From Pirellulales bacterium (GTDB lineage: Bacteria; Planctomycetota; Planctomycetia; Pirellulales; JALHPA01), in contig JANRLT010000041.1 of assembly GCA_033762255.1 (NCBI GenBank), positions 62,001-126,000 of the forward strand: 64,000 nt of DNA, given 5' to 3'. Made by a program: the position numbers and the translations under genes. This document shows, in pieces, positions 1 to 64,000 of this stretch. The notes beneath the pieces are model-generated. The model was not told the origin of the DNA, searched no databases, and saw only the letters and a program-made list of their open reading frames with translations. Position 1 is the first letter of the stretch. Every line of letters begins with the position of its first letter.

Positions 1-860
1 GCCTGGATCAGGTCGCGGGCGCCGTCAAACGTGGCGACGTTGCCGGCGACCACCTCGATCCGGTGCTGCTGTTTGATCCGTTTGACGGTTTCCAGCACAT
101 TGGACGAATGCCCATGCGCGCTGTCCACGATCAGCACATCGACCCCTTTGGCGATCAGGCTGCTAGCACGGTCGTAGTCGTGCACGCCGACCGCGGCTCC
201 GACCCGCAGGCGCCCTTGCGGGTCCTTGCAGGCGCGCGGATAGCGCTTGAGCATGTCGATGTCCTTAATCGTGATCAGTCCCGTCAGTGTGTATTCTTCG
301 TCAACCAGCAAAAGTTTCTCGACCTTATTTGCCATCAAAATCTTTTCAGCTTCCGCAAGCGTTACAGTCCCCGTGGCCGTTACCAATTTGGTACGCGTCA
401 TAATGTCCGCAATCGGCAATTCCCCCGTATCGAGAAACCGCAAATCCCGCCGCGTGATAATGCCCAAGAGCTTTTTGCTAGCATCCACGATGGGGACGCC
501 GCTGACATTGTGCTGGGCCATGATTTCCCGGGCGCGGTCCACGGTGGCCGTGGGGGGCAGGGTGACCGGGTCGGGGATGATTCCATTGGCCGAGCGTTTG
601 ACCTTGTCCACTTCCTCGGTCTGGCGTTCGATGGACAGGTTTTTGTGAATGACGCCCAAGCCCCCTTCCTGCGCGAGCGCGATCGCCATTTCGGCCTCGG
701 TCACGGTATCCATGGGGGAGGAGAGGATGGGGATATTGAGTTCGATGTTGGTGGTCAGCCGGGTGCGGACATCGACACTGGCGGGGACGACATCGCTGTA
801 GCGGGGTTCCAAGAGGACGTCGTCAAAGGTGATCGCCTGCGAGACGATTTTTTCGTACAT
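1..860 (-). CDS. guaB: IMP dehydrogenase, N-terminal ~286 residues (runs off the left edge)
   Basis: Oxidises IMP to XMP with NAD, the committed step of guanine nucleotide synthesis. Translated from the ATG at 860, the protein opens [20 protein letters not shown], the typical IMPDH start. It then shows the SSPMDTVTE segment of the barrel, a pair of CBS repeats from about residue 95 to 210 ([34 protein letters not shown]), and the barrel again with VDSAHGHS and AGNVAT. The active-site Cys loop lies beyond the edge. A GGAGG sits directly upstream of the chosen ATG. The CBS pair is the usual site of purine-nucleotide regulation. guaA, the next enzyme of the pathway, is in the same window at 56 kb but is not linked. 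Confidence 0.95.
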
Positions 861-1149
861 GGGAACCTCCGGGGCTGGAAATGCAAATCCGCTGGGTGTC
901 AGCGTCGCCGACATACGGCGGTAGACGGGGATAAGCCCCTCATTATGTCGGATAAGTTCCCTAGGCAAAAGGGGCGCGGGGGTGGCCCGTGGGACAAGAG
1001 GCGTGGGACGCTGGAAGCGGGGAAAATTGATTAGCCGCGACGCGCAGCGGAGCGCGGTATTTATGTAGCGGCGAATTTCACTTGCGGATCTGGCACTTGG
1101 TTGCTGGATTTTAGTGTTTTGATTTAGGACTTCTTACCTCGCAGATGTT

Positions 1150-1187
1150 GCGGAACTCAGCCCAGGGTCACTGTGTGTTCCCTGGGA
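1150..1187 (+). repeat. partial copy of the CCCAGGGT/CCCTGGGA palindromic repeat (family B)
   Basis: The stretch AACTCAGCCCAGGGT followed by CCCTGGGAA matches the right end of the longer copy at 50031-50198. The spacer differs, so this is a fragment or diverged copy. Confidence 0.5.
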
Positions 1188-1265
1188 AAGCGTAGTCATG
1201 AGTGAGCAGTTGTTATAAAATCATGGCTTATCGCCGTTCTACGTCCAAGGAGGAGTATCCTGGGG
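1188..1265 (+). repeat. direct repeat, left copy
   Basis: Begins AAGCGTAGTCATGAGTGAGC and ends near AAGGAGGAGTATCCTGGGG. About 80 percent identical by eye to 1748-1826. The two copies bracket the AT-rich ORF at 1273-1662, with the left copy ending a few bases before its start codon. Confidence 0.75.
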
Positions 1266-1272
1266 AACTAAA

Positions 1273-1662
1273 ATGCCAAAGCATTTATATTGTAAGTTTG
1301 CATCTCCCGTTGATGTATTCCACGTGGCAACCATGTTGCAAAATGCAATAGGAGGAACTAGCACAGAACCTCAAAGCCGATGGAAGTTAGTGCAAGAAAA
1401 AATAGATAACATGCCAAACCATTCTGATACTGACTCACCTAGGAAAGCCAGCATGCAACGAATTCTTGATGATGACGTCGCCAAAGCTGGTGAATGTCTC
1501 CTGTTTTCATCAACGATGAATGGCAATGAGTGCAATTTCGGTATTTTTAGTAGTCGCATACATGTAAATTTTAGTGACAATTTAGAATTTAAATACATTC
1601 TACAACTATGTGACATAATCCACTCGATAAATGCTACTAAGGAGCTACAGATATTTTTGTAA
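1273..1662 (+). CDS. hypothetical protein, AT-rich orphan between direct repeats
   Basis: A 129-residue protein that I do not recognise. It has no signal peptide, membrane segment or familiar motif, and contains four Cys and several Met and Asn residues. The ATG at 1273 follows GGGGAA at a workable ribosome-site distance. The base composition is clearly AT-richer than the neighbours, and the gene sits between two ~78-bp direct repeats (1188-1265 and 1748-1826). This layout suggests a small cassette acquired or duplicated as a unit. A small immunity- or antitoxin-like protein is possible, but nothing in the sequence shows that. It could also be a decaying fragment. Confidence 0.5.
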   Translation: MPKHLYCKFASPVDVFHVATMLQNAIGGTSTEPQSRWKLVQEKIDNMPNHSDTDSPRKASMQRILDDDVAKAGECLLFSSTMNGNECNFGIFSSRIHVNFSDNLEFKYILQLCDIIHSINATKELQIFL

Positions 1663-1747
1663 TCTCTTCAATGGCAGTGTAGCGAATAGCCGAGCTATAT
1701 CACCAACTGGCTGGCTCTGGAACTTGTTCCGGTGTGTTAAGCACAAG

Positions 1748-1826
1748 AAGCGTAGTCATGAATGAGCAGTAATTTTAAAATCATGTCTTCCCGCCGCCTC
1801 CGCGACCAAGGAGGGATATCTTGGGC
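1748..1826 (+). repeat. direct repeat, right copy
   Basis: AAGCGTAGTCATGAATGAGC through CCAAGGAGGGATATCTTGGG aligns along its full length with 1188-1265, with roughly one mismatch in five. It lies 85 bases after the stop of the enclosed ORF. Confidence 0.75.
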
Positions 1827-1880
1827 TATTTGGAATAATCGGGGCATGTCCACTGTAATTTCAAATTGAAGTCTATGTAT

Positions 1881-1978
1881 CGGGCCGTTGGTCCTTGCCA
1901 TTTGTGAGGCTTGCTTGACCTAGGGCGACGCTGCGCTTGCCCTAGGCTGGAATAGGCCGGGCCGTTGGCCCGCAAAGA
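1881..1978 (+). repeat. dispersed palindromic repeat family A, copy 1
   Basis: Structure: a CGGGCCGTTGGTCC arm, a spacer, a core palindrome (CCTAGGGC...GCCCTAGG around CGACGCTGCGCTT), then a second palindrome GGGCCGTTGGCCC followed by GCAAAGA. The same order of parts recurs at 29266, 42074 (inverted) and 51080. Confidence 0.85.
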
Positions 1979-2277
1979 ATCGAGTGCCGTAGGCCGACAC
2001 TTGCCTGGGTCATAAAAATCTCGGCACAACACGAGGAAGCTAGCGTTTTCAATACGGATCACAGGGGCGGAATTGCTAGGCTATCCACGCTTCACCCATA
2101 TTCGTCCGTGGCAAAAAACTACCCGGTTATTTCCGTAAAAAGGAGGTCGATTTTGAATAATTGCTTGCGTGTGTCGCACCCAAGCTTTACCTTCACTGAA
2201 AGGGCATTGGTTGCACCTCTGCTGCGTAAACGGCGGATCACGATCAGCCCACAAAAATCTCACACACAGCTTCATCC

Positions 2278-4815
2278 ATGCTCACCATGCAATCCTATCC
2301 ACTTCCACTCAACCCGTTTCCCCTTGGTCGATTTTTGTTGATCCCGCTGGGCATTGCTTGTTTGGCAATTTGCTGCCTCGTTGGCTCTCCTGCGGCGGAA
2401 GAATCACCCCCCGCGGACCAAGCTGCTCCCGCGACACTGCCGACTCAGCCCATGTCCGCGGCCACGCTCGAGTTTCTTCCGGTCGAGGCGCAGCCGTTTT
2501 TTGCCGCGACAGAACGGCTGATTCAGGCCCTGGATTATGTCGGCGCGCCCCTCTCCGCCGCGGATGCCGCCGCCATCGCCACCGCGATCAAAACCGCCAA
2601 CGAACAGTCCGCCACCGCCGCCGAACCCCAAAAGTCCCAAATTCTTCGCGCCGCCGCGCGGCAAGTGCAGGCTGTTTTAGACAAATCCACCCTGGTCGCC
2701 GTGACCATCAATCCTGAAAGCCGCGTCTCCGTAGCCGCTGGTCCCGCCCGCCGCGAGTTAGTCCAACAAGGCTGGCGCACTTTTCTGGTCAAGGTGCATA
2801 ACCAACCCCGCATCACACCCCAGCTACGCATCGATAGTCCCAACGCCCAACCGCTGTATCAGCAAGGGAGTGGCGGCCGCGAACGTCCCCAAACCACCGA
2901 CAAACTGGTCGCGCCCGCCGATGTGCCGGGGCGCTTTCTTAGTCTGGAGCAATTTACCAAGCAACCTCTGCGGGCGGAGCTTTCGGGCCTGGAATGCGAG
3001 TATCGGATTTTGCAGTTATACAGCCGCGACGTGGGCCGTCGCGAGGCCACCCTGCAATTTGACGTGGGGCAGGGGACCCAGGATTTGGGTTTTCGCAACG
3101 AATTGCCGGTGCTATTTGAAGCTGTTCCCGCTTGTGAAGTGGTGCTGACCGTCCAGGACCACGATGGCACGCCCACCACGGCCGCATTTGTGGTGCGGGA
3201 TGCGTGGGGGCGGGTCTACCCCAATCCCGCGCGGCGGTTGGCGCCGGATTTTTTCTTTCATGAGCAGATTTATCGCGCCGATGGGGAATCGCTGCATCTA
3301 CCTCCTGGCGAATACAGCGTCACCGTGGGCCGTGGCCCCGAATATCACACCCAAACCAAAAAAGTCAGCGTCCCGGCAGCGGTAAGCCACCGCGAGGTTT
3401 TTCGCCTGAACCGCTGGATTCATCCCAAAACCCGGGGCTGGTTTAGCGGCGACCATCACGTTCACGCCGCGGGATGCGGCCATTATGACAGCCCCACCGA
3501 GGGGGTCGGCCCCGCCGATATGCTGCGGCATATCGTGGGCGAGGACCTAAACGTGGGTTGTGTGCTCTCTTGGGGGCCATGCTGGTACACCCAAAAGCAG
3601 TATTTTGAGGGAAAGACTTCGGCCTTGTCCCGGCCCAATTATCTGATGCGGTATGATGTGGAAGTCAGCGGGTTCCCTTCTTCCCATGCGGGGCATTTGT
3701 GCCTGTTGCGGCTAAAGGAGGACGATTATCCCGGTACGACCGAAATTGAACAGTGGCCCAGTTGGACGCAGCCAGTGTTGGCCTGGGGCAAAGGGCAGGG
3801 GGGAGTCGTCGGTTATAGCCATAGCGGCTGGGGACTGGCCTTGCCAGATATTATGCCCAATGGCGAGCGCAAGTTTGGGGGCCAACCCTGGGGGGGCGCC
3901 CCCGCGGGATGGCAGGGGAGGGCGGCGGATACGCTGCCGGACTATGCCATGCCCCCGTTCGATGGGATCGGGGCGAATGAGTTTATCGTGACATTGCCCA
4001 ATGGTCAGTGCGATTTTTTGTCCGCGGTGGATACGCCGATCGTGTGGGAGCTGAACATTTGGTATCACACCCTCAACTGCGGCTTGCGCGGGCGGATTAG
4101 CGGCGAGACGGATTTTCCCTGCATTTATGGGGATAAAGTCGGCCTGGGAAGGATTTATGTTAAATTGCCCACGGATCAACCGTTGGACTTTGACGCCTGG
4201 TGCGAAGGGGTCAAAGCGGGGCGGAGCTATTGCGGCGATGGGCTGAGTCATTTGTTGGACTTTCGCGTGAACGATGTCAGTGTCGGAGAGCCAGGCAGCG
4301 GCGGCAAGCTTAGCCAGCTTGATCTGCCGCAGCCAGGCAAGGTGACCGTCACCTGCGACGCGGCGGCTTTATTGGCGGCGGAGCCGACCGAGGCGACGGA
4401 ACGGATTCGCGCGGCGCGGCTGGATAATAAACCCTATTGGCATATCGAGCGGGCGCGGGTGGAAAAAACCCGCCAGGTGCCTGTGGAGGTGATTGTCAAT
4501 GGGCGGCCCGTCGCCAAGCATTTATTAACGGCCGATGGCACCACGCAAAGCCTCAAATTTGACGTGGAACTAACAGAGTCCAGTTGGGTGGCTGTGCGAA
4601 TCTTTCCCAGTTGCCATACCAACCCGGTGTTTGTGGAGGTCGCCGGCCAGCCGATCCGAGCCGATGCCAAAAGCGCCCAGTGGTGCCGCGACGCGGTGGA
4701 TGTATGTTGGCGGGCCAAGCAGGGGCAAATTCGCGAGAGTGAGCGCCCCGCCGCACGCGCGGCCTATGACCAGGCCCGGGCGTACTATGAAAAAGTGCTG
4801 GCGGAGGTGAAGTAA
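2278..4815 (+). CDS. exported CehA/McbA-family metallohydrolase
   Basis: An 845-residue exported protein. The N-terminus carries a basic/hydrophobic leader (about residues 12-40, ending near SPAAEES). A long lead domain follows, then a PHP-like metallohydrolase domain. HHVHAAGCGHY at about 390-400 supplies an HxH metal motif, GYSHSGWG lies near 515, and GRISGETDFPC near 620 resembles the conserved SGxTD region of CehA/McbA-type hydrolases. Known members cleave carbamates or phosphoesters, but the planctomycete homologues have no assigned substrate, so the reaction here is unknown. A second in-frame ATG at 2287 gives a cleaner leader and may be the true start. The gene stands alone. Confidence 0.75.
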   Translation: MLTMQSYPLPLNPFPLGRFLLIPLGIACLAICCLVGSPAAEESPPADQAAPATLPTQPMSAATLEFLPVEAQPFFAATERLIQALDYVGAPLSAADAAAIATAIKTANEQSATAAEPQKSQILRAAARQVQAVLDKSTLVAVTINPESRVSVAAGPARRELVQQGWRTFLVKVHNQPRITPQLRIDSPNAQPLYQQGSGGRERPQTTDKLVAPADVPGRFLSLEQFTKQPLRAELSGLECEYRILQLYSRDVGRREATLQFDVGQGTQDLGFRNELPVLFEAVPACEVVLTVQDHDGTPTTAAFVVRDAWGRVYPNPARRLAPDFFFHEQIYRADGESLHLPPGEYSVTVGRGPEYHTQTKKVSVPAAVSHREVFRLNRWIHPKTRGWFSGDHHVHAAGCGHYDSPTEGVGPADMLRHIVGEDLNVGCVLSWGPCWYTQKQYFEGKTSALSRPNYLMRYDVEVSGFPSSHAGHLCLLRLKEDDYPGTTEIEQWPSWTQPVLAWGKGQGGVVGYSHSGWGLALPDIMPNGERKFGGQPWGGAPAGWQGRAADTLPDYAMPPFDGIGANEFIVTLPNGQCDFLSAVDTPIVWELNIWYHTLNCGLRGRISGETDFPCIYGDKVGLGRIYVKLPTDQPLDFDAWCEGVKAGRSYCGDGLSHLLDFRVNDVSVGEPGSGGKLSQLDLPQPGKVTVTCDAAALLAAEPTEATERIRAARLDNKPYWHIERARVEKTRQVPVEVIVNGRPVAKHLLTADGTTQSLKFDVELTESSWVAVRIFPSCHTNPVFVEVAGQPIRADAKSAQWCRDAVDVCWRAKQGQIRESERPAARAAYDQARAYYEKVLAEVK

Positions 4816-5198
4816 ATATCGTAGGACTGAGTCAAAGTTAAAGAATAGAGTCAAGCAAATCAGCCGCTGGGCGCTAGCCGAGGGTTTTTGCCCCTTCAAC
4901 CGGGGGCTAGGGCGCTATGGCTCATCCTAAAACGAATCGTTAACACAGCAGTAGCGCGGAACTGGTTCAGCCAATGATGCTGTTACCGCGCCATGCGATT
5001 GCAGTGGAATACGATCCGTCCGACACAACTCCGCGATTGGCTCTCTCCGTCCCCCTCGATCACAGCGAAATGTTGATTTCCCGCGCAAACCCGCAAATTA
5101 ACTTAAATTTCAATTTCTCATCAATACCACACATTGGTATGATATAAATTCCCGTTCATCGGGGAAACTTCCTTTGCCGCAAATTTTAAGGTGCCAGC
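4816..5198. other. intergenic stretch
   Basis: No gene seen. An imperfect palindrome at about 4870-4917 (GCGCTAGCC...GGGCTAGGGCGC) could fold at the 3' end of the metallohydrolase transcript. Just before the next gene are an inverted repeat and an AT-rich promoter-like stretch (listed separately). Confidence 0.5.
5124..5150 (+). promoter_or_regulatory. possible promoter/operator before the prepilin-like gene
   Basis: ATACC and GGTAT (5124-5128 and 5136-5140) form a small inverted repeat, followed directly by the AT-rich GATATAAATT. It lies about 50-75 bases before the start codon. This is composition and symmetry only; no clear -35 box is visible. Confidence 0.3.
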
Positions 5199-6179
5199 AT
5201 GAAAAACTCCCCCCGCGGGTTTACGCTTGTGGAACTGTTGGTGGTAATCGCCATTATTGGCATTTTGGTGGCGCTGCTCTTGCCAGCGATTCAAATGGCG
5301 CGGGAGGCCGCGCGACGGACCACCTGTGTGAATAATCTCCAAAACATCGCCAAGGGATGCATTCTGCACGAAGGGGCCAACAAGTTTTTTCCCACCGGTG
5401 GCTGGGGCTGGAACTGGGCCGGCGATCCCGACCGCGGTTATGATAAAACGCAGCCAGGGGGCTGGGCGTTTAATATCTTGCCCTATATCGAGGAGCAGCA
5501 GACGCGGGATATCGGCAAAACAGGGAGCAAGGCGGATTCCGCCAAAAAGCGGGACGGCAACATGCGCCGCCTGGCCACGCCGGTGCCGATTTATAATTGC
5601 CCCAGCCGCCGTCGCCCGTTTCAATTTCCCTATCCCAACAAACATTACATCAACGTCTCTCAAAACGCCAACTTTATCGCCAAAACCGACTACGCGGGGA
5701 ATGGCGGCAGCCAGGGGTTTGAGGCGTTTGAAGGTCCCGCCGCCTCGGCCTTGGGCTTGCCGGATAGCGCCGTCGAAACCCAGTTTCCCGGTTCCGCCAA
5801 GAAGACCAACGGCGTCTCTTATTTACGGAGCATGGTCAAAATAAAAAATATCACCGACGGCACCAGCAAAACCTACCTGGTGGGCGAACGATTTTTGTTT
5901 ACCGACACCTACGAAACGGGCCGGCATGGGGATGACAACCAAAGCTGGGACACCGCTTACGATTGGGACACGTATCGCTGGACCAACATTCCCCCGGAGC
6001 CGGACACGTTTTTAAATCAGCGGGAATGCTGCAATCAGCACTTTGGCGGGCCGCACTTTACCACATTTTTTATGGCCTTTTGCGACGGAAGCGTGCAGCA
6101 ATTGGGCTACGAGATTCACGCCCGGGTGCACCTGGCGTTGGGTTCGCGCAACGGGGGGGAATCCGTGGGCAAATTTTAG
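5199..6179 (+). CDS. prepilin-like protein, DUF1559 / H-X9-DG type
   Basis: A 326-residue protein of the large planctomycete family with type II secretion/type IV pilin-type N-termini. [20 protein letters not shown] at residues 8-27 is the prepilin peptidase site (cleavage after G, Glu at +5) followed by the hydrophobic helix. Near the C-terminus, His plus nine residues plus DG ([12 protein letters not shown]) is the family's terminal signature. The Cys-containing middle ([16 protein letters not shown]) is typical. It is predicted to sit in the inner membrane and be exported as a pseudopilin-like surface protein of unknown role. These proteins occur in many copies per planctomycete genome. 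Confidence 0.92.
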
Positions 6180-6243
6180 TCATTTGCCGCTGGTTGTGGT
6201 CGGTCGGCGGCAGACTAGCAGCGCGGCATGCCGGCTGCGCGGA

Positions 6244-6705
6244 TCAGTTTCCCTCTGACAGACCGACTTCCACGCACACCGGTCCCCACGCGCTCTCAAA
6301 GGGAATTAGCAAGGTGGGGGCTCCCGAGGGGAAATTAATCGAGTTTCCCTTGCCGCAAATGACCGTCGGCAGGCCGATGGAAAGCTGGTATTCCTCAAGT
6401 TGAGTCTTGGCCGCCCCCACAATCATATTTGTGAGTTCCCCGACGGCGTCCACCACCTCGGAGGTTAACTCCGAAAAGCTTGTCCCGTGTAGATTTCCCG
6501 CGAGCTGCAACGCGGTGTCGCTACTAAAGCTCAGCACGACCATGCCGTGGCATTTCCCGGCTAACCCGATGAGTCCGCAGACCTCGTTGGTAGGCTCGCG
6601 GGATTTTTTCAGGCTTAACTCGCCTCGTTTCAGGGTTGTCCCCAGCATTGTCTGAAAGACATCATGCGTCGCCAAGACAAATGGATTGATAAACTCGACT
6701 CGCAT
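6244..6705 (-). CDS. CheX/CheC-like chemotaxis phosphatase-family protein (last gene of cluster)
   Basis: A 153-residue protein starting MRVEFINPF. A TTG 33 bases further upstream in frame is possible but weaker. The helix VVDAVGELTNMIVGAAKTQL carries the ExxN pair that CheC/CheX phosphatases use to remove phosphate from CheY~P. It lies 36 bases downstream of a cheY on the same strand, which fits a paired phosphatase and substrate. The second CheX-like gene of the cluster (7362-7847) resembles it, so the cluster has one such protein near each CheY/CheR module. Assignment to CheX rather than CheC is by single-domain length. Confidence 0.8.
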   Translation of the reverse strand: MRVEFINPFVLATHDVFQTMLGTTLKRGELSLKKSREPTNEVCGLIGLAGKCHGMVVLSFSSDTALQLAGNLHGTSFSELTSEVVDAVGELTNMIVGAAKTQLEEYQLSIGLPTVICGKGNSINFPSGAPTLLIPFESAWGPVCVEVGLSEGN

Positions 6706-6741
6706 GGATTCAGGTCCAATTCTGGTAGGCGGAAACAATGA

Positions 6742-7107
6742 CTAAACAAGGGAATATTTTTGCAGCTTTTCCCGCAGCGTGTCCGCGGTAAATGGCTTGA
6801 TAAGATAGTCGGATACACCCGCCTGGATCGCTTCGATAACGCGGCTTTTTTCGCCTTCGGTTGTGATCATATAAATCGGCACTTTCGACCCCGTCGCCCG
6901 GATATCGCGGGTCAATTCGATTCCGGATTTATTGGGCATATTCCAGTCGGTGATGACAAGTTCAAACATTCCCGCCTGAAAAGCGGCCAGACCTTCGACG
7001 CCGTCGGCGGCTTCCACGACATCGTTAAATCCGACAGCCTGCAGTGAGCGGATGATAATCTTGCGCATTGTTCCGGAATCATCCACCACCAATACTTTGT
7101 TGCTCAT
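6742..7107 (-). CDS. cheY: CheY-like single-domain response regulator
   Basis: A 121-residue receiver with all conserved positions: acidic pair D9/D10, phosphoacceptor D54 (ITDWNMPNKSG), Thr in ITTEGE, and Lys in LIKPF (about 104). This is a stand-alone CheY that would carry the signal from CheA to the motor or another target. The start MSNKVLVVDD was chosen because GAGGAG lies seven bases upstream; a longer in-frame version lacks such a site. The 254-base gap before it may hold its own promoter. Confidence 0.92.
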   Translation of the reverse strand: MSNKVLVVDDSGTMRKIIIRSLQAVGFNDVVEAADGVEGLAAFQAGMFELVITDWNMPNKSGIELTRDIRATGSKVPIYMITTEGEKSRVIEAIQAGVSDYLIKPFTADTLREKLQKYSLV

Positions 7108-7361
7108 AACGCTCCTCTGTGGGAAATAATGCACCCGAAAAGTCAATTATGCCCCAGGCCCAGGGGGGACCCCCCGGCCGCTGATCTAACATAGCTTGTA
7201 ATTTACCAACGGAAGGCCGGCGTATTGTCAATGCGATCGATTCAAGTGGGGCGATTCAACCGCTAGGTGCTGGTGCATGGATTTTGCCGCTCCCACTGCG
7301 GGCTAGTGCCCCACGCTCATTCGAAACCGAGCGTTGATGGAACACTCGCGCGTTAATAACC
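7108..7361 (-). promoter_or_regulatory. long leader inside the chemotaxis cluster, possible internal promoter
   Basis: The only large gap in the cluster. On the minus strand a perfect TTGACA occurs at about 7225-7230, but no well-spaced -10 box is clear. Closer to cheY, G6 and C6 runs separated by one base (7163-7175) form a strong GC hairpin within the leader. Confidence 0.3.
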
Positions 7362-7847
7362 TCAGGCCGCGCTGGGGGAGGGGGCGACGCCGTCAGGTTG
7401 TGTAATTCTTTCGTAGAGTCTGATACGCAAGGGACCCACCGGGGAGCGCAGGCAAACATCCTCAATCAACATGGCCTTGTGGATATGCAGGCCATAGTCG
7501 CTGCCCGTGATAATCGTCGGCAACGATAAATACGATGGTCCCGGAAGCGTTCCTTTCAGGTTTCCCCCGATCATATTCACCAGTTCGGCCGCTACCTCGC
7601 ACAAGTCCGCCTCATCCGCGTTCCGGGCAGGTATACCCAGCATCGTGGCGGCGCAGTTCCGTGCTAATTCAGGAGAGATCGCCAGCACGGCGGTTCCCAT
7701 CCATTGGCCGGCGATTTGCACCGCCGACAACAGCAGTTCCCCTTCTTCGTCCGCCTGAGGTTCGTCCCGACACAACTCGAGGTTCAACATCGTCGAAAAG
7801 ATATTAATGGCGATCTCTTCGATCAGGTTATCGTAGGCCGTCTCCAT
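7362..7847 (-). CDS. CheX/CheC-like chemotaxis phosphatase-family protein
   Basis: A 161-residue protein starting METAYDNL after an AAGGGAACC ribosome site. The CheC/CheX signature helix is visible as LCEVAAELVNMIGGNLKGTL (E and N of the ExxN pair). The N-terminal half contains the family's beta-strand pattern (GQWMGTAVLAISPELA). It probably controls CheY~P lifetime or adapts receptor signalling. It follows cheR by 16 bases, so the two are probably co-transcribed. Its resemblance to the cluster's last gene suggests an old duplication. Confidence 0.78.
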   Translation of the reverse strand: METAYDNLIEEIAINIFSTMLNLELCRDEPQADEEGELLLSAVQIAGQWMGTAVLAISPELARNCAATMLGIPARNADEADLCEVAAELVNMIGGNLKGTLPGPSYLSLPTIITGSDYGLHIHKAMLIEDVCLRSPVGPLRIRLYERITQPDGVAPSPSAA

Positions 7848-7863
7848 GTTGGTTCCCTTGGAT

Positions 7864-8691
7864 TTACTTGAGGCGATAAAAAACGCTTTGTTCAAATTGC
7901 ACACGCTCAAAATCGTTGCTCAGGCCCATGGTCGTTTCCGCCGCCCCCAAAAAGAGCAAGGCTTGTGGTGCCATGATTTTGCGCACTTTTTCGAGGATCA
8001 TTTTCTTGGTATCGGGGGAAAAATAGATCAGCACATTGCGTAGAAACACAATATCCATACGGGGCATGGCGGGCCAACTCTCGATAAGATTGAGTTTCGA
8101 AAAGCGCGCCATGCCGCTTAATTCGGGCTTTAGCTTCCAGTGGATCCCCTCGCGCTGAAAGTATTTCACCAGCAACCCCGCGGACAAACCGCGGTTAACC
8201 TCATTCTGCGAGAATTTGGCTTCCCGCGCGCGGTTGAGCACATCCTCGGAAAGATCTGTGCCGAGCAGTTGCACGTTCCATTGCGTCAAAACGGGAAAGT
8301 GCTCCCGCAGGTACATGGCCACGGAGTAGATTTCCTGCCCTGTGGAGCACGCGGCTGACCAGATGTTCAACCGCTTTGTTCCCCCGTTCCGTTGCAACAG
8401 TTCCGGCACGATCTGCTTGCGCAGCGCTTCAAACGGATGGATATCTCGAAAAAAGCTGGTCTCATTGGTCGTCATGGCCTCCACGAGTCGACCTTCCAGG
8501 TCGGGCCGACTTTTGCCGCGGATCCCCTGGATGAGTTCGTCGATCGAGGAATAACCGCTGGCGCGGGCCACTGGCGTCAAACGTGCTTCGATCAGATAGC
8601 ACTTGGTGTCGTCCAGTTCGATCGCCGCGCGGCTTCTGACCGTCGCACATACAAAGGAAATGGCATCCGCTGATAATGTCGAGGTGCTCAT
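7864..8691 (-). CDS. cheR: chemotaxis protein methyltransferase CheR
   Basis: Methylates glutamates of chemoreceptors using SAM. The 275-residue length is normal. The N-terminal helical domain (ARLTPVARASGYSSIDELI) is followed by the Rossmann methyltransferase with NIWSAACSTGQEIYSVAM (SAM-binding loop), LLGTDLSEDVLNRAR and DIVFLRNVLIYF. The start MSTSTLSADA overlaps the cheB stop by the ATGA arrangement, typical of translational coupling, and pairs the two adaptation enzymes. A longer in-frame start inside cheB is rejected. Confidence 0.95.
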   Translation of the reverse strand: MSTSTLSADAISFVCATVRSRAAIELDDTKCYLIEARLTPVARASGYSSIDELIQGIRGKSRPDLEGRLVEAMTTNETSFFRDIHPFEALRKQIVPELLQRNGGTKRLNIWSAACSTGQEIYSVAMYLREHFPVLTQWNVQLLGTDLSEDVLNRAREAKFSQNEVNRGLSAGLLVKYFQREGIHWKLKPELSGMARFSKLNLIESWPAMPRMDIVFLRNVLIYFSPDTKKMILEKVRKIMAPQALLFLGAAETTMGLSNDFERVQFEQSVFYRLK

Positions 8692-9782
8692 GTAATCCTT
8701 TCCAGTAGAGGCGACCGCCGCCGCAGCGCGGTAACCATGCGCGTGAGCTCTCCGGCAATCCGGGGCAACGGGAGCGATTGGTGGGAGAATCCGGCGACGG
8801 CGACAGCCCGGGGCATCCCCCACACCACCGACGTGGCTTCGTCCTGTGTCAGCACCGTGCCGCCAACCAAATAAATATCCTGCGCCCCCCTTAAGCCATC
8901 CTGTCCCATGCCAGTTAATACCGCGGCCAGGCAGCCTGATCCAAACACTTTTGCAGCCGAACGGAACGTGACATCCACCGCGGGTCGGCAGGAATTTTCC
9001 AGCGGTCCTTGCTGCAACACCGTTCTGATGGCCAGCCCCTGGCGTTCAAATTCCAAATGATAACCCCCCGGGGCTATCAAGACCCGGCCGGGCAAAAGTT
9101 CTTCGCCGGTGGTGGCTTCGCTAACTTGCAGCGTGCAGATTTGATTGAGTCGATCCGCCAAATGTTTGGTAAAAACAGGCGGCATATGCTGGACTACGAC
9201 GATTGGCACCGGAAATTCCGCCGGCAAACCTGCCAAAATGCTTGCCAAAGCTTGCGGACCTCCCGTCGAACTACCCACAATCACCACTTCACAGGATTGG
9301 GGCAAGCGCCGCTCAGCGCCTGGCAACTGTGGGCGAGCCACCATCCGCCCGGTCGTCCCGGCAGACGGGATGGCCTGAGGGCAAAGTGCCTTGATTTTTG
9401 GCAAAAGCTGGGCTTTTACGATCTCGATACCCGCGCTGACATTTCCCACATTTGCCGGTTTGGCCACATAATCCGTGGCTCCCAAGGCCAGGGCGTCAAA
9501 CGTCGCTTTGGCTCCCCGTTCCGTCAGCGTGCTGAACATAATGACGGGCAGCTTGGGGTAGGTTTTGCGCAATTCCGGCAATGTCCCCAGCCCGTCCAAT
9601 TCGGGCATTTCGATGTCCAGGGTCACGATATCCGGATTAAGTTGGGGCAGCTTGGCCAGGGCCAGTTTGCCATTGGGGGCGGTGCCCGCCAACTCGATGT
9701 CCGGATCCTCTTTCAGGATGTCCGTCAGCAATCTACGGATCACAACCGAGTCATCAACAATCAGTACGCGTATTTTGCGCAT
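8688..9782 (-). CDS. cheB: CheB protein-glutamate methylesterase / response regulator
   Basis: Demethylates or deamidates receptor glutamates when phosphorylated by CheA. It is 364 residues. The receiver domain (1-120) has phosphoacceptor D56 (TLDIEMPELDG) and Lys in AKPA. After a linker comes the esterase domain, with catalytic S172 (VGSSTGGPQAL), H199 (VVQHMPP) and D295 (TGMGQDG). All catalytic residues are present. The gene starts one base before the end region of the upstream cheY and overlaps cheR by four bases at its 3' end. Confidence 0.96.
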   Translation of the reverse strand: MRKIRVLIVDDSVVIRRLLTDILKEDPDIELAGTAPNGKLALAKLPQLNPDIVTLDIEMPELDGLGTLPELRKTYPKLPVIMFSTLTERGAKATFDALALGATDYVAKPANVGNVSAGIEIVKAQLLPKIKALCPQAIPSAGTTGRMVARPQLPGAERRLPQSCEVVIVGSSTGGPQALASILAGLPAEFPVPIVVVQHMPPVFTKHLADRLNQICTLQVSEATTGEELLPGRVLIAPGGYHLEFERQGLAIRTVLQQGPLENSCRPAVDVTFRSAAKVFGSGCLAAVLTGMGQDGLRGAQDIYLVGGTVLTQDEATSVVWGMPRAVAVAGFSHQSLPLPRIAGELTRMVTALRRRSPLLERIT

Positions 9783-9783
9783 G

Positions 9784-10152
9784 TTACTTGATCACTCCCA
9801 CGAGCCGCAGCTTGTCGATCAGGCTATCCTTTTGAAACGGTTTCATCAAATATTCATCCGCTCCGGCAGTGAGGGCCCGGAGCATCTGATCGGGTTCGGT
9901 TTCGGTGGTGACCATCACGACCGTCATCCCGGCAAGCCGAGCATCGTCGCGGATCGCCTTGACCAGTTCCAGTCCGTTCATCTCCGGCATGTTCCAATCC
10001 ACCAGCACCAAATCGGGAAGCGGCTGGAGCCGCAGCCGCTCCAGCGCTTCGCGCCCATTGCAGGCGGAAACCGTCTCAAAGCCCAATTCGGCCAGGATGT
10101 CCCCTTCGATCCGCCGGATCGGCCGGGAGTCGTCAACAATCATCGCCAGCAT
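9784..10152 (-). CDS. cheY: CheY-like single-domain response regulator
   Basis: A 122-residue receiver. D7/D8 are the acidic pair, D52 (LVDWNMPEMNG) the phosphate site, TTE and K104 (LMKPF) the switch residues. The start MLAMIVDDSR gives the standard CheY length; in-frame codons further upstream would add an unrelated tail. It ends two bases before cheB begins and lies 65 bases after the receptor gene. As the second CheY of the cluster it may be a phosphate sink or have a different target from the one at 6742. Confidence 0.92.
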   Translation of the reverse strand: MLAMIVDDSRPIRRIEGDILAELGFETVSACNGREALERLRLQPLPDLVLVDWNMPEMNGLELVKAIRDDARLAGMTVVMVTTETEPDQMLRALTAGADEYLMKPFQKDSLIDKLRLVGVIK

Positions 10153-10217
10153 GTGGAAATTCCTAAAAGCCCAAGAAAGATTCAACAAATTTTGATCAAC
10201 TGGCGTTTCCGCCACGA

Positions 10218-11720
10218 CTAACATGCCAGTGAATTACTAGTAGAGTGACTGGTTCCCAACCGCTGCAATTCAGTGGCCATCCGGGCCAATTCGCCGGAAG
10301 CTTGTTGGGAATTATTCGCGCCTTGCATGGTGTTCTCGGCGGCTTGGGCAACGGAAGTGATATTTTGCGCGATTTCGGCGGTTCCTTTGGCGGCCTCGGA
10401 GACGTTGCGGCTCATTTCATTGGCGGTCGCCGTTTGCTCCTCCACCGCGCTGGCAATGGTGTTGGCAATATCATTAATTTGGGCGATCACATCGGAAATT
10501 TCGCGGATGGATTCCACCGCGCCTCGGGTTCCATTTTGAATGGCTTCAATTTTATGTCCGATGTCCTCGGTCGCCTTGGCTGTTTCCTTAGCCAGTTCCT
10601 TGACTTCGTTGGCGACCACGGCAAAGCCCTTGCCCGCCTCGCCGGCGCGGGCCGCTTCGATCGTCGCGTTAAGGGCCAATAGATTCGTCTGTTCGGCGAT
10701 TGAGGTGATCACTTTCAGCACTTTGCCAATTTCAATGCTACTGTCATCCAGCTTGGAAACGCATCCGCTAGCGGCTTGCGCGGCGACAACCGCTTGTTGC
10801 GCGACTCGCGCTGAATCGCTGGCATTCTTGGCGATTTCACGAATGGCGCTATTCATTTCATCAACGCCGGTGGAAACTGTTTGCACATTCTTGCTGACTT
10901 GTTCCGCCGCGGCGGAAACTACATTGGCCTGAGCCGAAGTTTCCTGGGCATTAGCGCTCATCTGCGTGCTAACCGCGCTCAATTCCTCGGCGGAGCTTCC
11001 CAGGGTGGCAGAGTTATCCGCCAATTGTTTAATCAGATTAAGCATCTCATTCTCTTGGCGGGCCATGGTACGCGCCAACCAGTAGGTAAAACCCGCCACA
11101 GTCCCCAGCAGTATCAAACCAACCAAGAGCATGGTCGTTTGGCGAGTTGCGATCAACGACGCGACATCTGCTTCGGTAGCGGAGGCATTCGCCGTGGCGA
11201 GCTCGACTATTTTATTAATTGAGGCACGATGTTCCGCGTATAATGGCGGCAATAGCGTGTTGATTATCTTTTGAACCTCCTCTCGATCTCCCTTTTCAAT
11301 CGCGGGAATCAAGCGATGGTCGATCACGGAAAAAAATTCCTCCGCGGGCTTGCGAGAAGTTTCGGTGACCTCGACTTTTACGGTTCCAGACTCCAAGTTT
11401 TGCATCCAGTAGTCCTGCCGAGTTGAATAATCCCGCTTCAGGTTCTTGTATTGGGCGGTCAAATCCTTGATGTCTTCCGCGTTTTTACCATCGGCCATCA
11501 AACGGGCGGTCAGATAGGTTTCGATGATGTAGTTTGGGGGCGGCAAAACATCCGCCAGCAAATCCTTGTTCTGGACGATGCGCAGATAATGTTCGCCATT
11601 GACCTTGACGGTGTTCAATGTCGAGTAGGCGACAAGGCCAAAAACCAGAAAGCCGATGGCAAAGACAGTCGTTAAGAGAGTCAATTTGCCTTTCATACTG
11701 AGATTGCGAATGAATGACAT
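10218..11720 (-). CDS. methyl-accepting chemotaxis protein
   Basis: A 500-residue transmembrane receptor. TM1 is at about residues 12-33 and TM2 at about 196-216, enclosing a ~160-residue periplasmic sensor rich in helix and charge. The cytoplasmic part is a long coiled coil with the conserved hairpin tip ([20 protein letters not shown]...[13 protein letters not shown]). No obvious HAMP signature and no C-terminal CheR-docking pentapeptide are visible. The start [10 protein letters not shown] follows a GAGG. It is the only receptor in the cluster, so it is probably the dedicated input for this CheA. Confidence 0.94.
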
Positions 11721-11802
11721 GGAGCGGATCCTCGGAAAACTGGGTGGTAAAAGGTGGTTTGGGTGTGACGATAGCGAACAAATGATCAATCCAAAAACAT
11801 GC

Positions 11803-12255
11803 TTAAACGGCGGTTAACGCCGCGCAGCTCTCGGCGATGGTCCGCTCTGTGTCCAACTCTAACAACAGTCGCTCGGATTGCTTGTAAGTGCCGCGAATCA
11901 ATTCGCGGACCTTGGCCCGGGCCGTGGCTGGGGGAGGCTCAAATGTTTCATCACGCACCTCCACAACGTCTCCAATGCTATCCACCAGCAGGCTGATGGC
12001 GTTCTCTCCATCGCGCACCACCACGTTCATTGGTTGTTGGCCCGGTTTTCGCGGGGGAAGTTCCAGGCAGGACCGTAAATCGATCGCGGTGACAATCTGG
12101 CCGCGCAGGTTGATTAATCCCCGGATCGCCGGGGTCGCCAGGGGAATCCGTGTCATTTCTTGATAACGGATGACTTCCTGGACTTCTTGCACGTCGATCC
12201 CCAGATACAGGGTGTCCACGTGAAAAGTGCAAAATTGACGGTCTTGATGACTCAT
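11803..12255 (-). CDS. cheW: CheW coupling protein
   Basis: Links receptor and CheA. The 150-residue single CheW domain includes [15 protein letters not shown], the [20 protein letters not shown] segment that matches the CheW/CheA-regulatory core, and [12 protein letters not shown]. It starts eight bases after the cheA stop, preceded by GGAGA, so the two are translationally close. Confidence 0.94.
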
Positions 12256-12262
12256 AACTCTC

Positions 12263-14983
12263 CTAAGCGGGTGTGAAAGCGGCGGATGACCGGGGCGATG
12301 CGTGGCGCGCCAAGCTAGGCAAATTCAGCACATCCGTCACGCGTTCCTGAATCACCATCGTGCCCAATAAATGCTCCCGGACCGGCTTTCCCGGGACAAA
12401 ATTCAATTCTGTTTCCACGATGTCCACAATCCGATTAACCACAAATCCGCAGTGATGTTCCTGGTCGGCGTACACGATAATCTGCAATTCGGATTGTTCC
12501 GACCGTTCGGGCTGGTCAGGGTGTCGGCCAAAGACATCCCCCAGCTCAATCAACGGCAGGATGCTGCCGCGGTATTGGATCACCGGCTGGTTATGCGCGT
12601 ATTCAATCGCCGCCGCAGAGGCCTTTTCCAGGCGGGCGATCATCGAAGTGGGGAGCGCGAAGCGGCGTGAGTCGCCCAGATCCACGACTAGCAAGGTTTG
12701 CGACTCAGCGCGGGACAGGGTATCGGCCTGGCCGGGGCCGCCGTGCGGTTGCTCGCGCATCTCGGCGTTCAGCCCCGCCGCCATCGCGATTCCCAACACA
12801 TCGAGGATCAAGGCAACGGTGCCATCCCCCATGATCGTGGTGCCGGCATATTCCCCCAGTCCCTTGAGTTGCCGGCTGAGCGGCTTGACCACGATTTCCT
12901 CGGTGTCATTCACCTTATCGACCACCAGGCCGTATTGCCGGTCGTTGGATCGCAGGACGACAATATTAACTACCTGATCACCGGCCGGGGATTCTCCCCC
13001 GACATTTCCGCCGGACAGGCCCAGTCGTTCCGCCAGATTGATTAAGGGGAGCAGCTTGCTGCGCAGGCGGAATACCGGCGCCCCATGCACGTATTCGATT
13101 TGCCGCTGGACTGCTTCCCCCTCCAGGCGGACCAGTTCCAGCAAGCTCACCTGCGGGATCGCATAGCGGTCCCCCCCCGTGGTGACAATCAACGCGGGAA
13201 TAATCGCCAGGGTCAGCGGTATCTTGATTTTGATGGTTGTTCCCCGGCCTGGTTGGCTTTGCAAGTCCAGCGTGCCGCCGATTTTTTCAATATTTGTTTT
13301 AACGACATCCATGCCGACCCCCCTGCCGGACACATTGGTCACTTTTTCCGCCGTGGAAAAGCCGGGCAACAGAATCAACTGCGCCGCCTCGCGGTCGGAG
13401 AGCCGAGCGGCCTGATCGGCGGTGACAATCCCTTTTTCCACCGCTTTCTGGCGAATCCGTTCCAGGTTCAGCCCCGCGCCATCGTCGATGATCTCAATAT
13501 TGACTTGGCCCCCTTCGTGATAAGCTCGTAAACGCAGGCAGCCGGTTTCCGGCTTTCCGACGCTGCGCCGCGCTTCGGGCGATTCAATGCCATGATCCAC
13601 CGAATTGCGAACCAGGTGCGTTAGCGGGTCTTTGATCGCCTCTAGGATCGTTTTATCCAGCTCCGTCTCCTTCCCCTCCATTTCCAGGCGGATTTGCTTC
13701 CCTAACTGCGACGCCAGATCGCGAATCACCCGGGGAAATTTGCCCCAGACATTGCCGATGGGCTGCATCCGGGTTTTCATCACCCCTTCTTGCAGTTCCG
13801 TGGTAATCAGATTGAGCCGTTGGGCGGTGCTGATAAACTCGGCGTCATGCGAGCGATTGGTGTGCTGCAGAATCTGATTGCGGGCCAGCACCAACTCGCC
13901 GACCCGCGTCATCAGTTTGTCGAGCAAGGCGACATCGACGCGAATGGTGCTGTCTCCCGCCGCAAGTTGCTGTTTGTCCGTCAGGGCGTGTTCGGGCGTT
14001 TCCGCGGCGGAGTCGTGCGTATTTGCGTGCGCGGCGCTGGTCGGCGGCGCGGAACGGGCCGGGGCGCTGGGGCCGGTGGAGGGACGCGGAGGAGCGGACT
14101 GCAACAAATCCGGCGCGTCATTCCGGGCGTGTTCCCCCGTTGGGCAGACGCTTTGCGCGGCGAGCAAGCGCTGGACGATGGAGTCCGTTTCAAATCCGAT
14201 GTCGGTGCCGGTGGTTTCTAGCAAGCGCAGGCCTTCACGACATTTATCGGTGGCGGCCAAGAGCGCTCCAGCGATTTCAGATGTAAACGGCAAATCCCCG
14301 TCACGCAAGCTCCCCAACAGGGTTTCCGCGATATGCGCGAATTTTTCCATGACGGCCAGTCCCAAAAACCCCGCCCCCCCTTTGATGGTGTGCATCGTGC
14401 GAAAAATTCCCCGCAGTAAATTTGTCGAGCCGGGGCTTTGCTCGAGTGCCAGCAGATCCCGATCCATTAAGTCGAGATTGTCATAACACTCGATAATGAA
14501 TTCACGGGCGGCCTCGCTCAAGTGGAAGGTTGCGGAAACAACGGGAGGGGTTGATTCCTCGGACTTAACGGCACTGGCTGGATTAACGGCTGGTTCGCCG
14601 CCGACCCGATATTGCTGCAAGCTCTCGACATATTGGCTAATATCGGCCTCATTCGAGGTCTCCACCGATTCAATTAGCCCTTCCATAAAATCCGCGGCAT
14701 GCAGAATTGTGTCGACTAGCTCCGAACTGGGCAGCACTTCGTGATTTCGCAGGCGATTGAGCACTTCCTCCAAACCATGGGCCAGTACACCGATCCGATC
14801 CAATCCCAGAAAACCGGCGGTCCCTTTGATGGAGTGCATGGTGCGAAACACGGCATTCACCAACTCGACATTGATGTCGGCGCCCCCTTCTTCGATGGCC
14901 AGCATTTGTTGTTCGATATTTGCCAGTCCTTCTTGGGCCTCCACCACAAAATCGGCAATCAACTCTGCATCCGATATGTCCAT
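12263..14983 (-). CDS. cheA: CheA histidine kinase with two Hpt and two CheW-like domains
   Basis: A 906-residue chemotaxis kinase, longer than the usual ~650. Hpt1 has H50 (RTMHSIKGTAGFLG) and Hpt2 has H198 (RTMHTIKGGAGFLG). A Pro/Ala-rich linker follows at about 285-345. The dimerisation/catalytic region carries the N box (LVRNSVDHGIE) and G boxes (DDGAGLN, GRGVGMDVV). The first CheW-like domain (IPALIVTTGGDRYAIPQ) is followed by a second one at the C-terminus (SRRFALPTSM...GSILPLIELG...NRIVDIVE). The doubled Hpt and regulatory domains suggest phosphate transfer to more than one CheY and a non-standard array contact. Confidence 0.95.
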   Translation of the reverse strand: MDISDAELIADFVVEAQEGLANIEQQMLAIEEGGADINVELVNAVFRTMHSIKGTAGFLGLDRIGVLAHGLEEVLNRLRNHEVLPSSELVDTILHAADFMEGLIESVETSNEADISQYVESLQQYRVGGEPAVNPASAVKSEESTPPVVSATFHLSEAAREFIIECYDNLDLMDRDLLALEQSPGSTNLLRGIFRTMHTIKGGAGFLGLAVMEKFAHIAETLLGSLRDGDLPFTSEIAGALLAATDKCREGLRLLETTGTDIGFETDSIVQRLLAAQSVCPTGEHARNDAPDLLQSAPPRPSTGPSAPARSAPPTSAAHANTHDSAAETPEHALTDKQQLAAGDSTIRVDVALLDKLMTRVGELVLARNQILQHTNRSHDAEFISTAQRLNLITTELQEGVMKTRMQPIGNVWGKFPRVIRDLASQLGKQIRLEMEGKETELDKTILEAIKDPLTHLVRNSVDHGIESPEARRSVGKPETGCLRLRAYHEGGQVNIEIIDDGAGLNLERIRQKAVEKGIVTADQAARLSDREAAQLILLPGFSTAEKVTNVSGRGVGMDVVKTNIEKIGGTLDLQSQPGRGTTIKIKIPLTLAIIPALIVTTGGDRYAIPQVSLLELVRLEGEAVQRQIEYVHGAPVFRLRSKLLPLINLAERLGLSGGNVGGESPAGDQVVNIVVLRSNDRQYGLVVDKVNDTEEIVVKPLSRQLKGLGEYAGTTIMGDGTVALILDVLGIAMAAGLNAEMREQPHGGPGQADTLSRAESQTLLVVDLGDSRRFALPTSMIARLEKASAAAIEYAHNQPVIQYRGSILPLIELGDVFGRHPDQPERSEQSELQIIVYADQEHHCGFVVNRIVDIVETELNFVPGKPVREHLLGTMVIQERVTDVLNLPSLARHASPRSSAAFTPA

Positions 14984-15020
14984 GTCGCGGTTCCTTCAAT
15001 CACAGATGTGCATTAATAGA

Positions 15021-15452
15021 CTAGTTAAGGGCGGTTTCGACGAAATTGATCTCCGCCACAAGATCCGCATCCAAGGCGGTTGCTTCTTTTTCGATGAGCG
15101 CTGCTTGATGTGGACTAATCACATTCTGTGTGACCAACGCGTCCAACAGGTTAGGAATGCCGTTCGCCTGCTCCAGGAGCAGCTCATACACGTCTTGATA
15201 TGTCAGATACCCCAGCTCGACGGCGGTTTCCCCAAACATTTTGCCCCGGCAATCCTGTTCTGCGAGAACGGTAAATACCTGGGCCATTGTTAATTTTCCT
15301 TTTACCAGCGCTAATTTGCCAATTTTTGAAGCTTGGGCCAGTCGCCAATGGTTTGCCCCGCGTAATTGATCGATAGTTGCCCAGCCATGTTCCAGCACTG
15401 CAAGAGCCGTTTCAAAAGTGCTGTTCGTGTAATGTTTTACGAGATTAGACAT
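15021..15452 (-). CDS. chemotaxis-cluster protein with MshEN/GspE-N-like repeats
   Basis: A 143-residue soluble protein starting MSNLVKHY, 37 bases upstream of cheA and so probably the first gene of the operon. It contains a duplicated helical motif of the kind seen at the N-terminus of GspE/PilB ATPases (KLTMAQVFTVLAEQ, then FGETAVELGYLTYQDVYELLLEQ). Such MshEN-like domains can bind c-di-GMP in other proteins. Whether this one does is unknown, as the full binding motif is not evident. The function is inferred only from the neighbours: an adaptor or second-messenger input to the pathway. Confidence 0.65.
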   Translation of the reverse strand: MSNLVKHYTNSTFETALAVLEHGWATIDQLRGANHWRLAQASKIGKLALVKGKLTMAQVFTVLAEQDCRGKMFGETAVELGYLTYQDVYELLLEQANGIPNLLDALVTQNVISPHQAALIEKEATALDADLVAEINFVETALN

Positions 15453-15947
15453 GTTCCCGGCCTTCACAATCGAAAATTGGTGATGGAAACAGGACAAACC
15501 GTTGTACATCTTGAAGGCCAGCGCTGGCTGGTCCTGCACTACAATAGATTGCTATAAAAACCAAAAGGTGCTGTGCAAGTAAAATACTTATGAAATCTAT
15601 AAAGTTGCTTTTCAGAAGTTATGCAAGATGACAGTTATTCCGGTTATGCCATTGCCTGGATACTTATTTCGTTCAATCCAGGAAATACTAATAAATTCGT
15701 GATCGACGTGGGGATTTCTTGCGTATCGGTAACGTTTGGGTCTTCATAAAGAAACACAGCTTTCATCTGACAATTCTAGTGCTACGTCAACCCTTTGTTT
15801 TCCCAAAAAGAGGCCATACCCCAGGGCTACTTCCCGCGGCTGATTTGCCCACCTCGAATTGATCGTTTTGACCAAGCGCTTGTCCTCCCATCAATCATCC
15901 CCCTTCCCAGGGTTTACGTGAATTACATTCTTCACTCCTTAACACAC
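15453..15947. other. gene-free stretch between the chemotaxis cluster and ade
   Basis: AT-rich for the first 300 bases, where the chemotaxis operon promoter (minus) is expected. No clear sigma-70, sigma-28 or sigma-54 box stands out. The right part is the region 3' of adenine deaminase. No gene or strong hairpin seen. Confidence 0.5.
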
Positions 15948-17615
15948 TTACTTTCCCTCCTCCACCAGGCCCACGTAACCAAATTTGTGGACGTCAAAGA
16001 GTCCCGCGGGTCCGAGCTTGAGCGCGGGAATAACCGTCAGGGCCATAAAGGAGAGCGTCATGTAGGGGGCAAAGAGGGGGGAGCCGAGAGATTTGGCCGC
16101 GGCGTCCAGGCGCGAATAATCCGCCGCGATCCGTTCCCCGGAATCACCGCTCATCAGTCCCGCGATCGGCAGCGGCACCACATCCACGGTATCGCCAGCC
16201 GCCAGCGAGATTCCACCGCGGGCGTGAACCAGGGCATTGAGGGCCAGACTAATCTCGGCATCGCTGGCGCCGACCGCGATCAAATTGTGCGAATCGTGCG
16301 AGACGCTCGAAGCAATCGCCCCCCGGGCCAAGCCAAAATTCTTGACCAGGCAAACCGCCGGTGGTCCCCCCGTGTATCGATCCACCAGGACCATTTTGAG
16401 CAGGTCGCGCTGTTGGTCAGCCAGGATTTCGCCGTTTTGCGCGTTTGCCGCCGCGCTCAGCGCGTTGGTGACCAATTGGCCATCGAGCGCCTCGATGACG
16501 CGCACCCGCTGCGCGGCGTGAACGCCGTCGGTCCAGCCCGTCGGCGTTGGCAATTTGAATAAATCCGGGCTAACAGGCGCGCATTGAAAGTTATTCGCCA
16601 TCACTGGCTCGACCCGCGGCAAGAGCGTGCCTCCATGCTCCGCGACCAGTTCGCCATTGATCCAAGTGCGCAAGACTTCAAAGTTGGTCAAGTCCCGCAC
16701 CTCGACAAAGTCCGCCCGGTCCCCCAGGTGCAGCAGTCCCACGTCCAGTTTGTAGTGGCGGACCGGTGTGACACAAGCAGCGCGCAGGACAATCATGGGA
16801 TCGATACCCGCGGCCACGGCGCGGACGACCAGTTGATTGATATGTCCCTCGACCAGATCATGCGGATGCTTATCATCACTGCAAAACATGCACGCGTCGG
16901 GAAATTGCCGCAAAAGCAAATGCAACGCCTGAAAATCCTTGGCCGCCGAACCTTCGCGGATAATCAGCTTCATCCCCTTTTGCAGTTTCTCCAGCCCCTC
17001 GTCATACGCGCGGCTCTCATGATCGGTGCTGATCCCTGCGGACAGATACTTATTTAGATCCGCCCCGCGCACGCCCGGCGCGTGACCGTCAACCGGCTTT
17101 TTACGCTGATGGGCGGCGGCGATCTTGGCGTGGACCTGCTCATCCCCCATGAGCACTCCGGGAAAGTTCATCATCTCGCTCAAGTACTTGATTCGCGGAT
17201 CATCCAAGAGTGCGGCGACACCCTCGGCATCGATCGCCCCCCCCGCCTTGTCAAAGGGCGTGGCGGGGACGCACGACGGCGCTCCAAAGTTGACCTTGAG
17301 GGGGGTTTGTGCGGCGTTGTCCACCATGTACCACACGCCCGCCCCCCCCAGCACGTTCGCTATCTCATGCGGGTCCGAGACCGTTGCCACCGTCCCATGC
17401 GGCGTGGCCAGGCGGGCAAATTCCGTCGGTACCAGCATCGAACTTTCAATATGCACATGCGCATCCACAAAACCCGGAATCAAATACGTGTCCCGCGGAG
17501 AATCGGCATAGACGATTTCGGCGATCCGCCCATGAGCGACACGCACGGTGCCGGGACGAATTTCTCCCCGAACCACATCCACGATATTGGCCGAAATTTC
17601 CGGGGCTGCGGTCAT
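15948..17615 (-). CDS. ade: adenine deaminase
   Basis: Converts adenine to hypoxanthine and ammonia in purine salvage. It is 555 residues, slightly shorter than typical Ade. The amidohydrolase signature GFVDAHVHIESSML, around residues 60-75, supplies the first metal histidines. Further motifs are TVSDPHEIANV, DGHAPGVRG, STDHES and CSDDKHPHDL. The C-terminal region holds the family's SHDSHNL and GGISLAAG segments. The start MTAAPEIS follows AAGGA; upstream in-frame codons lack family similarity. Monocistronic. Confidence 0.95.
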   Translation of the reverse strand: MTAAPEISANIVDVVRGEIRPGTVRVAHGRIAEIVYADSPRDTYLIPGFVDAHVHIESSMLVPTEFARLATPHGTVATVSDPHEIANVLGGAGVWYMVDNAAQTPLKVNFGAPSCVPATPFDKAGGAIDAEGVAALLDDPRIKYLSEMMNFPGVLMGDEQVHAKIAAAHQRKKPVDGHAPGVRGADLNKYLSAGISTDHESRAYDEGLEKLQKGMKLIIREGSAAKDFQALHLLLRQFPDACMFCSDDKHPHDLVEGHINQLVVRAVAAGIDPMIVLRAACVTPVRHYKLDVGLLHLGDRADFVEVRDLTNFEVLRTWINGELVAEHGGTLLPRVEPVMANNFQCAPVSPDLFKLPTPTGWTDGVHAAQRVRVIEALDGQLVTNALSAAANAQNGEILADQQRDLLKMVLVDRYTGGPPAVCLVKNFGLARGAIASSVSHDSHNLIAVGASDAEISLALNALVHARGGISLAAGDTVDVVPLPIAGLMSGDSGERIAADYSRLDAAAKSLGSPLFAPYMTLSFMALTVIPALKLGPAGLFDVHKFGYVGLVEEGK

Positions 17616-18079
17616 GCAAAAAGTCCTTAAAATCAGGAAACGAAGGGTGAGAAGCGAGCGTGTTGCGCGATGTTTGCAAAATTTCAGGGCAACCGCGATT
17701 GGCCTAATTCTCCCGCTTTTAGGCGATGACAGCAAGGATAGCGAGGATTTGAGGCTGAATACCCAATTCAAAATATGTTAAAATGGATAAAATGTGATGC
17801 ATGCGCAGATTGTGACAACGGGCTAAATTTATCCATCATTTTCAAGTTTTCATGCTATGGAATGGGTATTCTCGCTAGTAAACTTGTTAGCAAAAATACT
17901 TAAAAATCCGTAACACATTATTATTTAATAACTTAGAGGATTAGAACGTCTATTTTACCCAAGCTGCAAATCTTACCTAAACGCTTGATTTTCAATAACT
18001 TGCAAGTATGTTTGTAGGTGGATCGTCACTGGTCCGGGAGGACCAAGTCTTCTCCTTAATAATACGGAGCATTGATCGT
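17616..18079. other. AT-rich divergent intergenic region
   Basis: Lies between ade (minus) and the Gly-rich protein (plus) and must hold both promoters. It is markedly AT-rich from 17760 to 18020. A weak TTGATT / TATGTT pair with a 16-base spacer lies at about 17986-18013. No gene seen. Confidence 0.5.
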
Positions 18080-19201
18080 ATGTTGCGAAATCTGGCTTAC
18101 AAGTTGGGCGTGGTGGCAGCTATTGTGATGGCCCTGGTTGGTGCGGCGGTTCCTGCGGAAGCGGGCTGGCATCACCGACATGGTGGCTGGGGTAGTTCTG
18201 GCGGTTGGGGCGGCAGCTCCGGCGGCTGGGGCAGCTCGGGTGGTTGGGGTGGCAGCTCCGGCGGCTGGGGTAGCTCAGGTGGTTGGGGTGGCAGCTCCGG
18301 CGGCTGGGGTAGCTCTGGCGGTTGGGGTGGCTCTCATGGTTGGCACAAGCATCATCGTCGGTATGCGGTCAGCTATGGCAGTTGGGGCGGTAGCTCTGGC
18401 GGCTGGGGTGGTAGCTCTGGCGGTTTTTATTATGGCTCTAGTGGCGGCGGTAGCTCTGGCTACTCCACCTACTATGCACCGACCTATGGCGGGTCTTCGG
18501 GCGGAACGATTTACTCTGGATCGGTAGGCGGCACCATTTACCAAGGCGCCTCGCCGATCATCCAGCTTCCTTCCACCACGACTCCCGCGACTCCTGGCAC
18601 GGAAGGGGCCACGCCCATGACCGCGCCAGATGGCAGCGGCACAAACGCCCCCGTGACCGACCCGGCATCGGCTCGGATCAATCTGTCGGTTCCCGCGATG
18701 GCCAAAGTGTTTGTCAATGGCCATGCGACCAAAAGCACCGGTCCGAATCGGCAATTTGTCTCGCGTGGATTGCAAGCGGGCATGAACTATAACTATGAAA
18801 TTCGCGTGGAACTGGATGGCCAAACCATTCATACCGAAACCGTCACGCTGACGGGTGGACAGTCGCTGGCAGTGGCGGCTACCGGTAATAGTGGCACGCC
18901 TGTGGCGGTAAAACCGGCGGACGCTCTCAAGACGACGGTGATCATCAAGGTTCCCGAAAACGCCAAGGTGACACTAGCCGGACTGCCGACCGCCCAGACC
19001 GGCACCACGCGTGAATTTACCACCGATAAGCTGTCGGCTGGCGAAGCCTGGGAAAACTACACCATTTCGGTCACCGCCGAAGTGGACGGAGCGGTAAAAA
19101 CCGCCGAGAAAACGATCACGGTGTATGCGGGTGACGTGCGGACCGTGGAATTTGACCTGAATGTCGTGACGGACAATATCACCCGGACGGCGTCGAAGTA
19201 G
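18080..19201 (+). CDS. secreted Gly/Trp-rich repeat protein with two TIGR03000-type domains
   Basis: A 373-residue exported protein. The signal peptide is MLRNLAYK plus a hydrophobic stretch to about residue 32 (VPAEAG). Next is a low-complexity region made of SSGGWGG and SSGGWG units (a 13-residue period, about four perfect rounds), then GGSSGG-rich sequence. Two related ~75-residue domains follow (from ARINLSVPAMAKVFVNG and from TTVIIKVPENAKVTLAG), each ending in a beta-rich ETVTLTGG or KTITVYAGD segment. These are the planctomycete TIGR03000 type. A cell-surface or extracellular-matrix role is inferred. An in-frame codon 72 bases upstream would put a hydrophilic tail before the signal, so this ATG is preferred (GGAG upstream). 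Confidence 0.85.
   Translation: MLRNLAYKLGVVAAIVMALVGAAVPAEAGWHHRHGGWGSSGGWGGSSGGWGSSGGWGGSSGGWGSSGGWGGSSGGWGSSGGWGGSHGWHKHHRRYAVSYGSWGGSSGGWGGSSGGFYYGSSGGGSSGYSTYYAPTYGGSSGGTIYSGSVGGTIYQGASPIIQLPSTTTPATPGTEGATPMTAPDGSGTNAPVTDPASARINLSVPAMAKVFVNGHATKSTGPNRQFVSRGLQAGMNYNYEIRVELDGQTIHTETVTLTGGQSLAVAATGNSGTPVAVKPADALKTTVIIKVPENAKVTLAGLPTAQTGTTREFTTDKLSAGEAWENYTISVTAEVDGAVKTAEKTITVYAGDVRTVEFDLNVVTDNITRTASK
18190..18342 (+). repeat. in-frame 39-bp tandem repeat (SSGGWGGSSGGWG)
   Basis: About four rounds of a 39-base unit encoding alternating SSGGWGG and SSGGWG. The DNA copies differ mainly at third positions, so the array is maintained at protein level while drifting in DNA. Confidence 0.85.
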
Positions 19202-19271
19202 TTTACTGCTAGTTGCAGGAATTTAGGGCAAATTCCTGTACAAGCGGGATGTCATCTGTTTGAATCCCCCC

Positions 19272-19306
19272 AACCCCGCGCGAGGCATCTCGCGCGGGGT
19301 TTTTTA
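19272..19306 (+). terminator. rho-independent terminator
   Basis: A perfect 13-bp stem (AACCCCGCGCGAG / CTCGCGCGGGGTT) with loop GCAT and a T run, 70 bases after the stop of the Gly-rich protein gene. Confidence 0.92.
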
Positions 19307-19325
19307 ATGTACAGCCCGACGCGTG

Positions 19326-19371
19326 AGCAAGGGAACGTGGCTGAGTCCCTGGCTGACGCTGCGGGCTGAGT
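19326..19371 (+). repeat. dispersed repeat family C, copy 1
   Basis: TCCCTGGCTGACGCTGCGGG followed by CTGA, preceded by an AAGGGAACGTGGCTGA half-repeat. Shared with 26417-26464. Confidence 0.6.
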
Positions 19372-19464
19372 AGCAGGCAAAAACTCTACCGATTGTGCCG
19401 ATTGTGACACCCAGGCTGGAAATCGGTGGCGAATTGCTTCTTATGCCCCGCGATGGTCGATACC

Positions 19465-20301
19465 ATGGCTATGCCCGCCACCGGATCAAAACTGTCGAAG
19501 GCGCAACCCCATCGCGTCTCAAATCCGCCGCATCAGGTCCGTGCGGGGGAGTGGTCGGTCTGGACGCGGCGGGTTGTGTCGGTGCTGTTAGTCTGGCATT
19601 TGTCGGCGCAGGTGTTGGCAACTTGGACCGGGGCGGAACCGGTTAGTACCCTAGGCCGGCTGCTCTCCGATCCGTTTCGGCCATATATCACCGCGGCTAG
19701 TTTGGACCAAGGGTATCGCTTTTTTGCGCCTGATCCCGGCCCCAGCCATATCTTGCGGTTTCAGGTGTTGGATAAAAACCAACAACCGTTGCCGCTGCCC
19801 GAGTGGTTTGCCACGGATGAGACCCGTTTGACGGGGCAGTTGCCCCCCCCCGGGTTGCGGGTGACAGTTTTCGGTGGTCGCCCAAGACTTTTGTACCATC
19901 GCTATTTCATGCTGACCGAACAAGTCCTGCGGTTGTTTCCCCAGCCCGGTTTGCCTCCCGCGACTAGCTCCGCGCAATTGCAGCACTTTCGTATTGTGAT
20001 GAATAGCTTTGCCCAGGAGTTGCTGCGACAACATGGGGGAGAAACCGCGCGGCTGACTTATCTGCGGCATCATTTATTACAGCCGGATGTGGCAATGCAA
20101 GAACTGGCCGCCAATCCCGGCGGCGGGCTGGAATTGCTTTCTCACCCGGAATCTTATCAAGAGCTGTGGAGCGGTCAGTTTACCAAGGGCCAAACGCTGG
20201 AGTTGCCCGTTTGGCCGGCGGATGCCACGCCCAGTGAGCCGCGGGAAGAGGAAATCCAGCCTGCGACAGCGACCAGGGCAGGGGAGGGGAGGGGGGCATG
20301 A
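19465..20301 (+). CDS. hypothetical protein with one N-terminal membrane helix, partner of HTTM protein
   Basis: A 278-residue protein (start MAMPATGSK chosen; GTG and ATG codons up to 39 bases upstream are possible). One hydrophobic segment, RVVSVLLVWHLSAQVLATW, lies near residues 37-57. The rest is soluble, with FFAPDPGPSHILRFQV and a His/Arg-rich middle. I know of no assigned function. It overlaps the next gene by ATGA, so the two are translationally coupled. Proteins of this type accompany HTTM (vitamin K-dependent carboxylase-like) proteins in planctomycetes, which makes a joint membrane complex likely. Confidence 0.75.
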   Translation: MAMPATGSKLSKAQPHRVSNPPHQVRAGEWSVWTRRVVSVLLVWHLSAQVLATWTGAEPVSTLGRLLSDPFRPYITAASLDQGYRFFAPDPGPSHILRFQVLDKNQQPLPLPEWFATDETRLTGQLPPPGLRVTVFGGRPRLLYHRYFMLTEQVLRLFPQPGLPPATSSAQLQHFRIVMNSFAQELLRQHGGETARLTYLRHHLLQPDVAMQELAANPGGGLELLSHPESYQELWSGQFTKGQTLELPVWPADATPSEPREEEIQPATATRAGEGRGA

Positions 20302-21326
20302 GCCGCTTGTTCGCCTACGTTCGCGAATGTTACACGACGGCCACGGATAGCTGGAACGAATTTTGGTTTGCCCCCGCGCGGCCGCTGCCGCTAGCGTGGA
20401 TACGGATCTTGACCGCGATCTCGCTACTCTATGCGCATGCGGTTTGGACCGTGGATTGGCGGGGATTTTTTGGCTCGCCGGGATGGTTGTCCCCGCAAGC
20501 GCGGCAGGTGATTCTGGGTCCGCAAATCGCACCCTATTATTGGAGCCATTTTGATTGGATCGACAGTCCCGCCGCGCTGTGGTTGATTCATCTTGCTGGC
20601 TTCGTGGTCTTGATCGGATTGTTGATCGGTTATCAAACCCGCGCGTGCGCGGTGCTCGCCTGGCTATTGCAGGTTTCTTATGCGCATCGCAATCCCTTGG
20701 CCAACTTTGGCCTGGACGCGGTGCATGGCATGTTGGCCATGTATCTCATGGTGGGCCCCAGCGGCGCGGCTTGGTCCGTCGATGAGTGGATGCGGCAAAG
20801 AAGCAAAGATAAGCGCGGAAACTTCGACCACGGCAACAAACAATCAACACCGCCGCCGCGAAAAGTTGGTTGGTGGCAATCCGTGCGCGGCCTCGAGGCA
20901 CCCCCCAGTAGCGGCGCGCGGCTGGCCACGCGGCTGATCCAATGCCACATGTGTCTGATCTATTTATTCTCCGCCTTGGGAAAAATTCAGGGTCAAACCT
21001 GGTGGCAGGGGACGGCCATTTGGGGGGCGGTCGGCAACCTGGAATATCAAGCCTGGGATGCGACCTGGCTGGCTAATTACCCGCTCTTGGGAAATTTTGT
21101 GACGCACCTGACCGTGGTTTGGGAATTGGCCTACTGTGTCCTGATTTGGCCCCGTTTATGGCGGCCAGTGATGCTATTCTTGGCGGTGGGCCTGCATGTG
21201 GGCATTGGCCTCTGGCTGGGGATGCTGACCTTTGGGCTGGCGATGCTGATCGGCAATCTGGCGTTTGTGTTGCCAGAGTGGTGGGAGCCAGAGAATGAAC
21301 CAATTTCCCCCACGTCCCCTCTATAA
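20298..21326 (+). CDS. HTTM-domain (vitamin K-dependent carboxylase-like) membrane protein
   Basis: A 342-residue multi-pass protein. The N-terminus has AWIRILTAISLLYAHAVW as the first membrane segment, and further helices follow at about 85-105, 135-150, 205-222, 260-280 and 285-320. The arrangement matches the horizontally transferred transmembrane (HTTM) family related to the membrane part of gamma-glutamyl carboxylase. No C-terminal lumenal carboxylase domain is present, so any carboxylase activity is unproven. Coupled by four bases to the preceding gene. Confidence 0.75.
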   Translation: MSRLFAYVRECYTTATDSWNEFWFAPARPLPLAWIRILTAISLLYAHAVWTVDWRGFFGSPGWLSPQARQVILGPQIAPYYWSHFDWIDSPAALWLIHLAGFVVLIGLLIGYQTRACAVLAWLLQVSYAHRNPLANFGLDAVHGMLAMYLMVGPSGAAWSVDEWMRQRSKDKRGNFDHGNKQSTPPPRKVGWWQSVRGLEAPPSSGARLATRLIQCHMCLIYLFSALGKIQGQTWWQGTAIWGAVGNLEYQAWDATWLANYPLLGNFVTHLTVVWELAYCVLIWPRLWRPVMLFLAVGLHVGIGLWLGMLTFGLAMLIGNLAFVLPEWWEPENEPISPTSPL

Positions 21327-21454
21327 TTGCCCCCCCGGGGAACCTATACTAAAGCCTACAATTTGCGGGCTTTTAGGAAGCAATAGCAGCAGGGCAGGGG
21401 GGTGGCCCGGTACAAGCAAAAAATACTTTTAATTTTTTCCGGAGTTTTTCTACC

Positions 21455-22459
21455 GTGATCCAGACTTTGGCCGTGGTGGGCGCGACAGGCGCCGTGGGCG
21501 GAATCATTTTGCAACTTTTGGAACAGCGCAAATTTCCCGCCCAGCGCTTTAAGCTGTTGGCCTCGGGCCGTTCCGCTGGCAAAACGATCAAGTTTTTAGG
21601 CCAGGACCACGTGATTGAAGAACTCCGCCCGGAGGCCTTTTCCGGCGTCCAAGTGGCGATTGGCAGCACGCCTGATGAGGTGGCACGCGATTTTTGCCCC
21701 TGGGCGGTGGAACGGGACTGCATTGTGGTGGACGAAAGCGGCTATTGGCGCATGGATACGACGGTGCCGCTGGTCATCCCGGAGGTGAATCCCCGGGCCA
21801 TCCACCAGCACCGGGGGATCATCAGTAGTCCCAATTGCTCCACCACGCAACTGGTGATGGCGCTCAAGCCGTTGCATGACGCCGCCCGCGTGCAGCGCGT
21901 GGTGGTCAGCACCTATCAAGCGACCAGCGGCGCGGGGGTGGCGGGGCAGCGCGACCTGACCACCGGCACGCACATGTTTTTGCATGGCCAGCCGCACCAG
22001 TATGAGACCTTTTCCCACCCGATCGCCTTTAACCTGATTCCCCAGATTGGCTCCCACAAGGAAGCGGGCTACACCAGCGAAGAAATGAAAATGGTGTATG
22101 AAACGCGCAAGATCCTAGGGGATGAAACGATCCAGGTCTGTCCCACGGCGGTGCGCGTGCCGGTCAGCAACTGCCATAGCGAAAGCATTTTGGTCGAGAC
22201 CGAGAAGAAGCTTACCGTGGCGGAGGCAACGGAGTTATTTCGCTCGTTTCCGGGGATTGTGGTGGTGGACGACCTGCCAAATAAGGAATACCCCATGCCG
22301 CTCAACTGTGATGGCCGGGATGAGGTCTTTATTGGCCGGATACGCGAAGATCTCTCGAGTCCGCGGGGATTGGCGTTTTGGTGTGTCAGCGACAATCTCC
22401 GCAAAGGGGCCGCCACCAACGCCGTGCAAATCGCTGAGCTTTTAGCCAAGCAAATCTGA
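21455..22459 (+). CDS. asd: aspartate-semialdehyde dehydrogenase
   Basis: Reduces aspartyl phosphate to aspartate semialdehyde on the way to lysine, threonine, methionine and diaminopimelate. It is 334 residues from a GTG start. Motifs are VGATGAVGG (NADP-binding loop), SSPNCSTTQ with the active-site Cys near residue 130, QATSGAGVAG, and a catalytic His region near VRVPVSNCHSE. Length and motifs are normal. The preceding TTTTTTCCGGAG gives the ribosome site. Confidence 0.96.
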   Translation: MIQTLAVVGATGAVGGIILQLLEQRKFPAQRFKLLASGRSAGKTIKFLGQDHVIEELRPEAFSGVQVAIGSTPDEVARDFCPWAVERDCIVVDESGYWRMDTTVPLVIPEVNPRAIHQHRGIISSPNCSTTQLVMALKPLHDAARVQRVVVSTYQATSGAGVAGQRDLTTGTHMFLHGQPHQYETFSHPIAFNLIPQIGSHKEAGYTSEEMKMVYETRKILGDETIQVCPTAVRVPVSNCHSESILVETEKKLTVAEATELFRSFPGIVVVDDLPNKEYPMPLNCDGRDEVFIGRIREDLSSPRGLAFWCVSDNLRKGAATNAVQIAELLAKQI

Positions 22460-22507
22460 TCATATTGCCATAGTTGTAGTTTACGAATCAACGAACTCAG
22501 GCTTTCC

Positions 22508-23464
22508 ATGAAACCTTCCGAACCGCTGGCCATGGCACATGGGATGAATCCAGCGGAGCAGGGGGGGGAAGCCGCCGCTTCCGCCGGATTTGACGCTGCT
22601 CCCTCGTCCACGCTGCGCGGCATCAAGCTGACCGTGGCCTACGATGGCTCGAATTACCTGGGCTGGCAGTCGCAATGCAATGGGCGGACGATCCAGGAAG
22701 TCCTGGAAAAAGTGGGCCGCCAAATCGCCGGTGAAAAAGTCAACATGCACGCCAGTGGCCGGACCGATGCCGGAGTGCATGCCCTGGGACAGGTGATTAG
22801 CTTTCGCACGCACGCCCGCCACACGCCAGAAGTTTGGCTGCGGGCGTTTAATGGTTTTTTGCCCACCGATATTGGCGTCATCCGCGTGGAAGAAACCAGC
22901 CCCGTGTTTCACGCCCGCGTGCATGCGGTTGGCAAATGTTACCGCTATTTGCTGCATGATGGCCCGCGGCCCGAGGCACTGGCGCAGCGGGCATTGTGGC
23001 AATACTCTCGGCCGCTGGATTTAGCGCGTATGCAAGAGGCCGCCAGCCTTTTACAGGGGACGCACGATTTTTACAGCTTTCAGTCGGGGGGTTCGCGGCG
23101 GCGCACCACCATCCGCACCGTGCGGGACATTCGGTTGTGGCGGCCATTTGATCCGGCGGCGGCCGCTGAATCCGCTACGGCGCAATCACCCACCAGGTTT
23201 TTGTCTTATCCAGCCGAAGCGCGGCCCTATCCCCTGTTGCTTCATCCCGCGGGGTTGATCGTGCTCGAGATCACCGCGGACGGTTTTTTGTATAATATGG
23301 TCCGTACCATCCTGGGAACGCTGGTGCAGGTGGGAACAGGCCGCCGAGCGATCGACTGGCCCGCGCAGGTCCTCGCCGCGCGGGACCGCCGTCAGGCTGG
23401 CCAAACCGCGCCCGCCCAGGGGCTGTATCTGGTCTCGGTCGATTATGGGGACGGGCATCCCTAG
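22508..23464 (+). CDS. truA: tRNA pseudouridine(38-40) synthase TruA
   Basis: Converts U38-U40 in the anticodon arm of tRNAs. It is 318 residues. Core motifs are TVAYDGSNYLGWQ, the catalytic Asp in GRTDAGVHALGQ (about 89), RYLLHDG, FYSFQSGGS and the C-terminal FLYNMVRTILGTLV. The first ~37 residues are an Ala/Gly-rich extension absent from most TruA, and its DNA contains an eight-G run (22561-22568). A shorter start is not obvious. It follows asd by 48 bases, so the two may be co-transcribed. Confidence 0.94.
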   Translation: MKPSEPLAMAHGMNPAEQGGEAAASAGFDAAPSSTLRGIKLTVAYDGSNYLGWQSQCNGRTIQEVLEKVGRQIAGEKVNMHASGRTDAGVHALGQVISFRTHARHTPEVWLRAFNGFLPTDIGVIRVEETSPVFHARVHAVGKCYRYLLHDGPRPEALAQRALWQYSRPLDLARMQEAASLLQGTHDFYSFQSGGSRRRTTIRTVRDIRLWRPFDPAAAAESATAQSPTRFLSYPAEARPYPLLLHPAGLIVLEITADGFLYNMVRTILGTLVQVGTGRRAIDWPAQVLAARDRRQAGQTAPAQGLYLVSVDYGDGHP

Positions 23465-23697
23465 CACATCTGAGGCTAATAACTGTTTTTTTCCAAATCT
23501 TGATAACCCCAATAATGACTAGCTAAAGGCCTGGTTAGCATTTTTCGATTGTTCAAACGGCGTCGGCCAACTATCCTAAAGTATGGGGTGGTCACGTTGT
23601 CGCGGGTAGCCGCCGGGGCCAGCTTTTTTTATTTGCCATTCATTCACCCCGCGAGATAACGATTAACGCGGCTGTCTTTCGGTCGCTTTGCGGATTT

Positions 23698-24555
23698 ATG
23701 CCATTTCAGCCCAGCTCTCAAGCTTATTTGGGTTCGCACCGCTTGCTTAACGCCATCGGCAGCGGGCGGCACTGCGCGGTCTGGGACGCGATGGTTGACG
23801 CCAAGGGGGAACGGCGCGCGATTAAAATTCTTTTAAAGCTTGAGCGGGAACAAATTCAGCTCATGCGGCACGAATTTGCCGTGGCGCAGGGGCTGGATCA
23901 TCCCAATGTTATCCATATCTACGAGTTTAACATCCATCAGGAAACGCCGTATCTGGCGATGGAATATTTTCCCTCGATCAATCTCAAACAGTATTTGCTG
24001 CAGTACAAAGTAGAAAAGCTGCAACCACAGTTAAATTCCATTTTGGTCCAAGCCGCGCTCGGTTTGGGCTATTTTCATGACCGGGGTTGGGTCCACCGCG
24101 ATATCAAGCCGGATAATTACCTGATTAGCGAGGATATCCGTATCAAGCTGATTGATTTTGCCCTGGCTGAAAAAAAGAAATCGTTTTTTAGCGGTTTGTT
24201 GGGAGGGCGGGGGAGGGCGATCCAAGGAACCCGCAGCTATATGTCTCCCGAGCAAATCCGCGGCGAAGGCCTGGACCAGCGCAGCGATATTTACAGTTAT
24301 GCCTGCACCGCTTATGAACTGGTCACCGGTCGCCTGCCCTTTACCGGCTCTAACACCAATGAACTGCTCAATAAGCACTTAAAAAGCACCCCGCCGCCAC
24401 TGGAAATGCACAATAAACTAGTCACCCCCGGCTTTTCGGCGCTGATGAAAAAAATGCTGTCGAAAAAACCTTCCGATCGCCCGGCCAATCTCAGTGAGGT
24501 GGCCGCCGAAATCAAGGCCCACGGTGTGGTGAAGGGGGGGGAAGTAAATTTCTAG
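23698..24555 (+). CDS. compact Ser/Thr protein kinase with DFA in place of DFG
   Basis: A 285-residue protein that is almost only a kinase domain. Gly loop IGSGRHCAV (20-28), VAIK-type lysine K43, alphaC E59, HRDIKPDN (133-140), DFA at 153-155 where most kinases have DFG, activation segment GTRSYMSPEQ, and APE-equivalent PEQ. The rest is canonical (RSDIYSYACTAYELVTGRLPF). All residues needed for phosphate transfer are present, so activity is expected with altered activation-loop behaviour. There is no membrane segment or sensor domain, unlike most planctomycete kinases. It ends in GVVKGGEVNF. It stands alone. Confidence 0.9.
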   Translation: MPFQPSSQAYLGSHRLLNAIGSGRHCAVWDAMVDAKGERRAIKILLKLEREQIQLMRHEFAVAQGLDHPNVIHIYEFNIHQETPYLAMEYFPSINLKQYLLQYKVEKLQPQLNSILVQAALGLGYFHDRGWVHRDIKPDNYLISEDIRIKLIDFALAEKKKSFFSGLLGGRGRAIQGTRSYMSPEQIRGEGLDQRSDIYSYACTAYELVTGRLPFTGSNTNELLNKHLKSTPPPLEMHNKLVTPGFSALMKKMLSKKPSDRPANLSEVAAEIKAHGVVKGGEVNF

Positions 24556-24998
24556 TGCGTATTCTCGATAAAGATAGCGCGGCTAACATTTTGTATATGC
24601 TCATGGAATTGATGCTTTATCACGGCCTGACTCAACCGCGTTGCGGTAAGATGTGTACCGCAACGCGGATCTGGATCATAGCCCAGCGGTTGGAGCGCAG
24701 CGAACAACCCTGGGTGTGTTAGCAAAATCAATGACACCGTACTCCAACGGAGTTCCGTAAACTTTTGGCAATTTAGGAAAAAGCCGTTCTAGGATTACTT
24801 GCGATTGATTAACACACTCTTATTTTGGACTGATTTGCCGCAAAATTGCCCCGTATTTTATGAGTTTTGTTAATTTCTGGCAGAAGTGGTGATAATCGGG
24901 ATTTTTGCGATTGCCGCAATGAGGTAAACTGGGAAAAAGTTTAGCCGCCCCGCACCCCGGCGGCGCATCTTTCCTAGACTGCCTATTTTGTGATTCTT
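24556..24998. other. gene-free stretch with a family-B repeat
   Basis: No gene seen. Most of it is the inverted copy of the CCCAGGGT/GGTTGGAGCGCAGCG repeat (24632-24770). The remaining AT-rich ~200 bases should hold the accA promoter. Confidence 0.5.
24632..24770 (-). repeat. dispersed repeat family B, copy in inverted orientation
   Basis: Read on the minus strand this aligns over ~135 bases with 50031-50165: CGGAACTCCGTTGGAG, CCCAGGG, GCTGCGCTCCAACCGCTGGG and the palindrome ACCGCAACGCGGTTG occur in the same order. Confidence 0.8.
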
Positions 24999-26021
24999 AT
25001 GCCAGCCGCACTTCATCAACTCGCTTTTGAAAAACCGATTTATGAACTCGAAGCGCAGATCGCTGCGCTCGATAGCCAGCCGGACAAAAGTCCCGAATTG
25101 ATCGAAAGCATCCGACAATTACGGCGTGAATTGGCCGAACGCAAGCGCAAAATCTTTGGCGATTTAAATCCCTGGCAAACGGTCGAGGTCGCCCGGCATC
25201 CCGACCGGCCGATGACCACCGACTACTTAAATCTGGTGTTCAGCGAGTTTGTCGAGCTGCACGGGGACAAATCGTTTGGCGATGATCGGGCGATTCGGGC
25301 CGGCTTTGCCAAGCTCGACCAGTACAAAGTCGTGGTCATCGGCCATCAAAAAGGCAAAACCCTGGCCGAACGGCAGGCGTGCCACTTTGGCTGTGCCCAT
25401 CCCGAAGGCTATCGCAAGGCTATGAGCAAAATGGAACTGGCCGCCAAATACAAGCTGCCGCTCGTCTGCTTTATTGATACCCCGGGAGCCTATCCCGGCG
25501 TGGGGGCCGAGGAACGGGGCCAAGCCCAGGTCATTGCCGAAAGCATGTTTCTGATGTCGCGGCTGCGCACGCCGATCATCGTGATTGTCATTGGCGAGGG
25601 AGGCTCCGGCGGGGCCTTGGGCATCGGCGTGGGGGACAAGGTCGCGGTATTGCAGCATGCCTATTATTCGGTGATTAGCCCGGAGGGGTGCGCGGGGATC
25701 TTGTGGAAAAGCCACACATTTAAGGAGCAGGCCGCCGCCGCGTTAAAGCTGACCAGCCAGGATTTGCTGCGTCTGGGAGTGATTGATGATGTGATCGAGG
25801 AACCACTGGGGGGCGCGCACCGCGATCATCCACAAATGGCTGCCCGTATGAAGCAATACTTGCTGCGCAGCCTCAAAGAGTTAAATGCGCAGCCGCTCGA
25901 TCAATTGTTGGCCGGTCGCTATGAGAAATTTCGCCGAATGGGGCAGTTTCTAGAGGGAAATCCGCTGGAACAGGCGGAGCTGAACGGCGCCAGCCATCAC
26001 ATGAGCGTGGCGGAAGGTTAA
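24999..26021 (+). CDS. accA: acetyl-CoA carboxylase carboxyltransferase subunit alpha
   Basis: Half of the carboxyltransferase that makes malonyl-CoA for fatty acid synthesis. It is 340 residues. Motifs are FEKPIYELEAQIAAL (N-terminal coil), ELHGDKSFGDDRAI, GHQKGKT, FGCAHPEGYRKAM, DTPGAYPGVGAEERGQ, GEGGSGGALGIGVGD and SPEGCAGILW. The start MPAALHQ is preferred to a GTG nine bases earlier. About 20 residues longer than E. coli AccA, at the C-terminus. accD is not in the window. Confidence 0.97.
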   Translation: MPAALHQLAFEKPIYELEAQIAALDSQPDKSPELIESIRQLRRELAERKRKIFGDLNPWQTVEVARHPDRPMTTDYLNLVFSEFVELHGDKSFGDDRAIRAGFAKLDQYKVVVIGHQKGKTLAERQACHFGCAHPEGYRKAMSKMELAAKYKLPLVCFIDTPGAYPGVGAEERGQAQVIAESMFLMSRLRTPIIVIVIGEGGSGGALGIGVGDKVAVLQHAYYSVISPEGCAGILWKSHTFKEQAAAALKLTSQDLLRLGVIDDVIEEPLGGAHRDHPQMAARMKQYLLRSLKELNAQPLDQLLAGRYEKFRRMGQFLEGNPLEQAELNGASHHMSVAEG

Positions 26022-26079
26022 TTTACGCCGCTGGCGGGGATTATTTCGCGGTTTCCGGACCTGATCGAAGGGGGCGTCG

Positions 26080-26376
26080 ATGGGGCTGTTTTTACGCACC
26101 TACGGATTGGCATTTTTGGCCGTGATCATCGCCGCCAGCGCGATTACGCGCTATATCATGCTGGCCGAATGGCTGGGCCTGGTCTGGCTCCCCATCTGCG
26201 CCATCTTAGGTCTGGTGATGTTTGTCTGGAGCGAAGAGTTCGCGGATATTTACCGGCAGGCTTCCACGGGAGCGTGGATTGATTTGCTGGCGGTCATTTC
26301 GCTGGACTATGATCTGGTCAAAATTGTGGGGGGCGGGCTGCTATTGTGGTGCGCGTACCAGACCTGGATGTTGTGA
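26080..26376 (+). CDS. small hypothetical membrane protein
   Basis: A 98-residue protein with three hydrophobic segments: about 5-24 (YGLAFLAVIIAASAI), 28-49 (LAEWLGLVWLPICAILGLVM) and 80-95 (IVGGGLLLWCAYQTW). I do not recognise it. It follows accA by 58 bases with a GGGGG-type ribosome site, so it may be co-transcribed with it. Confidence 0.6.
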   Translation: MGLFLRTYGLAFLAVIIAASAITRYIMLAEWLGLVWLPICAILGLVMFVWSEEFADIYRQASTGAWIDLLAVISLDYDLVKIVGGGLLLWCAYQTWML

Positions 26377-26791
26377 TTGGCTGCCCACCTGTGCCGGCGC
26401 GGGAAGTGGCGGGTGGAACTCCCTGGCTGACGCGGAATTCCCTTGCTGACGCTGCGGGCTGATGTGTCAGTGGTGATGTTCAAATAGCACTGTTCAAATA
26501 GTGATGTTCAACATCAGAGCAGGGACCGAATCAAAGCCGGCATTTACCCCCCCCGACCCCAGCATGCAACGTCCGATAATCTCTCTTATGTTCGGTTCGG
26601 GATGTCGTTTTTGGCCGAAATAACGGTTCTTTGGCGTATGGGGGCCGTTCTGCCGCTCTCCCCCAGGAGTGCTTCTGGCGATATGAACTCTAATGGAGGC
26701 AATCGACCTCCGCTGCTTCAATTCCGACGATGCCGACGTCGGCTTTGCGAACTCACCACTGCTCCATTACTCCACTCTCCCTTACTCCAGT
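26377..26791. other. gene-free stretch between convergent genes
   Basis: Contains the second family-C repeat (26417-26464) and, just after, a small local duplication of GTGATGTTCA and GTTCAAATAG (26474-26513). No gene seen. Confidence 0.5.
26417..26464 (+). repeat. dispersed repeat family C, copy 2
   Basis: CTCCCTGGCTGACGC, then CCCTTGCTGACGCTGCGGGC and TGA: two half-units in tandem, matching 19326-19371. Confidence 0.6.
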
Positions 26792-27787
26792 TCATGGCAG
26801 CCGCGAACTAAACCCCGGTGACTCGTTTGCGGACGTCGGCACGACTCGTGGATCTGGCAGGGGGGCTAACCGGGGGTCGCTGGAAAACGGCGGCCTGGTC
26901 TCCCCGGCTGGAAGCAACGAGGGGAACGACCCGGTGGGTGTCTGTGGGGGCCAACTGCCATTACTGGGGAGCGGTTGCAGCGGTGAACCCCCGCCACCCC
27001 CCCCTGCTCCGTTGGATCGGCCTGCGCCGCCGGCCGGATTCGGCCAGATCGGTTGAGTCGGTTGACCGGGTGTTGCGGGCTGCGTCGCGGGGTTATTTGG
27101 CTGCGAGGATGAGGTTCCGCCATTCCAGAGCGAATTTGGCCAGCCATAAGGGTCGAATTGCGGCCAGCGAGTGTCGATCGTCGGCGGTTGCGGCGGCGTG
27201 GAAAGGGAATTCAGGGGCTGATTCGACGGCGTGGAGGGGACGGAATTTGGTTGGCTGGAGGTGGCCACCCGCTGGCGCAACGCCTCGTCCAGGGGACCCA
27301 GGTACGGGGCCAACATTTGCTGAAGTTCGGGGGGGAGCACGCTTTCGGCCTGGGCCAAGAGGCTGCCAATCGCCCGACCGGAACGCGTCCCCAGGACATA
27401 CGGGCGATACTCGGGCAAGAGCGTCACCACAAAAAAAGTGACTGCCACGCAGATAAACACCCCTTTGGCCGCGCCGACCAGCGCCCCCAACTGGCGATCA
27501 AAATCGCGCAGTTTAATTTGCTGGATGGTTTCGCGGACAACGCGAAAGCCCAACCAGATCGCGGCGCCGGTGATAACATACAGGGCCAGCATGGCCAAAA
27601 AGCGATTGGCCGGGGCGGAATCGCCAAACCAGCCGGTCCCGGCCAGCGGTTCGCTAAACCGTAACGAGACAAAGTAGCTGACCGTCAACGACGCGACCGC
27701 CGCCACTTGCCAGGCTAGCCCTTTCCAGTAGCCATACATGGCGGTAAAGGCCAAAATCCCCAGCATGAACAAGTCGTAAAATTCCAT
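26792..27787 (-). CDS. CvpA-family membrane protein with Pro/Ser-rich tail
   Basis: A 331-residue protein. The first ~165 residues are the colicin V production (CvpA) fold with four membrane segments (FYDLFMLGILAFTAMYGYWKG, VAAVASLTVSYFVSL, MLALYVITGAAIWLGF, GVFICVAVTFFVVTLL). CvpA proteins affect envelope homeostasis; the biochemical role is not settled. The remaining half is a low-complexity tail rich in P, S, N, G and Q (QPNSVPSTPSNQP, GGAGRSNGAGGGGGG), presumably disordered. Such tails are common in planctomycete proteins. Confidence 0.8.
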   Translation of the reverse strand: MEFYDLFMLGILAFTAMYGYWKGLAWQVAAVASLTVSYFVSLRFSEPLAGTGWFGDSAPANRFLAMLALYVITGAAIWLGFRVVRETIQQIKLRDFDRQLGALVGAAKGVFICVAVTFFVVTLLPEYRPYVLGTRSGRAIGSLLAQAESVLPPELQQMLAPYLGPLDEALRQRVATSSQPNSVPSTPSNQPLNSLSTPPQPPTIDTRWPQFDPYGWPNSLWNGGTSSSQPNNPATQPATPGQPTQPIWPNPAGGAGRSNGAGGGGGGSPLQPLPSNGSWPPQTPTGSFPSLLPAGETRPPFSSDPRLAPLPDPRVVPTSANESPGFSSRLP

Positions 27788-27935
27788 GGTGACACCGCAA
27801 CTGGTCTATCCCGTGGGAAACACGATCCTTAGCATAAAATAAAGGGCCAGTATAAGCAGTGGCGAAAATCTCACCGAGAGCAGTTTACGGGGCAGGGGTG
27901 CTAGCAAGAAATCCTGGTGTCTTTAAACGAGAACG

Positions 27936-29015
27936 ATGAATAAACCGCACGCTAGCATTGAAGGTTGTCTTTTCGGCACTGCCGTCGGCGATGCGTTGGG
28001 ACTGCCTTACGAAGGTTTATCCTCCGCCAGAGCAATTAAACTATTGGGCTTACCGACACATTATCGGTTTTGTTTTGGTAAAGGAATGATATCCGATGAC
28101 ACCGAACATACGGTCATGATGGCGACTTCCATGCTTGCCACTTGGGATAAGCTTAAAGAGGCTGGAACAGACGAACTTTTAGAATACTTTGCCACATGTT
28201 TAAAAGCTTGGATTTTAGGGGTGCCCACAGGAGTGGGGTTGGCGACCTTGCGAGCGTGCTTGAAACTATTAGTCGGAGTAAATCCCCAGCGAAGCGGGGT
28301 TTTTTCCGCGGGAAACGGTCCCGCCATGCGAGCCGCGATTATTGGGGCATGTTGCGAGAATTACAAGCAAATTCAAGCAATTGTCAAATCCTCCACGTCC
28401 ATTACGCACACTGATCCTAAAGCGGAATATGGCGCGCTTGCGATTGCTTTTGCGGCATGGCATGCTAAAACTCACAACAATATTTCCTTTGATGACTATT
28501 TACGGCATTTGGTCCAGTATTTACCCGATGATCCCGTCGCAAAGCAGTTGATTTCTCTTTTACAGCAAGCGCGAAGTTCACAACTTCAGAATCAATCCAC
28601 GAGTGAATTTGCGACTGCGTTGGGCTGTCAACACGGTGTTTCTGGATATGTATTTCACACAGTTCCCGTGGCCATTCACGCTTGGATCTGTTATCCCGGG
28701 GATTATCGCTCTGCCGTGACAGCCGTCATCCGTTGTGGGGGTGACACCGATACCACAGCCGCAATTGTGGGAGGAATTGTGGGGAGCGCTTGTGGTAAGG
28801 CTGGAATACCCGCTGAATGGTTATTGCATCTATCGGATTGGCCAATCACACACTCTTGGATGAATGATTTAGCACAACAATTAGCGGCTAAAGTCCAGGG
28901 ACAGAAGGCTATGTCAGTCAGGATGCCTATGATTTGGTGTTTTTACCCTCGCAACTTTCTGTTTTTATGTATTGTCCTTATGCACGGTTTTCGTCGACTA
29001 TTTCCTCCCTACTAA
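27936..29015 (+). CDS. ADP-ribosylglycohydrolase (DraG) family protein
   Basis: A 359-residue protein of the family that removes ADP-ribose from proteins or small molecules. GCLFGTAVGDALGLPYEG is the family opening. ISDDTEHTVM supplies the first metal-binding S/D/T cluster and RCGGDTDTTAAIVGGIVGS the second, so both magnesium sites are intact. The substrate is not predictable. The last ~35 residues form an extra hydrophobic tail (IWCFYPRNFLFLCIVLM) that could be a membrane anchor or read-through into non-coding sequence. Base composition is AT-richer than the neighbours, which suggests recent acquisition. Confidence 0.87.
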   Translation: MNKPHASIEGCLFGTAVGDALGLPYEGLSSARAIKLLGLPTHYRFCFGKGMISDDTEHTVMMATSMLATWDKLKEAGTDELLEYFATCLKAWILGVPTGVGLATLRACLKLLVGVNPQRSGVFSAGNGPAMRAAIIGACCENYKQIQAIVKSSTSITHTDPKAEYGALAIAFAAWHAKTHNNISFDDYLRHLVQYLPDDPVAKQLISLLQQARSSQLQNQSTSEFATALGCQHGVSGYVFHTVPVAIHAWICYPGDYRSAVTAVIRCGGDTDTTAAIVGGIVGSACGKAGIPAEWLLHLSDWPITHSWMNDLAQQLAAKVQGQKAMSVRMPMIWCFYPRNFLFLCIVLMHGFRRLFPPY

Positions 29016-29525
29016 CCCTTTCTGATTAGATTGGTTTAATTATACCCTTAAATTTATCGGCATTTTTCAGCTTCCCCCGCCCCCCTTGCTAGCAAAAATC
29101 GCTGTAGCCGAATTCTCTCAGATCGACTAAATTCACCCAATGACCTGGGTCGCGGGGCTTGCCCCGCTTGCCAGCGACTGCTGTGGTACAGGCTTTCGAT
29201 TGCCAACCCACGTCTCGATCAAACACCGGATTGCGACTGAATGTTTGTAAAGGAAAGAGATGAATCGGGCCTTTGGCCCTGACAATTTACTGGACTTAAC
29301 ACCTAGGGCGACGCTGCGCTTGCCCTAGGCTGATATAGGTCGGGCCTTTGGCCCGCAAAGATTGAAACGCCGTTGTACCAGACAAACAATAACGATTGGT
29401 CACCCAACAATACCCCCCTGCCCTGTTAAACACTACTGGCCAAAGGCGTGTGGGCGGGTTTAAGAAAAGATTCCCACGATTGGGAATCGCATGATTGGCC
29501 AGATTTGTGCAGGGAGGCACCCTCA
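29016..29525. other. gene-free stretch with a family-A repeat
   Basis: Holds the dispersed palindromic repeat at 29266-29361, and further left CGCGGGGCTTGCCCCGCTTG (about 29152-29171), a GC hairpin. The promoter of the YhaO/YhaN-like pair should lie in 29365-29510. No gene seen. Confidence 0.5.
29266..29361 (+). repeat. dispersed palindromic repeat family A, copy 2
   Basis: CGGGCCTTTGGCCC, spacer, CCTAGGGC...GCCCTAGG core, then CGGGCCTTTGGCCCGCAAAG. Same architecture as 1881-1978, with T in place of G at the centre of both outer palindromes. This looks like a compensated change. Confidence 0.88.
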
Positions 29526-30773
29526 ATGTCGCAATCCGCTGTCGAATTTATGCAGTTGTCCGAGCTGCGGTTGGATCAACCGTGCGGCGGACTGGTGGAA
29601 GTTCCCGACCTGTTGCGGGAAACCCTGCTCGACGCCCCGTATCGCGCGGCCAGCCGCGCGTTCGACCTGGCCCTGGAACAAGAGGTCGATTTTGTCCTGT
29701 TGTCCGGCCACACCGCCGATTTGCAACGGGCCGGGCCCCGCGCCGCGATCTTTCTCGAACAGCAATTCACCCGCTTGGCCGAAAAGCAAATCCCCGTCTA
29801 TTGGGCGGCCGGGCCAAAGGATCCCGCTTGGGAGGAAACGCTGGATGGCCAATGGCCGCGCAACGTGCGGATCTTTCCCCGCAACCATGCCGAAATTTTT
29901 AACTTTGAACGTTACGGCGTCCCCTTGATCCGTCTAGTCGGACGGTCCGGCGAAGCCAGCGCGTGGCATTTGAACGACCATGTCATTACTGAATCGCCCC
30001 TCTTTACCATCGGCCTGGGCCTGGTCCCTCCCGCGCAGCCCGATGGCAAGCGGTGGGATGTCGATTATTGGTGTTTGCATGGGCAGGCCTCCGCCACTCC
30101 GGCGGAACGGCAGCATCTACCCCAGGTGGAACATGTCTGGTTCCACGCGGCGGGCAGCCCCCAGGGGCGTTCGTTTGCCGAGTTACACACCCACGGCTGC
30201 ACATTAGTCAGCGTGGGGGAGGATCGCAAGGTAAAAATGCGAACCTGCGCCACGGACGCAGTCCGGTACTTCGACGAGGTGGTCACCTGCGGCCCGCGAA
30301 TGGACCACAAGGCGTGCGAAGCGGCCGTTTTGCGGCGGGGAGCGGCCCTGCGGGAGCAGCATCCCACCGTGACCAGCATCGTGCGCTGGACGATCACCGG
30401 CGAGGCCGAACAGCTTCCTCCGGCCTGGCCCGACGAATGGAGCGTGGAATTACTCGCGCAGTTGCGTCGGGACTTGGCTGGCGGTTCGCATCCCTTGTGG
30501 AGCAGTGGACTGCGGGTATTTTCCGCGGAAATTCCCGCGGAATTACTGGCTCAACGGACGCTGCTTGGGGACTATTTGCGTTCGCTGGGTGAGTATGAAC
30601 AGATGGTGCGGGACCAGCGGAGCGCGGCGGATTGGCCGGGCCTGGGAACGGCGGTCGCCGCGCCGGTGGCGGAGTATTTGAACTGGCATGATCCAGCCGT
30701 GCGGCGGCAATCCCTGGCCGAGGCGGCATGGTGGGGCATTCGCTTATTAGGCACCGAGGAGGTGGCGGGATGA
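29526..30773 (+). CDS. YhaO/SbcD-like metallophosphoesterase with lost metal ligands
   Basis: A 415-residue protein. The order of elements matches YhaO-type nucleases: FMQLSELRLDQPCGG at the N-terminus, DFVLLSGHTADLQ, YWAAGPKDP, VDYWCLHGQA, and GSPQGRSFAELHTHGCTLVSV. The metal ligands are largely replaced. SDxH reads SELR, GD reads GH, GNHD reads GPKD, and the GHxH region reads LHGQ. It is therefore probably a structural subunit rather than a nuclease. The start follows GGAGG at a good distance. It overlaps the SbcC-like ATPase gene by ATGA, so the products should be made in equal amounts. Confidence 0.82.
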   Translation: MSQSAVEFMQLSELRLDQPCGGLVEVPDLLRETLLDAPYRAASRAFDLALEQEVDFVLLSGHTADLQRAGPRAAIFLEQQFTRLAEKQIPVYWAAGPKDPAWEETLDGQWPRNVRIFPRNHAEIFNFERYGVPLIRLVGRSGEASAWHLNDHVITESPLFTIGLGLVPPAQPDGKRWDVDYWCLHGQASATPAERQHLPQVEHVWFHAAGSPQGRSFAELHTHGCTLVSVGEDRKVKMRTCATDAVRYFDEVVTCGPRMDHKACEAAVLRRGAALREQHPTVTSIVRWTITGEAEQLPPAWPDEWSVELLAQLRRDLAGGSHPLWSSGLRVFSAEIPAELLAQRTLLGDYLRSLGEYEQMVRDQRSAADWPGLGTAVAAPVAEYLNWHDPAVRRQSLAEAAWWGIRLLGTEEVAG

Positions 30774-33700
30774 ATATCAACTCCCTGGAAATTCATGGAT
30801 TCGGCATTTGGAAAAACTTGCACGCCGAGCGGTTATCCCCCGGCTTGACGGTGTTTTATGGCCCGAATGAAGCGGGCAAAAGCACGATCATGCAGTTTTT
30901 GCGCGGAATGTTGTATGGCTTTACGCCTGGTCGGCGGGCCAAGTATCTGCCTCCCGTCCAGGGGGGTCGCGCCGGTGGTGAATTGTCGCTCTTGCATGAC
31001 CGTGTCAACTGGACATTGCGCCGTTGGGACGAACAGCAGTCTGGTCTGGGAGAGCTCTCCCTGATCGGCGCCGACCAGCGCACTTACGGCGAGGATGCGC
31101 TCTTTGGCCTGTTGGGCGAAGTCGACGAAAACACCTACAACAATGTTTACGCGCTGAGCTTGCAGGAATTGCAGGAACTGGCCACGCTGCAAGAAACCGA
31201 CGCCGGGCGGCTCTTGTATGAAATTTCCGCCGGGCTAGAACGGGTGTCGCTGGGGGATGTGCTGCGCGAATTGCAAACATCCCGCGCGCGGCTGCTCAAT
31301 GACGGCGAGCGTCCCGCGCAACTCACCGAGTTGCTTAGTCAGCGGGACCGCTTGCGGAGCGAAATGGACCAACTGGCGGGGGAATGGCGCAATCGCCGCC
31401 GTTTACAGGATGAGCGGACCGAGTTGGAAAAAAACATCAGCGCCGCCCAGCAGGAGCAAAAGATTCTGCAGGACGAATTGCGCGTGGCGGAAACGGCGTA
31501 TTCGCTGCGGGACCTGTGGTCGGCCCGGGCCAAGCTGAACGAGCAATTATTGAATCTGGGGGCGATCGAAAACATTCCCAGCGACGCGGTCGAGCGCATG
31601 GATCAGGCCCGCGCGACATTGCGGCGGGCGGCCCAACGGCGTCAAAAGCTGCAAAAACGCCAGGCGCAGCTGCGCCAGCGGTACGCCGGTTATGCGCTGA
31701 ACCAAAATTTGTGGAAGCAAGCTCCGCGAATCCTGGCCCTGGCCGAGCACGAGCCTTGGCTGGCAGCCTTGGATCAACAGGCCCGGGACGCCAAACAGCA
31801 GTCGGCCCAATTAGAGAAAAAACTCTCCGCCTTAAAACACCAGCTCAATGTGGCGAATGAGCTGACCCCCGTCGCGCAAGAAACCCAGGTCCGCAAGTTG
31901 TCGGGCGTGCTGGCCGTGGCCAAGTCTTTGCGTCAGTCGGCGCTGCGGCTGAAGGATGTGCGGCAGTCGGTCCTCAATACCAGCGGCACGCGCGATGACA
32001 CCCAACTGGAGATTGACGAACTGCTGGCCGCCCGCGGCGAAAGCAGCCTCACCGCCGCCCTGGAAAAAACCGGCCAACTGGCCGCGCTCTACCGTCGCCG
32101 GCTGCACCTGGATGAACGCCTGGCCCAAATGGAACGCAACCGGGCCGACCTGGAATTTGACCTGCGCGAATACGACGAACTGCAGATGATTCCCACTTGG
32201 GCCAGCGTGGGCCTGGGGGCGGTCTTTGCCTTTGGGGCGCTGATGATCATGGGGGGGTTGTTTTTAACCGCCAGTTACACCGGTGACCGCAACTTTTTAA
32301 TGATATTGATTGGGGCCGCGGCCACGTTGGTCTCGATGCTGTTCAAATCGCAGCTTGAGCATGCCTCCGCCCGCAAGGCCGACGCCTGTCAAAAACAACT
32401 TGGCCTGGTGCGGAGGCAAATCGAACAGGCCACAGCCGAGATCGCCGAACTGGACGGGCAAATCCCCGAGGGGACCGGCCCTCTGGCGGCGCGATTGGAA
32501 TCCGCCGAATATGAACTGGCCCGCCTGGAGGAACTGGTGCCGCTGGAATCGCGCCGGGTCAGTTCCCATCAAGAGTCCATCAACATCCGCGAACGGCTCA
32601 AACAAGCCCGCTTGGGCTACCATAAAGCCCGCAAACGCTGGGTGGCGGCGCTGGTGGCGGCTAAACTGCCCGAAACGTGGTCCCCCCGCCAAGTGCGCGA
32701 ACTGGCCCGCCAATACCAGGACTTGGGCCACATCCACAAGCAATGGGAACACACCCAAGCGGACCAGGATCGCCGCCTGCGCGAAGCGACCGCGCTGCAG
32801 ACGCGGGTGGAACAACTGTTCGTGGAGACGGGGCTAGTCCCCGAGCAACAGTCCTTGCTGGACAACATCCGCCAATTGCGGCGCGAGCTTAACGCGCACG
32901 AAACCCAATCCGCTGAGCGGAAAAATTTGCGGCAGCAGCTATTAAAAAACCGTTCTCGGTTAAAGAGTCTGGCCCGGGTGATTCATAAAAATGAACTGCA
33001 ACGGGATCAGCTTTTACGGGCGGTGCACGCCACGGATGAGCGGGATTTTCGCGAGCGGGTGGAAAAATACCTGCAACTGGCCGATTTGACCAAGCGCCGG
33101 GACAATTACGCGCGGGAAATCCACGCCGCGATCCAGGGTTTTTGTGGCGAGGACGACTTGCTGCGGTGGTTCAAGTCCGGCTCGCGCGATTCGCTGGAAG
33201 TCCGACTGCCGGAACTGCGGCAACGGTTGGATACCCTGCAGGAACGCTTGCGGCAATTATTTGAACGCCGCGGCGCGCTGGCCCAACAGTTAAAATCATT
33301 GGCCGAGGACCGCCGCCACGCCAGCAAGCAACTGGAACTGAACATTGTCGAGGAAAAAATACGCGAGGGGGTCGCCCGCTGGCGGGCCTTGACCGTGACG
33401 CAAACGGTGCTGGATAACCTCAAGGCCGAATACGAACGCGAACGCCAGCCGGAAACCCTGCGCGAAGCCTCGCGCTATTTGCGGCGGCTGACGCTGGGCC
33501 AGTATGAACGCGTCTGGACGCCAATCGGCGAGCAACGGCTGTGCGTGGATGACCAGGCGGGGCAAACCATTCCGGTCGAAAACCTGAGCCGCGGCACGCG
33601 GGAGCAACTCTTTTTAGCGCTGCGGTTGGCGTTGACGGCGGGCTTTTCCAAGCAAGGCCGCAACCTGCCGCTGGTCCTGGATGACGTGCTGGTGAACTTT

Positions 33701-34792
33701 GACGATGTGCGGGCACCCGCCGCCGCCGAAGTTTTACGTGATTTTGCCGCGGAAGGTCACCAGATTTTGCTCTTTACCTGCCACGAGCATATTGGCCGGA
33801 TATTTAAGTTACTGGATGTTGATGTCCGCCGCCTCCCCACGCACGAGCAGCCGGATATTTGGCCGGAATTTGTCCTGGCCGACCCGGAGACCAAAATTGT
33901 AGAGGTCATTCGCGAGGTCCCGAAAATTATCGAAGTTCCCCGTGCCGAACCGGTTGCCGTGGAAGTGGAAAACAGGGATTCGCAGCCCGAGCCCGAAGTT
34001 CCCGCCGAACCGTATCCCCCCGCCCAGCCAGAGCCGCGTCGCCGCCGCCGCCGCGCGCGGGGGGAAGAGCTTGCACCCGATGCACGATTCGTCGAGCCGG
34101 TGGATTTGCCCATCGTCCCGTTACCGATTGTCGAATTGCCGATCGTGGCCCAGCCCCCCGCGCCGCCGGTGGAGACAATACGCGCCGCCATCGATTTACC
34201 GCGCCATTTTCCCCAGCCTAAGCCGCAAAAGGCGTACATCCCCGAACCGGTGGTGATTTACCGGGAGGCGGTTCGCCCCGCTCCCGCGCTGCCGGCGCGG
34301 GAACTTCCCGCCACGCCCGAACGAACCCAGGTGCTGCAGGTATTTGAACAGGTCTTTGTGCCGCGGGTGAAACTGCCCGTGTCGGCGGCTAACGTTCCCC
34401 AGCCGCCAGTGTATTCCGTGAATTATGCCGAGCGACAACCGCGTCCTCCCCGGGTGGAGCTGGCGGGCGCGGCCTCCGCTCCCCTGCCCCGCCCCGCGGT
34501 CCGTCAGCCGCAAGTGGCCGCTGTGGAATCCCAATTACGCGTCGATCCCCCGCAAAGCCCCCGCGCGACCTGGGTGGCCAAGCGGGTGAACTGGAACGCG
34601 GAAGAATTTGAAGGGGAATTGGACGATCAAGTGCGCCGCGAACGGGCCTTGCGCCAAGCCCTGGAACGGACTGACGTTACCGCCCGGGAAGCCCAGCCCG
34701 CCACGATGAATAGCAATGCCGACACGCTGCCAGGTTGGCAACTGGTCAGTAACGGCACAATGGAAAAAATCGCCGTGGAACGCGTTTCTTAG
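30770..34792 (+). CDS. YhaN/SbcC-like AAA ATPase with membrane segments in its coiled coil and a Pro-rich tail
   Basis: A 1340-residue SMC-related ATPase. Walker A is GPNEAGKST (31-39); the ABC signature NLSRGTREQLFLAL and Walker B LPLVLDDVLVNFDD lie near residues 940-980. Between them are long coiled coils (many Q/L/E/R heptads, 190-480 and 530-900), interrupted at about 480-525 by two hydrophobic segments (WASVGLGAVFAFGALMIMGG and LMILIGAAATLVSML). This is where SbcC has its zinc hook, so the coil apex is probably in the membrane. After the ATPase head comes a ~330-residue P/V/E-rich extension (VEVIREVPKIIEVPRAEPV, RRRRRRARGEE) with no known domain. Coupled to the degenerate nuclease gene upstream. 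Confidence 0.85.
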   Translation: MNINSLEIHGFGIWKNLHAERLSPGLTVFYGPNEAGKSTIMQFLRGMLYGFTPGRRAKYLPPVQGGRAGGELSLLHDRVNWTLRRWDEQQSGLGELSLIGADQRTYGEDALFGLLGEVDENTYNNVYALSLQELQELATLQETDAGRLLYEISAGLERVSLGDVLRELQTSRARLLNDGERPAQLTELLSQRDRLRSEMDQLAGEWRNRRRLQDERTELEKNISAAQQEQKILQDELRVAETAYSLRDLWSARAKLNEQLLNLGAIENIPSDAVERMDQARATLRRAAQRRQKLQKRQAQLRQRYAGYALNQNLWKQAPRILALAEHEPWLAALDQQARDAKQQSAQLEKKLSALKHQLNVANELTPVAQETQVRKLSGVLAVAKSLRQSALRLKDVRQSVLNTSGTRDDTQLEIDELLAARGESSLTAALEKTGQLAALYRRRLHLDERLAQMERNRADLEFDLREYDELQMIPTWASVGLGAVFAFGALMIMGGLFLTASYTGDRNFLMILIGAAATLVSMLFKSQLEHASARKADACQKQLGLVRRQIEQATAEIAELDGQIPEGTGPLAARLESAEYELARLEELVPLESRRVSSHQESINIRERLKQARLGYHKARKRWVAALVAAKLPETWSPRQVRELARQYQDLGHIHKQWEHTQADQDRRLREATALQTRVEQLFVETGLVPEQQSLLDNIRQLRRELNAHETQSAERKNLRQQLLKNRSRLKSLARVIHKNELQRDQLLRAVHATDERDFRERVEKYLQLADLTKRRDNYAREIHAAIQGFCGEDDLLRWFKSGSRDSLEVRLPELRQRLDTLQERLRQLFERRGALAQQLKSLAEDRRHASKQLELNIVEEKIREGVARWRALTVTQTVLDNLKAEYERERQPETLREASRYLRRLTLGQYERVWTPIGEQRLCVDDQAGQTIPVENLSRGTREQLFLALRLALTAGFSKQGRNLPLVLDDVLVNFDDVRAPAAAEVLRDFAAEGHQILLFTCHEHIGRIFKLLDVDVRRLPTHEQPDIWPEFVLADPETKIVEVIREVPKIIEVPRAEPVAVEVENRDSQPEPEVPAEPYPPAQPEPRRRRRRARGEELAPDARFVEPVDLPIVPLPIVELPIVAQPPAPPVETIRAAIDLPRHFPQPKPQKAYIPEPVVIYREAVRPAPALPARELPATPERTQVLQVFEQVFVPRVKLPVSAANVPQPPVYSVNYAERQPRPPRVELAGAASAPLPRPAVRQPQVAAVESQLRVDPPQSPRATWVAKRVNWNAEEFEGELDDQVRRERALRQALERTDVTAREAQPATMNSNADTLPGWQLVSNGTMEKIAVERVS

Positions 34793-34806
34793 CATGCATA
34801 AAGCAA

Positions 34807-34845
34807 AATGCCCGGGCGGATAAGATCCGCCTGGGCATTATTTAG
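34807..34845 (+). terminator. rho-independent terminator (possibly bidirectional)
   Basis: AATGCCC G GGCGGAT with ATCCGCC T GGGCATT forms a long stem (one mismatch) around loop AAG, followed by ATTTAG. It lies 15 bases after the ATPase stop and 50 bases before the stop of the convergent secreted-protein gene. Confidence 0.85.
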
Positions 34846-34893
34846 ACATGACCAGTCTAGCTTGCCTTTAGGCTTGGGTTATAACCTTCTCCC

Positions 34894-36696
34894 TTAGAAG
34901 GCTCGATTTTGTAAAATTCCCTGGACGTAGCTGGACGTGGCGGTCATCAGGTCGATCAGCACAACGCTGTTAGTTTCTAACAGGTTGCCGCTGGTGCTAA
35001 TCGTCAGACCGACCGGGGGAGCGGCGGGAAAATCCGGAATCTGAGGCATGATTTGGCCATTTCCCTGGGCGGCCATGGCTTCGCGCATCAGCGAGGTGAT
35101 CAGGTTGACGTAACCACCCAGGCTAAGCAAAAACACGCCGTGTCGTTTGGCTGGGAGCAGTTTGAGCGTGGCTTCCACGTCGGATTCAGCCGCCAGGGGG
35201 TTGGGTGTTTTGCCGTAATCCTTAATAAAGTCCCTTAACAGGGCTTCGTTATAGCTCAGCACGATGGTTTGGTCGTCGATAGCCAACATGGTGATGGTAA
35301 TGGAGTCATTTCCCCCCAGCAGCCAGCGGCGCAGCATTTCGTTGATTTTTTCGGCCTCGGGTCCGGCGGCGGCCTGGCCCGTGCTGGCCATGATGGCCTC
35401 GAGTGGCATATTCAAGGTCAAGGCGGGACGGTCGTTGATGGTCGTGCGTTTCGGCTCAAAGGCAAAAGGCTTGGGGGCCGACTTAAACAGCTCATTCATC
35501 GCGGCGTACATTTCCTCGTACGCCAGCAGCGATTTTGGCGCGTCCTTGGTAGCCAGGATCGCTAGCGTGCCGTCGTACAACCCCTCGCCGGGACCGGCCT
35601 GGCCCATGACAAAGGCTCCCCCGAGCATGTTTTCATTGGACTTTTTAGCCGCGTCCACCAGCGCCTGCAGCTTCGCGGGATCGACTTTGCCATCGGCGGG
35701 GACGGCGTTAAATATTTTGGGCAATAATTCGCCGGTTAATTGTGAATAATCGTTGACCGCCTCGGGAGAGGCGGACATTTCTCCCGCCACGACAAACGGC
35801 ATGGCCGGCAGGTGCTTTAGCCCTTTGGCCATGGGTGCCGTGGGATGGCCTAAAAATTTGGCCACGGAGCCGGCTTCCTTAAAAAATGTCCGTGTATCCG
35901 TGAGCAGATTGGATTCCTCGTCAAGTTGGACGCCAATGATTGACAGTTGGGCTTCGTCCTTGAGCACAGTGAAAACCTTTTCATAGATATCAAAAACGCC
36001 GGTCGCCATCTGGGCGTTGGGCGCGTTGGCTAAGACGCCTTTGAGTTGTTGTAAGCCGGATATTATCCCTTCCATGGCTTTTTGGATGCCGGGTTGAAAT
36101 CCGATGACCAGCACATCATATTTGCTCCCCCAGGCGGCCTGGCTGCGTAAACTTTCTTCGCTCGTGGAGCTATCCTTTAGAAAAGCCTCAAACGCGTCCT
36201 TGTAGTCGGGGCTGGTAATGACGGCATAATCGCCGCGCAGGGCGACCAGCGCGCTGCCAAAGGGAAAGGTCACTTTCTTGTGGCCGTCGGCGTCCTCGAC
36301 TTCGCTATAGTTATCCAAAAAGTCCGCATACTTGCTGACCGGGATTAGGGCAATCGGCGCGGGAACCGGCTCGTTAGGGTATATACACAGGACAATTGCC
36401 CGCGACTCGTCCACGCCGTTATGGGCGCCGGTGGTCAGCTTGATCTGGGAGATGACATCCGGGGCGGGAATTTGCAATTCATTGGTCAGCTTGGAGATTT
36501 TCTCGTTTAATTCACCCGGGTTGCGAAAAACGATCGCCGCCCAGGATTTACCGGGGATGATGCTGCCCGGCGATTGATCAGCGGCCTGCGCGGGAAGTGC
36601 CGCGCACAGCGTGGAAACCAAACAAGCAAACCCCAGGCAAATCGCGGAAAACCAACGCGATTGGGGAACATAGCGGGTCAATGAACGAGTCATCAT
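34894..36696 (-). CDS. secreted planctomycete protein, paralogue of the next gene
   Basis: A 600-residue exported protein. The signal peptide is at about 15-38 (WFSAICLGFACLVSTLCAALPAQAA). The mature part has no motif I can name. It shares several landmarks with the 767-residue protein next door: GVDESR versus GVDW, LDEESN versus IDEESN, a PAKRHGVFLLSL versus PAKHNAILLVNI segment near the C-terminus, and FPAAPPVGLTIS versus FPSSPPLGLTYR. The start follows AAGGAAACG. It is probably periplasmic; role unknown. Confidence 0.75.
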   Translation of the reverse strand: MMTRSLTRYVPQSRWFSAICLGFACLVSTLCAALPAQAADQSPGSIIPGKSWAAIVFRNPGELNEKISKLTNELQIPAPDVISQIKLTTGAHNGVDESRAIVLCIYPNEPVPAPIALIPVSKYADFLDNYSEVEDADGHKKVTFPFGSALVALRGDYAVITSPDYKDAFEAFLKDSSTSEESLRSQAAWGSKYDVLVIGFQPGIQKAMEGIISGLQQLKGVLANAPNAQMATGVFDIYEKVFTVLKDEAQLSIIGVQLDEESNLLTDTRTFFKEAGSVAKFLGHPTAPMAKGLKHLPAMPFVVAGEMSASPEAVNDYSQLTGELLPKIFNAVPADGKVDPAKLQALVDAAKKSNENMLGGAFVMGQAGPGEGLYDGTLAILATKDAPKSLLAYEEMYAAMNELFKSAPKPFAFEPKRTTINDRPALTLNMPLEAIMASTGQAAAGPEAEKINEMLRRWLLGGNDSITITMLAIDDQTIVLSYNEALLRDFIKDYGKTPNPLAAESDVEATLKLLPAKRHGVFLLSLGGYVNLITSLMREAMAAQGNGQIMPQIPDFPAAPPVGLTISTSGNLLETNSVVLIDLMTATSSYVQGILQNRAF

Positions 36697-36821
36697 CGTT
36701 TCCTTAACAAAGTTAATTCGAAGGGTAAATGTAATCTATACAGATAATTGGCGGGAAACTTACTTTCCCGCCTTGCATCATACAGCAACCGGAACATTAT
36801 CTCAAATTTGGCCTTGTAACC

Positions 36822-39125
36822 CTAATTGGTCAGGCTATCCTGCCATTCCTTAAAATCATTTCCATAAGTGACGGCGCTTTTGAGGAACTCTCCCGGCACG
36901 ACAATCTGACATTCCACGGCGGTCGGGGCCACGCGATAGGTCAACCCCAGCGGCGGCGAGGAGGGGAATTCTGGCGGCGGAGTCAGTTTATTGGCGAGTT
37001 GCGGGATAAAATCAATAAACACTTCAAAAATCATCGATTGGTAGGAATTGATCATGGGAGAAATATTAACCAGCAAAATCGCGTTATGTTTGGCGGGGAG
37101 CATTTCGAGCGTGGGGAGGATCTCGGCATCCTGGCTGAGCGCGTTTTGCTGCTTTTCCATTCCCGCCATGACATCCTCTAAAAATGTCTGGTCATGTCCG
37201 TACAGCACGGTGTTTTCATCCCAAGTCACCCAAAAGGCGTCCACTTCCAAATCGACGCCATACATCCGCTCGAAAAATTTGCGTTGAACCTCCCGTTCGC
37301 GGGGGCGAAGCGGCAACGAGCGAAGGATTAAGTCAAAATCGATCTTCATTTGCGTGGCGGGCTTGTCCCGAATGGTCAGTTCCTCCAATTCGCCAAAGCG
37401 GCTTTCCCCCGCTAGTTCCTCGTCGATCTGGATTTGCAGGTGGTGCAGTTCATCATACAAGCGGCGAAATTCCGCCGCGTTCTGAACGTCATACGCATAA
37501 AGTGTGCGGGTGTAGACGTTATCATCGCTAGAGTCCAAGGCGCCTTGGTAAAGCGTGATGCTGCGAATGTTCTTCGCGATTTCACTTTGGACCTTGGCAA
37601 ATTTTTTGGCCAACTCCACGGGGATTTTGACCCCTTCCTCGTCGGCCAACTCCTCTTCGCCACTGTCCCCGGCGGGTTTCTCCCCTTGATCCGCGGGTTT
37701 TTTGGCCTTGGGTTTTTTGGTGGCGGGTTTCTCGGTGGGGGATTCCTCGGGCGGGGTCTCCGCCTCGGGTTCTTCTGTCACGGGATTTCCGTTTTCATCA
37801 AATTTGGGAGTGGCGGGGGACGTGGCGGGTTTTTCGGGTTTTTCGGCCTTGGGCTGTTCGGCATCCTTCTCCCCGGCGGCGGTGTCCCCATCCCCTTCCC
37901 CTGCTGGTGGCTCCTCCGAGGGCATGTCATCTTTAGCAGGGGTTTTTTTCTTGTTTTTGCCAGAAGAGGGCTGGCCTTCGGCATCCTCGTCTGGGTCATC
38001 CTCTCCCAGGGCATTTGCCAGATAGTATTCCTCCGGCAGTTCAAAGTTTCCCTCTTTGAGGTAACTGACCTCGGAAACAAATATGATCGGACCCTGGGGC
38101 AAGCTGTTAAGATTGAGCTTGGACGTTTGGGGGTAGGTTTGCGACCAGCGCGAGATGCTGCCATTTGCCCGATGGAGCGAGCGGATCGTCAACCCCATGT
38201 TGGATTCCTCGTCAATCCGAAAGGCAAACGCCAAAAACTGGCATTCCGCCTGAACCGCTTTGATGGTTTCCTTGGTCACGCCGATGACCACCTTGGTAAA
38301 TAACTCGTTGGCCTTGGTCTTTTGAGACTCCAGGCGGGCCTTCATGTAAGCTTCGACAAAGTCCTGAAAGATCGTGGTAAATTCCAGGATGCCGGACTTG
38401 AGCAACACCACGGTGGCGTCATTTTTGGAAATCCAATCCTCAAAGGGCTTGATCGCCTGTTCGGCCCGGGTGTTTTCCTTTAAGAACCGCTCCAGGATGT
38501 CGGCGTTGTGCCCCTCGCTCAGGACGGCATAGTTTCCTTTTTCGGCCAGGGCGCCGCTGGCCGCCCCGCCGGGAAGCCGCACTTCCTTGAGCTTGCCGCG
38601 GGTCTGCAACACGTCGAAATTTTCTAAAAACGCCTTTTGGCTGGTCACGGGAACCATCAAGATCAAGATTGGCCCATTATTGCCCGGATAAATTTGCCCG
38701 ATCAGCGGACGTTTCCAATCGACACCCTCGTCAATCTGAAACAGTGCCTTGAGCACTTCGATTGGTTCGGGAATGGGCAATTGCAAAATCTCTATCGTTT
38801 GCTTTAGCTTTTCCTGCAATTGCGCGACTTCGTTTACCACGATAAAGCCGTGCGACTTGCTATTGATCAAATGTCCTATTTTAGGACGGGGCTTCGCGGG
38901 TTGGCTGCCGGGTTCGGTGCTCAGTTTGGGTGGCTGCTTTTCCGAATCGCTTTCTTCCGGCTGGGTTACTTCCGTATTATCCGGGGTGGATGAGTCACTC
39001 TCCGCGCCATGTAGCCCAAGAGGGAGCCAGGCCAATAAGATTGCCAGTGACGCCAGCCTGCGCCAGCTTTCGCGCGGGAAACAACAGCCGATGGCCGTAA
39101 ATGCCTGTCGTGCAAATCTGCCCAT
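36822..39125 (-). CDS. secreted planctomycete protein with charged low-complexity insert, paralogue of the previous gene
   Basis: A 767-residue exported protein starting MGRFARQAF, with hydrophobic signal LASLAILLAWLPLGLHGAE. Homologous along both ends with the 600-residue protein that follows it in the same direction. An insert of about 140 residues in the middle is almost only E, P, K, D, A, T and S (KNKKKTPAKDDMPSEEPP, EKPATKKPKAKKPADQGEK), presumably disordered. Upstream in-frame codons would hide the signal peptide, so the ATG at 39125 was chosen. The pair arose by tandem duplication, and the insert distinguishes the two. Confidence 0.75.
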   Translation of the reverse strand: MGRFARQAFTAIGCCFPRESWRRLASLAILLAWLPLGLHGAESDSSTPDNTEVTQPEESDSEKQPPKLSTEPGSQPAKPRPKIGHLINSKSHGFIVVNEVAQLQEKLKQTIEILQLPIPEPIEVLKALFQIDEGVDWKRPLIGQIYPGNNGPILILMVPVTSQKAFLENFDVLQTRGKLKEVRLPGGAASGALAEKGNYAVLSEGHNADILERFLKENTRAEQAIKPFEDWISKNDATVVLLKSGILEFTTIFQDFVEAYMKARLESQKTKANELFTKVVIGVTKETIKAVQAECQFLAFAFRIDEESNMGLTIRSLHRANGSISRWSQTYPQTSKLNLNSLPQGPIIFVSEVSYLKEGNFELPEEYYLANALGEDDPDEDAEGQPSSGKNKKKTPAKDDMPSEEPPAGEGDGDTAAGEKDAEQPKAEKPEKPATSPATPKFDENGNPVTEEPEAETPPEESPTEKPATKKPKAKKPADQGEKPAGDSGEEELADEEGVKIPVELAKKFAKVQSEIAKNIRSITLYQGALDSSDDNVYTRTLYAYDVQNAAEFRRLYDELHHLQIQIDEELAGESRFGELEELTIRDKPATQMKIDFDLILRSLPLRPREREVQRKFFERMYGVDLEVDAFWVTWDENTVLYGHDQTFLEDVMAGMEKQQNALSQDAEILPTLEMLPAKHNAILLVNISPMINSYQSMIFEVFIDFIPQLANKLTPPPEFPSSPPLGLTYRVAPTAVECQIVVPGEFLKSAVTYGNDFKEWQDSLTN

Positions 39126-39529
39126 AAATTCCCCACTGTTTAAAAATGCGGTAATGACGGTTAGCAAACCGAAATAGTGGACACGATCCCGGGGATTGCC
39201 AAGGATAAGGAAAAAAAGTTGCCAGCTAGCATGGTAACGTCTGGCGGGGAGCCGGGGCAACTAACGATCGCGGAAAAATCCAATTTATGATGTCCCGGTT
39301 TGGTTTCTGTCCGCCCCGCCCCGTCTGGTCGATTGGAAAAAACGCGGGTTATCACCCATTGCTAGCAATTTGTTAGCAAACGGTCATTCCGGCACATTCT
39401 AAGTTTGCGGGACGCTATTATTTCCGTTAATTGTTCGCGATTTTTCCTAACTTGCTCTTGGTCCGTACCCGCATCCGCGTGTAAAGTTGGGCGGTTTTTT
39501 AATTGTTCCCGGGCCTTGCGAGCAGTTCC
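39126..39529. other. divergent intergenic region
   Basis: Should hold the promoters of the secreted paralogue pair (minus) and of the YdjM-like gene (plus). GCTAGCAATTTGTTAGCAAA at 39361-39380 contains two TAGCAA units. No gene seen. Confidence 0.45.
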
Positions 39530-41194
39530 ATGGCGGATTTTCAATCCCATATTACGACCAGCACGGTGGTGGGAATCGCCGGCGGGTTGGCGGCCAATGC
39601 CTTTTATGACGTTCCCGCTCCGACCTGTGTTTTGGCGGGGGGGATGTGTAGTGCGGCGGGGATGCTGCCCGATCTGGATAGCGAGTCTGGCGTCCCCCTG
39701 CGCGAAAGCATCGCCTTTGCCGCGGCGGTGATTCCGCTGGTCCTGATTGAACGCTTTGCCAAATTGGGCTGGTCGCTAGAGGTCATGATCCTGGCGGGGG
39801 CGGCGGTCTATCTGTTTATCCGTTTTGGCGTGGCGGAACTGATCAAGAACTTTACCGTGCACCGCGGCATGTTTCACAGCATCCCGGCGCTGTTAATTAG
39901 CGGACAGTTGACGTTTCTGATCTACGATAACGAAAACGTCTTTTACCGGCTGTTCGTGGCGGGGGCGGTCATGGCCGGGTATGCCTCGCACTTGCTGCTC
40001 GACGAATTTTGGAGTATGGAATTTGGCTATGGCCTGCCGCAATTTAAGCGGAGCTTTGGGACGGCAACCAAATTCCTCAGCGGCTCTTTTCGCGGCAATT
40101 TAGTTGTCTATAGCCTGGTCTTTGGATTGGGGTACCTGGTCACGCAAGAAACCGGCTGGCGCGAATGCGTTTCTCCCTGGCTCAATGGGCAGGTGTCGCT
40201 GGCCCAGGAACGGGTGCAGTTTCGGACTCGATTGGGCAATTGGCGAGAACGTTTTTTTGAAAATCAATATGGGGGCATTCCCGCAAACGCGGCCGATCAC
40301 GCGGAACAACGCCAACAGGCCTATGCCGCGGGGCAAAATTCCGCTTTGCCCAACTTTACCCAGCCTAATTTGACGCAGCCCCAGTCTGCGGCCACCCACC
40401 CTGCCCCGCCGGCGCTACAATCGTCGCCTGCCAATGCGGGCGGCACTAATAATTCCCTCGGCCACAATCTGGGGGGGATTGCCATCCCTCAACCTCCACC
40501 GCAGGAACCCATCTCCAGCACTTGGCCCCAAGTGGCCGACGCCATGTCGCCCCCAGCGGCGGTGCCGCACCCATGGGTGACAGAACCGGGGGCCCCGTTG
40601 CAGCCGCACAGTTGGCCGACTTCCGCGATTCCCGTCGCGCACCAGCCACCCCCCAACTTTACCGTGATGCAGCCAAATTTTCCGACGTTGGCGCCTCCGG
40701 TAAAAATTCAAGAGCCAATTGCCACCACCCCCCGCGCGCCGCAGTTAACAGCTATTCCCACGGGTTGGCCAAAAGACGCGGGAAATGCGTTTACCAAGGA
40801 GAATGCCCCCAACTTTGCGGGAACTCCTTCAACCAGTCAGTTAAGACCCCTAGATGACATATCAGCATCACGGGAGATCAGCCAACCCGCCAGTAGTTCC
40901 GCCTGGCCCACGTTGGGAAATGGCTCCCCTCCCCTGGCCAATGCGTCGCCAGCGGCGGGCAATTTTTCGGCCACTCCGCGGGAATTTGCCATAGGGCAAA
41001 ACACCGGCACGCAGCCTTCATCACCGCGTCCCTTGATGTCCCAGCCCGCCACGCCCAATCTCGAATTTTTGCATGGGCCAGAGGGTTCACCGACTGCCCG
41101 GCAGATTGGCTCGGAAATTTATGATTACTTTCCGACGCTAAGGCAATGGCCGACGCAGCCAATTACAAATTACAAATTACAAATTACGAATTGA
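39530..41194 (+). CDS. YdjM/LexA-binding-type membrane metal-dependent hydrolase with Pro-rich tail
   Basis: A 554-residue protein. The N-terminal ~220 residues match the YdjM-like membrane-bound metal-dependent hydrolase family: HITTSTVVGIAGGLAA, LPDLDSE (47-52), HRGMFHS (111-117) and SHLLLDEFW (153-161) provide the Asp/His sites between hydrophobic helices. From about 260 the protein becomes a P/Q/N/T-rich disordered tail. The last ten residues (NYKLQITN) come from a short AATTAC tandem tract that continues over the stop codon, so the original C-terminus may have been different. Substrate unknown. Confidence 0.75.
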   Translation: MADFQSHITTSTVVGIAGGLAANAFYDVPAPTCVLAGGMCSAAGMLPDLDSESGVPLRESIAFAAAVIPLVLIERFAKLGWSLEVMILAGAAVYLFIRFGVAELIKNFTVHRGMFHSIPALLISGQLTFLIYDNENVFYRLFVAGAVMAGYASHLLLDEFWSMEFGYGLPQFKRSFGTATKFLSGSFRGNLVVYSLVFGLGYLVTQETGWRECVSPWLNGQVSLAQERVQFRTRLGNWRERFFENQYGGIPANAADHAEQRQQAYAAGQNSALPNFTQPNLTQPQSAATHPAPPALQSSPANAGGTNNSLGHNLGGIAIPQPPPQEPISSTWPQVADAMSPPAAVPHPWVTEPGAPLQPHSWPTSAIPVAHQPPPNFTVMQPNFPTLAPPVKIQEPIATTPRAPQLTAIPTGWPKDAGNAFTKENAPNFAGTPSTSQLRPLDDISASREISQPASSSAWPTLGNGSPPLANASPAAGNFSATPREFAIGQNTGTQPSSPRPLMSQPATPNLEFLHGPEGSPTARQIGSEIYDYFPTLRQWPTQPITNYKLQITN

Positions 41195-41195
41195 A
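41161..41195 (+). repeat. AATTACAAATTAC tract at a stop codon
   Basis: Three to four tandem AATTACA-type units ending in AATTGAAT and overlapping the stop of the YdjM-like gene. It belongs to the AT tracts seen at 44783, 46805, 53626 and 54100, all in the sense orientation of the gene they end. Confidence 0.6.
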
Positions 41196-41281
41196 TACAG
41201 CAGTATTTAGCAAACACCCTCGCTCCCCAGCACCTCCGCACCTGCTTATGCTAGTCGCGGGGGCAAAAGCAAGTTTTGTCC

Positions 41282-41372
41282 CCGCCACCCGCTCGCGTAC
41301 CGGCGGACTAACGTCTCCCGCCTCCCGCCTCTCGTTTCCCACACCGCCGATGCCATCGGCGGCTTTGTTGAC
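41282..41372 (+). repeat. dispersed repeat family D, copy 1
   Basis: GCTCGCGTACCGGCGGACTA, ACGTC, CCCGCCTCTCG and the palindrome CCGCCGATGCCATCGGCGG. The same modules, in the same order, occur on the minus strand at 46616-46765, and in part at 44901-44949. Confidence 0.65.
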
Positions 41373-41399
41373 TAAAGCCCGTGCCATAGTATAACCCAT

Positions 41400-41849
41400 C
41401 TAAAACAACTTACGGCTATCTAGCAGCAGCGTCACCGGGCCGTCGTTGACTAGCTCGACCGCCATATCGGCTTGAAATTGCCCCGTGGCGGTCGTGATTC
41501 CCCGTGCGTCTACAAGTTCCACCAATCGTCGATACAGCGCCTCAGCCACATCCGGGGCCGCCGCGCTGGAAAAACTGGGACGCCGCCCCTTGCGGCAATC
41601 GCCCAGCAATGTGAACTGGCTTACGATCAGCATTTGGCCCCCCGCTTGGGCCAGGTTGAGATTCATTTTTCCATCGGGATCGGCAAAGATTCGCAGTTCG
41701 CACAGTTTTTCGGATAACTGGACCGCATCCGCCGTCGTGTCGCCGTTTTCCACCCCCAAGAGCACCAGCATCCCCCCGCCAATCTGGCCAATGACTTGAC
41801 CAGCCACGGTGACACTGGCCCGCGAAACTCGTTGCACCACAGCGCGCAT
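41400..41849 (-). CDS. dtd: D-aminoacyl-tRNA deacylase
   Basis: Hydrolyses D-amino acids from mischarged tRNA. The 149-residue full-length DTD fold includes [15 protein letters not shown], the catalytic-site SQFTLLGD and the C-terminal cross-subunit motif [11 protein letters not shown]. Length and motifs are normal. Stands alone. Confidence 0.96.
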
Positions 41850-42267
41850 AAGGTTGTTCTGTGCTGGATTGTAAGGATGTTGTACGATGGATTAGGTTAT
41901 AGGCCGCGATATAGCAAATCACAATCCAACTTGCTTAATCCCGCGCATCTGGCTCTGGCACCCTACTTAGGCTAAATTGAGCTTTGGCTATCCGTATTGG
42001 TAACCCTTCAAATCTTCGCGACTTGCGAAGATTATTCGTTGACCAAACATATTGGGCCAAAGGCGTTTGATTTTTTGCGGGCCAAAGGCCCGACCTATCT
42101 CAGCCTAGGGCAAGCGCAGGGTCGCCCTCGGTAAATGGGATAAGAAAAATGGAAGGGCCAACGGCCCGTTTCATCCACTTTAACCAACGATTCAACCGTC
42201 CCTTAGGTTTCGGGGCTGAAGCCCGAACTACGACTATTCCGTCACTTTTTTACGAGGCCGGATCCTG
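41850..42267. other. gene-free stretch with a family-A repeat
   Basis: Contains CGAAGATTATTCGTTGACC at 42026-42044 (also at 49861) and directly after it an inverted family-A repeat (42074-42168). The promoter of the sugar-acid operon should be in the last 100 bases. No gene seen. Confidence 0.5.
42074..42168 (-). repeat. dispersed palindromic repeat family A, copy 3 (inverted)
   Basis: TTTGCGGGCCAAAGGCCCG, CCTAGGGC core with GGGTCGCCCTCGG (one arm diverged), then GGGCCAACGGCCCG. It is the reverse complement of the layout at 1881, 29266 and 51080. Confidence 0.85.
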
Positions 42268-43122
42268 ATGCAACTGGCAAAAATTCGCTACGGTACCTGG
42301 GGAGAATCACTGGGCGTGGTGAGCGATCATGCAGTGACCCCTTATGCATTTAACCAGCAGTATCCCACGCTGGCGGCACTCTTGGAAGCTTCGGACGTGG
42401 CGGCTGCCGTCGGGACGCTGCAACCACGCGGGGCGGCGGTCCCCTGGGCTAGTGTGAAATTTCAAGCACCGATTGACCAGCAAGAAGTCTGGGCCGCTGG
42501 CGTGACCTACAAGCGGAGCAAGGTCGCCCGGATGGAGGAATCGCAGGGGGCCGCCAGTTTTTATGATCTGGTCTATGCCGCACCGCGGCCGGAACTTTTT
42601 TACAAAGCCAGCCCCCATCGCGTGGTCGGACCGGGGGAAAACATTCGCATACGCCGCGACGCCACTTGGAATGTCCCCGAGCCAGAGCTAGCCCTGGTGC
42701 TCAATTCCCGCCACCAGTTGGTGGGCTACACCATTGGCAATGACATGAGCAGCCGCGATATCGAAGGCGAGAACCCCCTCTATTTGCCCCAGGCCAAGGT
42801 CTATAATGCCTGTTGCGGGCTGGGACCGGTGGTGACACTAGCCGCGGATGTGGCGGATGTGACCCAACTGGGGATCTCGATCGAGGTCCAGCGTGGGAAG
42901 GAACGGGTATTTGCGGGGGAAACCAGCATCGCCCAAATGGCGCGGACGTTTGATGACCTCATCGGCTGGTTGGGGCGGGACCAGAGTTTCCCCCAGGGAG
43001 TGATTTTACTCACTGGCACGGGCATCGTCCCGGGAAATGATTTTACCCTGTTGCCCGGCGATCGAGTGACGATTCGCATTGAGCAGATCGGCGAATTGAC
43101 TAACACGGTGATCCAGGGCTAA
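42268..43122 (+). CDS. FAH-family 2-keto-3-deoxy sugar-acid dehydratase
   Basis: A 284-residue fumarylacetoacetate hydrolase-fold protein. WAAGVTYKRSKVAR, FYKASPHRVVGPGENI, the metal site VPEPELALVLN, YTIGNDMSSRDIEGENPLYLPQ and LTGTGIVPGNDF match the subgroup that dehydrates 2-keto-3-deoxy pentonates (KdaD/XylX type) rather than cleaving C-C bonds. The subgroup call is supported by the next gene, an aldehyde dehydrogenase of the 2-oxoglutarate-semialdehyde type 71 bases downstream. Together they convert a keto-deoxy pentonate to 2-oxoglutarate. Confidence 0.82.
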   Translation: MQLAKIRYGTWGESLGVVSDHAVTPYAFNQQYPTLAALLEASDVAAAVGTLQPRGAAVPWASVKFQAPIDQQEVWAAGVTYKRSKVARMEESQGAASFYDLVYAAPRPELFYKASPHRVVGPGENIRIRRDATWNVPEPELALVLNSRHQLVGYTIGNDMSSRDIEGENPLYLPQAKVYNACCGLGPVVTLAADVADVTQLGISIEVQRGKERVFAGETSIAQMARTFDDLIGWLGRDQSFPQGVILLTGTGIVPGNDFTLLPGDRVTIRIEQIGELTNTVIQG

Positions 43123-43193
43123 GAAAGAAATATTGCGTACATAAATCATCAATCACCAGGACAGAACATCAATAAACAGAGGACAGGCCAAAG

Positions 43194-44780
43194 ATGGAAC
43201 CTATTTTAATTGACGGACAATGGCGGGCCAGCGCCGGGACCGAGGGCTTTGCCCCGGATAATCCCGCGACCCGCACCCCCCTGCCCCAGAGGTATCCCAT
43301 TAGCCCCTGGGCCGATCTGGATGCGGCCCTCTCGGCGGCGGCATCGGCGTATGCGCAGTTGCGTAACTGCCCGGCGGGTCAGATTGCGGACTTTATGGAA
43401 AGTTATGCCAGCTTGCTGGGGGAACATGCGGCGCAAATCTGTGAACTGGCCCATTTAGAGACGGGGCTGCCGATTAAGCCGCGCCTCGCCGATGTGGAAC
43501 TTCCCCGCACAATCAATCAGCTACGCTTGGCCGCGACCGCCGCGCGGGATGGCACTTGGGCGTTGCCGACGATCGACACCGCTGCCAAAATACGATCTTG
43601 CCTAGGCTCAATTGGGCCGGTAATTGTGTTTGGGCCGAATAACTTTCCCTTTGCCTACAATGGCGTGGCGGGAGGGGATTTTGCCGCGGCGATTGCTACC
43701 GGTAATCCGGTAATTGGCAAGGCGAACCCCGGCCACCCCGGCACCACTAAGCTGTTGGCCGAGGTGGCTCTGAGCGCGGTGAGTCGGACCGGTTTGCCCC
43801 CTGCTACCGTGCAACTGGTGTATCGAACCAGCCATGCGGACGGCGAGCGGCTGGTCAGCGATCCCCGGACCGCGGCGATCGGCTATACCGGCGGACGAAA
43901 CGCGGGCTTAGCGCTTAAGCATGCCGCCGACAACGCGGGTAAACCGATTTACCTGGAACTTTCTAGCGTCAATCCCGTGGCCATTCTGCCGGGCGCGCTC
44001 CAGGAGCGGGGCTCGGCAATTGTCGAGGAATATTGCGGCAGTTGCCTGATGGGAAGCGGGCAGTTTTGTACGAATCCGGGGTTAGTTTTACTTTTGGCGG
44101 ATCCCGCCAGCGATGAATTTGTACGCGGCGTGACACAAAAATTTCAAGCGGCCCAACCCGGCACGCTCTTGGGGGCCACCGTCGAACGGCAGTTGCACGC
44201 CGCCGTGCAAAAAATGCACGCAGGTGGAGCCAAAATCTTGTGCGGCGGTCAACCGACGGGTGAGAGTCGCTACGCCTACGCCAACACTCTGTTGCAAATC
44301 ACAGGCGCGCAATTTTTAGCTGAATCCGAGCTGTTTCAGACCGAGGCTTTTGGCAATGCCGCGTTGTTTGTTATGGTCGCTACCGCCGACGAAGCCGCCG
44401 CGGTCTTGCGGCAGTTGGAAGGGAACCTGACTGGCAGTCTCTATACCGGCATGACGGGCGACTTTGCCGCGCAGGACGCGCCGCTGTATGCCCTGCTGGA
44501 ACCAATTTTACGCGATAAAGTGGGCCGCCTGCTCAATGATAAAATGCCCACCGGCGTCGCCGTCAGTCCCGCCATGAATCATGGCGGACCCTACCCCGCC
44601 ACCGGACACGCGGGCTTTAGCGCCGTGGGCGTGCCGGTCAGCTTGCGGCGGTTTGCGGCGCTGCACTGTTATGACAATGTCCGCGAACCTCGTTTGCCGC
44701 CGGTTTTAAGGGATAAAAACTCCACCGGGCAAACTTGGCGGTTGATCGATGGCAATTGGACGCAGGGAGACGTAGCGTAA
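43194..44780 (+). CDS. 2-oxoglutarate-semialdehyde dehydrogenase (NADP-type aldehyde dehydrogenase)
   Basis: A 528-residue aldehyde dehydrogenase. The N-terminus ILIDGQWRASAG is typical. VFGPNNFPFAYNGVAGGDFA resembles the cofactor region of the ketoglutarate-semialdehyde subgroup, YLELSSVNP holds the catalytic Glu (about 255), and GQFCTNPG the catalytic Cys (about 293). It oxidises 2-oxoglutarate semialdehyde, the last step of Weimberg-type pentose or hexarate oxidation. Probably co-transcribed with the FAH-family gene upstream. An AT tract follows the stop. Confidence 0.88.
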   Translation: MEPILIDGQWRASAGTEGFAPDNPATRTPLPQRYPISPWADLDAALSAAASAYAQLRNCPAGQIADFMESYASLLGEHAAQICELAHLETGLPIKPRLADVELPRTINQLRLAATAARDGTWALPTIDTAAKIRSCLGSIGPVIVFGPNNFPFAYNGVAGGDFAAAIATGNPVIGKANPGHPGTTKLLAEVALSAVSRTGLPPATVQLVYRTSHADGERLVSDPRTAAIGYTGGRNAGLALKHAADNAGKPIYLELSSVNPVAILPGALQERGSAIVEEYCGSCLMGSGQFCTNPGLVLLLADPASDEFVRGVTQKFQAAQPGTLLGATVERQLHAAVQKMHAGGAKILCGGQPTGESRYAYANTLLQITGAQFLAESELFQTEAFGNAALFVMVATADEAAAVLRQLEGNLTGSLYTGMTGDFAAQDAPLYALLEPILRDKVGRLLNDKMPTGVAVSPAMNHGGPYPATGHAGFSAVGVPVSLRRFAALHCYDNVREPRLPPVLRDKNSTGQTWRLIDGNWTQGDVA

Positions 44781-44782
44781 AT

Positions 44783-44816
44783 GCAGAATTATGAATGAAG
44801 AATGCAGAATTAAGCA
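44783..44816 (+). repeat. AT tract just after a stop codon
   Basis: GCAGAATTATGAATGAAGAATGCAGAATTAAG: three GAATT/GAATG-type units directly after the dehydrogenase stop, in sense orientation. Confidence 0.5.
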
Positions 44817-44900
44817 CTTCCCTGTCCCGTCCCGACTCTCAGCTTATTCGGCAACAGAGTTGCCTCCTACAATTTTTCCCGCATCTCACGACCCGCGCCC

Positions 44901-44980
44901 CGTCTCCCGCTTACTGGCGGACTGACGTCCACCGCTCGCCTTCGCCGCACCAGTCCCGTCCGGCGGACGGGACCTACTCA
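44901..44980 (+). repeat. family D module plus left arm of a 31-bp inverted repeat
   Basis: GGCGGACTGACGTCCACCGC (about 44927-44936 region) followed by the 31-bp arm 44950-44980, whose inner part (GTCCCGTCCG G CGGACGGGAC) is itself a perfect palindrome. The arm ends on the three bases that are the stop codon of the minus-strand UxaA-family gene. Its exact reverse complement is at 46585-46615. Confidence 0.85.
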
Positions 44981-46585
44981 CAGCGTTGGCCCCAGCATCC
45001 AGGGTTGAAATTCCTCGGTCCCCAGGTCTTGCGCTTCACTTTTACTCGGTTTGCCGCTGGCCAGGTCTAATAACGCCTGAAAAATTTCCTGCCCAACTTC
45101 GTTGACAGGCTTGCCGTGCAAAATATCGCCCGCGTTGATATCCATATCGGCCTGCATCCGTAGGTACATCGGCGTGTTGCTGGCGATTTTTAACACGGGA
45201 CTGGGCTTAAACCCAAAGCACGACCCCCTTCCCGTGGTAAACGCCACCAAGTTCGCTCCCCCCGCGACGATGCCCGTTACGCTCACCGGATCCAAACCCG
45301 GCGTGTCCATCACGACCAGCCCGCGTTCGGTTACTTGTTCGGCGTATTCATAAACGGCATTCAGGGCCGTGGTTCCTCCTTTGATAATGGCCCCGAGCGA
45401 TTTTTCATAAATCGTGGTCAATCCGCCAGCCTTGTTACCGGGAGAGGGGTTATTGTCCGGCGTGCAGCCATACATCCCCGCATACCATTCCCACCAGCGA
45501 ATCCGGTCGAGCAGCTTCTGGCCGACGGCGGGCGTCCGGGCACGCCGGGTGAGGAGTTGTTCCGCGCCGTAAATTTCGGTCGTTTCGGCTAGGATGACCG
45601 TCCCTCCGGCGGCCACTAGCATATCTGCCGCATGGCCCAGGGCGGCGTTGGCGGTGATGCCGGAGTTGCCATCGGAGCCGCCGCAATTTGTCCCCAGGAT
45701 GATCTGGCTAGCGGGACAAGGCTGCCGCGAAAAAGCGTTCACCCGCGGTAATAGTTGCTCCACTAGTGCGATTCCCGCCCGGATTGTGTTTTGCGTCCCC
45801 CCCAGGTTCTGCATGACCAAGACCGGCGGGGCGTAACTGGCGGGCTGTGATGATGGCGTAGGACTAGTTTTTGCGGTGTTCGTTTCGCCCACTGCCGCGT
45901 CGTTTTTTGCGCTCCCTCGAAAATCCCCCACTTGCACCAACTTGGCGTCCTCAATGAGCGCACCGGGTGTGACTGTTTCGCAACCCAGGCCAATCAGCAG
46001 ATATCCGCCGATGTTGGGATGTTTGGCCATGCCCCCTAACACACGATTGAGCAGGCGATGAAATTCACCGCGAAATTCGATGCCGCAACCATGCCCATGG
46101 GTAAAGGCGACGACGCCATCCACATTGGGATAAGCGGCCAATCGTTCGCGGGTAAAGTGGGCGGCGACGCGTTTGGCCACGGTGGCGGAGCAATTGACGC
46201 TGGAGATGACCGCCAGATAATTGCGTGTTCCCGCCCGTCCGCCAGGACGTGGATAACCGAGGAATGTCTTCCCTGTCAGGGGGGTGGGATCCGGCGGAAT
46301 GGCGGTGGCCAATTCGTGTTCGCCCGCGAGTTTTCCGGCGGTGAGATTGGGGCTATGAATCCAGTCCCCGCGGCAAATTTCCGTGGTTGTCGTGCCGATA
46401 TACTGGCCAAATTTTTTGACGGGCGCGCCCTCGGGTAAATCGACCAGTGCGACCTTATGACCGGCGGGGATGTTTTCCGCTATGGTGAAATTAAATTCCG
46501 CCACTGCCACGCGTTCCCCTTCCACCAAGTCGCGCGTGGCCACGGCTAGCGGATCATCAGGATGCAGATGCAAAAGCGTGGGCAT
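44978..46585 (-). CDS. UxaA-family (altronate/galactarate-type) sugar-acid dehydratase
   Basis: A 535-residue protein with both UxaA parts: an N-terminal SAF domain (PLAVATRDLVEGERVAVA, IPAGHKVALVDLPEGAPV) and the C-terminal dehydratase with GRAGTRNYLAVISSVNCSATV, HGHGCGIE, LGTNCGGSDGNSGITANAALG and GRGSCFGFKPSPVLKIASNT. The conserved Cys are those expected to hold iron. Members dehydrate altronate, galactarate or related aldonates to keto-deoxy acids. Converging with the FAH/dehydrogenase pair suggests it feeds that pathway. An insert at about 280-295 (NTAKTSPTPSSQP) is unusual. The gene is exactly bracketed by a 31-bp inverted repeat touching its start and stop codons. Confidence 0.88.
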   Translation of the reverse strand: MPTLLHLHPDDPLAVATRDLVEGERVAVAEFNFTIAENIPAGHKVALVDLPEGAPVKKFGQYIGTTTTEICRGDWIHSPNLTAGKLAGEHELATAIPPDPTPLTGKTFLGYPRPGGRAGTRNYLAVISSVNCSATVAKRVAAHFTRERLAAYPNVDGVVAFTHGHGCGIEFRGEFHRLLNRVLGGMAKHPNIGGYLLIGLGCETVTPGALIEDAKLVQVGDFRGSAKNDAAVGETNTAKTSPTPSSQPASYAPPVLVMQNLGGTQNTIRAGIALVEQLLPRVNAFSRQPCPASQIILGTNCGGSDGNSGITANAALGHAADMLVAAGGTVILAETTEIYGAEQLLTRRARTPAVGQKLLDRIRWWEWYAGMYGCTPDNNPSPGNKAGGLTTIYEKSLGAIIKGGTTALNAVYEYAEQVTERGLVVMDTPGLDPVSVTGIVAGGANLVAFTTGRGSCFGFKPSPVLKIASNTPMYLRMQADMDINAGDILHGKPVNEVGQEIFQALLDLASGKPSKSEAQDLGTEEFQPWMLGPTL

Positions 46586-46765
46586 GAGTAGGTCCCGTCC
46601 GCCGGACGGGACTGGTTTTAAAGGGGAGGCGGGATGCGAGAGGGGGCGAGCGGTGGACGTAAGTCCGCCGGTATGCAAGAGACGAGAGGCGGGAGGTTAG
46701 GGGTCAGGGACGAAGGGATAGGGGCAGAGATGCAAAGCCGCCGATGGTATCGGCGGTGCGTAGGT
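46585..46765 (-). repeat. right arm of the 31-bp inverted repeat plus family-D modules
   Basis: 46585-46615 is the exact reverse complement of 44950-44980, and its first base is the A of the ATG on the minus strand. Beyond it, on the minus strand, are modules found at 41282: the CCGCCGATACCATCGGCGG palindrome, CCCGCCTCTCG and ACCGGCGGACTTACGTCCAC. Confidence 0.85.
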
Positions 46766-46804
46766 GGTAAATGGTGAAAAGGAGGTGGGAGATGTGGGCC
46801 GAGG

Positions 46805-46835
46805 GTTGCATTATTAATTCTTAATTTTTAATTAT
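46805..46835 (-). repeat. AT tract at a stop codon
   Basis: On the minus strand AATAATTAAAAATTAAGAAT overlaps and follows the TerC stop. Same sense orientation as the four similar tracts. Confidence 0.6.
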
Positions 46836-47619
46836 TGACCGGCGGCGGCTCCCGCAACTCCACGGGCTTTTGGTTGCTGCGGATGCGGATATTGATCAGT
46901 TCTACAATCAGCGAGAACGCCATGGCAAAGTACACATAGCCCCGGTCCAGGTGGCTACCCGTCCCTTCCGCGACCAGCAACACGCCAATCAAAATCAAAA
47001 AACTGAGGGCCAAAATTTTGATCGTGGGATGCCGGTGCACAAACCGGCTGATCGCGCCGGAAAAAATCAGCATTACCCCCACGGCGATCACCATGGCCAC
47101 GACCATGATCCAGATTTGTTGGGCCATGCCCACCGCGGTGATCACGCTATCCAGCGAAAAGACAATATCCAGCATGATAATCTGAAAGAGGATCCAGCCA
47201 AACTGCGCTTTGGCCGGACTCCCCCCATTGGTTGTGGTATGTTCTTCCCCTTCGAGCTTGACGTGAATTTCGTGGACGCTTTTGGCAATGAGAAACAACC
47301 CGCCAATTAACAGCACTAGATCCTTGCCCGTGATGTTGTTGATCGCTTCAGGATGTTCAATGCCCAATTGCGAATATAAGCTTTCCGGAATGCCCAAATC
47401 CGTCAATTCAAACACCGTCCCTTCCAGCGCCATGATCCAGCTAATGGCAAACAACAACAGCAGCCGCATTCCCAGGGCCAGTCCCAAGCCCAATTGCCGG
47501 GCCAGGTTTTGTTGTTCGGCGGGCAGTCGGGTGACTAAAATGGCGATAAAAATGACGTTGTCGATACCCAGCACAATTTCCATGAGCGACAACGAAATCA
47601 AGGGAGCGACCCAATCCAT
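46828..47619 (-). CDS. TerC-family integral membrane protein
   Basis: A 263-residue TerC protein starting MDWVAPLISLSLMEIVLGID; a TTG 15 bases upstream is less likely. The signature LMEIVLGIDNVIFI and its internal repeat LDIVFSLDSVITAVGM place Asp residues in membrane helices, as in the LysE-superfamily metal transporters. About seven helices. TerC proteins are tied to metal (Mn) export at the membrane. The C-terminus is charged and proline-rich. No other ter genes are nearby. Confidence 0.92.
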   Translation of the reverse strand: MDWVAPLISLSLMEIVLGIDNVIFIAILVTRLPAEQQNLARQLGLGLALGMRLLLLFAISWIMALEGTVFELTDLGIPESLYSQLGIEHPEAINNITGKDLVLLIGGLFLIAKSVHEIHVKLEGEEHTTTNGGSPAKAQFGWILFQIIMLDIVFSLDSVITAVGMAQQIWIMVVAMVIAVGVMLIFSGAISRFVHRHPTIKILALSFLILIGVLLVAEGTGSHLDRGYVYFAMAFSLIVELINIRIRSNQKPVELREPPPVNN

Positions 47620-47674
47620 AGCTCTAGCTTTCAAAGATGTTGTGCAAAATTTATAACCGGGAAAACGCCGTAGT

Positions 47675-47718
47675 GGAATTCGCTAGAATTCCGACACCTC
47701 GGAACTTTTGCAAGTTCC
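47675..47718. repeat. two small palindromes (family E)
   Basis: GGAATTCGCTAGAATTCC at 47675-47692 and GGAACTTTTGCAAGTTCC at 47701-47718, each followed by CG. Same size and layout as the pair at 53451-53492. Confidence 0.6.
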
Positions 47719-47884
47719 GCTACGCCAACCGACGGCTTACGTCTACCAAATTCCGCGTCAATAGCGTAATTTACAACCCGGGGGTTGTGTCCAGCCCTTG
47801 TATCCTAGAAAAAGCGCGGACTAGAGACAAGCTGCAACGGGTTAGACTAAAAACTGCGGCGTTTTTCGTTTTTTATGGTTTGTC

Positions 47885-49138
47885 ATGACCATTTTGCTAT
47901 TTGAGGACGAGGGCGTTGCCCAATTACTCCCCCTGACACTGGGCAAGCCGGCTTTTGCCCTGAGCTGCGCGGCGGAGCGCTTGATCGACCTGTTGCGGCG
48001 AAATTTGACGGTTCCGGTGCGGGGTCTGGTCCGGCCGCATCTTCGCGCGCTCGAGGACGTCGACTATCCCGCGCTTTGCGCTAGCGCGTCGGAGTTAACC
48101 GGGCCTGGCCTGTTGTTGAATGCCCGGCTGGTTCCGGCCTTTAGCCAGTTAAATCCGATCCGGCAGTTGCTAACCGCCCCGGCGGAGTCAATCTGGACCA
48201 AGGGAAAAACGCTGGTTGCGGCCCGGGTTTCTAGCTTGGCGGAATTTGCGGCCATCCCCCCCGCGAGCTGGTTTGACATTTTTCACACCCCCGCCTACGC
48301 GGCGCATTTGGCGGACGATTGGGATCTGTTTGATTATCCGCATGACATTTTGCGCTTTCACCAATCCTGCGTGGCGGAGAACCTGACCGCGCGGATCGCC
48401 GCGGGGACCTTTCAACAGTTGCAGGATGGCCTGTTTGTGGGGCCAAATGTGCGCCTTCCCCAGCAATTAGTCTGCGACACGCGGTTGGGGCCGATCCTTA
48501 TCGAGCGGGACGCCAGCATCGGCCCGTTTTGCTACCTGCGCGGACCGTTATATATCGGTGCGGCGGCCCGGATCATGGAACACGCCGCGCTCAAGGACGG
48601 CACCTGCCTGGGCCACACCACCAAAGTTGGCGGCGAAGTCGAATCCAGCATGCTCGAGCCATTTAGCAATAAGCAACACCACGGATTTTTGGGGCACAGC
48701 TACGTTGGCAGTTGGGTCAACCTGGGAGCGGGCACCTCCAACAGCGACCTCAAAAACACCTATGGCATCGTCAACATGCAGTATCGCGGCCAAAAGGTAA
48801 ACACCGGCCTGCAGTTTATCGGCTGCATGATTGGCGATTACGCCAAAACCGCCATCAATACCAGTATCTTTACCGGCAAGGTCATCGGCGCGTGCAGCAT
48901 GGTGTATGGCTTTGTCACGGGAAATGTCCCCAGCTTTGTCAATTACGCCAGGTCCTTTGGCCAGGTTTCCGAAGCCCCGGTGGAGATCATGATCAACACC
49001 CAAAAGCGAATGTTTGACCGTCGGGGGCGGGAGCAGCGCCCCTGCGATATTCAGTTGTTGCGGGACATGTACGAACTGACCCGCCACGAGCGGGAGGACT
49101 TTGGTGAAACGCTAAGTTCCGAGCCACTGAACTGGTAG
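47885..49138 (+). CDS. GlmU-like sugar nucleotidyltransferase with left-handed beta-helix
   Basis: A 417-residue protein. The N-terminal half is a divergent nucleotidyltransferase-like domain (MTILLFEDEGVAQLLPLTLGKPAFAL) lacking the standard GGxGTRL loop of GlmU. The C-terminal half is a hexapeptide-repeat beta-helix: IGPFCYLRGPLYIGAAARIMEH, VGGEVESSMLEPFSNKQHHG, FLGHSYVGSWVNLGAGTSNSDL and INTSIFTGKVIG. This combination matches the Bacteroidetes/planctomycete GlmU-like family of putative sugar nucleotidyltransferases, so a role in cell-envelope sugar activation is likely. The substrate is unknown. It may act mainly as an acyltransferase. Confidence 0.8.
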   Translation: MTILLFEDEGVAQLLPLTLGKPAFALSCAAERLIDLLRRNLTVPVRGLVRPHLRALEDVDYPALCASASELTGPGLLLNARLVPAFSQLNPIRQLLTAPAESIWTKGKTLVAARVSSLAEFAAIPPASWFDIFHTPAYAAHLADDWDLFDYPHDILRFHQSCVAENLTARIAAGTFQQLQDGLFVGPNVRLPQQLVCDTRLGPILIERDASIGPFCYLRGPLYIGAAARIMEHAALKDGTCLGHTTKVGGEVESSMLEPFSNKQHHGFLGHSYVGSWVNLGAGTSNSDLKNTYGIVNMQYRGQKVNTGLQFIGCMIGDYAKTAINTSIFTGKVIGACSMVYGFVTGNVPSFVNYARSFGQVSEAPVEIMINTQKRMFDRRGREQRPCDIQLLRDMYELTRHEREDFGETLSSEPLNW

Positions 49139-49557
49139 ATCACGCTAGCAGCGCGGCGGCTTGAGAAAAAATTACAATTATTCCGCAAATTCGCAAATAG
49201 CTAGCACAAAAATTGGCGAACTGGACCAATTGTCATTAAAACCTTACAGCCACACTGTTTGGGAATGCGATGAACGAAATAGTTAGATGAAATTAGCCTA
49301 CCCAAACGCACTTCCCTAGGTTCGACACGGCAATCGCTATTTTCCAAATTGGGCAAATTTGGCAAGATACCCACTGGATTGCCTGGTTTACCACGCGACT
49401 GCAAGATTTACACGGCAAACTTGGCCTCCCGGCTAAAACCGCGTGTGTAAGCCGCCACCAGGGCACGGATGATCGAACGACCAGCGTTGCGTTACGCAGG
49501 ACGAAACCCGTCCGCGCAACCCTTTAGAACCGCCTCCCACGAGAAAGGATTCTCGCC
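49139..49557. other. gene-free stretch before the small membrane protein
   Basis: AT-rich left half, GC-rich right half. No ORF with coding character. The last 18 bases form a hairpin around the ribosome site (listed separately). Confidence 0.45.
49540..49555 (+). promoter_or_regulatory. ribosome site in the loop of a perfect hairpin
   Basis: CGAGAA and TTCTCG pair around the tetraloop AGGA, two bases before the ATG at 49558. The Shine-Dalgarno core is therefore displayed in, or trapped by, a stem-loop. Confidence 0.5.
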
Positions 49558-49827
49558 ATGACCACGATTTTTCCTTTGGCGTGGTGGATTGTTTGTTCTA
49601 TCCAATTGCTGGGACTGGGAAGCGCGGCCCTGGTGCGGATGAGCACCGGTACCATTCTGGAATATTGGGGTCAAACGTTCTTTTTTAGCAACCTTTTGGT
49701 ATGTGGCATGACCACCGGTTATGCCGTGCTGCTAAGCTCGGGCTGGTGGATGGTGTCCGGCGGGGTCTTTGCCGCGATGGTCCTGGTCGCGCTTGTGGAT
49801 TTTCGGCCCAATCGGCTGAAGCTGTAA
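49558..49827 (+). CDS. small hypothetical membrane protein
   Basis: An 89-residue protein with three hydrophobic segments (about 3-24, 38-57 and 60-80), including FPLAWWIVCSIQLLGLGSAALV and WWMVSGGVFAAMVLVALV. The C-terminus is short and basic (RPNRLKL). No family recognised. The strong ribosome site and clean reading frame support a real gene. Confidence 0.62.
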   Translation: MTTIFPLAWWIVCSIQLLGLGSAALVRMSTGTILEYWGQTFFFSNLLVCGMTTGYAVLLSSGWWMVSGGVFAAMVLVALVDFRPNRLKL

Positions 49828-49860
49828 TTGGCCGCGGGGTCGATATTCTAACGCGACGCG

Positions 49861-49960
49861 CGAAGATCATTCGTTGACCAAGCATTTGCGGGCCAAGAAC
49901 GCTTAACCCTGTGTGGGCCAAAGGCCCGATTCATGATGCAAGTAGCCTAGGGGTCGGGAG
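49861..49960 (-). repeat. degraded family-A repeat with its left neighbour
   Basis: CGAAGATCATTCGTTGACC followed by GCGGGCC, GGGCCAAAGGCCCGATTCAT and CCTAGGGG. The order matches 42026-42168 but the core palindrome is mostly lost. Confidence 0.5.
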
Positions 49961-50030
49961 TGGCTGGCGGTGCAAGCTTACACGAATCGTCAGTAAACAT
50001 AGCCGGCTACTTCTTAGATTACCAAGATTT

Positions 50031-50198
50031 CCGGAACTCCGTTGGAGTTCGGGATCACTTTTTTGCCCGCTAACCCAGGGTAGTCGCTGCGCTCCAACCG
50101 CTGGGCTATGTTCCAAAACCGCTTCGCGGTATCCATGTACCGCAACGCGGTTGCGCAACTCAGCCCAGGGTTACCGCGGAGCGGTTACCCTGGGAATA
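50031..50198 (+). repeat. dispersed repeat family B, longest copy
   Basis: A chain of short palindromes: GGAACTCCGTTGGAGTTC, CCCAGGG...CGCTGGG, ACCGCTTCGCGGT, ACCGCAACGCGGT and CCCAGGGTTACCGCGG with CGGTTACCCTGGG. Matches 24632-24770 (inverted) over most of its length and 1150-1187 at its right end. Confidence 0.8.
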
Positions 50199-50427
50199 GT
50201 GCTCCCGACCCCGTGGTAATCCAATCCCCCGGGTTACGGGCAAAAGCCCGCACCACGTTTATCCGTGCCAATCCGTGGCTCTGTCATTCCATTCTTTTCA
50301 TCAAAAATCGGCATCTGGCCAATGGCCGCGATCTGCTTCGCTCACGCTGCGGAATCTGATATAATCGCCCCCATATTCGAAAACCGCTTTGTCATACGGC
50401 TTGTTCATCACTTTGGGGTAGTTCGCC

Positions 50428-50916
50428 TTGGCCGCCAAAACCACTCGCACGGCAAATTCTCTTCCCGCCGAGGTCCTGCTGTACACCGATGGCGGCTGCA
50501 GCGGCAATCCCGGCCCCGGAGGTTGGGCGTTTATTTTGCGGCATCCCGCCACCGGCAAGGAATTGGAACAAGCCGGCGCCGAACCCAACACCACCAACAA
50601 CCGGATGGAGCTAACCGCCGTGGTCATGGGTCTATCCGTCCTCAAACGTCCCACACGGGTAGAATTGTTTACCGATAGCGAATACGTCCGCAAGGGGCTG
50701 TCCGAATGGATGGCCAAATGGAAAGCCAACGGTTGGAAACGTAAAGAGGGACAGCAGTGGAAAGAGGTAAAAAACGAGGATTTGTGGCGAAAATTGGATG
50801 GTTTGATTTTGTGCCACGAGTTGACGTATACTCGCGTGGCGGGCCATAGCGGCCATCCCGAAAATGACCGCTGCGACGAATTAGCCGTCGCCGCCTATCA
50901 AAAATACTTACGCTAA
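50428..50916 (+). CDS. rnhA: ribonuclease HI
   Basis: Cuts RNA in RNA-DNA hybrids. It is 162 residues. All four acidic catalytic residues are visible: D in YTDGGCSGNPGPGGW, E in NNRMELTAV, D in FTDSEYVRKGL, and D in ENDRCDELA. The basic loop (WKANGWKRKEGQQWK) and H in VAGHSGHPEN are also present. The only start that keeps the first catalytic Asp is TTG at 50428, preceded by GGGG at about ten bases, so expression may be low. Confidence 0.95.
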   Translation: MAAKTTRTANSLPAEVLLYTDGGCSGNPGPGGWAFILRHPATGKELEQAGAEPNTTNNRMELTAVVMGLSVLKRPTRVELFTDSEYVRKGLSEWMAKWKANGWKRKEGQQWKEVKNEDLWRKLDGLILCHELTYTRVAGHSGHPENDRCDELAVAAYQKYLR

Positions 50917-51265
50917 ACGACCATTCAAACAAATCAGCTCATTCCGTTTGCCGCTCGGGAGCATAGCTTGAGTCGGCAATTTGCTTCGTCCGCCGCCGTG
51001 CAACTTGTATCACCTAGCGCGAACTTTGTCCGCAAGTTAAGGGCTTTTGTGTTGAATGTTTGTAGGCAACGCCATAAATCGGGCCGTTGGCCCTTCCCTA
51101 TTCACTGAATATAAACCTAGGGCGACGCTGCGCTTGCCCTAGGCTGGGATAGGTCGGGCCGTTGGCCCGCAAAGAGTCAATCGCTTTTGACCAGCAACTG
51201 CTTGCATAACGGAAAGTATTCGCGCAACTCAAAGAATTCAACGATTAGTCATACGGGGACTCCCC
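50917..51265. other. gene-free stretch with a family-A repeat
   Basis: Holds the repeat at 51080-51174. The rest shows no gene or clear promoter. Confidence 0.5.
51080..51174 (+). repeat. dispersed palindromic repeat family A, copy 4
   Basis: CGGGCCGTTGGCCC, spacer, CCTAGGGC...GCCCTAGG core, then CGGGCCGTTGGCCCGCAAAG. Nearly identical to copies 1 and 2. Confidence 0.88.
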
Positions 51266-53401
51266 ATGTCCGCCCCATATTTTCAGTCGGATGCTCCGGG
51301 GGAAGCCGCGCCACCCCCCCCTACCCCGGCCGAACGCTTGGCCACGCCGGTCGAGTACCTGCGCGGTTGCGGACGGGAACGCGCGCAGGTCCTGGCCAAA
51401 TTGGGCATTCACTCCGTGGGGCGGTTGTTATTTCATTTTCCCCGCGACTACCAGGATTACCGCGATTTAATCCCCATTGCCGAATTAAAGGCCGATACCA
51501 CGGCCAGCGTGCGCGGCACTGTCAGCGAGGTGAGCGAACGCCTGACAAAATCCGGCACCCGCATGTTAGGCGTGCTGATTACCGATGGCACCCACGCCCT
51601 GCGGGCGCTGTGGTTCAATCAACCGTATTTAAAGCCCAAATTTCGCAACGGTCAAAGCGTGCTATTGTCCGGAAAAGTAAAGCTAAGCGGCATGCGTTGG
51701 GAAATGGCCCACCCCCGGATTCAATGGTTGGAAGAAGACGAAAATGTCTCCCAGGGGCGAATGCTCCCCGTGTATCCCCTGTCAGAAGGGATCACCCAGG
51801 GTCAAATGCGGTATTTATTGCGCGTGGCGGTGGAGGCCTATGCGCACGACATGGACGAGGTCTTTCCCGCGGAGCTGCTCCAGCGGTGGGATTTGTTACC
51901 TATCGCCACCGCGCTGCGGCAAATTCATTGGCCGGAAAATCCCGCCGAGCTAGAGCAAGCGCAGCGGCGGTTTGTGTTTCAAGAGTTATTGGTGTTGCAG
52001 CTAGCCCTGGCCCTGCGCCGCCAAGCGCAGCATATCCAGTTGCATTCGCCGGCGTTGCCGCTCTCGGCCAAAATTGACGCTCGGATTCGCCGGTTGTTTC
52101 CCTTTGAGCTGACCGCCGCGCAGGATCAGGCCATTCGCGAAATCGCCGCCGACCTGGGACGCACGGTCCCTATGAACCGCCTGTTACAGGGAGACGTGGG
52201 AAGCGGCAAAACCATTGTCGCCGTGTATGCCATGCTGCTGGCGGTGGCCCACGGTTATCAGGCGGTCCTCATGGCTCCGACCGAAGTCTTGGCCCGCCAG
52301 CACGCCCGCACCCTGGCGCGGCTCTTATCCGGCAGCCAGGTCCGCGCGGGACTATTGACCGGCACGCTGACACCCCAGGAACGGAGCGCCACCGTGGCGT
52401 CAATTCAAGCGGGGGAAACATCGATCATTATTGGCACGCAGGCGGTGCTAAGCGAGGATGTCCGCTTTCAGCGGTTGGGCCTGGTCGTCATTGACGAGCA
52501 GCACAAATTTGGCGTGAGGCAGCGCTCGGGGCTGCGGCAAGCGGGTCAAAACCCGCATTATTTGGTAATGACCGCCACGCCCATTCCGCGGACGATCACG
52601 ATGTCGCTCTATGGCGATCTGGACACCAGCACCATTCGCGAAGCCCCCCCCGGCCGACAGGCAATGTACACCTACGTGGGAACAGCGGATAAACGGCCGC
52701 GGTGGTGGGACTTTGTGCGCAAAAAATTTAGCGAAGGACGCCAGGGGTATTTTGTCACTCCGCTGGTGGAGGAGTCCGAAAACTGGGACGCCGCCAGCCT
52801 CAACCGCGTGCATGGGGAATTGGCCCAGGGGGAGTTGCGCGACTACCGACTGGGTATTTTACACGGCAGGATGAGTTCCCACGATAAAGACCAAACTATG
52901 CGGGCGTTTGCCGCGGGCCAACTGGATGGATTGGTCTGCACCAGCGTGGTAGAGGTGGGCGTGGATATCCCCAATGCGACGCTCATGACGATTTACGACG
53001 CCGAGCGGTTTGGCCTATCGCAATTGCACCAGTTGCGGGGGCGGGTGCATCGGGGTAAATATCCGGGCTATTGCTGTTTGTTGCCCGGCACCGACGAACT
53101 GACCGAGGAAGCGGCCAAGCGTCTGCAGGCGATGGTGGACACGTATGACGGCTTTGCCCTGGCGGAGGTGGACTTTGACCTGCGCGGGCCGGGGGAGCTG
53201 TTTGGCACAAAGCAACATGGGCTTCCCCCGTTTTATGTGGCGGATTTGCAACGCGACCGGATTCTGGTCATGGAAGCCCGCGCCGCCGCGCAACAACTGG
53301 CCAGCGTCGATCAAGGCCTACAACTGCCCGAACATGCCAAACTGCGCAAAAAAGTCCTGGAAAAGTACGGCCGCGACCTGGACCTGGGCGATGTGGGCTA
53401 G
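51266..53401 (+). CDS. recG: ATP-dependent DNA helicase RecG
   Basis: Reverses stalled replication forks and branch-migrates junctions. It is 711 residues. The N-terminal wedge/OB region (GVLITDGTHALRALWFNQPYL) binds the fork. Helicase motifs are QGDVGSGKTIVA (Walker A), MAPTEVLARQH, VVIDEQHKFGV (DExH variant), TATPIPRT, TSVVEVGVDIPNAT and HQLRGRVHRG. The extra N-terminal ~25 residues are proline-rich (APPPPTPAERL). The start follows GGGGACTCCCC. Confidence 0.97.
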   Translation: MSAPYFQSDAPGEAAPPPPTPAERLATPVEYLRGCGRERAQVLAKLGIHSVGRLLFHFPRDYQDYRDLIPIAELKADTTASVRGTVSEVSERLTKSGTRMLGVLITDGTHALRALWFNQPYLKPKFRNGQSVLLSGKVKLSGMRWEMAHPRIQWLEEDENVSQGRMLPVYPLSEGITQGQMRYLLRVAVEAYAHDMDEVFPAELLQRWDLLPIATALRQIHWPENPAELEQAQRRFVFQELLVLQLALALRRQAQHIQLHSPALPLSAKIDARIRRLFPFELTAAQDQAIREIAADLGRTVPMNRLLQGDVGSGKTIVAVYAMLLAVAHGYQAVLMAPTEVLARQHARTLARLLSGSQVRAGLLTGTLTPQERSATVASIQAGETSIIIGTQAVLSEDVRFQRLGLVVIDEQHKFGVRQRSGLRQAGQNPHYLVMTATPIPRTITMSLYGDLDTSTIREAPPGRQAMYTYVGTADKRPRWWDFVRKKFSEGRQGYFVTPLVEESENWDAASLNRVHGELAQGELRDYRLGILHGRMSSHDKDQTMRAFAAGQLDGLVCTSVVEVGVDIPNATLMTIYDAERFGLSQLHQLRGRVHRGKYPGYCCLLPGTDELTEEAAKRLQAMVDTYDGFALAEVDFDLRGPGELFGTKQHGLPPFYVADLQRDRILVMEARAAAQQLASVDQGLQLPEHAKLRKKVLEKYGRDLDLGDVG

Positions 53402-53450
53402 AGTGGAGAAGTGGAGTTTGGAGGAATAGAGGGTGGAGTAAGAGAGTAGT

Positions 53451-53492
53451 GGAATACGCAAGTATTCCGGCAGGAAATACGCAAGTATTCCG
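53451..53492. repeat. two small palindromes in tandem (family E)
   Basis: GGAATACGCAAGTATTCCG (53451-53469) and GGAAATACGCAAGTATTCCG (53473-53492), between recG and the convergent small secreted protein. Related in size and layout to 47675-47718. Confidence 0.65.
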
Positions 53493-53625
53493 CCGACGAG
53501 TGGCGGGGGCGCGTATGCACCCCCCCGTGGGCAAAATCATCACTTAGCAGGATCTTGCCCGAGCCGCTTGTCGTGATACGCCTCTCAACCACAACACAAA
53601 TTTGGCTAGTCCCCGCATGAAAAAT

Positions 53626-53663
53626 CTCATTTTAAATTTTTAATTCTTCATTTTTAATTGCCC
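53626..53663 (-). repeat. AT tract just after a stop codon
   Basis: On the minus strand AATTAAAAATGAAGAATT then AAAAATTTAAAATG, starting a few bases after the stop of the small secreted protein. Confidence 0.65.
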
Positions 53664-53668
53664 GAATG

Positions 53669-53950
53669 CTAGAACTGTCCCCGATGCTGATACCAGCTAT
53701 CCCATTCCTGGTAAGTATCGATGGTGTTGCCGACACGGATGGTATTGCGCACTTGGCGTAAGCCGCTATTAAAGTATTCACCCGTGTAGCGCGTGAACAT
53801 CGGCCCCCCCACCGGCCGCGGTTGGCCCACCTGGACCGGGACGACGGGATTATGCGAATAGTACGAACGGTGATAAAACCAGTCCGCCGCTGGCGCGGAT
53901 GCCGCGCAAGCAAAGGAAAGGAACAAGGCTGCGATCAAGGTGCGAATCAT
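53669..53950 (-). CDS. small secreted hypothetical protein
   Basis: A 93-residue protein with a good signal peptide (MIRTLIAALFLSFACAASAPAA, cleavage near residue 22). The mature part is rich in Tyr, Arg and Trp (DWFYHRSYYSHNPVVPV, WDSWYQHRGQF). No family recognised. Probably periplasmic or surface-associated. Confidence 0.65.
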   Translation of the reverse strand: MIRTLIAALFLSFACAASAPAADWFYHRSYYSHNPVVPVQVGQPRPVGGPMFTRYTGEYFNSGLRQVRNTIRVGNTIDTYQEWDSWYQHRGQF

Positions 53951-54099
53951 GGGGAGTGGAGCGGGGAGGTTGGAGGAGTGAAGTGATGGAGTAGGGGGAG
54001 TAAGTTTTTTGAAACTGCTTGTGGCGGAATTAGACCCTCAATAAGCCGTCTCTGGAGAAGTGTGGAAAGTGGAATTCAAAATGCCGAATGCCTTTCACA

Positions 54100-54131
54100 A
54101 TTCTTCATTTTTAATTCTCAATTTTTCATTG
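54100..54131 (-). repeat. AT tract just after a stop codon
   Basis: On the minus strand AATGAAAAATTGAGAATT then AAAAATGAAGAATT, starting two bases after the lipoprotein stop. Closely similar to 53626-53663. Confidence 0.65.
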
Positions 54132-54132
54132 C

Positions 54133-54801
54133 CTATGGCCGGACCACTACCAGGTAATCCAGATTCTCGTCGTTGGCTTCTTTAGCGGCTAGCTTTGGGT
54201 CGTAAACGTAATACTCACCAGGGGCCAATTCCGGGAGCGTGATTGAGTCTTCTGTCAGGGTTTTGGCAAATTCCTTTACCGTGCGCGGCGCTCTCCCTTT
54301 TTCCGCTCGATAGGCTTTGATCTTTTTTTGCACATTCATCAGTCGGGTCTTGGTGTCGGCATTCCCGATTTGGTTGGTAAAAGTTTCCAAGGCCCCCGTT
54401 GATTTTTCGTGTAAAGCCGTGAACGCGTCTTCCGACACCACTTTCTTAACTTCGTTTGGCAGGAGCACCGGCGCGCCGATGCCCAGTTCTTCTTTCAGCT
54501 TATCCAGTTTGGCCAACACATCCTCTGGCAAGGTGGATGAAGGCAGGGGAGGCGGGGTCTCGCCCATGTCCATTGGAGTTTCTTCGGTGGTGGTTGCTGT
54601 CGGGACCACGGCCCCCGGCAGGTCGGGATTGACCGAGCTTTGTTCGTAGCCTCCTTTGTAGGTGGCTTGTTCCGGCGGCTTGGCTGATTTTGGATCCGGG
54701 GCGGCGAAGGGCGTTCCCGTGCGGCGGCTCCCTTCGCATCCGAGGCAGAGGGGCAAAATTGCCAAAATTCCCACAAATAGCGGCCAAACGTGACGGGGCA
54801 T
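54133..54801 (-). CDS. putative lipoprotein
   Basis: A 222-residue protein. The N-terminus MPRHVWPLFVGILAILPLCLGCEG ends in an LGC lipobox-like site (Cys 22; the -3 residue is unusual). The mature part has a T/P-rich linker, then a soluble helical region (LPEDVLAKLDKLKEELG, TRLMNVQKKIKAYRAEKGRAP) and a final segment LAPGEYYVYDPKLAAKEAND. No known family. The start after GATCAGGTC was chosen because longer frames hide the signal. Confidence 0.7.
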   Translation of the reverse strand: MPRHVWPLFVGILAILPLCLGCEGSRRTGTPFAAPDPKSAKPPEQATYKGGYEQSSVNPDLPGAVVPTATTTEETPMDMGETPPPLPSSTLPEDVLAKLDKLKEELGIGAPVLLPNEVKKVVSEDAFTALHEKSTGALETFTNQIGNADTKTRLMNVQKKIKAYRAEKGRAPRTVKEFAKTLTEDSITLPELAPGEYYVYDPKLAAKEANDENLDYLVVVRP

Positions 54802-55031
54802 GACCTGATCCTTTGTTTGCAAAGTGCAAGTTTTAGTATAATTGCCAGCGGAAAATTTCTCTCCTGGCAGCCAAAAATCCACAAAAAAGTTACTTGTTAC
54901 GATCGTTATAAACGGATGTTGGAGGAATGGAGTAGTGGAGTTAAATTCTTTGCATTTCCGCACCCCTGCCCCCCTGCTCCACCGCCCCCCTGCTCCTCCG
55001 CTCCCTAGCATCCCGCGTCCCGCCCACTACC

Positions 55032-55793
55032 TCACGCCCATTGCCAATCACGCATCACATCGCACATTGCTGATTTGGTCAATTCAAAGTGCAGCGGTGT
55101 CACGGTGACATAACCAGCGGCCAGGGCCGTGATGTCGGTTTCGTGCGTGGCGGGGGGCGGGGCGGTCTCGTTCGCCGCCCAAAAGTAGGGTCGCCCCTTG
55201 GGATCAAAGCGTTTTTCAAAGGTTTCGCCGTACCGCTGCACGCCCATCGGGACCACGCGAACGCCGCGATAGTCAGTCAGCGCCGCCGTGGGGAGATTGA
55301 TATTGAATAGTTCCGGGGTGGCGGGTTTTTGGTCCAAGATATTTTTTATCAGGCGCACCGCGACGGCGGCGGCGCGGTCGAATTGCGCGTGTTCATCGTA
55401 TTCCAATGAGACGGCGATGCTGGTGATGCCATAAAACGCCCCTTCAATCGCGGCGGCCACCGTTCCCGAATACAGCACATTAATGCCGGCGTTCAGGCCG
55501 CCATTGATGCCGCTCACGACCAGATCGGGGCGGCGTGGCGAAAACTCATAGACTCCCAGTTTGACACAATCGGCGGGGCTGCCATCCACCGCCCAGCCGC
55601 GGCGGCGCGGACCATCAAAGACCTCCTTGGCCGTCAAGGGAGTCAGAAACGTAATGGAGTGCCCTACCCCGCTTTGTTCCGTCGCGGGCGCGCACAGGCA
55701 TATATCCCCCAGCGGCTGTAACGCTCGCTCAAGCGCGAGCAACCCCGGGGCGTAGATGCCGTCATCATTGGTAAGTAATATTTGCAAAGCCAT
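55032..55793 (-). CDS. surE: 5'/3'-nucleotidase SurE
   Basis: A metal-dependent nucleotidase that removes phosphate from nucleoside monophosphates. It is 253 residues. LTNDDGIYAPGL is the metal-binding N-terminus, ATEQSGVGHSIT and GSPADCVKLG follow, and DLVVSGINGGLNAGINVLYSGTV is the SurE core. Normal length. Confidence 0.97.
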   Translation of the reverse strand: MALQILLTNDDGIYAPGLLALERALQPLGDICLCAPATEQSGVGHSITFLTPLTAKEVFDGPRRRGWAVDGSPADCVKLGVYEFSPRRPDLVVSGINGGLNAGINVLYSGTVAAAIEGAFYGITSIAVSLEYDEHAQFDRAAAVAVRLIKNILDQKPATPELFNINLPTAALTDYRGVRVVPMGVQRYGETFEKRFDPKGRPYFWAANETAPPPATHETDITALAAGYVTVTPLHFELTKSAMCDVMRDWQWA

Positions 55794-56057
55794 GGAAGGG
55801 GTATCTTAAAGTTGTAAAAAATTCTTGCGGAATCGCTAAACCCTGATTTTACCGGCATTGCTTGCGGCTCTCAATGGATTTCAGCGAATGTGGCTCCTTT
55901 GTGATTGGCAACAATCTGGGTAAGGCGAATATTTGCCCGTGTATCCAGTCGTTGTGGTGTGGAATCTTCCCCGGCTTTCAGGCGCGACCTCCTAGCTACG
56001 GCGACGCCTTTGGCGTAAAATGCCGAATTGGTTGAAATTCTCGTTTGCCGCATCCCT

Positions 56058-57644
56058 ATGGCCACTCCGATTCTTGACCCGCTTTCTTCCTCCGTCGCTC
56101 CCGATCAGGCCGAACGGATTTTGGTCTTTGACTTTGGTTCGCAACTGGCCCAGTTAATCGCCCGCCGCGTGCGTGAACAGCACGTCTATTGCGAGATTGT
56201 CCGCCACGACCTTCCCGCGGCCCGCGTGCACGAGCTGGCCCCGCGGGGAATCATCCTTAGTGGCGGACCGATGAGCGTGTACGAACCCGGCGCGCCCCGT
56301 ATCGACCCCGCTATTTTTGACCTGGGCATTCCCGTCCTGGGCATTTGTTACGGCATGCAACTGCTGTGCGATGTGCTGGGAGGCCGCGTGGAAAGCGCCC
56401 CCGCCCGGGAGTATGGGCGGGCCGTTTGCCAGATTGTCCTGGCGGAGGATCTGCTACACGGATTTCCGTCGGAAATGGAAGTCTGGATGAGTCATGGCGA
56501 TCAAGTCAGCCGTGTCAGCGACGACTTTGTCCCCCTCGCCCGCACCGCCACTTGCCCCATCACCGCTGTCAAACACCGCCAGCGGCCGATCTATGGCCTG
56601 CAGTTTCATCCCGAAGTCACGCACACCCCCCGTGGAACGGAAATCCTGGCAAATTTTCTCGCTCGCGTCTGCGGTTGCACCGGTCAATGGCGGCTGGAGG
56701 ATTTTGCGACGCGAACCATCAAGCAATTGCAACAACGCGTGGGCGATAGCCGTGTGATTTGTGGACTGAGCGGCGGCGTTGATTCCGCGGTGGTCGCGGC
56801 GCTGTTGGCCCAGGCCATCGGCCCGCGTTTATCATGCATTTTGGTCGATAACGGCCTCTTGCGTAAAAACGAGGCCGCCGCGGTCATCCGTGAATTTACC
56901 ACGCATTTTAAGACGGATTTGCACGTTGTGGAGGCGGAGGAATTATTTTTAAGCCGGTTGGCGGGCGTGACCGATCCCCAGGAAAAGCGCCGCCGAATTG
57001 GACGGGCGTTTATCGATTGCTTTCAGGCCGAGGCGGCCCAAATCTCCGGTGTAAAATTTTTGGCCCAAGGGACGCTTTATCCCGATGTGATCGAAAGTGG
57101 CGCGGCGATCGATGGACCCGCGGCGACCATCAAGCTGCATCATAATGTCGGCGGCTTGCCCGAAGTGCTAGGCTTTGAATTGATTGAGCCGCTGCGGGAC
57201 CTCTTTAAGGACGAAGTGCGGCGGCTCGGCACGCAACTGGGCCTGCCGGACGAGATTGTCTGGCGGCATCCGTTTCCCGGTCCGGGACTGGCGGTCCGCT
57301 GTTTAGGCGAAGTGACCCAGACCCGCCTAAATAAGCTACGCGAAGCCGACGCGATCGTGATTGAGGAAATCAAGGCCGCCAAGCTGTATCGCCGGACCGC
57401 GCAGGTGTTCGCCGTGCTGCTACCGGTCCAAAGCGTGGGCGTGATGGGCGACGCGCGGACCTACGAGGACACGCTGGCGGTGCGGGCGGTTGAGACAGAG
57501 GATTTTATGACGGCGGATTGGAGTCGCTTGCCGTACGACGTGCTGGCCCGGATTAGCACGCGGATCATCAATGAAGTGCAGGGAATCAATCGCGTGGTGT
57601 ACGACATTAGCAGCAAACCGCCGGCGACAATCGAGTGGGAGTAA
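56058..57644 (+). CDS. guaA: GMP synthase (glutamine-hydrolysing)
   Basis: Aminates XMP to GMP. It is 528 residues. The class I amidotransferase has C97 ([10 protein letters not shown]) and His/Glu in [10 protein letters not shown]. The ATP-pyrophosphatase P-loop is [15 protein letters not shown], then the C-terminal dimerisation domain ([31 protein letters not shown]). Start MATPILDPL chosen; a TTG 30 bases upstream is possible. It is divergent from surE. Together with guaB at the left edge it covers IMP to GMP. Confidence 0.97.
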
Positions 57645-57859
57645 AAGGAGCCAGCATATCAATAATGCCGCGGCAGGATGGGACCAGCCGCCAATAGACT
57701 TTTCATTCACGATCACATTTTACCGGCGCTGTCCCGGAACTCGCCTTCATCGGTATCAAAAACGTCAAGCCAGTATTACACCAGTACTATGCCTGCCCTC
57801 GCTCTAGGTATGTTATAATCGTGGCACCGGCAAACTTCTCGATTTAATAAAATGATTCC

Positions 57860-58429
57860 ATGTCAACTGCGCCCCCACCTGTTGTCAGCCAGGGAATAGT
57901 GTTTCATCGTTCCTGGGCGAAAAGTTTGGGTTTACTGGTAGTTCTCGCGTTTCTGGGCTTTTTCATCTGTTTGCCTTTTACGGTTTTGGATAACCATCAA
58001 CTCGGCAGGTCCATAACCCTTGAACGAATCATTCGCACAAGCCCAATTGCCACAATTTTAATAATTCTTACCGTAGTTTATTTTGCATTCAACATCTACT
58101 TCTTTTGGCTACTATGGCTTAAGCGACGGGTCATATTAGGCAAGGATCGATTGCAAATCGTGGAACGGTGGAAGATGCAGGATAGGGTTATCCTCCAAAT
58201 TCCTTACTACAACATCACTGATGTGCAAGTAGACGCCACTCATGGGGAAAGCCGATTAGGGATCGACTTGCGGGATTTGGAGGATCTCAACACGTTTGCC
58301 CCGCGAGTGAATTATCAAAGAAACAAGGAGTTGTATGGCAGACACATTTGCCTTGATTATGGGTATGTCGGGGGACCCAGCGCGCTCAAAGTAACTTTGG
58401 ATCAATTGATCGTGAAGTTGAGGGCTTAA
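57860..58429 (+). CDS. membrane protein with a PH-like domain
   Basis: A 189-residue protein. Two membrane helices lie at about 22-43 (LGLLVVLAFLGFFICLPF) and 65-88 (IATILIILTVVYFAFNIYFFW), followed by a soluble beta-rich part (VILGKDRLQIVERWKMQDRVILQIPYYNITDVQVD) that fits the bacterial PH-like fold. Function unknown; such proteins often sit beside envelope-stress genes. AT-richer than its neighbours. Confidence 0.62.
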   Translation: MSTAPPPVVSQGIVFHRSWAKSLGLLVVLAFLGFFICLPFTVLDNHQLGRSITLERIIRTSPIATILIILTVVYFAFNIYFFWLLWLKRRVILGKDRLQIVERWKMQDRVILQIPYYNITDVQVDATHGESRLGIDLRDLEDLNTFAPRVNYQRNKELYGRHICLDYGYVGGPSALKVTLDQLIVKLRA

Positions 58430-58990
58430 GATTACCCAGGTGGAAGCTAGCGCGAGTTGCCCATAATCATCCTCCTGGTCGATATCCGTAATGCCAAAAA
58501 TATTCAATGCAAGCAGATCCAAAAACGGGGTCCTGAGAATCCTTCGAATCCCTAACTCGACAAGGCACATATTAAGGAATTTTTTAGGAATTGTGTGCTT
58601 TAACTTGTGAAATCTCATTCACATGTCGATTGCTTTGCTACAAATTATGTTATTCTGGGCAGTCCCAGCGAACTATCAGGGTGGCTCCCGCGTCATTGAA
58701 TGCGACCACTGCTCGCCCAAATTTGCGATCGAGGGGCCAATTGTCCCATTCCCCCGCTGGGAGAATTGTGTTAAATTAATTTAAGAATAGGTATTCCCAG
58801 GCCGCAACTGCAGGCGGGCACTTGCTTTCCGGGGTTTGAAAGATTCGCCCGGATAAATCCGAGTCGTGCGGGGAGGGATGCATCGCTTTCGGCTGGTGAA
58901 TCATGAATTGCCCTAGGGTGGGTAAGTCAATTTCGCCGAAAAGTCACCAGTATAGTGACAATATGGCATAAAAGATCGCATTGCCATCAA
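58430..58990. other. gene-free stretch left of the tRNA
   Basis: No gene seen. GTCAC and GTGAC form a small inverted repeat at about 58945-58962, shortly before the tRNA, in the area of its promoter. Confidence 0.5.
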
Positions 58991-59065
58991 CGGAGCGTAG
59001 CTCAGCCTGGCTAGAGCGCTACGTTCGGGACGTAGAGGTCGCAGGTTCAAATCCTGTCGCTCCGA
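58991..59065 (+). tRNA. tRNA-Pro (anticodon CGG)
   Basis: A 75-base cloverleaf. The acceptor arm CGGAGCG pairs with CGCTCCG, with discriminator A at 59065. The D arm is around GCTCAGCCTGGCTAGAGC. The anticodon stem CTACG/CGTAG surrounds loop TTCGGGA (anticodon CGG), and the T arm is around CAGGTTCAAATCCTG. CCA is not encoded. The 3' half is also read, antisense, as the last codons of the integrase gene, marking this tRNA as the insertion site of an integrative element. Confidence 0.96.
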
Positions 59066-60767
59066 CTTTATGACGGCCGTTGTCAGTATGTGACAACGGC
59101 CGTATCTCGTTGACAGTTATGCCACTTACGGCGATATCCGTTAGATTCTCATTCCCAGCGGTCAAACTACCCAAATTGACAGCAGGTGACAGTTTTGGAC
59201 TCATTTGGCCTGCCGTGGGTGCAACCGGGGTGCAACCGAATTTGGACGGGTGTTCACTGTGCGGGGTAAAACCGTCCGTTCCCGTTGCCAAGTTCTGATT
59301 TTGCTGCACTGGCGGGGAAGTGAGCGGCAAGGCTGGCAGGGCGTCGAGTGCTCCCTGCACGTCGAGGAGCTTGGGATCGGTGTAAACGTTCATCGTCAAA
59401 TCGATGCTCGAATGTCGCATGGCGGCCTGGGCGGTACGCGGAGCGACTCCTCCCTTGCTGAGCAGCGTGCCAAACGTGTGCCGCAAAGCATGCACGTCAA
59501 TCGTGCGGCCCCGCTCGTCCCGTTTGTCGATACTTCGTTTGCCGTTAATCTTGACCCAGCGGGCCAATCCAGCAGCCACCAAATCGCGGTCAAGGATTCG
59601 CACCAAGCCCGCTGGCACATTCAGCAAGGGAGTGTTCGCTGGCAATTCACTAATCGGGGGGGTCGGCTGGAATGGCAAGCAATTTGCATTTTTTGCACGA
59701 TTGGCCTTTTGCTCGTGTTTTTCCCGAAGTTCTTGAACCCAGCTGGCCAAATCAGCCGCCAAGTCCTCTCGTAGGGGGATTTGCGACCCATTGCGATTCT
59801 TCTCATCCGCCGCACTCAACTCCAGATAGGGTAAGCCGGTATCCAAGTGTAATTGTCCGACGGTTAACGAGGCCAATTCGCCTTTACGTAGTCCCGTTAA
59901 AACTAACGTCTTATAAATCAACGCTCGCTCGCGGCCCAGTCTTTCCAAGCGAATGCGACTGCTATCCGACAAATTGGCAAGTGTTTTACCAATTCGTTTT
60001 CCTCGGCGAACGGTCTTAGCCTCGTTCAAAGGGCGAGTGCGGGCAACTTCCAGCAGTCGAATTAGCTCTTGCTCTGTCAGGGATCGTCGTTTCCGGCGGG
60101 GATCGGCTTTGACGTCGGCTTTGGGGACTCGGGTAAATGGATTGCTCAATAGCCGGGATTCCAATACCGCCCAATTGGCAAAAGCAACCCATGCTTCACG
60201 GTAACCGTTCAAGGTGGCCGCACCCATGCCAGAGGTTCGCTGGGTGGTCAGCCAGCGTTCCAAATCGGTGCCTTTTAAATCAGCTAAGGATTTCCAGTCG
60301 CATTCCGCTTGGATTCGGCTCAATTGGCTGCGGTTGTTCTTAATCCGGGCTTTGCTGACTTGCTTGGCAGTCTGGTGGGCCAAATAGCTGTCGAGGTGGG
60401 CCTGCAAAGGTACGGCCAAATGATCGACAACAGCGTCTTCGGCTCGGCTTCGCAAGCCCGATCTCACACGGTCGGCCCGTTCCTGCAACTGGGCCAGAAC
60501 CGCTCGGGCGGCTTCTTCGGTCCGGCAACCGGTGGGAACTTCCCGTATAGTCCCCTGGGCGTCTCGGTATTTGGCGGTATAGGTTGAGGAAATTAATAGC
60601 ACGCGTTCGCTGCCGTCTTTGCCGATCTGAACGGGGGCGGAGCACGGTTTTCCCTTGGAGTTTTTCCAACGGGCGACTTTTTCCGTTCCCTTCCGGGTTT
60701 TACGGAAAGAGAACTCAGCTCCCATTGGCAATGGCTTTGTCACGCGTTTGCGGTAGATGCTACCCAT
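59019..60767 (-). CDS. tyrosine recombinase (integrase) running into tRNA-Pro
   Basis: A 582-residue integrase. The N-terminal SAM-like/arm-binding part (QAHLDSYLAHQTAKQVSKARI) precedes the catalytic domain. The catalytic set is Arg in TGLRKGELASL, HALRHTFG (HxxR), His in MRHSSIDLTMN, and the nucleophile Tyr in NVYTDPKLL. All are present, so it should be active. The C-terminal tail, from GNENLTDIAV on, is low-similarity sequence. Its last 15 residues (GATGFEPATSTSRT and neighbours) are the reverse strand of the tRNA, with the stop codon in the anticodon stem. This tail length should depend on the integrated state. It marks the left end of the element. Confidence 0.94.
   Translation of the reverse strand: MGSIYRKRVTKPLPMGAEFSFRKTRKGTEKVARWKNSKGKPCSAPVQIGKDGSERVLLISSTYTAKYRDAQGTIREVPTGCRTEEAARAVLAQLQERADRVRSGLRSRAEDAVVDHLAVPLQAHLDSYLAHQTAKQVSKARIKNNRSQLSRIQAECDWKSLADLKGTDLERWLTTQRTSGMGAATLNGYREAWVAFANWAVLESRLLSNPFTRVPKADVKADPRRKRRSLTEQELIRLLEVARTRPLNEAKTVRRGKRIGKTLANLSDSSRIRLERLGRERALIYKTLVLTGLRKGELASLTVGQLHLDTGLPYLELSAADEKNRNGSQIPLREDLAADLASWVQELREKHEQKANRAKNANCLPFQPTPPISELPANTPLLNVPAGLVRILDRDLVAAGLARWVKINGKRSIDKRDERGRTIDVHALRHTFGTLLSKGGVAPRTAQAAMRHSSIDLTMNVYTDPKLLDVQGALDALPALPLTSPPVQQNQNLATGTDGFTPHSEHPSKFGCTPVAPTAGQMSPKLSPAVNLGSLTAGNENLTDIAVSGITVNEIRPLSHTDNGRHKVGATGFEPATSTSRT
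59046..59065. other. probable attachment-site core (attL) at the tRNA 3' end
   Basis: The tRNA 3' half (T arm and acceptor) is where tRNA-targeting integrases of this type usually recombine, and the integrase gene begins just right of it. The matching attR copy would lie beyond the window. Confidence 0.6.
59073..59103. repeat. 13-bp perfect inverted repeat beside the attachment site
   Basis: ACGGCCGTTGTCA and TGACAACGGCCGT with a five-base spacer, inside the integrase 3' coding end and 8 bases from the tRNA. Could be a recombinase or excisionase site, or a terminator for the tRNA; there is no T run. Confidence 0.65.
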
Positions 60768-61077
60768 GATTGAAATTCTCTGTGATGTGTAAAATTACTC
60801 AATATTCGGTTCTGATTGCTGTTGACTTTGCAGTTTATACAAGAGTGCATCATCAAGTCATCTAAACCGTTTTCAAACAACTGATTATTTACATGTTGCA
60901 TTTGGGGGGCTGCTGTGCTGTACCTGCGAACCTAATGTTGCCCAAACCCCTTGCAAATCTCAGGTGGGAAAAAAGAGCAAGCTCTTCTTTCCCATAGGCA
61001 GGTGTTGAGCTAAACGTATTGCAACGTTCAGCAAACCTATGTATCACATTGCCAGTAAACAACTTACGTCGCTGAAC
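60768..61077. other. intergenic stretch of the integrated element
   Basis: Between the integrase and primase genes (both minus). AT-rich near the integrase start, with a hairpin at 60966-60993. No gene seen. Confidence 0.5.
60966..60993 (-). terminator. hairpin 3' of the primase-helicase gene
   Basis: GGGAAAGAAGAGC and GCTCTTTTTTCCC (minus strand) pair with one G-T/mismatch position around a TT loop. The 3' arm carries a T6 run. It lies about 85 bases after the primase stop, so it is a plausible terminator. Confidence 0.45.
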
Positions 61078-63954
61078 CTATTGGGATTCTAGGTCTTGCA
61101 AAGGTTCAGCATTCTGTAGCAGGTTCGCATTCTCGCTTATTCGTAGGATTTGGTAGACAGAACCTTGTCGTTGAGTTGATCGAATGAATATGAATTCCTG
61201 GCCATGTACTTTAAATTTAGTATTCACGTATCTAATGCATATATTCCCCATCTTTGTGCTTTTAGAACGCTGCGATTTTGTCCCCAATTCAACAAGCAAG
61301 AGTTGCCTACTTGCGCACAAATCGACCAATTCCCCCGCAGTCCAAAATTCTTTCTCGTTTTCTAGCATGCACTCGACGAGCTCGCTAAATCCCCGTCGTG
61401 TTTCGTCAAGTTGCTCGAATGTGGAATCCGTATTTCTCAAAAAGTCCAATTGATTGTTAGCCTCCAAGATCCCCCCTACAATCTTTCCCCAACCCTGTTT
61501 GTTAAAGCGAGAATTAACATTTGCCATTTGCATTCCACCATCCTTCCAAAGATTGACCATGCCCAACAATTCGCCAATAATCTCGGCACGATACTGCAAG
61601 GCATAAGATTCGGGATCATGCTGCTTAAAACTTCTATGACGGGGATCACCTTCATATTCCAAATTGACTACCACGCATCTAGTTGCCAAGTCCGTGCTCA
61701 CTTCCTGTGAATTCGCGGTTATGCAAAAAATAAGCGAGTTCTCAGTGCGGATTTGTTCGGATTTCCCCAGTAAACGAAAAGATAGCTGGCTATCAGTAAT
61801 CGAGCGTTCCAGACAAGGTGAATCAATACTGGCACGGCTCCTTGATAGCTTGGCATTATCGATGATGACTGTCGTGGAACCAGATCGCACAACAGCCCCC
61901 AGTCGCTTTTCAAATTCCTCGTCATTGGGGTTGTAAGTTACCGTGTCGGCACGTTTGCCATCGCGCAAAATTGAAATAATTTGAGCCAGTATAGTTTTGC
62001 CTAGTCCTGGCTGGTTGCCATTGAATAATACGGCAGGCTTGGAACCTATGAATTGCGACATTAACACCCCCGTTAGCAGCATCGCAATGTAATTTGTGCG
62101 ATCCCCATTGGTCTTAAAGCAAAATTCACTCAAAAGTTCATCCAAATGAGTTGTGCCTGAAAGTGCTTGGATTGCTTTTCCCGAGTAGTAGAAGCCCGAT
62201 TCTACATCATAACCGGGTTCAACCAACCGCCAATCCTTTGTAAATGTCGGCATTCTGGTGAAGAGCCGTATTTTTGGCAATCGCCCCAGTTCACTGTGCT
62301 TTTTAAGCCAAGTATTCGCGTAGTTGGCAGTCAGCGGTTTGTACTCTGACTTGTTCGATTTTTCAGAGACAATTTGGTAGACAAATTCTACATATTCATT
62401 CATCAGCCCGGCTAACTCGCTGGCACTATTCACAAATACAATCGATCCTTCACGAATGACTACCAATTTCTCAGATCGAGTATAGCACTCTTTCGACTCC
62501 AGCATTCGGTCGGTAATGGCAGCTAACGTAGTTCTGACACTGCTTGATTCTTCTTCAATAAAAATTATAGGCAGCTCCTGCCCCCCCCCTGCGCTCTCGT
62601 GCCCCCCCTCTTTTGCGTGCTGTACTTGTTCACATTCATCCCTCCCCTCATCCGTTTCGCATGCTGGCACTGCCTGCAGGTTGTACTTATTTATGATTTC
62701 CAAACGGCATGCTGTTTCAGCGTTGCTCCAAGTCAATTCAAAGTACGAGAACCCGCGTTCAGCAAATTTGCTAACGCCCTTCACTTCCTCCCATGCCGAT
62801 AGTTTCTCCATTCCCGCTTTAATTGCAAAACAACACAAAGCAAAATCAGCTTCGGAACGATTCCCTGGGGTTGCCAAAATGCAATAATTGAGCAAATCTG
62901 CAAATTTCCCCTTCTGTTTCGTTGACGGTTTACGTGGTGGCGGAAGTATGATTTTGCTCAGGTCGGTCGCCTCTCCGGCTGTCGGCACTATTTGTGCAAA
63001 CGCCTCAAAGTCCGAGAATGAATACCGCTGATTCGGATTGCATTGGAGTAATTCAGTCATTACTGGCGTTCGTCCATTGCGTTGGTTCTTGCGATTGTAT
63101 GAACCAGGCAAACGCAGCAAACGCGAAAGATCGCTCACACAGTCCCCACCACTGGCTTTAGCCATACCCTTAAGCACGTTCTGAATATGATGGGCTTTGG
63201 GACTGAGTTTAGTAAGATTTGGGCGGCTTTTCAGGAGAATCTTTTCGCCATCTTCTACTATATATTGAAATGGCTTATTACCTTGTGGTCCACGATTCCA
63301 CCCCTTCAGTACCGCAGGTGGTGGGCCTGCATCGTCAATCAAGTAAGGTTCGTCTAGCAACCAATAAAAATGTACACCATTTCCAGAGTTCACCGCTACC
63401 GACGGTGGGGGCAATTTGGCATTGTTTACTGCCTTGAGGGCATCCCCATAAGTTATGTGATCGATGTCCATCCAAAGCGTCCGAACCGTGCGGATTTGCC
63501 AAGCCAAATCATATTGCGATTTATCTCCATATCGTGGACAAACCCCAAAGTACAGGTTCGTCATTTTCTTTTCAGTATCTGGAAAAAGCATGATAAGGCA
63601 TAATTCCATATTGCTGTAATCGAGACGGCAATGACTGACGCTCTTGAAATCAATTTTTGATTGCTTTTTCCCGCCTTCCTCCCAAGTCTCATTAGGCCTA
63701 ATAAGTATCAAGTCATCCTTCATGAAAAGTGCAACTAAAAACTCCATACATGTCTTGATGTTGGGATCATCTGTAAGACATCCATGCGGAAATGTAGGAG
63801 GCACATGTAGATTGGGCTCCCTTAACTCAATCTGAGATATCTTCTGCGTCGTCCTAACAATATCCAACGGGTAGTCTAACACCTGATCCAACAATGAATC
63901 GGAGCAAAGTTGAACGTTTCCCCAATCCGACTGGTAATTAGTCTGATCGTACAT
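61078..63954 (-). CDS. PrimPol-like primase fused to a AAA/SF3-like helicase (element replication protein)
   Basis: A 958-residue protein. The N-terminal half resembles archaeo-eukaryotic-type (RepB/PrimPol-like) primases: LYFGVCPRYGDK, catalytic MDIDHITYGD (163-165), SGNGVHFYWLLDEP (190-203) and LSRLLRLPGSYNRK. A glycine/acid-rich linker at about 440-465 (EGGHESAGGGQEL) is coded over runs of nine and seven C. The C-terminal half is an ATPase with Walker A GNQPGLGKT (about 645-654), Walker B VIIDNA and FCITANSQ. It probably initiates or drives replication of the integrated element after excision. AT-rich compared with the host genes. AAGGAG precedes the start; the gene before it is outside the window. 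Confidence 0.85.
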   Translation of the reverse strand: MYDQTNYQSDWGNVQLCSDSLLDQVLDYPLDIVRTTQKISQIELREPNLHVPPTFPHGCLTDDPNIKTCMEFLVALFMKDDLILIRPNETWEEGGKKQSKIDFKSVSHCRLDYSNMELCLIMLFPDTEKKMTNLYFGVCPRYGDKSQYDLAWQIRTVRTLWMDIDHITYGDALKAVNNAKLPPPSVAVNSGNGVHFYWLLDEPYLIDDAGPPPAVLKGWNRGPQGNKPFQYIVEDGEKILLKSRPNLTKLSPKAHHIQNVLKGMAKASGGDCVSDLSRLLRLPGSYNRKNQRNGRTPVMTELLQCNPNQRYSFSDFEAFAQIVPTAGEATDLSKIILPPPRKPSTKQKGKFADLLNYCILATPGNRSEADFALCCFAIKAGMEKLSAWEEVKGVSKFAERGFSYFELTWSNAETACRLEIINKYNLQAVPACETDEGRDECEQVQHAKEGGHESAGGGQELPIIFIEEESSSVRTTLAAITDRMLESKECYTRSEKLVVIREGSIVFVNSASELAGLMNEYVEFVYQIVSEKSNKSEYKPLTANYANTWLKKHSELGRLPKIRLFTRMPTFTKDWRLVEPGYDVESGFYYSGKAIQALSGTTHLDELLSEFCFKTNGDRTNYIAMLLTGVLMSQFIGSKPAVLFNGNQPGLGKTILAQIISILRDGKRADTVTYNPNDEEFEKRLGAVVRSGSTTVIIDNAKLSRSRASIDSPCLERSITDSQLSFRLLGKSEQIRTENSLIFCITANSQEVSTDLATRCVVVNLEYEGDPRHRSFKQHDPESYALQYRAEIIGELLGMVNLWKDGGMQMANVNSRFNKQGWGKIVGGILEANNQLDFLRNTDSTFEQLDETRRGFSELVECMLENEKEFWTAGELVDLCASRQLLLVELGTKSQRSKSTKMGNICIRYVNTKFKVHGQEFIFIRSTQRQGSVYQILRISENANLLQNAEPLQDLESQ

Positions 63955-64000
63955 GAAACTTACTCCTTGACGCTGGTGGTGGTCACACGACGAACAGGGG

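Follow-up and report, generated by a model that had tools for sequence, protein, structure and literature searches.

Two adjoining genes of a Pirellulales genome probably encode a Rad50-Mre11-like complex of the YhaNO/SbcEF type that has turned non-cutting and would act as a membrane-tethered DNA clamp or end sensor gated by ATP, with the former nuclease as its scaffold. Both genes lie on the + strand of the window, the whole DNA stretch of 64,000 nucleotides that was analysed (contig position = window position + 62000; assembly completeness 96.6%), as do all features of the pair given below. The upstream gene (29526–30773) encodes a pseudonuclease subunit of 415 amino acids, a homologue of YhaO, SbcD and Mre11 in which the metal ligands and the catalytic histidine are all replaced. 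The downstream gene (30770–34792) encodes a YhaN/SbcE-like ATPase of 1340 amino acids, whose ABC/SMC-type head is split by a coiled coil. A first-pass annotation of this DNA had already placed the pair at 29526–34792 with an ATGA overlap, and its coordinates, its frames and the overlap (30770–30773) were right.

Homologues were found with the window protein as query in genomes of the same order and were then read as loci, in which the nuclease and ATPase genes adjoin each other. They split into two paralogous pairs: class A resembles the pair of the window, while the nuclease of class B has intact DxH, GD, GNHD, H and GHxH motifs.

Fold and metal site of the pseudonuclease

A single-sequence search with the pseudonuclease alone yielded no match in Pfam or the PDB. 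The profile of its family (class A) matched Mre11 in the PDB with an E-value of 1.7e-5, and the class B nuclease profile did so more strongly (6e-16). Furthermore, the nuclease profiles of the two classes aligned end to end (398 columns, E 7e-53). The AlphaFold model of the pseudonuclease (pLDDT 86.1, pTM 0.86) had its best structural matches in Mre11/SbcD (E 3.4e-11; Z 22.0, 276 aligned residues, rmsd 3.7 Å), and we have high confidence that the modelled protein keeps the Mre11 fold with its capping domain. C-terminal helices (residues 346–410, 30561–30755) appear in the predicted secondary structure at the position of the Rad50-binding region of Mre11, the structure 7yzo_A being aligned through residue 415. 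Among the pseudonucleases the C-terminal positions are conserved, as is a non-catalytic core around SPQGR.

Ligand columns were assigned by alignment and are numbered according to P. furiosus Mre11. In motif I (residues 13–15, 29562–29570, coordinates derived from residue numbers) ELR replaces DxH, with E13 for D8 and R15 for H10. The bridging Asp of motif II, D49, is replaced by H62 (29709–29711; SGH for GD). Motif III (residues 96–99, 29811–29822) reads GPKD for GNHD, with P97 for N84 and K98 for the catalytic H85, while D99 is kept. In motif IV the metal-binding H173 has become L166 (30021–30023), and in motif V (residues 185–188, 30078–30089) HGQA replaces GHxH, with G186 for H206 and A188 for H208. 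The first-pass annotation had claimed replacements at nearly every motif; by alignment all seven ligand positions and the catalytic His are concerned, including the motif IV His that it had not listed. Its reading of LHGQ for GHxH was correct as to the loss and off by one residue in register. Likewise, its proposal of a fold that is kept while catalysis is lost agrees with the model for the former and with the alignment for the latter.

According to this, the window protein shares with YhaO/SbcF the Mre11-type fold and end-to-end homology, and at the positions of the family's ligands D, H, D, N, H, H, H and its catalytic His it carries E, R, H, P, L, G, A and K. Owing to this failure at the metal site it is regarded as a YhaO/SbcF homologue and is not filed as a nuclease of that family. 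Neither a match to the SbcD profile TIGR00619 nor an intact paralogue was found in the window's genome, and the pseudonuclease is thus the only Mre11 relative detected there.

Distribution and course of the ligand loss

The search with the window protein detected a homologue in 50 of 57 sampled genomes of the order, and the profile search detected class A in 38 of 39; in family f8 class A is apparently absent by both searches. The homologue alignment proposed by the first-pass annotation revealed a clade-wide loss, since N84, H85 and H206 are missing in all 44 degenerate homologues checked. Within this set the columns of N84 and H85 are at least as variable as the average one (column entropy at the 93rd and 60th percentile, respectively), 36 members share a Gly in place of H206, D86 is kept in 37, and D8, H10 and D49 are kept in part of the members. 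Mre11-Rad50 complexes in which the catalytic His is mutated still hold together but have no nuclease activity. As the whole clade has lost this residue together with neighbouring ligands, homology implies that two-metal cutting no longer takes place.

The 42 pairs of pseudonuclease and hairpin-carrying ATPase formed one clade with a support of 100/100 in a tree that was built without outgroup rooting. All four ligands of the first metal site (D8, H10, D49, H208) are kept in 18 of the 42 members and not in the other 24. On the tree the loss of this site needs 9 changes, at least 5 of them forced by well-supported branches. The window stands beside L031/L035, in which the site is lost, and L038/L039, in which it is kept (moderate node support, 96/78), and the loss in its lineage looks independent. 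Read most simply, the losses began at the base of the clade with the catalytic His and two second-metal ligands, and the first-metal site was eroded later and repeatedly. The window protein is an end point of this erosion.

Four loci of Planctomycetota outside the class (L109, L110, L111 and L113) combine a hairpin ATPase with a fully intact nuclease, which is likely the ancestral state. Judged by sequence, a membrane apex and an intact nuclease occur together widely and the dead members form a single clade; nuclease death is therefore most simply a derived state.

For two closely related pairs of genes, dS was unsaturated (about 0.59) and the dN/dS of the nuclease amounted to 0.048 and 0.115, in both cases below that of the ATPase; these values apply to two pairs other than that of the window, whose protein has no close relative in the sample. 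The nuclease of the two measured pairs is under purifying selection. Pseudogene decay was ruled out by open reading frames across the order and the low dN/dS of these pairs.

ATPase head, apex and tail

The N-terminal part of the ATPase matched AAA_27 (PF13514) with 71.7 bits at a curated cut-off of 22. The ABC/SMC-type motifs are Walker A (GPNEAGKS, residues 31–38, 30860–30883), the signature (LSRGTREQ, residues 939–946, 33584–33607) and Walker B (PLVLDD, residues 967–972, 33668–33685), whose final DD is shared by the other members read. The motifs are invariant among the members compared. AAA_27 was matched twice more in the window's genome, at G000:C7 and at C44; the protein at G000:C7 was rejected as a second family member, being an ordinary SMC by its sequence.

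At the apex of the coiled coil two hydrophobic helices were recognised by hydrophobicity and in the model (residues 480–498, 32207–32263, and residues 509–527, 32294–32350), as in membrane-type YhaN/SbcE. A zinc hook was rejected for this apex, as no CxxC is present in the window ATPase. Membrane insertion was estimated as a damped sum of biological hydrophobicity, our own approximation of the published scale; by this estimate the two segments scored −1.8 and −1.1, compared to +5.1 for the next best stretch. In membrane-type members the two best hydrophobic stretches lie at the apex and the third is clearly worse, while in soluble members the best stretch anywhere scores about +3 or worse. In a minority of members the second apex helix scores as marginal. 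Class A ATPases carry the helices at about residues 480–530, in the centre of the coiled coil, where class B has none. In the ATPase model (pLDDT 82.6; pTM 0.40, as expected for long coiled coils) helices 476–498 and 501–564 lie between the arms and outside any globular domain. Estimates and model thus favour a membrane-type hairpin in place of the zinc hook, as the first-pass annotation had claimed, over segments buried in a soluble fold, which it had named as the finding that would speak against it. Its view that the membrane apex is unexplained did not hold. YhaN of Listeria, Latilactobacillus and Enterococcus and that of the haloarchaeon Natrinema have the hydrophobic helices of the hairpin at the same place, beside an intact nuclease. 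The apex was consequently rejected as a novelty on the basis of the Firmicute and archaeal members.

Behind the head follows a Pro/Glu/Arg-rich tail (residues 1021–1340, 33830–34789). The first-pass annotation had put it at 330 residues; the tail exists, and its measured length is 320–326 residues. Class A members of the order mostly extend 80–340 residues past the head, often with an acidic, Pro-rich composition, whereas intact membrane-type members have almost no tail. Members of families f1, f10, f14, f17 and f19 carry a motif W-x-AEEF-x-GEL-x-D in their tails. Searched as a DNA pattern, its core AEEFxGEL matched 14 of 196 genomes, once each, and the reversed control pattern none; coordinates confirmed a location in the tail for the loci read, a subset of the 14. 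In the window the motif reads AEEFEGELDD (34598–34627; pattern match G000:C41:96598-96627, offset 62000). In the sister clade, family f21 of the same class, the pair L100 has DUF4332 (HhH-like) domains at the position of the tail, while most other members of f21 have no tail. What had been called an unexplained tail is thus partly explained, as a feature of the order-level clade that is mostly of low complexity, with one motif and with DUF4332 in the sister clade. The window's genome yielded no DUF4332 match. In the more divergent loci L098 and L099 a degenerate nuclease is paired with an ATPase-like protein that has no apex helices and carries two DUF4332 domains at its end, and in L127, a member of the order, a stand-alone DUF4332 gene (616–1281, −) lies directly downstream of the pseudonuclease pair.

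The survey of gene neighbours revealed a single link. Of 37 class A loci, 7 have a PcrA/UvrD-type helicase gene (products about 60–65% identical) 0.06 to 2.4 kb upstream of the pair, in the same orientation; it is absent in the window and in most class A loci. Upstream of the window pair an ADP-ribosylglycohydrolase gene was observed (27936–29015, +), for which no conserved link was seen in relatives. Two neighbouring paralogous genes (34894–36696 and 36822–39260, −; 27% identity, E 2e-27) have no Pfam match, and their products are probably exported. In addition, the palindrome GGGCC(T/G)TTGGCCC is present in 8 copies in the window compared to 0.33 expected, often paired about 75 bp apart (1959–1971, 29267–29279, 29342–29354, 42079–42091, 42155–42167, 49915–49927, 51081–51093 and 51156–51168), and is a dispersed repeat.

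Proposed role and comparison with known systems

An ordinary active SbcEF/YhaNO repair nuclease with misread motifs, which would cut DNA ends like SbcCD, is extremely unlikely. The homology to YhaO and Mre11 is certain and the order of nuclease and ATPase genes is that of Firmicutes, but neither H85 nor any of the 7 ligands survives, and the window sequence speaks against two-metal catalysis. Misread motifs with intact ligands were ruled out by the profile alignment and by the alignment with intact paralogues and with Firmicute and archaeal members, which confirmed the register. A swapped chemistry, in which the old pocket would take up a single metal, a nucleotide or some other small ligand and serve a sensor or a different hydrolase, is less remote, though still unlikely: the retention of all first-site ligands in 18 of 42 members, of D86 in 37 of 44 and of the Gly at H206 in 36 of 44 would suit it, while that site was lost repeatedly, in the window protein as well, and the free variation of N84 and H85 means that no shared new catalytic set is visible. 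One-metal or altered activity may exist in the 18 members.

The progressive erosion of the ligands could also reflect relaxed constraint on a nuclease heading for loss, as the passenger or mere stabiliser of an ATPase that works alone. This is improbable in view of the low dN/dS, the slower evolution of the nuclease than of the ATPase in both measured pairs, the near-universal retention and the conserved C-terminal positions. We consider a Lamassu-type anti-phage or anti-plasmid system very unlikely. The ATPase resembles the LmuB profile weakly (E 2.7e-8, over coiled coil and head), a similarity explained by shared SMC/Rad50 ancestry; no recognisable effector gene stands beside the LmuB-like gene or among its neighbours, and defence systems are patchily distributed, unlike this pair, which nearly all sampled genomes of the order carry.

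The non-cutting clamp or end sensor is the reading that we favour, and tethering or sensing DNA without cutting would fit all the evidence. As fold, C-terminal positions and ATPase motifs are conserved, the clamp arguably still works. Two ATPases would be anchored by their apex hairpins with the heads some tens of nanometres inside the cytoplasm, and a pseudonuclease dimer would bridge the heads as in Mre11-Rad50. Binding and hydrolysis of ATP would close and open the clamp on DNA ends or membrane-near DNA, and its reach, with the apex embedded in the membrane, would cover DNA within tens of nanometres of it. The disordered tail could recruit processing or repair partners. The job of the complex would be to tether, guard or signal DNA ends at the membrane, while other enzymes would do any cutting. 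More tentatively, an Mre11-Rad50-like repair nuclease may have become, in Planctomycetia, a specialised membrane anchor that runs on ATP and holds chromosomal DNA (ends, forks or nucleoid) without cutting it; the dead nuclease would serve as clamp jaw and the disordered tail as recruiting arm.

The family would represent a natural, order-wide nuclease-dead complex of the Mre11-Rad50 type, apparently selected for something besides cutting. In it the structural role of a universal machine would stand apart from the catalytic one, and its members offer a graded series of ligand loss. Planctomycetes have an unusual nucleoid and unusual membranes, and the complex is a candidate DNA–membrane link in them.

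In B. subtilis, SbcE and SbcF are YhaN and YhaO, respectively. SbcE is cited as a double-strand-break repair protein in two papers (PMC4205851, PMC3896406). The SbcEF/YhaNO pairs of Firmicutes that were read (Listeria, Latilactobacillus, Enterococcus) share with the window an AAA_27-type head, the coiled coil with a two-helix hydrophobic apex, the lack of a zinc hook and an Mre11-like gene adjoining upstream. Unlike in the window, all nuclease ligands are intact, the ATPases have about 900 amino acids and no tail, and an HD-domain gene (YhaM type) lies alongside. Two annotated Firmicute records show the order exonuclease, ATPase and HD-domain protein, as in yhaO-N-M. The 2.9 Mb Listeria record L156 (NZ_CP030101.1) is filed as a plasmid and is apparently a chromosome. 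The class B pair of Planctomycetota and YhaN of Sphingomonas represent a homologous pair in the same gene order, but without hydrophobic segments at the apex or a long tail and with an intact nuclease. SbcCD/Mre11-Rad50 likewise has an Mre11 fold and an ABC-type head on a coiled coil; the window pair differs by its membrane-type apex instead of a CxxC zinc hook, the missing metal site and the lack of a TIGR00619 match. The B-subunits of eukaryotic DNA polymerases are inactivated calcineurin-like phosphoesterases and thus also retain this fold as a scaffold after ligand loss, although in an unrelated complex with another partner. No account of an order-wide pseudonuclease whose ATPase partner carries an added tail turned up in the literature searched, which included few subscription papers. 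The kind of complex is already known as YhaNO/SbcEF; new are the clade-wide death of the nuclease and the tail.
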